Shown here piece after piece: positions 1 to 22,231 of a DNA stretch of 22,231 nt. This DNA is from a virus: IMG/VR virus record IMGVR_UViG_3300035698_008578, positions 1 to 22,231 of that record; one strand, 5' to 3'. The first letter of the stretch is position 1. Every line of letters begins with the position of its first letter. The notes under the pieces are model-generated. The model saw only the letters and a list, made by a program, of their open reading frames with translations, was not told the origin of the DNA and made no database searches. The position numbers were made by a program, and so were the translations under genes.

Positions 1-1967
1 TCTCCAAGCACCCCCGCCTTGCGCTCGGCTTTTGTAATATCGCCCCTGAGTCCAGACATGGCATCATAGAGAGGCAAGAGTTCCTTCGGCACATCGCTGC
101 GCTTCCCTTGCTCCAAGGCTATCGCCACAGCCACACTTTCCTCTATGCTCCGTGAGCCTACTCTTTCCAACTCAGAAGTAACCTTGTCTATGGATTGATT
201 TACTGCCGTAGCCGCCCGATGATATGTTCCCATTAGCTGCTTGTGAAGTTCGGGAGCCATAACCTTCTGTCTGCCAAAGGCTCTAAAATGTCCGACAAAT
301 CCAGCCCATGCCCTCTTGGCAAGGTTGCCTTGTTCAATGACGGGAGGTGCCGTGTCTTCTTTGGCGGCCACTTCTTTCTCTAGTGCGTCATTAACCTTTT
401 CAACATCTTCCTTCGGCACTTCAACTTCTGCTCGTTCAATCTTTTCAGTAAGCTGCCGTTCTACATCTGCTACTTCGGCTTCCCTTGTCGGTTCGGCTGG
501 CTTCGCTTCCTCTGGCCGTTCAACGCCGGGACGCTCGACTGCCTCTGCCCGCTCTAGTGGTACATCTGTCGGCTTTGCCAATTCCACCTCTGCCGCCCTC
601 CCTATCTGTTCTCGGCCTATCTCTGCGTATTCTGCCTTGCCTTCAGGACTGGCTTTACTCATTAGCTTGTCAACGCGCTTCAACACTTCCGTGCCGCTTA
701 ACTTACCGGCACCTTTGGCAATATGACGTGTGCCCATGGAGCCGAACAGGTCTTGCATAAACGTCAACATGGCGCTTGCGGCAAATTGTGTGGCTTGTGC
801 ATCGAAATCATCAGGGTTCTGTTGCTTCGCTTCTTCCCATGCTTGCGGATATTGGCCAGTGAAGTAAGAGAGCAAACTATTCAAGCCCAAATCAGCAACG
901 CCCGGAAGGTATTTGAGTCGAGACGAAACATAAGGAGTTGACATAAACGCAGTCGTAATTGCGCCAGATTTGAACTTCTCGCCTACGCTCCCCGGAGTAG
1001 TCAAGAACGACCATATTCCACGAATGCCAGCATTCGCCAGTATCGCCTTGCGGCTCCCTGCAACTCCGGGCACGACAAGGCCAAGTGCGCCGCCGCGTTT
1101 CGTGAATTTGGCCAATTGTGCGCCCTTCAAGAATTTGCCACTCGCACTGACGGGGGCCGTGCCGTTAATGACAGAACCCAGCATCATAACCTGAAGTAGT
1201 CCCGTAACGGCATCTAATCCGTACTCTGTGCCAATCTGATAGAATGCGCCCTTGTAGTTGCCTGATTGCATATTGGCCTGCAATCGTTCTTGGAAGTCCT
1301 CCGATATTTCGCGTTCGCCCTCTGTTGGTTTGTCCAGGCTTTCCGAAATAGCATCAATGGCATCGCCGACCTTTGTGTCTCCGGCAATTGTACCCACAAG
1401 GTCAGACAATCCACGAGCAGGCAACCATGCTACTTGTGCAATTCCCCGTGCCGGTTTAACGAAGAATTGCGTACCCAATCGGGCAGGGCCGCGAGCCAGC
1501 GCCATAGTCTCTTGCGCCCTTGCTTCTTCTTCAATCAGATCCCTGGGGACAACAAGACCCGCAGCCTTAATCGCCACTAAGCCTTTCTGCTTAACCTCTT
1601 CGCGTTCTGGGGAACCCTCTGGGTGCTGAGCCATCAGTTCTCGCGTACGCGACACCAACGGAGACGGTAGACCCAGCCCCCCTGCTTCTGTCGCTCGTCT
1701 GCGGGCGTCCTCGCCAAGAACCCCAAGCTTCTCCGGTTCCTCGCCAAGGCCAGCCTTTCTTGCCATGGCTTCAGCTACAGGGGAGGGTTCTTCTTCTCGA
1801 TATCTGGCGAGAATGCTCTCTACTGGATCAGCTTCGCCCGGTTCCGCTTCCGGCGCGACGGACTCTTCCCGATATTGCGCCAAGATTGCTTCTACTGGAT
1901 CAGCTTCAGTCGGTTCGGTCTCCGCTTCAGCATATTGTTTCAGAATATCATCAACAGCTTGCGTCAT
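1..1967 (-). CDS. Large virion protein, possible ejection/internal virion protein (C-terminus beyond window)
   Basis: The frame is open from the ATG at 1967 to the left edge with no stop codon, giving at least 655 residues; the end is missing. The N-terminal 60 residues are acidic and hold three copies of a short motif (VDDILKQY at 5-12, VEAILAQY at 25-32, VESILARY at 49-56). After this come charged helical stretches and several Gly/Ala/Val/Leu-rich segments around residues 150-340 that could meet a membrane, then a long Glu/Ala/Lys-rich linker and more helix. The start lies three bases after the upstream stop. The ribosome site is weak (GGAAAG far upstream), which may mean translational coupling. 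Large helical proteins at the end of a podovirus-like tail module are often injected with the DNA; that is inference from position and composition. A polyvalent injected protein with enzymatic domains beyond the edge is an alternative. Confidence 0.75.
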   Translation of the reverse strand, partial: MTQAVDDILKQYAEAETEPTEADPVEAILAQYREESVAPEAEPGEADPVESILARYREEEPSPVAEAMARKAGLGEEPEKLGVLGEDARRRATEAGGLGLPSPLVSRTRELMAQHPEGSPEREEVKQKGLVAIKAAGLVVPRDLIEEEARAQETMALARGPARLGTQFFVKPARGIAQVAWLPARGLSDLVGTIAGDTKVGDAIDAISESLDKPTEGEREISEDFQERLQANMQSGNYKGAFYQIGTEYGLDAVTGLLQVMMLGSVINGTAPVSASGKFLKGAQLAKFTKRGGALGLVVPGVAGSRKAILANAGIRGIWSFLTTPGSVGEKFKSGAITTAFMSTPYVSSRLKYLPGVADLGLNSLLSYFTGQYPQAWEEAKQQNPDDFDAQATQFAASAMLTFMQDLFGSMGTRHIAKGAGKLSGTEVLKRVDKLMSKASPEGKAEYAEIGREQIGRAAEVELAKPTDVPLERAEAVERPGVERPEEAKPAEPTREAEVADVERQLTEKIERAEVEVPKEDVEKVNDALEKEVAAKEDTAPPVIEQGNLAKRAWAGFVGHFRAFGRQKVMAPELHKQLMGTYHRAATAVNQSIDKVTSELERVGSRSIEESVAVAIALEQGKRSDVPKELLPLYDAMSGLRGDITKAERKAGVLG

Positions 1968-1970
1968 TTA

Positions 1971-3161
1971 TCACGCTTTCTTTCCGGTTCCTTTTGGCCA
2001 AATCTCTTCATGGAGTTCTTTCTGTGTTACCTTCAGCGTTTCAAGCTGTACGGCATTTGTAACCTTGCCGCTTTTAATGAGTTCATCAATCTCGCTATAA
2101 CGCTTCTCCGCTGGTTCGACGGACCCGCTTTTGTTCAAATCCGCCGCACGCTCCCCCTTTACTTCAGCCAGTTTTCCGGCAAATGCTTTCTGCTGTCTTT
2201 GAGCCATTGACTGAATCTTCGCCATAGAACCAGCAATATCCGGCTCTTGTTTGGCAGCTATGTTGGCTTCAATTTCCTGACTAAGCAGCTTCGTATATGC
2301 GCCGACCAACAATTCTCCGAACCGTGCATCACCCGTGAGGCCAGCTTTATCCAACTCCGCGCCAATCTGCCTATCATACAAATCAATCTTGGCGGCAGTA
2401 TCCAGCCTTGTCTTCTCGGCATAATTCTTCATCTGTAGCCCGATGAGTTCCGCGGCTTGATCGGAATCCTGCTCGCTCAAATCGGCCTTGCCTTTGATTT
2501 GTTCCTTGAGCCGATCCATGCGTCCGCCTATGTCTGCCTCACTGAGAGCCGCACTTGCTTCAATTTGCACACCGAGCCGCTTGCTTATTTCGTCCTGTAC
2601 GGCCAATGTTGTCTTCCCTGCTTCTGTTACAGGCTCTACCCTTCCGGCCCTTATTCTTTCCAATTGTCGTTTCTGGGCCAATTCTCCGCGCTCTCCGGCC
2701 TCAATCTTGCCAGCCTTGCGCCTAATCTCGGCTTCTTCTGCTTGCCTAAATGCAACCGGCCCTATTTTGGCCTTACGCCGTAATCGCTCAGCAGGCGTCA
2801 ATTTAGCCATCGTGGTAGCTCTCACTCGTTCTGTTGCGTCTTCTATCCGGGACAACGCCGCTAGGTCACCCTCCCGTTTCCGTGCAGAAGGCCGAAGTGT
2901 TTGCGGCCCTATGAAGGAACCGCCCAAAGTACGTAGTTGTTCGGCAGATATGGGTGCTCTCTCGGGAGCGAATCCTGTACGAACAGTTTGGCCGCCTCTG
3001 GCTCTAGGCGTTCTGATTATCTCACGCCCCCCAGAACGCGCTGCTGCCGCGCCGGGTGCGAGATATTCCGGGCTAACGTCCCCTCTGCCCCTAATTATGC
3101 CAGGTCGCAATAATGTAGCGGGTATATCTTCAATTTGTATGCCCCGTCTTCTTCTTGCCAT
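1971..3161 (-). CDS. Hypothetical helical virion protein (396 aa)
   Basis: I do not recognise the family. The N-terminus is very basic (MARRRRG) and the first ~90 residues are Gly/Arg/Pro-rich and probably disordered. Residues ~100-390 are almost wholly charged helix rich in Ala, Glu, Lys and Arg, consistent with coiled coil. There is no signal peptide or membrane segment. The start at 3161 is preceded by AAGGAG at good spacing and overlaps the end of the upstream gene by 32 bases. The gene is followed after three bases by the large ejection-like gene. Position and composition suggest a minor internal virion or ejection protein, which is inference. Residues 118-130 (MAKLTPAERLRRK) resemble the start of the 380-aa protein two genes upstream. 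Confidence 0.75.
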   Translation of the reverse strand: MARRRRGIQIEDIPATLLRPGIIRGRGDVSPEYLAPGAAAARSGGREIIRTPRARGGQTVRTGFAPERAPISAEQLRTLGGSFIGPQTLRPSARKREGDLAALSRIEDATERVRATTMAKLTPAERLRRKAKIGPVAFRQAEEAEIRRKAGKIEAGERGELAQKRQLERIRAGRVEPVTEAGKTTLAVQDEISKRLGVQIEASAALSEADIGGRMDRLKEQIKGKADLSEQDSDQAAELIGLQMKNYAEKTRLDTAAKIDLYDRQIGAELDKAGLTGDARFGELLVGAYTKLLSQEIEANIAAKQEPDIAGSMAKIQSMAQRQQKAFAGKLAEVKGERAADLNKSGSVEPAEKRYSEIDELIKSGKVTNAVQLETLKVTQKELHEEIWPKGTGKKA

Positions 3162-3660
3162 CTTTCTTCTCCTTCAGTGCTTTTTGTTCTTTCAGTTCTT
3201 TCACGAATCGTTTGGCTTTCTTGTCTTCTGGTATGAGTTCAAATCCGTTTTCGATAGCTATCCTCGCGCGGCAATGCTCTGTGGCTATCCTGACTTGCTT
3301 TAACCCCGAATCCCTAAAGAGGCAGAACGTATGACGCCCGCCCATAAACAGGCAGCCCAAGCCGGGCGTATAAACACCCGAGTTGTCATGGCGCTCCCTG
3401 CCTTCTTGCGGCTTTGCTACTTGGAACAGCAGGAAAGGGAGATACCTTGGCCCCGTCTGCACATGCCTCATGAAATGGGCGTGCTGCACTATGTCTGCAT
3501 CATTAAGCCGTATGTAATTGTAGTCCATTCTTTTGAAGCATTCTTCAATCGCACTAACGCTGGCCAAACATATTCCGGCATTGCGCTGCTCGGGTCTCAG
3601 CACCATCTCGTCGTTCATCGCCTTGGCTTCGTTAATCGTAAGCATCATCGTCTCCGTCAA
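3130..3660 (-). CDS. Hypothetical protein (176 aa)
   Basis: The family is not recognised. Residues ~25-140 look like a compact mixed domain with a GLGCLFMGGRHTFCLFRD stretch, scattered His and Cys residues and several aromatics. The C-terminal 35 residues are a Lys/Glu-rich tail. The start at 3660 makes a 4-base ATGA overlap with the upstream 380-aa gene, the usual sign of translational coupling, so I prefer it to the Met at residue 5. The 3' end overlaps the next gene by 32 bases. No catalytic motif can be named. An acetyltransferase-like fold was considered because such proteins occur in podovirus tail modules, but I see no A-motif. Confidence 0.7.
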   Translation of the reverse strand: MTETMMLTINEAKAMNDEMVLRPEQRNAGICLASVSAIEECFKRMDYNYIRLNDADIVQHAHFMRHVQTGPRYLPFLLFQVAKPQEGRERHDNSGVYTPGLGCLFMGGRHTFCLFRDSGLKQVRIATEHCRARIAIENGFELIPEDKKAKRFVKELKEQKALKEKKDGKKKTGHTN

Positions 3661-4799
3661 TGTGAATGTTGCTTAATACCCCTTGTTGTATAGTATTGGT
3701 TGGCCGCCACGCCCTCTTGCGTGTACGAAACGACAATCCCAATGTCTCCGGCATCCCATCTTGGGTGAATGTATACGTCACCCGTTCCAGAATCAACCTC
3801 AACGATAGCCAGCAATACTCTCCATGAGCTTGCCTGATCCAAGTCTTGTACATTAGTGGTAAATCCATATGTTATATCACCAGTATCAATCGCGCCCGTA
3901 GTGAGATCGACAACAATATTACAGTAAAGATAACTCAGTGTGGCTTCTGGAACTGCGATTTGATGTTCAACACCAACCTTAGCATCATTGCCATACCATT
4001 CTTCGCCGACATTATATCCGCTAATAACTAAACCACCGCGTATATTGATGTAACTACCGTCACCATCGAGGAAACAACTGAATGGGCCGTTATATCTGCC
4101 GTGAATCATCCACTGTTCGCCGGTTTTGTAAACGTAGTTGTATCCACTGCCTTCGATATGAGTCAGTATGCTGTCCCAACTGTTGATTGCTCCGGCTGCG
4201 TATGCCAACTGATCCTCGTGCGCCCGCAACTGTTCCTTCATGCCTGCAATTACCGCATTCGTGTTATCCAGCGCCTTGTTGGCCGCATTGAGTTGCTGGG
4301 TCAAGACCGCAACGGGACTGTCTGGCATCCGTGCTTGTTCTTCGGCATGGGCGGCAGCGGCAATCTCTGCAGCGTCAGCCTTTGTCCGGTCATCCTTGTC
4401 TTTTGTCGTGGTTGCGTCGCTTTGCTTAGCCTCCGTTTCCTTCCTGCTTTTCCGTATTGCCCTTTCTTGGTCGTGCGTCCTCCTGGCTTCGGTATCCCTG
4501 CCAGCCTTTGAATCTTCTTCCTTGCGCTTTTCATTCTTAGCTTCGACTTGGGCATCAAGACGCTTTTCCGCTGCTTCATCTCTCGCCGTTTCTTGCTGGT
4601 CAATAAATTCCGCTTGTTTGCGGCTAGCTTCCACTCTTGTGAAGTCTTCCGCGTCTGCTACTTCTCGCGCAACTTCAGCTTGAGCCTCTTGGCGCTCTGC
4701 CCAACTGCCAGTGCCGGAGAGTAATTGCTTTCGCCGCAATCGCTCGCCGCCTTTTGCGCCGCCGATGTACGCCTCTTCTGCTTTTGTAAGTTTAGCCAT
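3657..4799 (-). CDS. Coiled-coil protein with C-terminal beta domain, possible tail appendage (380 aa)
   Basis: Residues ~35-160 are a long run of Ala, Glu, Lys, Arg and Asp with almost no aromatics, as in a coiled coil. Residues ~165-200 form a second helical stretch. From ~205 to the end the composition changes to Gly, Tyr, Val, Ile and Asp, typical of a beta-rich domain. A coiled-coil stalk followed by a beta head is the common plan of trimeric phage fibres and appendages; assigning this protein to that class is inference. The ATG overlaps the stop of the 776-aa gene by one base (TAATG) and the stop overlaps the next start, so it lies in a tightly coupled tail operon. It carries no recognised lyase or peptidase motif. 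Confidence 0.75.
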   Translation of the reverse strand: MAKLTKAEEAYIGGAKGGERLRRKQLLSGTGSWAERQEAQAEVAREVADAEDFTRVEASRKQAEFIDQQETARDEAAEKRLDAQVEAKNEKRKEEDSKAGRDTEARRTHDQERAIRKSRKETEAKQSDATTTKDKDDRTKADAAEIAAAAHAEEQARMPDSPVAVLTQQLNAANKALDNTNAVIAGMKEQLRAHEDQLAYAAGAINSWDSILTHIEGSGYNYVYKTGEQWMIHGRYNGPFSCFLDGDGSYINIRGGLVISGYNVGEEWYGNDAKVGVEHQIAVPEATLSYLYCNIVVDLTTGAIDTGDITYGFTTNVQDLDQASSWRVLLAIVEVDSGTGDVYIHPRWDAGDIGIVVSYTQEGVAANQYYTTRGIKQHSH

Positions 4800-7129
4800 T
4801 ACGCTATATCCGGTTCATCTATGACGAACACGATCTTGACACCAGTATAGAGACTGCCTTCTGGTTCCTTGATTATGTAACCCTGTTTATGGGCAGGTCG
4901 CCCCTCCCCGCCCCAATCCTTAGGGGCACCACCGGATTCGTTGGCAAAAACTATAGCACCAGCTTTCTCCATTCTGTAATTGCGATCTTCTGTTACTCTG
5001 AAAACATGGTTGCCGTGGCCAACGATTGACACTTTATACGGGATCGCATACACTGAGCCGCTGCCTGCATTCTTTGGTATCCTGCCTTGCTGGAACACGG
5101 TCTTGAGGCCGGTTTCAGTGTCTTCGGAAATCCAATGCCTATCATGGATGTAAGTAGTTGAACCAACGGTGAAATCTGCAACAGCTATTCCGCCAACCAA
5201 TGCTGCTTCAGATGTTGCGGTAACATTGGGCCAATACCGCACATGGGTCTGCTCCGTCTTGCCAACATCGGCCTGAACTACCCTGACATAAGCATTGGCA
5301 GCCGCAATGTCGTTGTTGGGCAACGTCAATACTTGGCGAATTGTTACGGCCCTGTTCTCTTGCCGGATAGTTGTGACATCAGAGTTGGTATACACGCCAG
5401 TGTATACTTGGTTGTCGGCCTTGGGATTGGTAAAAGTAGCAGTAGCGCGTAAGGCAGCAGCAAGGGTGTCCGCGGTAGTCGGCCTGACGTTCCTCCATTC
5501 CCGAATAACCTGAGTAGGAGACAACTTGATGTCTGCCCTCTGAGGAACAGCGAGTAGATGAGCGTCTGCCTCGGCCACCGTAGTGGCCAGCTTGGTGAGT
5601 ATTTGATAAATCGTGCAAGTCCCGTCTCTTTCCTCCACACTCCACGCCTTGCTGACAACGAACCAGCCAGTATATGTCTGGGCGTCAGCTTGCGGGTTCT
5701 CGATCTCGTAATCAGAACTTCCAACGGCTGCCGCTATCAAAGTCTCAGCAACAGCGGGGTTGATATACGGCCACCTGCGCTGCAATGTGTCCCCTGCAAC
5801 TCTTGGATCAACTCTCTCCCCAACCAACTGCGCCTCTGCTTCTGTCAAAGTAGTAACATCTGCCGAAAAGAGGGTGAGTTCCTGAGCTATAGTAATCGTA
5901 TTATCCTGCTGTTCTTCGCCCCATGTCCTACCCACACCGAATGTGCCTGTAATCGTTTCATCGTCAACAACAGGGTCTTTAACAGTCTTGGTGCTACGCG
6001 CTGCCGTAATCAAATTGTCGGCATAACTCTCTACTATGTACGGCCACCTGCGAACTATCTTATCGCCAGCACCCCTTGGAATAACACCACGGTTTACCAA
6101 TGTAGCACTATCGTCATCAAGTTGAACTGAAGCCATCGTAACAACCTGAGTAATCGTGCATGTCCTGTCGCGTTCTTCCCTTACCTCAACGCCTGAGTTC
6201 TGCCATAGCTGATCGTCGCTAACGTATATCTGCCCGTCAGCTTGTACGGTTGCGTATGTATTAGTCCCTCTGAGTGTGGTTACGAGCACGTCGGCAACCG
6301 TCTTTAGAATGTACGGCCATCGCCTGACAATCTTGTCGCCGGGTTCTCTCGGATTCACATTTCGGTTTACAAGAACAGCATCGGCTTCTGCTATGTTCAA
6401 GAGCACTACAGAGCTATTGGTCCACGTCGTAGGCGTTGTGCCTGTTGCGGTAAACACATTTCCGTCTTCATTAGTGGCACCAATATTCGAGAAATCGTCA
6501 CCAGTAATCCAGTCTACGAGGATATATTCTTTTCCGACAACAAGCGTACCGCTGGTCTGTTCCGTACCCGTAGCGAGGGTAAGCGTTTGAATAATGGTGC
6601 AAGTATGATCGCTCTCTTTCCGCGCCTCTGTCTCGGAGTGCTGGAAGGTTCCGGTATAAGACTGGCCGTCAGCCTGTGGATTGGAATAGGACGATACGCC
6701 CTTCATTGCGGTCACGAGCGTATCTACGACACTGTTTAGAATGTGGGGCCAACGTCTGACAAGAACGTCGCCGGGTTCTCTTGGATTAACGCTCCTATCA
6801 AAAAATAGAGCATCAGCTTCATCTACGTCACTGGATGTAAGCGTTAACACCTGTCGAATTATCACCCAGCGGACATCACCCGGATGAGGCAACCGCCGCA
6901 CGTCCGAATTTGCGAATACGCCTGTTTCCTGTTCGCCGTCAACCAGAGGATTCGTTACGGTAGCCACAGACCGCATGGTTGTGGCCAAAGTATCCGCAAC
7001 AGTTGGGTCTATTTCAGTCCACTCTCGAACAATACTCTTACCCCGGAACCCGCTGCCCCAGGGTTCACCGATGGAACCGAGTTTTGCGTCACCTTCTGTT
7101 GTAGTTGTTCTGAGATTTCCTTCACTCAT
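4799..7129 (-). CDS. Six-repeat structural protein, probable tail component (776 aa)
   Basis: The protein has six consecutive units of about 90 residues: roughly 33-121, 122-265, 266-356, 357-447, 448-540 and 541-628, with a decayed seventh beginning at 629. Each unit starts with a (V/I)xR(R/E)WPxI-like element, continues through AD-TL, NPxADxQ-YTG and a CTI-Q-LT strand, and ends with EADA-LVxRxVNPR. Unit 2 is longer because a ~53-residue domain (192-244) is inserted near its end. Residues ~650-776 are a unique C-terminal domain. There is no signal peptide or membrane segment. Its ATG overlaps the stop of the 347-aa gene by four bases. I do not know the family; the place in the operon suggests a tail or virion-surface protein. 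The repeat count invites the idea of an intramolecular ring, which is speculation. Confidence 0.85.
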   Translation of the reverse strand: MSEGNLRTTTTEGDAKLGSIGEPWGSGFRGKSIVREWTEIDPTVADTLATTMRSVATVTNPLVDGEQETGVFANSDVRRLPHPGDVRWVIIRQVLTLTSSDVDEADALFFDRSVNPREPGDVLVRRWPHILNSVVDTLVTAMKGVSSYSNPQADGQSYTGTFQHSETEARKESDHTCTIIQTLTLATGTEQTSGTLVVGKEYILVDWITGDDFSNIGATNEDGNVFTATGTTPTTWTNSSVVLLNIAEADAVLVNRNVNPREPGDKIVRRWPYILKTVADVLVTTLRGTNTYATVQADGQIYVSDDQLWQNSGVEVREERDRTCTITQVVTMASVQLDDDSATLVNRGVIPRGAGDKIVRRWPYIVESYADNLITAARSTKTVKDPVVDDETITGTFGVGRTWGEEQQDNTITIAQELTLFSADVTTLTEAEAQLVGERVDPRVAGDTLQRRWPYINPAVAETLIAAAVGSSDYEIENPQADAQTYTGWFVVSKAWSVEERDGTCTIYQILTKLATTVAEADAHLLAVPQRADIKLSPTQVIREWRNVRPTTADTLAAALRATATFTNPKADNQVYTGVYTNSDVTTIRQENRAVTIRQVLTLPNNDIAAANAYVRVVQADVGKTEQTHVRYWPNVTATSEAALVGGIAVADFTVGSTTYIHDRHWISEDTETGLKTVFQQGRIPKNAGSGSVYAIPYKVSIVGHGNHVFRVTEDRNYRMEKAGAIVFANESGGAPKDWGGEGRPAHKQGYIIKEPEGSLYTGVKIVFVIDEPDIA
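5246..7033 (-). repeat. Array of six in-frame ~270-base coding repeats
   Basis: This is the DNA encoding the six ~90-residue units of the 776-aa protein. The units are clearly homologous in protein but have diverged in DNA. The best conserved block reads GDKIVRRWPYI at the junctions of units 2/3 and 3/4. Bases 6398-6556 encode the extra domain inside unit 2. Confidence 0.85.
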
Positions 7130-8169
7130 TCGGACGGACTTTCCTGTGATGTTCTGATAGCTGTCTCCGCGTCTATCTGCTTAATGTGAATATGAGAAGA
7201 TACGTCCGTGACTCTCAATCGGAACTTCACGGCCTGCGGGGTAGGCCCGTAGAGATTAACGCTGGCTCTCGTTCTCTTTGAATCCCACCTTATCGGAAGC
7301 GAACGCACGTCTCTCCAGTCCCTCTTGTCTCTCTGGACTTGGAATTTGATCGCGCCATTACGCTTCGTCGTATTCTCGAACCAGAACTGTACTTTCTTTA
7401 CAGAAAACGGACTATAATCCGTATCCCTGAGAGTTCGCGTTGTGAACCTGAATCCTGTTGGAACATAATCGAAAAGCGATTCCGTTCGGATATCGTAGAC
7501 GAAACTATCTGTGCCCACAACCCGCTGCTTCTGGAAATCTATCGTCAAGGCTTTATTCTTGAAATGTCCGAGGATAGCCCCGCCCCCCTCACTGTCATGA
7601 ACGCTGCTTGTGATCTCCTCTACAGAACCGCCGTCCCAAGCCATGAGGCCGTTGTCGTTACTGGCATAAGCCTTTCTGTTGTATCCCGCCGCGTTCTCTT
7701 TCGCGGATATTTTCATGGATTCCTCTATATCGCCAGCGCTGAAGCTACCCCTCAAGGAATTGGCTCTCGGAATGTAGTAGCCTCCCGTGAGCTTTCCTAC
7801 ATACAGATCGTTTCCCACTGGAAAGAATTTGAGGATAGCATTCGCGTCAGCCGTGAAGGGAACCCTAGCGATGCCTTGCTCAAGGGCCGTAGAGGTCATC
7901 TCAGGGGCCAGAAATCGGAGATCAACACCGTCAATCAACCAGAGCCTGCGAAAATGCTCCGTCCAAGTGTCGGACCCAATAACGCGGGTCTTGGTTACGG
8001 GAGCGGAGCCTGTGGGGACCGAAGAGGCTTTAACGAGCCTTCCGGGATAATCTATGTCCATTCCGTACGCTTCTGGAGTGAAGCCGTCACGGAGATCCGT
8101 AGGATCGGTCTGCGTATCAAGACCGGCAGGGAAGACCGACGCGATAGGAACCCACCTTAATTCGGCCAT
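7126..8169 (-). CDS. Tail-like structural protein, possible hub or nozzle (347 aa)
   Basis: The protein opens with MAELRWVPIASVFPAGLDTQ and then reads as short beta strands separated by Gly/Asp turns. A YASNDNGLMAWDGG stretch near residue 170 resembles a propeller-blade turn. The last ~100 residues hold strand-rich segments with conserved-looking Trp and Arg. There is no signal peptide. GGGAG lies ahead of the start, and the stop overlaps the start of the six-repeat gene. Its place directly after the adaptor-like gene is where podoviruses encode the tail hub or nozzle (the role of P22 gp10 or T7 gp12). I base this on position and strand-rich composition, not on a recognised signature. A fibre-attachment protein is an alternative. 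Confidence 0.75.
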   Translation of the reverse strand: MAELRWVPIASVFPAGLDTQTDPTDLRDGFTPEAYGMDIDYPGRLVKASSVPTGSAPVTKTRVIGSDTWTEHFRRLWLIDGVDLRFLAPEMTSTALEQGIARVPFTADANAILKFFPVGNDLYVGKLTGGYYIPRANSLRGSFSAGDIEESMKISAKENAAGYNRKAYASNDNGLMAWDGGSVEEITSSVHDSEGGGAILGHFKNKALTIDFQKQRVVGTDSFVYDIRTESLFDYVPTGFRFTTRTLRDTDYSPFSVKKVQFWFENTTKRNGAIKFQVQRDKRDWRDVRSLPIRWDSKRTRASVNLYGPTPQAVKFRLRVTDVSSHIHIKQIDAETAIRTSQESPSE

Positions 8170-8180
8170 CGTCTATCTCC

Positions 8181-8570
8181 CTAATCATCATCTATCTGGC
8201 CTATGGATTCTTGGTTATCGTCGGCCCGAGTTGCTGAGAGGTCTCTGTCGAGAGTAATATCCCTCAACGCTTCTTTGTAAAAGTCTTCTGCCTTCACTAA
8301 GGTCAGTTCCTTACCGGACCGATGCCCCATTATCATAAGATGAAAATTCACGCCATGAGACAAAACAGGTTCGTTCCAAGCATCCAAGTCTATGTCGGCC
8401 TCTTCGTTAGTAAGCGCATCGGGTCTGCTATCAGTATCCGATACAATTCCAATCTTCTGAAGAACGCGATTCACCGCTTTAAGATAATCCGTCGTGAATC
8501 TGTCATCACCAGCATCCGAATCGAATTGATCGACCTTTTGGCTGAAGAACTCTAATCCGTTGACTGACAT
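8181..8570 (-). CDS. Putative head-tail adaptor (129 aa)
   Basis: The protein is small, acidic and mostly helical. It has an N-terminal segment (FTTDYLKAVNRVLQKIG), a central DLDAWNEPVLSHGVNFHLM stretch and a C-terminal helix, followed by a disordered Asp-rich tail. The helix-aromatic-helix plan, the size and the position between capsid and tail genes fit adaptor or connector proteins that dock under the portal. The call rests on context and is tentative. The start at 8570 has a GAAGG-like ribosome site, and the next gene follows after 11 bases. No enzymatic motif is visible. Confidence 0.7.
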   Translation of the reverse strand: MSVNGLEFFSQKVDQFDSDAGDDRFTTDYLKAVNRVLQKIGIVSDTDSRPDALTNEEADIDLDAWNEPVLSHGVNFHLMIMGHRSGKELTLVKAEDFYKEALRDITLDRDLSATRADDNQESIGQIDDD

Positions 8571-8597
8571 ATCGAAGAGCCTTCTCGGAATCCGAGC

Positions 8598-9071
8598 CTA
8601 GTTGTCCAGCACAATATACGCCGACACATTCTTGTTAGTCGCAAGCACTGTGTTTCTGGCATACAACCTCACTATCTCTGTGCCAGTCAATAGGTATCGG
8701 GCCATAATCGTGCCGGTATTGGTCGCAGTACCGCTAGTAATCGCATGAACGTTTCTGCGGGGCTGCATGACGGTTCTGGCAATAACAGTATCGTTGCTGT
8801 AGAGCACTGTAGTGGCATCCAGCCCGTCAGCGCCATTGGTGTATATGACGGCAAGCCACACTGAGCCAGTAAATGTCACGCCCGCAGTACCGGGCCATAT
8901 CTCAACGGACTCAATCCATCCTATTGCGCCGGCATGACTGGCGCTGGTATATGTGCCGTTCGTAGGTACATCAGTTACCCTCAACGGAAATCCGTCTATC
9001 TCGCCAGCCGTCGCTCCCATAACGACAACCAGAAGGACGCAGAATCCGGCAAATGCCAAAAGTCTTTTCAT
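8598..9071 (-). CDS. Exported protein with signal peptide (157 aa)
   Basis: The N-terminus has a classical Sec signal: two basic residues (MKRL), a hydrophobic core of about 15 residues (LLAFAGFCVLLVVVMG) and a small-residue cleavage region (ATAG) near residue 22. The mature ~135 residues are rich in Thr, Gly, Val, Ala and Asn and read as beta strands. The family is unknown. There is no lipobox: the Cys at residue 11 lies inside the hydrophobic core. AGGAG precedes the ATG, and a stem-loop lies just upstream of that. A secreted or periplasmic protein is unusual inside a virion operon. It may be a cell-envelope or superinfection function, or a surface protein processed in the host; neither can be decided here. 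Confidence 0.8.
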   Translation of the reverse strand: MKRLLAFAGFCVLLVVVMGATAGEIDGFPLRVTDVPTNGTYTSASHAGAIGWIESVEIWPGTAGVTFTGSVWLAVIYTNGADGLDATTVLYSNDTVIARTVMQPRRNVHAITSGTATNTGTIMARYLLTGTEIVRLYARNTVLATNKNVSAYIVLDN

Positions 9072-9086
9072 CTTTCGTCTCCTAAC

Positions 9087-9118
9087 AGGGGAGGCAGGAT
9101 TCAGGCCCGCTCTCCCCT
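9087..9118. other. Intergenic stem-loop before the exported-protein gene
   Basis: AGGGGAG pairs with CTCCCCT (7 bp). The stem continues after one bulged A with GCGGG against CCTGC (one G-U on the transcript), closing a 7-base loop. No U-tract follows on the minus strand, so it is not a standard terminator. It lies just upstream of the AGGAG ribosome site of the gene that starts at 9071. Confidence 0.6.
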
Positions 9119-9132
9119 ATGGTTGTCGTTGA

Positions 9133-10566
9133 TTACTTGGCTCCAATAGCCATCCACGCAACGCTCTTGGAATTGACGGCGATGCAGGTGAAGTTTGTGG
9201 CGTCAACCGAACTGGCCTCGGCGAGTGTATCCGCGCCAGCATCTTCTTGATATGTCAGGAAGATTTGCGGAACCGCACTGAATACAGTCGTGAACGTGAT
9301 CTCTTCGCTGTTCGTGCAAGTTCCATGCTCGGTCGTATACTGCGTGGTGCCGTCTTTCGACAGAAGCGCGTAGCGCGTAAGCACAGTGGGCGATACGTCG
9401 AACGAAGCAACCTCATCAACATTCAGTAGACCCTTGATAGTAGTTATTTCAGTGGTCTTACCAATGTCAATGGCGTTGGCGATGTTGGTGCCTATAGCCA
9501 GCGTTCCAGCAGTCTTGGCATCCAAGCCAATGTCTGTCGGATCAACCGTGATATACATGGCATCAATACCTAGACTATGAACCGACTCCGCATCGAAGGT
9601 TGCAACTTCGTCCACGGACAACGTACCGAGGATGTCAGTATTAACCGCAGTCTTCGCTATAATGACAGATGTAGCTATGTTTGTACCAAGAGCTAACCCG
9701 CCAGCAGACTTGACATCAACTCCTGCTTCGGCGTCAACAGTCACATACTTAGTATCGAGACCGCCGTTATGCACCGATTCGGCTGTGCATGTCAGTACGC
9801 CAACAGAAGCCACAGTACCAGTGACTGTCAGGTTCGTGGCAATATAGAAATTGCCGGTAACCGAGTCTGTCGTTGTGCTAAGATTGCCAGCAGTCAAGTT
9901 GCCAGTGACAACAAGAGTACCACCAACCGTTGCATTCGTGCCAACTGTCAAACCATCAAGGCAAACTGGGGTGGCGGTAAAGGTCGCAACTCCAGTAACT
10001 CCCAGCGTGCCTCCGACTGTCGCATTAGTGCCAACAGTTAGACCATTGAGGCAAACAGGAGTAGCAGTAAACGTCGCAACGCCCGTAACACCGAGTGTCT
10101 CAGCAACTGTGGCAAGACCCGCAACCGTGAGGTCATTCAGTATTACATCTTGAACTGAGATGTCCTCACTAACGATTAGGTTGTCACACACAACCTTGTC
10201 CACGGTCATGGTGCAGACGCCGCCACCGGCACGGAAATGGATTGTACCATATACAGAATCACCATCGTACCATGTGAGTATGTTGAGACCGAAGGCCGCG
10301 AGGCTTGTCAGAAGCACGAAAGCGAAAGCGAACACAAGCATCTGAATAGAACCTCTTCCGCAAGTCCCGTCTGATTCTGAACCGAAATGAGTCTTGGCAA
10401 ACCTCTTCCAATTCGCAGTATGTTCTTTTCTGTATTTCATTTCTTGCCTCAGTTGCGCTTCCAGGTTCTTCACCATTTTGAGAAGACCATTAAGCTTAGG
10501 CTCTTTCTTCGCCTCTGCTTTCGGCTCCTCTGCTACCGTCTTCTCACTCTGTTTCTTCTCTGCCAT
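9133..10566 (-). CDS. Membrane-anchored repeat protein with H-type-lectin-like C-terminus (477 aa)
   Basis: Residues 1-70 are charged and helical (Lys/Glu-rich, probable coiled coil at 25-60). Residues ~75-97 (IQMLVFAFAFVLLTSLAAFG and on) are one hydrophobic helix. The basic N-terminus predicts a type II membrane protein with its C-terminus outside. From ~125 it is a series of short strand repeats of the TLGVTGVATF type. This includes two near-identical 30-residue units (157-186, 187-216) and two ~64-residue units (262-325, 326-390). The last 55 residues, ending SVAWMAIGAK, resemble the H-type lectin domain found at the tips of some phage fibres. GAGGAG precedes the ATG. It could be a virion fibre whose hydrophobic helix buries in the capsid, or a host-surface adhesin; the sequence alone does not decide. 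Confidence 0.8.
   Translation of the reverse strand: MAEKKQSEKTVAEEPKAEAKKEPKLNGLLKMVKNLEAQLRQEMKYRKEHTANWKRFAKTHFGSESDGTCGRGSIQMLVFAFAFVLLTSLAAFGLNILTWYDGDSVYGTIHFRAGGGVCTMTVDKVVCDNLIVSEDISVQDVILNDLTVAGLATVAETLGVTGVATFTATPVCLNGLTVGTNATVGGTLGVTGVATFTATPVCLDGLTVGTNATVGGTLVVTGNLTAGNLSTTTDSVTGNFYIATNLTVTGTVASVGVLTCTAESVHNGGLDTKYVTVDAEAGVDVKSAGGLALGTNIATSVIIAKTAVNTDILGTLSVDEVATFDAESVHSLGIDAMYITVDPTDIGLDAKTAGTLAIGTNIANAIDIGKTTEITTIKGLLNVDEVASFDVSPTVLTRYALLSKDGTTQYTTEHGTCTNSEEITFTTVFSAVPQIFLTYQEDAGADTLAEASSVDATNFTCIAVNSKSVAWMAIGAK
9397..9783 (-). repeat. Two ~64-residue coding repeats in the 477-aa gene
   Basis: Residues 262-325 and 326-390 align from AESVH to SVDEVATFD / NVDEVASFD, sharing YVTVD / YITVD and LALGTNIA / LAIGTNIA. 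They are protein-level tandem repeats in a beta-rich shaft. Confidence 0.7.
9919..10098 (-). repeat. Tandem 90-base coding repeat (30 aa x 2) in the 477-aa gene
   Basis: Two adjacent units encode 30 residues each, beginning TLGVTGVATFTATPVCL. They differ at one residue (Asn/Asp) but at about 21 of 90 bases, nearly all synonymous. Confidence 0.85.
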
Positions 10567-10597
10567 GAGAGTGCTCCTCTATTTTGAGGGTAAAGGG

Positions 10598-10618
10598 AGG
10601 TAAGAACAGTTCCTACCT
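10598..10618. other. Intergenic stem-loop after the HNH gene
   Basis: AGGTAAGAA pairs with TTCCTACCT across a 3-base loop (9 bp with one wobble on the minus-strand transcript). No U-tract follows on the minus strand. It lies between the HNH stop and the GAGGAG ribosome site of the 477-aa gene. Confidence 0.5.
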
Positions 10619-10626
10619 TACCCCTA

Positions 10627-11148
10627 TTATTTTTCTACGATTGAGTGGCAGTTGGCACACAGAATGACGCACTTCTCCAATTCCTTCCGCAACTCTTTCC
10701 GGTCAAGATTCCAGCCATTCGAGATCTTTGTGCTGATTCCAAATGACTTCTTGCCTTTTTCGAGATGATGGAACTGAAGTGCCGCCAATGTCTGATCGTA
10801 CCCACATACCACGCATTTGCCTCCGAGGTACTCCACGCACTCTGCCTTGTTTCTTCGAGACATATGCCCCTTGGCAGCCAGAATTTCTGCTTTGTATTTG
10901 TGGTAGCACCGAGCGTCAATGCCCCCCTGCTTCTCTGGGTGTAACTCTCGGTATTCCCGCATCCACGCCGCATGATATTTCCTGTTTCGCGCGTTGATAC
11001 CATCCTTGCATTCTTGGTATTTATCTCGGTTTCTCTTTTTGGCCGCTTCGCGATAAGCCTCATCTTCCGCATACTGAGTCCTAAGTTTCTCCAAGAGTGC
11101 TGCCTTGTGCTTCGCGTAGTACCTCTTATTGTATTCTTTCTTGTTCAT
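10627..11148 (-). CDS. HNH endonuclease, homing type (173 aa)
   Basis: The C-terminal half has the HNH signature: CVVC at 112-115, LQFHHLE with the catalytic-type His pair at 127-128, and LCANCH at 163-168. The two Cys pairs would bind the structural zinc. The first ~100 residues are a basic run of short repeats built on NKRYYAKHK, RKYHAAWMREY and CYHKYKAEI, like the DNA-binding repeats of free-standing phage HNH enzymes. Such enzymes cut DNA and spread themselves between related phages, often next to capsid or terminase genes; this one sits just after the capsid gene. GGGAGG precedes the ATG. The domain looks complete and no intron boundary is visible in the capsid gene. Confidence 0.92.
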   Translation of the reverse strand: MNKKEYNKRYYAKHKAALLEKLRTQYAEDEAYREAAKKRNRDKYQECKDGINARNRKYHAAWMREYRELHPEKQGGIDARCYHKYKAEILAAKGHMSRRNKAECVEYLGGKCVVCGYDQTLAALQFHHLEKGKKSFGISTKISNGWNLDRKELRKELEKCVILCANCHSIVEK

Positions 11149-11169
11149 CTCGGCCTCCCGTATAAGGTC

Positions 11170-11202
11170 GGGCTGGAGGAGGAATACGGCCTCCTCCAGC
11201 CC
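11170..11202. other. Strong stem-loop between the capsid and HNH genes
   Basis: A perfect 13-bp inverted repeat (GGGCTGGAGGAGG with CCTCCTCCAGCCC) encloses a 7-base loop. It lies 44 bases after the capsid stop and 21 before the HNH start. Neither strand has a U-tract after it, so it is more likely a transcript stabiliser, processing site or translational control element than an intrinsic terminator. On the minus strand the loop (CCGTATT) can pair with ATACGG just ahead of the HNH ribosome site. Confidence 0.8.
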
Positions 11203-11246
11203 TCACAAGCTAATTATGCTTGTGTAGAGTTTGGCACAGAAATGGC

Positions 11247-12185
11247 CTAGGCGCCGGCATTCCTCGTCATGTTCTTCAAAAGCGAACCACCAGCCGCTAC
11301 TTGAATTTTCAGCCAGAATCCCGCCTTGATGTGTGGATGATCCTCGCCCGGAAGGGCAAGCTTTCCAACAGTCGGAGGCGTGAAGACCATATAATGCAGT
11401 CCCCACATAGTCTGCGGAAGGTCTCCCCAACCGAACCATGCGGTCGAGTTGGTGAGATGATGCCATATCATCACTCCAAAGTCCTTGAAGATATTCGCTC
11501 TGTTGAGCGCGTCTTCAGGGGACTGAAGCGATCTGGCAATTTCCAGAGCAGGCTTCCTGTTGTCTACGTGAACAACAATCTTCTGCATAGTAATGGGTGA
11601 GATTTGCCCCAACTCATTAGTACGCTTCTGCATGTTGTTGTACATAGCGCTGAGCGTGGTCGAGGACAATGCCGCTCCCGTTTCCACGTTGCTGTAAGTG
11701 CCGCCAGCAGGATCTTCGTGCTCATGATCGTTATCGAACAGGAACTGACTGTCCGCGCCCGTCGTAGTTGTGCCGTTGTTAATAGGATCAACAAAGGCAT
11801 ACTCCAACCAACGCTTACCAGCCCGCGGTAGGCCACTGATCATATCAGCGGCGCGACCACCTGACCTGTCGAGCTTGAGCAACGTATCCGTAATCCTTAT
11901 AGACTGCTGAAGGGTCGGAATCGTGAAGTCCATAACATGTCCCGGAGCAACTGAAGACCTGGGGACTGGCTCGGTGTCATCTGCCTCAATAGGCAGAGCA
12001 ACCAGTGTACCCGTAGTCGTTACTCTGAAGGATATGTTGTCGGCATCCTCGGTAGTGTAGAACTGTTGTCCTTGAACAGGCAGATTATCTTCGCGCTTCA
12101 GATAGAGATCCATCTGCTTATCGTACATATCAGTGTACGCTTCTCTCTGAAGAACACCTGACCGGACATAGGTTAATGCAGCCAT
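11247..12185 (-). CDS. Major capsid protein (HK97-fold type, 312 aa)
   Basis: I identify it from position and composition. It follows portal, scaffold and decoration-like genes, its length is typical, and it shows the usual features: an N-terminal arm, long helices around 180-225, and strand-rich P- and A-domain-like segments with MWGLHYMVFTPPTVG near residues 260-280. In the virion it would form the icosahedral shell, assembled on the scaffold and maturing during packaging. AAGGAG lies at ideal spacing before the ATG, as expected for a highly expressed gene. No prohead protease gene or N-terminal delta-domain is visible, which fits assembly on a separate scaffold. The HK97 fold is inferred, not read from a motif. 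Confidence 0.8.
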   Translation of the reverse strand: MAALTYVRSGVLQREAYTDMYDKQMDLYLKREDNLPVQGQQFYTTEDADNISFRVTTTGTLVALPIEADDTEPVPRSSVAPGHVMDFTIPTLQQSIRITDTLLKLDRSGGRAADMISGLPRAGKRWLEYAFVDPINNGTTTTGADSQFLFDNDHEHEDPAGGTYSNVETGAALSSTTLSAMYNNMQKRTNELGQISPITMQKIVVHVDNRKPALEIARSLQSPEDALNRANIFKDFGVMIWHHLTNSTAWFGWGDLPQTMWGLHYMVFTPPTVGKLALPGEDHPHIKAGFWLKIQVAAGGSLLKNMTRNAGA

Positions 12186-12200
12186 GATTATACTCCTTTC

Positions 12201-12719
12201 TTAGGGTGCTACCTTCTCGGCATCGAGGGCTGTCTCAAGAATCTTAACATACGTCACAGCTAAGGTGTCCGTTGAAGCGTTTTGAAATGCTTCGAGAACC
12301 CACTTAGGCTGAACGACCTCAAACACAGCATTTGTGCCTGAACCAACATTCAAAGTACAAAGGTTGGCTGACACATCCATGTCATACCGCTGACTGACAG
12401 CCGTACGAGCGACTGTCCCATCGAGTTCGTTAATTTCATATACATCATCTGCATGTACAGTATTAACAACTCGGACATTTGTATCCACCCCAGTGGTCGC
12501 AGTGTCAAGGTCAGAGATCGCTACATAGTTAATAGCGTCTTCATCAACACCAAGATTCCCCCCTGTGATGCACTCGTAGAGAAGCGCGTCGTTCTTAGAC
12601 ATCAAGAACTGACCGGCTTTCCAAGTGGCGCTACCATCAGACATCAGTCGATTTTTCGCGGGTGTAGCCCCAGAATAGTTCCAAACCACGCTGGGATTCC
12701 TTGCATTTTTTGCAGCCAT
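12201..12719 (-). CDS. Capsid decoration-like protein, copy B (172 aa)
   Basis: It is a paralogue of the gene just upstream (170 aa), about three-quarters identical by eye. The first 25 residues (MAAKNARNPSVVWNYSG onward), the DLDTATTGVDTNVRVVNT block, the YDMDVSANLCTLNVGS block and the VVQPKWVLEAFQN block are shared. The composition is beta-rich, with no signal peptide or membrane segment. Its position directly before the capsid gene, plus size and fold type, suggest a capsid-surface decoration or stabilisation protein like the lambda gpD or beta-tulip class; this is inference. AGGAG precedes the ATG, and the capsid gene follows after 15 bases. Confidence 0.72.
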   Translation of the reverse strand: MAAKNARNPSVVWNYSGATPAKNRLMSDGSATWKAGQFLMSKNDALLYECITGGNLGVDEDAINYVAISDLDTATTGVDTNVRVVNTVHADDVYEINELDGTVARTAVSQRYDMDVSANLCTLNVGSGTNAVFEVVQPKWVLEAFQNASTDTLAVTYVKILETALDAEKVAP

Positions 12720-12730
12720 AATTTCTTCTC

Positions 12731-13243
12731 CTACACCTTAGAGGCGTTGAGTGAGCGTCCAAGAATTTTCACATATGTCACAGCCAGCGTATCTGCCGCG
12801 AGATTTTGAAATGCTTCGAGAACCCACTTAGGCTGAACAACCTCGAATATGGCATGCGAATTGGAACCAACATTCAAAGTACAAAGGTTGGCTGACACGT
12901 CCATATCGTACCATTGGCTGACCTGTGCCCGAGTGACCGCCGCGTCGTTTTCGTTGATCTCATACACATCATCTGCATGTATGGTATTAACGACTCGAAC
13001 GTTCGTGTCTACTCCAGTGGTGGCCGTATCGAGATCAGTGATCGCTACGTAGTTAACGGCATCAGCAGCAACGCCACTAGCCGCACCAGTAGTGCTTTCA
13101 TACAGAAGACCGCCATTATCCGACCTCAAGAACTGACCGGCCTTCCATGTAGCATCACCATCGGATAGCAGCCGATTTTTCGCGGGTGTAGCCCCAGAAT
13201 AGTTCCAAACTACACTGGGATTCCTTGCATTTTTTGCAGCCAT
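12731..13243 (-). CDS. Capsid decoration-like protein, copy A (170 aa)
   Basis: This is the first of two tandem paralogues. It shares blocks with copy B over the whole length and differs mostly at 39-60, around 100-112 and at the C-terminus. About 70 bases at the 5' end differ from copy B at only two positions, so duplication or gene conversion was recent there. The ribosome site is GAGGGGG. Two variants of one surface protein could occupy different sites on the capsid, or one could be a spare; the sequence does not say. The decoration role is inferred from its place beside the capsid gene. Confidence 0.72.
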   Translation of the reverse strand: MAAKNARNPSVVWNYSGATPAKNRLLSDGDATWKAGQFLRSDNGGLLYESTTGAASGVAADAVNYVAITDLDTATTGVDTNVRVVNTIHADDVYEINENDAAVTRAQVSQWYDMDVSANLCTLNVGSNSHAIFEVVQPKWVLEAFQNLAADTLAVTYVKILGRSLNASKV

Positions 13244-13258
13244 AATTCCCCCTCAGAA

Positions 13259-13927
13259 TTACCCATCTACCTGTGCTTCTTCTGGTAACAAATCCTCTGA
13301 AAGACCTTTCATGGAATCCGTTCCTTTTTCCGTAGCAGCCATAAAACGCTCATGAGATTGCCGACCAGCGGCGCTCTCGTTAGCATTTCTGACAATATCC
13401 GAAGCAGCATACAGTTCAACATCTCCGTGCTGAACCTTCTGCCCCTCGTTATCGAAAACAGGAAGTTTGCCCTCTGCGATATTCATATCACGCGCGTCAC
13501 AACGGCCCCAATAAGGATGATAGCCGTCAACCGTTCTACCGTCTGCCAAGACAATAGAAAACTTCGGGCCTGGAACCTTTGTATGTTTACGCGGTCGTGC
13601 AGCGGCCCTCTCTCCTTCGTTGGTACATGTGAAGAACAGAGAAGCCAATTTTGAAAGGTAATCCGGCGTAGCTTTTGCATGAGCAAGAATATCAGGAGCT
13701 TCAGCCCGTAACCGAGCATCGGCAGCAGTAGCAGCCTTGAGTTCCTCGGCCTGCTTGGGATTAAGCTTGACGGCAACACCAACTTCAGGCTGCTTTTCTT
13801 CAGCAACCGGCGCCGATGCAATATCTTCTCTTCTCGCGTGCTTGTTCATGTGAACTTTTCTCCCAGCAGCCATGGTAGTCACCATCTGTCCGCATATCTC
13901 GCATTTTTCTTTTGGGTATGTTGGCAT
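13259..13927 (-). CDS. C2H2 zinc-finger protein in the head module (222 aa)
   Basis: The N-terminus holds Cys9-Ile-Cys12-type spacing (CEIC) followed by His26 and His30 (HMNKH), a C2H2 finger, with basic residues around it. Residues 35-80 are Ala/Glu-rich linker. Residues ~115-190 form a small beta-type domain (PKFSIVLADGRTVDGYHPYWGRCD), and the rest is acidic. I do not recognise the whole protein. It lies between scaffold and decoration genes with AGGAG before the ATG and 11 bases after the previous stop, so it is expressed with head genes. It may be a minor head protein or a zinc-binding assembly factor; no enzymatic motif is visible. Confidence 0.75.
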   Translation of the reverse strand: MPTYPKEKCEICGQMVTTMAAGRKVHMNKHARREDIASAPVAEEKQPEVGVAVKLNPKQAEELKAATAADARLRAEAPDILAHAKATPDYLSKLASLFFTCTNEGERAAARPRKHTKVPGPKFSIVLADGRTVDGYHPYWGRCDARDMNIAEGKLPVFDNEGQKVQHGDVELYAASDIVRNANESAAGRQSHERFMAATEKGTDSMKGLSEDLLPEEAQVDG

Positions 13928-13938
13928 CGTCTTTTCTC

Positions 13939-14691
13939 CTATCTGACTGTTGCTATTTCCTCTTCAGTGAATCCTTGTGCCCGAAGAGCAACCTTCTGCT
14001 CATCAGTAGTGCTACCTTCTCCGTTGCCCTTGGAAGGCTCCACCCTCCTCGAACCCCCACCCATAGCAGGTCCGGGAGCACCGTCTCCACCGTCAGCAAC
14101 AGGCTCAACAGCTATGAGACCCGCGTCAATCAATTCGATTGCCCCTTGCCTCGTAACCTGTCCAGACTTTACCAATTCCTCGATCTTGTCTTGATTTGCT
14201 TGATATGTTTTGCTCGACGTAACACTCAGTGTGTCGAGCTTGGTGTTGATTTCGGCTCGCTGCTCTTTGTCCTGTTTGAACAATTCCTGAATTTCTTGCA
14301 TGTTCCGATCTGAAGCGCTCATAACAAGATTGTCAAGATGAGTCAGTTGACTTCTTTCCATTCCTGTTTGTTCCTCCAGAGCGGCCCACCGGGCTTCCTC
14401 GTCAGCGTGGGACGGCGGAGCTGCGCTAGGTTCACGCGATACGGCGTCCGCGATCTTCCCCAGAACTTCCGTCTGGAGTTGGTCGTTCTTCTTCCGTAAC
14501 TCTGCGTTGTCCTGTTCCACCTTCGAGTTTTGAGAATGGAGATTTATGTATCCCTCCTCAAGCTTCGGTACTGAATCGAATTGCCCGTCTGCAAGTGACA
14601 TTTCCTCGCCCGGCTTGGGTTTGGTTTGTCCTTCGACTTTGGGTGTCCCATCGGGATTCGTCCCACCATCGGTTTTGACTTCATCAGCCAT
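13939..14691 (-). CDS. Scaffold-like protein (250 aa)
   Basis: The start at 14691 (MADEVKTDGG) is chosen because GAGGAG lies seven bases upstream; an in-frame ATG at 14757 has no such site. The protein is acidic and helical. Its N-terminus is disordered and Pro/Gly/Lys-rich, a coiled-coil stretch covers ~50-80, a second long helix covers ~125-190, and a Gly-rich linker leads to a short C-terminal helix (DEQKVALRAQGFTEEEIATV). This plan, with the position between portal and capsid genes, matches phage scaffolding proteins, which guide capsid assembly and are then lost. Their C-terminal helix usually contacts the capsid protein. The family cannot be named from sequence alone. Confidence 0.8.
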   Translation of the reverse strand: MADEVKTDGGTNPDGTPKVEGQTKPKPGEEMSLADGQFDSVPKLEEGYINLHSQNSKVEQDNAELRKKNDQLQTEVLGKIADAVSREPSAAPPSHADEEARWAALEEQTGMERSQLTHLDNLVMSASDRNMQEIQELFKQDKEQRAEINTKLDTLSVTSSKTYQANQDKIEELVKSGQVTRQGAIELIDAGLIAVEPVADGGDGAPGPAMGGGSRRVEPSKGNGEGSTTDEQKVALRAQGFTEEEIATVR

Positions 14692-14721
14692 TGTGCTTCT
14701 CCTCGTTCGGGTGGTCGTGGG

Positions 14722-14739
14722 CCTCACAAGGTTGCGAGG
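14722..14739. other. Small stem-loop before the scaffold gene
   Basis: CCTCACA can pair with TGCGAGG (7 bp with one wobble on the minus-strand transcript) across a 4-base loop, about 15 bases upstream of the GAGGAG ribosome site of the gene starting at 14691. Confidence 0.35.
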
Positions 14740-14770
14740 TTCGTCACTTCTACCCAAAATCGCACCAACG

Positions 14771-14808
14771 AAAAAGGCGACCAGAAGTACAGGGCTCCTG
14801 TATCGCCT
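14771..14808 (-). terminator. Probable intrinsic terminator, minus strand
   Basis: On the transcript AGGCGA pairs with TCGCCT. Inside lies a second hairpin (TACAGG, loop AGC, CCTGTA), and a run of five T follows the outer stem at once. It lies downstream of the portal and 98-aa genes and upstream of the scaffold gene, so it would end or reduce read-through between the packaging and capsid parts. The 7-base unpaired stretch inside the stem is unusual for a simple terminator. Confidence 0.55.
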
Positions 14809-14820
14809 CTAAAATTGCTG

Positions 14821-14839
14821 AACCGCCGTCGCGGTTTTT
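14821..14839 (+). terminator. Terminator-like hairpin, plus strand
   Basis: AACCGC pairs with GCGGTT around a CGTC loop, and the plus-strand T-run continues through 14839. In the plus direction it has the form of an intrinsic terminator, although no plus-strand gene lies upstream of it. It may simply be one arm of the larger fold. Confidence 0.35.
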
Positions 14840-14889
14840 CGTTGGATTTAGTGTTCTAGCGCAAAACTACATATAAATAACAGAATTTG

Positions 14890-15186
14890 TCAAGAACTTT
14901 CCTTCTGTTCTTTTTCCCGTTTCTCCGCAATGCTCTTGGATACCTCTTCCACATGGTCCTTGAATCCCTTTTTCACTATCTCCGCCCAATGGTTCTGGGC
15001 AGCAAGCTGATCCCTCAAAATCGCAGTAGCAGTAGCAGTCAAAGACTGTTTCCCCAAGTCTACCTGCATCTGCCCCAGCCATTTCTCAAGTACTTCCCAG
15101 CCCCTTGTGTTCACGGTCCGAAGAAGAGAAGCTACTTCGCGGGGCGTTAATGCGCCATACCCGAGAATATCATGTGTCGCCTTCAT
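14890..15186 (-). CDS. Hypothetical protein (98 aa)
   Basis: A small helical protein whose start overlaps the portal stop by four bases (ATGA), so it is translationally coupled to portal. Residues 1-30 (LGYGALTPREVASLLRTV) include a possible helix-turn-helix-like stretch, and the C-terminal 30 residues are a Lys/Glu-rich helix. The family is not recognised. Position after portal suggests a minor head or connector-associated protein. It is the last gene before the terminator-like element. Confidence 0.65.
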   Translation of the reverse strand: MKATHDILGYGALTPREVASLLRTVNTRGWEVLEKWLGQMQVDLGKQSLTATATAILRDQLAAQNHWAEIVKKGFKDHVEEVSKSIAEKREKEQKESS

Positions 15187-17495
15187 CCTTGTGAGGTTAC
15201 TCCTTCCGCCGCTCCTTGCAAATCATCCAAAGCTTCCCCCTCAGTCCCCGGAGGAGTCGCTCCTCCACCAAGACCGAGAGCGCCCTTGGCTTGTTCTGCT
15301 CCTGCCTTCAAAGTTGCTGCTTCCTGTTCCTTCATCTGCTTGTGCATTTCGATATGGGTGTCACCAAGCTTAACGTTCTCAGGCAAAGCGTTCGGCAGCA
15401 ATTTGTACAACCGAATATGGCTCTCGTGATCCGCAAGATGGATATCATGATCCTCGCCCTGCTTTGGCTCATCCCAAACACCCGGAGTGTCAGGAGGCTG
15501 CTTGACCGGCATCATTTTCTCGTTCTCATCCCTGGCCACATGATGAGCATCCGTCTCTTTCACCATCCCGAAAATCTCAACAAGATCAAGGCCGAGTTTT
15601 CGCTTCTTGAAAATACCTCGGATCAGGGCAAGGAAACTCTTCTTGCCAAGAAGTTGCGCAGACGGAAGCATGACCTGCAGGAAGCGATCCTGTTCCTGCC
15701 TCTGAAGTAAGTCTCTCTCGAATTCTTCCACAGCCTTGACCTTGTACCGAATTCTTCCATGAAGGAACGCAGGCTTGATTTCCCGAACGACATCATCTCT
15801 CGTGACGGCTATGGCCAATTCTGACGAGGCGAACTGTTCCCACAGGCCCTCAAATCTTTCAGCTATCCATTTCTCTTCGTCAGATTCATATCGGAGTTTC
15901 TCGACGATGGGTTTGAGAGACTGATCAGAGATTCCTTTGAATTCCGCCGCACTCGTGCGCCCGCCAGAGGCTACGCCGCGAACAGGCTTCTCAGTTCCCA
16001 TGATCGTGTTCGTGGTATCTTCTAGATATGCCAAGAACTGAATTGAATTCGTTGTATTATCAGTAACCTGTACCTGTTCCAGCTTATCGTATTGTCCTAC
16101 GTGCATCTCGATAAGTTTGCGGGGAGAACTGAAATCTTTGTCCGTAGTGTAAATCGCTCCATGCTCTGTCTTCCAAGGCGCCGCATTCATTCGATTCTTG
16201 TTATAGAACCACTGATCCAGAGTTGTCTTGTATTGATTGTAGACCGCTTCCATGACATCCGCGTAACCCATGTGGTACATGCCCTTGTCGTCCCTGTGGG
16301 AATGTCCCATGAAGTACGGAAGCATCTTGTCATTATATGGATTCGGAATTCCGCGAACAGCAATAGTGCCACCGGCCCCTGCCGCAGCCTGTTCCCCGTC
16401 CGGCTTCTTCCCCGCAGCCTTTGTGGTCTTTGTGTCCTTTGCGGCCTTGTGGGCCTCTGCGCCGTTCCTGAAATCGCCAACGAAAACGCCGAGTTGCCAT
16501 GTGGGTTCTGTATCCTTGTCGTCCCACTCGCCCTTGTCGTTGATGGGAGCCAACTGCCAAATTACCCAACCTTCGTACCTGCCTGTCTCGTTGTTGGTGT
16601 CCCTAGTCTCCCCAGCATTTGCCTGCCGTTGACTCTTAGCGTAAGAGGGGTCTTCTGATCTGTAGAGTTGACCCTCCCCAATATTTCCGACATTGATATA
16701 CCTTCCGGCCTTTTGCTCCTTCAAGAGATCGTTTCGGCCAGGGAACCAACGGATCAGCAGAGCTTGCTGTTCTTGTATATCGTCAAGAGAAGCATCCATC
16801 CAGACGTGATCGAGACTAAATGTGTTGACAGTCGGGTGAGCCTCGGTGGTAGTTACTGTCTTCTTCTCCACTTTGCTCGGAAGTCCTGTATTATCGTCCA
16901 TCAAGATTGTTCCGTCTGCGTCCGTTTGAGCTACCCGCATCTGCTCCTCCCGCGTTTCCTCAAACCATTCTGCGCTGATAAGACTATTCCCGTATTTCTG
17001 TTTGAAGAAATGGTTGTTCTTCAGTTTGGTCAATAGATCATCTGCCTCACACGAATACTCGAACAGCCTTTCCCTGTCTTCCGTCACACGTTTGGCTTCC
17101 CTCTTGTTTACTTCATCAAGGGAATCAAGCGGGATGAACTTGCCAATAGGATCATCGGGGCGAAACAGAACGTCGGCCTCAATGGCGTTCATCAGGCGAA
17201 TCGTCGTAAAGAAAATATGAGGGACATTATCCGTGCCGTCTTCCGTCTTGTTCTGTCCCTCTTTCGTTTGATCTTGGGCCATACGCATCATCTGGTCGGC
17301 TTTGTTGATCCGCTCCAGCATTTTGGAACGTGCGCCTTGTGCGTCAAAGATGATGAAATTATCGTATGCTTGCTGCAGGAATCGTTTTACTGTCTCAGGA
17401 TTACTGGCCCAATTGAGTTTCCCTGTCTGGGAATCCTTCTCCTGCTCTTTTGGTGCTATCTTCTTCGCGTTCTTGGGAATGTTCGTTCTAGCCAT
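15183..17495 (-). CDS. Portal protein (770 aa)
   Basis: The start at 17495 (MARTNIPKNAKK) is preceded by GGTGGAG at good spacing. The more upstream Met at 17534 would deepen the overlap with the previous gene. The length and the order terminase-portal-scaffold-capsid fit the large portals of P22-like podoviruses (~725 aa). Residues ~20-330 are mixed alpha/beta wing-like with many Trp and Asp. A Lys/Ala/Gly-rich insertion lies near 360-390. Residues ~430-640 hold the long helical part, including YGNSLISAEWFEE-like and YADVMEAVYNQYKTTLDQW stretches. The C-terminus (~650-770) is charged and ends in a Gly/Ala-rich tail. It would form the dodecameric ring through which DNA is packaged and ejected. 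The call rests on context plus composition, not on a unique motif. Confidence 0.82.
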   Translation of the reverse strand: MARTNIPKNAKKIAPKEQEKDSQTGKLNWASNPETVKRFLQQAYDNFIIFDAQGARSKMLERINKADQMMRMAQDQTKEGQNKTEDGTDNVPHIFFTTIRLMNAIEADVLFRPDDPIGKFIPLDSLDEVNKREAKRVTEDRERLFEYSCEADDLLTKLKNNHFFKQKYGNSLISAEWFEETREEQMRVAQTDADGTILMDDNTGLPSKVEKKTVTTTEAHPTVNTFSLDHVWMDASLDDIQEQQALLIRWFPGRNDLLKEQKAGRYINVGNIGEGQLYRSEDPSYAKSQRQANAGETRDTNNETGRYEGWVIWQLAPINDKGEWDDKDTEPTWQLGVFVGDFRNGAEAHKAAKDTKTTKAAGKKPDGEQAAAGAGGTIAVRGIPNPYNDKMLPYFMGHSHRDDKGMYHMGYADVMEAVYNQYKTTLDQWFYNKNRMNAAPWKTEHGAIYTTDKDFSSPRKLIEMHVGQYDKLEQVQVTDNTTNSIQFLAYLEDTTNTIMGTEKPVRGVASGGRTSAAEFKGISDQSLKPIVEKLRYESDEEKWIAERFEGLWEQFASSELAIAVTRDDVVREIKPAFLHGRIRYKVKAVEEFERDLLQRQEQDRFLQVMLPSAQLLGKKSFLALIRGIFKKRKLGLDLVEIFGMVKETDAHHVARDENEKMMPVKQPPDTPGVWDEPKQGEDHDIHLADHESHIRLYKLLPNALPENVKLGDTHIEMHKQMKEQEAATLKAGAEQAKGALGLGGGATPPGTEGEALDDLQGAAEGVTSQG

Positions 17496-17976
17496 TTGTC
17501 TTTCTCCACCGGACAAGAGGGACATGCTCGTCAACTATGAATTCAAAGTCAGAATAGTGCAAATGCTTGATGGTTCTCGGCGCAGAATTGGGACACAGTA
17601 CAATGTCGCCTTTCCGATATGAAATATTCATGTGTCTGCGCAAAACACCAAAAGAATGAAGAGATGTTCTGTTGCCCCTCCGGGATTTCCCTACATCCTT
17701 GCCTACAGCTAACACCTGGAACCAGTTGCAGAGATCGCCCTTTTTCTCGCACTCAAAAATCTCGATAGTTTCTTGTTTCGCAACATTGAACTGTTCTATG
17801 TCGGACAAGAATTCTGAGAAACTTGGAAGCTCGTCGCATATCCTTTGAGGTTTGCATTTTCTGACGTAGAGCCAATGGTCCAGCAAAGCTACGGCGTCAC
17901 CACAAGCGAGTTCGCCGATGTTTTCAGCGACGCAATTCTCTCCAAATCTCTGAAGAAACGCATTCCTGCCATGCAT
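17488..17976 (-). CDS. Hypothetical protein between terminase and portal (162 aa)
   Basis: I choose the ATG at 17976 (MHGRNAFLQRF) because AAAGG lies about seven bases upstream. A TTG at 18006 would add ten residues but has no clear ribosome site. The product is rich in Cys (six) and aromatic residues, helical in the first half and strand-like in the second (ISYRKGDIVLCPNSAPRT, DFEFIVDEHVPLVRW). It has no membrane segment. The family is unknown. It overlaps the portal start by eight bases and follows terminase by 44 bases, so it belongs to the packaging operon. It might be a small packaging factor, but nothing shows this. Confidence 0.65.
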   Translation of the reverse strand: MHGRNAFLQRFGENCVAENIGELACGDAVALLDHWLYVRKCKPQRICDELPSFSEFLSDIEQFNVAKQETIEIFECEKKGDLCNWFQVLAVGKDVGKSRRGNRTSLHSFGVLRRHMNISYRKGDIVLCPNSAPRTIKHLHYSDFEFIVDEHVPLVRWRKTNG

Positions 17977-18020
17977 AGAGAAACCTTTATAGAATTCTTT
18001 GCTCAAATGTCAAGACAAAA

Positions 18021-19730
18021 TCACCAGCCCGTGTACTTGTTCCGTTTTCTGCGTTCAATGTTCTCTTCCGCTATTTTCCTCTTTTGGCCCATGAAACGAG
18101 GGCCAGCAAGAATCATATATTTGAGAGCGGTCATCAAATGATCGTCCTTGTCAACCGGCGTGTCAGAATCAGGCTTGTTGATATAGCCTTCAATCTCTGA
18201 GAGAAACATTCGCAGCGTATTGAAAACATAGAGTTTCGGAAACGCCGTTATGACTTCTCCAGAAGCGTCAAGAAAATCCTCTTTCTTCCGTAACTTCATC
18301 CTGACAAGAATATGTTCCCGTCCCTCCACTGGCTCGAACCACTCCTTCACAATAGGAATGGCTTGCGCGTTTCTGGTGCCTTCTGCTTGAATACACCGAA
18401 GACCCTTGCTGGCATAAACTTGGCTCAGGGTAACTCCCCTATGTTCCGAGGGTTGCGAGAAAGTTCTGCCATCCATAACCGTGAAAGCATACTTCTCTTT
18501 GATCGTCTTTTCCTCGTAGCGAACCATGATGTTTCCGTCCATATCCTCGTCTCTGCCCACTTCCACCCGCTCATTTCCGCTCTTCTCGATAATGTTTTTG
18601 CAGTTCTTCGCAACGCCAAGACCTGATTCGTAATATTCCTTATCGAGAATCAGATCACCCCAAGGGCTGATTACGCCCCATAAAGTTGCAAACGGCACAA
18701 CCGAAGCAGGGTCCACGCTTCTCTGCCTCGTCCAGTCGTGCGGAACCCTGAAAGGAGTTATGAACTGAATCTTCTTGTCCCAATTATCGTACACCAAGCC
18801 TTCGAGGGATTCCGGTATCCCGTAATACTTCGCGTTACCCTCGCGTATCTCCTTGGCGTTTTTTCTCCGGCGAGGTCCATCCACATATTTTTCGTACTCT
18901 TCTTCTTTTCGCTTCTTCGGCACTATAGCGTCCGGGACTTCATCCGTGTCAATGGAGTAGAACTTGGTAGAAAAACCTAGATCCAAGAGACCTTGCTTCA
19001 GTTTATGAACCCAAGTCCCCGCCCCTGTCTCCGGCCTGCCCTTCAGCCTGTGCGGGGTTGCCGCCATGCAGGCTTGGAAGTTTTCCTCTGTAATCCCGCG
19101 ATCATACGCATTCATGAAATGATCTCTCGGGCATTGTTCGTCAAAACCCCAGAGCCTGTAAGAGGTTCCAGTGAAAGCCTCAGAAGGCTGATGATAGGCA
19201 TAGAAGTCAATCTGGCTTCCGCTCGCAAGCGGTATAATGGGAGCACCATTCCAGTTCGGGTGTTTCCGTTTTGATTTCTTTTCGCGCGGATTCCAGTGCG
19301 GGGAGTATTCTTTCAGTTCATCAGTAGGGAGAATCTCTGCCAGCTTCGGCCAGAGGTTCCTGCGGCAATGCACACTCATTTCATAGGAGGCTAACGCAAT
19401 TCTCTTCGGGCCTTCCCATTCATACCACTTGAGTCCATGTTGAGTGAAACACGGCCAGGTCTTGTCTGCGGGACATGCGATTAGGCCGGCCTTAGCCAGC
19501 ATCGCATAGCTCTTGCCGCGTTGTACCCCAGACCATAAAACGGCCAGATCGCTTTCCCTGTCGTTAATGAAGTCAATAGCGCCACTGTGAGCCAGAAAGA
19601 ACGAGAGACGGTTGCGGATATAGATACCCCATAACTCGCGGATGATTTCCGCCTCTTCGGGCTTCATCGCCAACAGTGTTTTGTCGGTCTCGACTATCCA
19701 CTGGCCGCGCCAAGGCAACATGTATTTCAT
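18021..19730 (-). CDS. terL: Terminase large subunit (569 aa)
   Basis: This is the DNA-packaging motor and headful/cos nuclease. The ATPase domain has a Walker A variant SGVQRGKS (67-74), Walker B LWGFDE (193-198) with catalytic Glu198, and a coupling motif ATPH (224-227). The RNase H-like nuclease domain has Asp340 in RSVDP, Asp420 in FTVMDG, and Asp529-Asp530 before His531, the expected triad. Length is usual for TerL. No small terminase is recognised beside it; it may be one of the unknown genes to the right or outside the window. The ATG at 19730 is preceded by AGGAG with an 11-base gap that contains a perfect palindrome, GGGCTAGCCC, which could affect initiation. Transcription probably starts at the divergent promoter near 19750-19780. 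Confidence 0.95.
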   Translation of the reverse strand: MKYMLPWRGQWIVETDKTLLAMKPEEAEIIRELWGIYIRNRLSFFLAHSGAIDFINDRESDLAVLWSGVQRGKSYAMLAKAGLIACPADKTWPCFTQHGLKWYEWEGPKRIALASYEMSVHCRRNLWPKLAEILPTDELKEYSPHWNPREKKSKRKHPNWNGAPIIPLASGSQIDFYAYHQPSEAFTGTSYRLWGFDEQCPRDHFMNAYDRGITEENFQACMAATPHRLKGRPETGAGTWVHKLKQGLLDLGFSTKFYSIDTDEVPDAIVPKKRKEEEYEKYVDGPRRRKNAKEIREGNAKYYGIPESLEGLVYDNWDKKIQFITPFRVPHDWTRQRSVDPASVVPFATLWGVISPWGDLILDKEYYESGLGVAKNCKNIIEKSGNERVEVGRDEDMDGNIMVRYEEKTIKEKYAFTVMDGRTFSQPSEHRGVTLSQVYASKGLRCIQAEGTRNAQAIPIVKEWFEPVEGREHILVRMKLRKKEDFLDASGEVITAFPKLYVFNTLRMFLSEIEGYINKPDSDTPVDKDDHLMTALKYMILAGPRFMGQKRKIAEENIERRKRNKYTGW

Positions 19731-19750
19731 GGGCTAGCCCTCTCCTAGAA

Positions 19751-19780
19751 ATGCTAAACGTTTCGTTGTTGACTCGTCAA
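19751..19780 (-). promoter_or_regulatory. Candidate promoter for terminase operon
   Basis: On the minus strand TTGACG (19780-19775), an 18-base spacer and TAGCAT (19756-19751) give a moderate sigma70-like promoter about 20 bases upstream of the terminase ATG. The -10 box is weak. Confidence 0.4.
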
Positions 19781-19781
19781 C
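19768..19781. promoter_or_regulatory. Operator-like palindrome in the divergent intergenic region
   Basis: GTTGAC-TC-GTCAAC is a perfect 6-bp inverted repeat with a 2-base centre. Each arm contains TTGAC and therefore a -35 box for opposite directions. A dimeric regulator bound here would cover both -35 boxes. Confidence 0.55.
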
Positions 19782-19798
19782 TACAATTAGAATATACT
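19769..19798 (+). promoter_or_regulatory. Sigma70-like promoter for the plus-strand gene
   Basis: TTGACT (19769-19774), an 18-base spacer and TATACT (19793-19798) are each one base from the consensus hexamers. Transcription would begin near 19805, which is the ATG itself, so the message is predicted to be leaderless. Confidence 0.65.
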
Positions 19799-19804
19799 CC
19801 AAAC

Positions 19805-20233
19805 ATGAATGGCAAAAAATCTCCCGCCAGAATGCGTCATCAATTCCACGAAACGCTCGCCCGCGCCCTCGGAAATCTTGGACTAACTGTTAATGAGGTC
19901 ATGGTTTGCCCCGTAGATCGTCACACAAAATCAGGCTTAGTCGTTTATCGCAAACGGTTTTTGAATATTGACCGCAATGCCGGAAACCCTGTTCCTTGGA
20001 AAGCCATTGCAATAGCCGGAGCACAAGCCCGGAAGAATGCTTTAATCGGATTCCTCTACCCGGACGGCAACATCAGAAACGATTCCGAGATGACCGTGAA
20101 TGACATCAACAAGCAGATCGAGATTCCAATATTTGTACTCTTCTACGAAGACCACGTTCCAATGAACTCACGGAAGCATCTGGCCTGCGGAAAAGACCAT
20201 TTCGATCAGCCAATTGTTATCGGACCCAAGTAA
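19805..20233 (+). CDS. Lone divergent gene, unknown function (142 aa)
   Basis: This is the only convincing plus-strand gene. The start MNGKKSPARM at 19805 coincides with the predicted transcription start and has no Shine-Dalgarno sequence, as in leaderless messages. The frame is open further upstream, but that stretch overlaps the promoter. The protein is mixed alpha/beta: a basic helical N-terminus (RHQFHETLARALGNLGL), strand-like segments (VNEVMVCPVD, KSGLVVYRKRFLNI), a helix (PWKAIAIAGAQARKNALIGF), and a strand-rich C-terminus (IEIPIFVLFYED). No catalytic motif or clear helix-turn-helix is visible. It ends four bases from the end of the convergent zinc-ribbon gene. Its separate promoter and shared operator suggest a regulator or an independently expressed moron; both are inference. 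Confidence 0.75.
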   Translation: MNGKKSPARMRHQFHETLARALGNLGLTVNEVMVCPVDRHTKSGLVVYRKRFLNIDRNAGNPVPWKAIAIAGAQARKNALIGFLYPDGNIRNDSEMTVNDINKQIEIPIFVLFYEDHVPMNSRKHLACGKDHFDQPIVIGPK

Positions 20234-20237
20234 TCTA

Positions 20238-20585
20238 TCAAGGCTTCGGCCCAGAACCCAACAAATCACTACACCAAGGGATATCAATTGTCCCGTCCTG
20301 CACCGTGGTCCTTGCTCCAAGTTTGTACAACGTTCTCGCACCACACGCTTCACACAACACCCGAACAGTCAACCACGCAACAACACGCCAGTAGCTTTGC
20401 GCCAACCTCTTGCCCTCCTTGTTAGGATGTGACGCACTGTAGCCTGAGCCGTCATCAACCATAGAGTTTCCGCGAGCCTCTACTATCTCAACATCGAAGC
20501 TTTCACAGTTCCCACACGGCAAGTCAGATGAGAGAACTAGCGGAAGTTTCTCCGTGTCGTCATTCTGTTGCAATTGAATAGCCAT
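20238..20585 (-). CDS. Zinc-ribbon-like protein (115 aa)
   Basis: Two CxxC knuckles are visible: LPCGNCES near residues 24-27 and LCEACGAR near 78-81. They are separated by about 50 residues that include Gly/Ser-rich and aromatic segments. This is the usual zinc-ribbon arrangement, though no family can be named. It begins two bases after the GroES stop, with GAGGGG before the ATG. It is the last gene of the right-hand minus-strand run and converges on the plus-strand gene. It may bind nucleic acid or protein. Confidence 0.72.
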   Translation of the reverse strand: MAIQLQQNDDTEKLPLVLSSDLPCGNCESFDVEIVEARGNSMVDDGSGYSASHPNKEGKRLAQSYWRVVAWLTVRVLCEACGARTLYKLGARTTVQDGTIDIPWCSDLLGSGPKP

Positions 20586-20587
20586 TA

Positions 20588-20950
20588 TTACCCCTCGTGG
20601 ATGATGCCAAGAACGTCCGACTCCTGAATTATCTGGTATTGCTTCCCGTCTGATAGTTCAATCTCAAAGCCGGAATGTTTCACAACGAGTATCCGGTCTC
20701 CCACTACCGCCTTGAAGGGAACAAGATTGCCGTCCACGTCTCTCCAGCCCGTGCCTAGCGCTATCACGGTTCCCTTTTGCGGTTTCTCCTTGGCGTTATC
20801 CGGCAAGAAGATTTTCCCAACCTTGTCCACCGCAGGATCAAGCTCAATAAGAATCCGATCCCCGATTGGTTCAAGGCTGAATCCGTACTTACTCGCCGTC
20901 TTCGCTTTTCGCTTGCTTGCTCGTTGCTGTTTTCCCGCCTTTTTTGGCAT
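20588..20950 (-). CDS. groES: GroES-type co-chaperonin (120 aa)
   Basis: The core (residues ~23-120) matches Cpn10: PIGDRILIEL at the start, a flexible mobile loop around 39-58 with the hydrophobic GKIFLP element that docks on GroEL, KGTVIALGTG, VVGDRILVV, and the C-terminal strand YQIIQESDVLGII. It would form a heptameric lid on the host GroEL, as T4 gp31 does for its capsid protein. The first 22 residues are an extra Lys/Arg-rich tail absent from normal GroES. The ATG at 20950 has AAGGAG seven bases upstream; a Met at 21016 in the same frame lacks support. The tail's 62 bases also encode the end of the upstream 101-aa protein in another frame. No GroEL gene is in the window. Confidence 0.92.
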   Translation of the reverse strand: MPKKAGKQQRASKRKAKTASKYGFSLEPIGDRILIELDPAVDKVGKIFLPDNAKEKPQKGTVIALGTGWRDVDGNLVPFKAVVGDRILVVKHSGFEIELSDGKQYQIIQESDVLGIIHEG

Positions 20951-21194
20951 CCTTTTTCTCCTTCGCTGGTGTGATTTTCTTGGAATCAGGAACCTTGACA
21001 ATCTGAACTGCTCCATTGTTCATATGCTCAATCCGATACGAGTAACAAACTTGCTTCTTGCCTTGGTCGTATTCGGCCTTCAGGTTCTTCAGGACGCGGA
21101 AGAAATCCCCCTTGAAGGAACACCCCTCGACGATGAGATCGTCCGCCCTTTCGTCGTACTGTACATCTAGGTTCTTTGACTTCAGTGTTATCAT
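20889..21194 (-). CDS. Hypothetical protein with Lys-rich tail (101 aa)
   Basis: Residues 1-70 form a small mixed domain (strands LDVQYDERADDLIVEG and QVCYSYRIEHM, a helix at ~30-45). The last 30 residues are a Lys/Ala-rich disordered tail. The family is not recognised. The start makes a 4-base ATGA overlap with the upstream gene. The 3' 62 bases are shared with the start of GroES in a different frame. Such coupling suggests the two proteins are made together, but no functional link is shown. Confidence 0.68.
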   Translation of the reverse strand: MITLKSKNLDVQYDERADDLIVEGCSFKGDFFRVLKNLKAEYDQGKKQVCYSYRIEHMNNGAVQIVKVPDSKKITPAKEKKDAKKGGKTATSKQAKSEDGE

Positions 21195-21589
21195 TTCTTC
21201 TTCCTCCTTTTCTTTGCCTTCTTCGGTTTATGAAATTCTCTCCAGGCTTTCTTAACCTTGGGAGTAATGTGGTCGAGAGCATCAGCAACCCTGGTATTTG
21301 CTTCCGAAAACTCCTTATGGGACATATAAAACACTCTTTCAGCAGATTGTTGACCCCACCAACCATCTGGTACTAAAGTCAAACCCATGGTTATGTAAGC
21401 AAATTCCGATAACTCGTGGATTAGCGATACAAAAGTACATAACCAACTCTTTGCAACACCTATCTCTACAGCAACAGGCTTTCCACTATTGTAAGGACGA
21501 ATAATCGCCCCGGCATTCCCGTCGTCTGTAACAAAAACCTCAATATAAATATCTGAACCCACAAGCACGCTACCTACTCTTTTTCGCAT
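21191..21589 (-). CDS. Hypothetical protein (132 aa)
   Basis: The start MRKRVGSVLVGS at 21589 follows a GAGGAAGAGG purine block; an upstream in-frame ATG at 21637 would overlap the previous gene more deeply. Residues 5-40 are strand-like, and residues ~45-75 are a hydrophobic helix containing LIHELSEFAYITMGL. The C-terminus ends in a Lys/Arg-rich tail (KKAKKRRKKK). The HELSE sequence is not a full HExxH zinc-protease motif. It overlaps the upstream gene by 20 bases and the downstream gene by four. Function unknown. Confidence 0.65.
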   Translation of the reverse strand: MRKRVGSVLVGSDIYIEVFVTDDGNAGAIIRPYNSGKPVAVEIGVAKSWLCTFVSLIHELSEFAYITMGLTLVPDGWWGQQSAERVFYMSHKEFSEANTRVADALDHITPKVKKAWREFHKPKKAKKRRKKK

Positions 21590-21821
21590 CCCTCTTCCTC
21601 CTCTCGAAATGCACATCAGGAACGATAGGCTCTTCACCTGTCAGCGTTCTGTGCAGCCTCTTCAAATGCCCCTTCCCGCAAGCGATTTCCTGACAATGAA
21701 GACCGAAGCCCGTCTGTACGATTCCAAGGCCGTTTATGTGGATAGCCTCTGACATCATGGTTCTCTGAGAAGTGACTTGCCGAAGCCTCTTGTCTCCTGT
21801 TGTCGTTCTCCTTGCGCTCAT
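21570..21821 (-). CDS. Hypothetical small protein (83 aa)
   Basis: A basic protein with one cluster of possible metal ligands, HCQEIACGKGH, near residues 42-52, preceded by a strand-like stretch (INGLGIVQTGFG) and followed by a basic tail. The start overlaps the upstream stop by four bases. The family is not recognised; a small zinc-binding protein is possible but has only two Cys and two His in the cluster. Confidence 0.6.
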   Translation of the reverse strand: MSARRTTTGDKRLRQVTSQRTMMSEAIHINGLGIVQTGFGLHCQEIACGKGHLKRLHRTLTGEEPIVPDVHFERRKRDAKKSR

Positions 21822-22054
21822 AATACAATCTTCATTCCGTGAACCGGGACAGTCCTCGTTCCGCGAACCGGGACAGTACTGGCATCACAGTCGAAAAGGT
21901 GAAGCAACTGCTCTTTGAGAGCTTCGGGAGTCGGTTGTTCTATCAACCAACTGTTCATTATCGACTCTAGCCGCCCATACTTATAGGCATATTTCTGAGA
22001 CTGCTCAAGCGCCTCAATAAACAGCCGTACCAGTTTTGACATCTCATCGTTCAT
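21818..22054 (-). CDS. Hypothetical protein with a repeated C-terminus (78 aa)
   Basis: The start MNDEMSKLVRLF at 22054 is chosen because GGAGG lies seven bases upstream. The frame remains open further back, but that stretch lies inside the upstream gene. Residues 1-55 are two or three helices (LVRLFIEALEQSQKYAYKYG, TPEALKEQLLHLF). The last ~20 residues are a tandem eight-residue repeat (TVPVRGTR, TVPVHGMK) encoded by the DNA repeat at 21835-21877. The gene begins one base after the previous stop and overlaps the next start by four bases. Function unknown. Confidence 0.65.
   Translation of the reverse strand: MNDEMSKLVRLFIEALEQSQKYAYKYGRLESIMNSWLIEQPTPEALKEQLLHLFDCDASTVPVRGTRTVPVHGMKIVL
21835..21877. 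repeat. 24-base-period tandem repeat, REP-like
   Basis: Two 19-base units (21835-21853 and 21859-21877), identical except for one T/C, sit 24 bases apart. A decayed third unit begins to the left. On the minus strand each holds a small palindrome (GGAC-T-GTCC), with GGTTC-GCG-GAAC between units. The period is eight codons, so the frame of the 78-aa gene is kept. Confidence 0.7.
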
Positions 22055-22055
22055 T

Positions 22056-22231
22056 TTACGCCTCCATGCCTTTCCAGACCATCGCCTTGAGGTGCTCCAG
22101 CACCCCGACGATGGCAGCGGATTTAGTGGGAAATTCGTTGACGTGTTTCGCAATCACGCCAAAGATTTCCTTCTCCAATTCGGGCAGAGTTTCATCATAG
22201 AATTTCCGCACTTCTTTGCCGTCCGGTCCCA
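22056..22231 (-). CDS. Hypothetical protein, N-terminus beyond the window
   Basis: An open frame enters from the right edge and ends with TAA at 22058-22056, giving 58 visible residues. They read as helices (VRKFYDETLPELEKEIFGVI, then a second around AAIVGVLEHLKAMVWKG), with no motif I can name. The frame ends one base before the next ATG and contains that gene's GGAGG ribosome site, so the two are probably coupled. Confidence 0.6.
   Translation of the reverse strand, partial: GPDGKEVRKFYDETLPELEKEIFGVIAKHVNEFPTKSAAIVGVLEHLKAMVWKGMEA

Follow-up and report, generated by a model that had tools for sequence, protein, structure and literature searches.

The window analysed here is a 22,231-base viral record carrying a virion gene run on its minus strand, the strand of every feature given below. 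The run is ordered terminase, portal, scaffold-like protein, two decoration-like proteins, major capsid protein, a three-gene block, adaptor-like protein and tail genes. The major capsid protein (11247..12185) scores 24.9 bits against Mu-like gpT, above the cut-off, and matches PHROG 371 (major head protein). The downstream border of the block is formed by a protein (8181..8570) that is 35% identical in the related lineages L007 and L011; because it is without a family match, we call it adaptor-like by its position. Between these borders we confirmed an HNH endonuclease of 173 amino acids (10627..11148), a 477-aa membrane-anchored fibre-type protein (9133..10566) and a 157-aa protein with a predicted Sec signal peptide (8598..9071). 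Gene position by itself, in the capsid-to-tail run, suggests late expression of the 477- and 157-aa pair. An Rfam search gave no match, nor did a host search in genome contigs with the portal and terminase.

Genes of the block

The 477-aa protein is assigned to its class by hydropathy, a conserved N-terminal module and fibre repeats. Its N-terminal region contains a charged helix or coil (residues 24–61, 10384..10497), predicted to lie on the cytoplasmic side, and a transmembrane segment (residues 76–97, 10276..10341). The coil is Lys/Glu-rich, and a Lys-rich coil is conserved in L007, L011 and L017. The hydrophobic stretch spans about 20 residues, with the top 19-residue hydropathy window (2.41) at residue 76, and a conserved S-x-SDG motif lies directly N-terminal of the transmembrane segment. 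Helices at residues 24–61 and 75–97 come from a low-confidence model of this protein (pLDDT 33); structure predictions of the 157- and 477-aa proteins, made from shallow alignments, gave pLDDT values of 36 and 33, too poor to use. An N-in/C-out topology is expected because the flanking N-terminus is Lys-rich.

The region past the transmembrane segment consists of Thr/Val/Gly-rich beta repeats and a C-terminal domain. Tandem Repeats Finder detects 30-aa fibre repeats here (9901..10114; 90-bp period, 2.4 copies), and self-comparison of the protein at an offset of 30 gives 96% identity over 25 residues. A second repeat of roughly 65 aa, of the GGLALGTNIATS type, occurs in two copies (9394..9783; 60% identity over 25 residues at an offset of 65). 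Repeats of the GTNATVGGTLGVTGVATF type recur in other phage contigs, at 70% identity over 44 aa in L002 and 58% over 48 aa in L003. The protein also matches PHROG 5070, a family annotated as of unknown function, weakly (E = 7e-4), and searches of annotated phages with the whole protein and with its N-terminal module returned no match. The lectin-like tip that had been described earlier corresponds to an H_lectin (PF09458) match at residues 422–462 (9181..9303); its score is sub-threshold (13.9 bits against a cut-off of 24; E = 0.061), so the tip is a lead rather than a finding, and a PDB sequence search with it found no useful relative.

A strong ribosome-binding site, TTAGGAG, with AGGAG as its core, lies ahead of the ATG of the 157-aa protein. 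Its N-terminus reads MKRLLAFAGFCVLLVVVMGATA-GE, and a rule-based scan finds the full Sec layout: a charged n-region, a hydrophobic h-region and a small-residue cleavage site, behind a correct start codon, with cleavage predicted near residues 21–23 (signal peptide 9003..9071). The protein is without a lipobox: C11, the sole Cys of the signal region, comes after AGF and ahead of most of the h-region. Relatives are found in L007 (37% identical, E = 4e-23) and, more weakly, in L017 (E = 3e-4). Family scans and searches of annotated phages with this protein gave no match, a PDB search gave nothing useful and profile comparison with the small beta proteins of phage MW202601 and of L002 gave nothing. 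The earlier note had proposed a type II membrane protein and a signal-peptide protein, and both signals are real, the first by hydropathy and the second by a simple rule for Sec layout.

The third gene, also called an HNH endonuclease from the letters alone, bears that name out: it scores 22.1 bits against Pfam HNH (PF01844), above the curated cut-off of 21.4, and matches PHROG 2255 (E = 6e-19). Relatives of it occur in 296 phage records. Among the lineages related to the window it is present in L011, at the same place and 43% identical, and absent from L007 and L017, in which the capsid gene and the fibre gene are spaced by 91 and 72 bp, respectively. Judged by these comparisons, the HNH gene is the sole mobile part of the block, a putative insert unrelated to the pair.

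The capsid–adaptor slot in relatives

Searches of IMG/VR with the capsid, terminase, portal and tail proteins yielded three further lineages, whose capsid proteins are 42–44% identical. The comparison covers the window, L007 (genome G003), L011 (G001, 50.6 kb) and L017 (G002, 53.3 kb, to which L013–L015 are essentially identical); L006 matches the proteins it shares with the window at 99.6–100% identity and stops within the capsid gene, short of the block. In all four readable lineages the order is capsid, transmembrane fibre-type protein, signal-peptide protein or proteins, and adaptor. The transmembrane protein of the slot has the same build in each relative (a charged coil, a transmembrane segment and a fibre-like region), and a hydrophobic segment lies at the corresponding position in 4/4 lineages. 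L011 carries three different export-signal proteins in place of the 157-aa protein, one of them with a Laminin_G-type lectin domain; the partner in the pair is therefore not one conserved protein. Every visible relative has a pair of this kind, which makes the pair core to an unusual phage family and not a recent import.

The two ends of the slot protein differ sharply in conservation. Between L011 and L007 the N-terminal modules are 43% identical (E = 2e-27) across the coil, the motif, the transmembrane segment and the following beta segment, whereas the distal parts have no similarity (E = 0.12). The N-terminal module of the window protein is detectable against relatives (E = 8e-9 and 8e-6), in contrast to its distal part (E = 2.4); that of L017 can be aligned weakly (E = 3e-4). 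Phage fibres evolve by keeping a conserved anchor and exchanging the tip. The 477-aa protein follows the logic of fibres, as its anchor is conserved, its tip is exchanged and its repetitive beta sequence is common to clear fibre-type proteins of phages, and the fibre reading offered earlier is sound on these grounds. Like the head and tail fibres of tailed phages with triple-helix-like beta repeats, it combines an N-terminal anchor, GTNATVGGTLGVTGVATF-type repeats and a variable distal tip; it differs from them in that proteins of its kind have a transmembrane anchor or a Sec start, neither of which is found in the matched fibres of L003 and L004. A conserved anchor that spans the membrane is unusual for a fibre-type protein. 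The distant phage MW202601, whose capsid protein shares 33% identity across 46% of its length, likewise has several accessory genes between capsid and tail genes; none of these slot genes has a signal peptide, unlike the pair.

Hairpins mark the junctions of the block. A strong one follows the major capsid gene (11170..11202; junction −49.5 kcal/mol, z = −5.7), another lies between the fibre and signal-peptide genes, just ahead of the ribosome-binding site (9087..9118; −24.3 kcal/mol, z = −3.6), and a weaker one separates the HNH and fibre genes (10593..10625; −20.4 kcal/mol, z = −2.2). L007, L011 and L017 have post-capsid hairpins at the same junction with different sequences. A hairpin also recurs at the position between the fibre and signal-peptide genes (z = −3.1 in L007, −3.7 in L011 and −1.4 in L017), where the sequence differs and the stem is kept; CGACAACC, directly ahead of the stem before the signal-peptide gene, is common to three lineages. 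The gaps within the block are 98, 60 and 61 bp long, compared with 15 bp or less for most neighbouring virion genes, and other long gaps in the run measure 27, 44, 59 and 198 bp. The earlier note had set the hairpins at the block boundaries apart from the junctions between tail genes: they are present there, and two neighbouring junctions that we sampled (adaptor/next gene and decoration/capsid) have none, but the 198-bp gap folds as well (z = −2.9), which means that the block is not the only place with hairpins. An intrinsic-terminator reading of the block hairpins was rejected, as there is no T-run and a terminator scan is blank there. Hairpins are an ordinary feature downstream of capsid genes: the depositors of the sequence of Paenibacillus phage API480 annotate terminators after the capsid gene and after the next gene. 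Most likely the block hairpins tune dose; they are not insertion scars.

Export signals on other virion genes

Signal-peptide starts are also found on large proteins of the tail-fibre end, of 506 and 577 aa in G001 and of 542, 1202 and 221 aa in G002. The alignment of the 506-aa protein of G001 with the 1202-aa protein of G002 begins at residue 1, takes in the signal peptide and extends for about 180 residues (38% identity, E = 5e-28); past this shared anchor the two proteins diverge. By eye, the tail-fibre-end proteins appear to contain YadA-head-like repeats, GIGT-x-x-P repeats and C1q-like tips; in Pfam they have a weak lower-baseplate match alone. A PDB search with the G002 fibre gave nothing useful (best E = 0.009, to a hexapeptide-repeat enzyme), and searches of annotated phages with four signal-peptide fibres gave no match. 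L002, whose portal (SU10 type) and capsid protein both fall in other families, has two fibre-like genes with signal peptides among its virion genes. Strong ribosome-binding sites lie ahead of most of the signal-peptide starts.

With signal peptides called by a simple rule rather than by SignalP, 12 of 77 virion genes across five genomes are signal-peptide-like; the corresponding figure for five control phages is 2 of 105. The Fisher test (p = 7e-4) is indicative only, because the control phages were a convenience set, the genes are non-independent and L002 was found through its fibre. An enrichment of Cys in the exported proteins is marginal (p = 0.04) and was left out of the argument. The premise of the earlier note, that virion genes rarely encode signal peptides, describes the control phages well and fails in this lineage, where tail-fibre-like proteins carry them. 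By these counts, equipping fibre-type proteins with export signals looks like a habit of the lineage that selection maintains. A search of open-access full text found no account of signal peptides on tailed-phage fibres; most subscription journals lay outside the scope of this search, which makes it weak evidence of novelty.

Proposed routing of the pair and its alternatives

We tentatively favour, at somewhat short of an even chance, the reading that the 477- and 157-aa genes form a core, late fibre module that would be targeted to the envelope by Sec, the HNH gene being an unrelated insert. The 477-aa protein would insert N-in/C-out: the coil would face the cytoplasm, the site of capsid assembly, and the fibre would lie beyond the membrane. 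The 157-aa protein would be exported beside it as a partner or decoration, and the hairpins would hold the dose of the pair below that of the capsid protein. As Sec export separates a protein from the cytoplasmic capsids until lysis, incorporation into virions would need an unproven step; most likely, the fibres would attach to virions, or dock with them, at the membrane or at lysis and would not be assembled with the virion in the cytoplasm. A wider proposition, which we regard as rather doubtful, is that this tailed-phage family and at least one phage with an unrelated capsid and portal route fibres through Sec, the fibres sitting in or past the inner membrane, their capsid-side anchor towards the cytoplasm, and meeting the capsids there or at lysis.

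In the textbook view, tailed-phage virions are built inside the cytoplasm from proteins that stay there, and the phage proteins that are exported serve lysis, exclusion or as toxins. If fibres were routed through Sec, the envelope would be the site of some of the virion assembly, and these fibres might also cover the infected cell. A lineage that keeps Sec signals on fibre-type proteins across deep divergence, tail-fibre anchors among them, would point to an assembly stage at the envelope or to fibres that double as cell-surface proteins. It would also caution annotation pipelines against ruling out a virion gene on account of a signal peptide.

The main rival to such an envelope-routed fibre module, and one that we judge fairly unlikely, is adsorption control, in which the pair, displayed on the infected cell, would occupy or mask the phage's own receptor and block both superinfection and the sticking of progeny to lysed envelopes. 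Both proteins bear envelope-targeting signals, and the distal fibre domain varies among lineages as a match to receptors would. Exclusion genes are usually sporadic, however, whereas the pair is present in all four lineages, and adsorption control gives no account of why tail-fibre-like proteins of these phages should have signal peptides as well. T5 Llp, which acts on FhuA, is a known case of an exported phage protein that blocks its receptor (PMC9586334). Exclusion proteins of this kind are expressed early in infection (PMC9586334), whereas the pair sits inside the capsid-to-tail gene run. The 157-aa protein resembles Llp in being small, phage-encoded and, by prediction, export-signalled; Llp is an early lipoprotein, whereas the 157-aa protein is encoded next to a fibre gene within the virion run and has no lipobox, the latter a point against adsorption control. 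Somewhat less likely still, in our view, is that the proteins are not exported at all and that their hydrophobic N-termini act in the virion, in capsid anchoring or in membrane insertion at infection, with fast trimerisation or assembly evading Sec. The location beside the capsid gene, the fibre repeats and an N-terminal module conserved like a virion-docking domain would all suit such a role. Set against it is the classical charged, hydrophobic and small-residue layout, which appears in several unrelated protein families at once and only seldom in the control phages; an anchor within the virion would have no need of this layout time after time.

Two further explanations seem to us very improbable. 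The earlier note had taken the whole block for a horizontally acquired cell-surface accessory system, which the HNH gene alongside and the long gaps and hairpins at the borders might suggest. The pair occupies the same place in 4/4 lineages, however, two of which have it without the HNH gene, and the junction hairpins recur in relatives, including those that lack the HNH gene. The same note had named presence of the block in all relatives as one half of what would refute acquisition, and all the relatives compared keep the pair; for the pair the reading is refuted as it was put, and it holds for the HNH gene only, the one variable part. Superinfection exclusion and a capsid fibre whose partner is processed by the host, which the earlier note also raised, may each still hold. 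Spanin-type lysis proteins, an inner-membrane protein with an exported outer partner, are as remote from what we find. The succession of a type II membrane protein and an adjacent exported protein does recall an i-spanin/o-spanin gene pair. The pair here departs from that type in its 75-aa cytoplasmic N-terminus, its beta-rich repetitive outer part and its location beside the capsid gene, and both the spanin and the lipoprotein readings of the 157-aa protein were rejected for want of a lipobox. A small coil protein with one transmembrane segment, encoded after the last fibre gene of G001, suits lysis better.

Predicted signal peptides on virion genes of other phages

Two fibre-like virion genes with predicted signal peptides (L002:7116-8342 and L002:13317-15446) are found in L002, an unrelated phage with an SU10-type portal, and one of them has repeats in common with the 477-aa membrane-anchored fibre-type protein of the window (70% over 44 aa). 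In our rule-based scan, Pseudomonas phage PMBT14 has a capsid gene (L047:4840-5976) that carries a signal-peptide-like stretch at its annotated start; the choice of start codon or a prodomain may account for this.

Repeat-containing and tandem structural genes

The 776-aa structural protein (4799-7129) contains diverged repeats throughout. Its 293-aa relative in the related lineage L011 aligns to it at multiple positions, a pattern that suggests expansion of the repeats. Two decoration-like genes (12201-12719 and 12731-13243; 79% mutual identity) lie in tandem, whereas sequence comparison identified one copy each in L011 and a second related lineage, L007.

The terminase-proximal region

Upstream of the terminase gene, 507 bp (19731-20237) contain no credible minus-strand gene and are probably regulatory. 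The phage also encodes a GroES-like co-chaperonin (20588-21016; Cpn10, 75.9 bits), for which sequence comparison identified two matches in L007.
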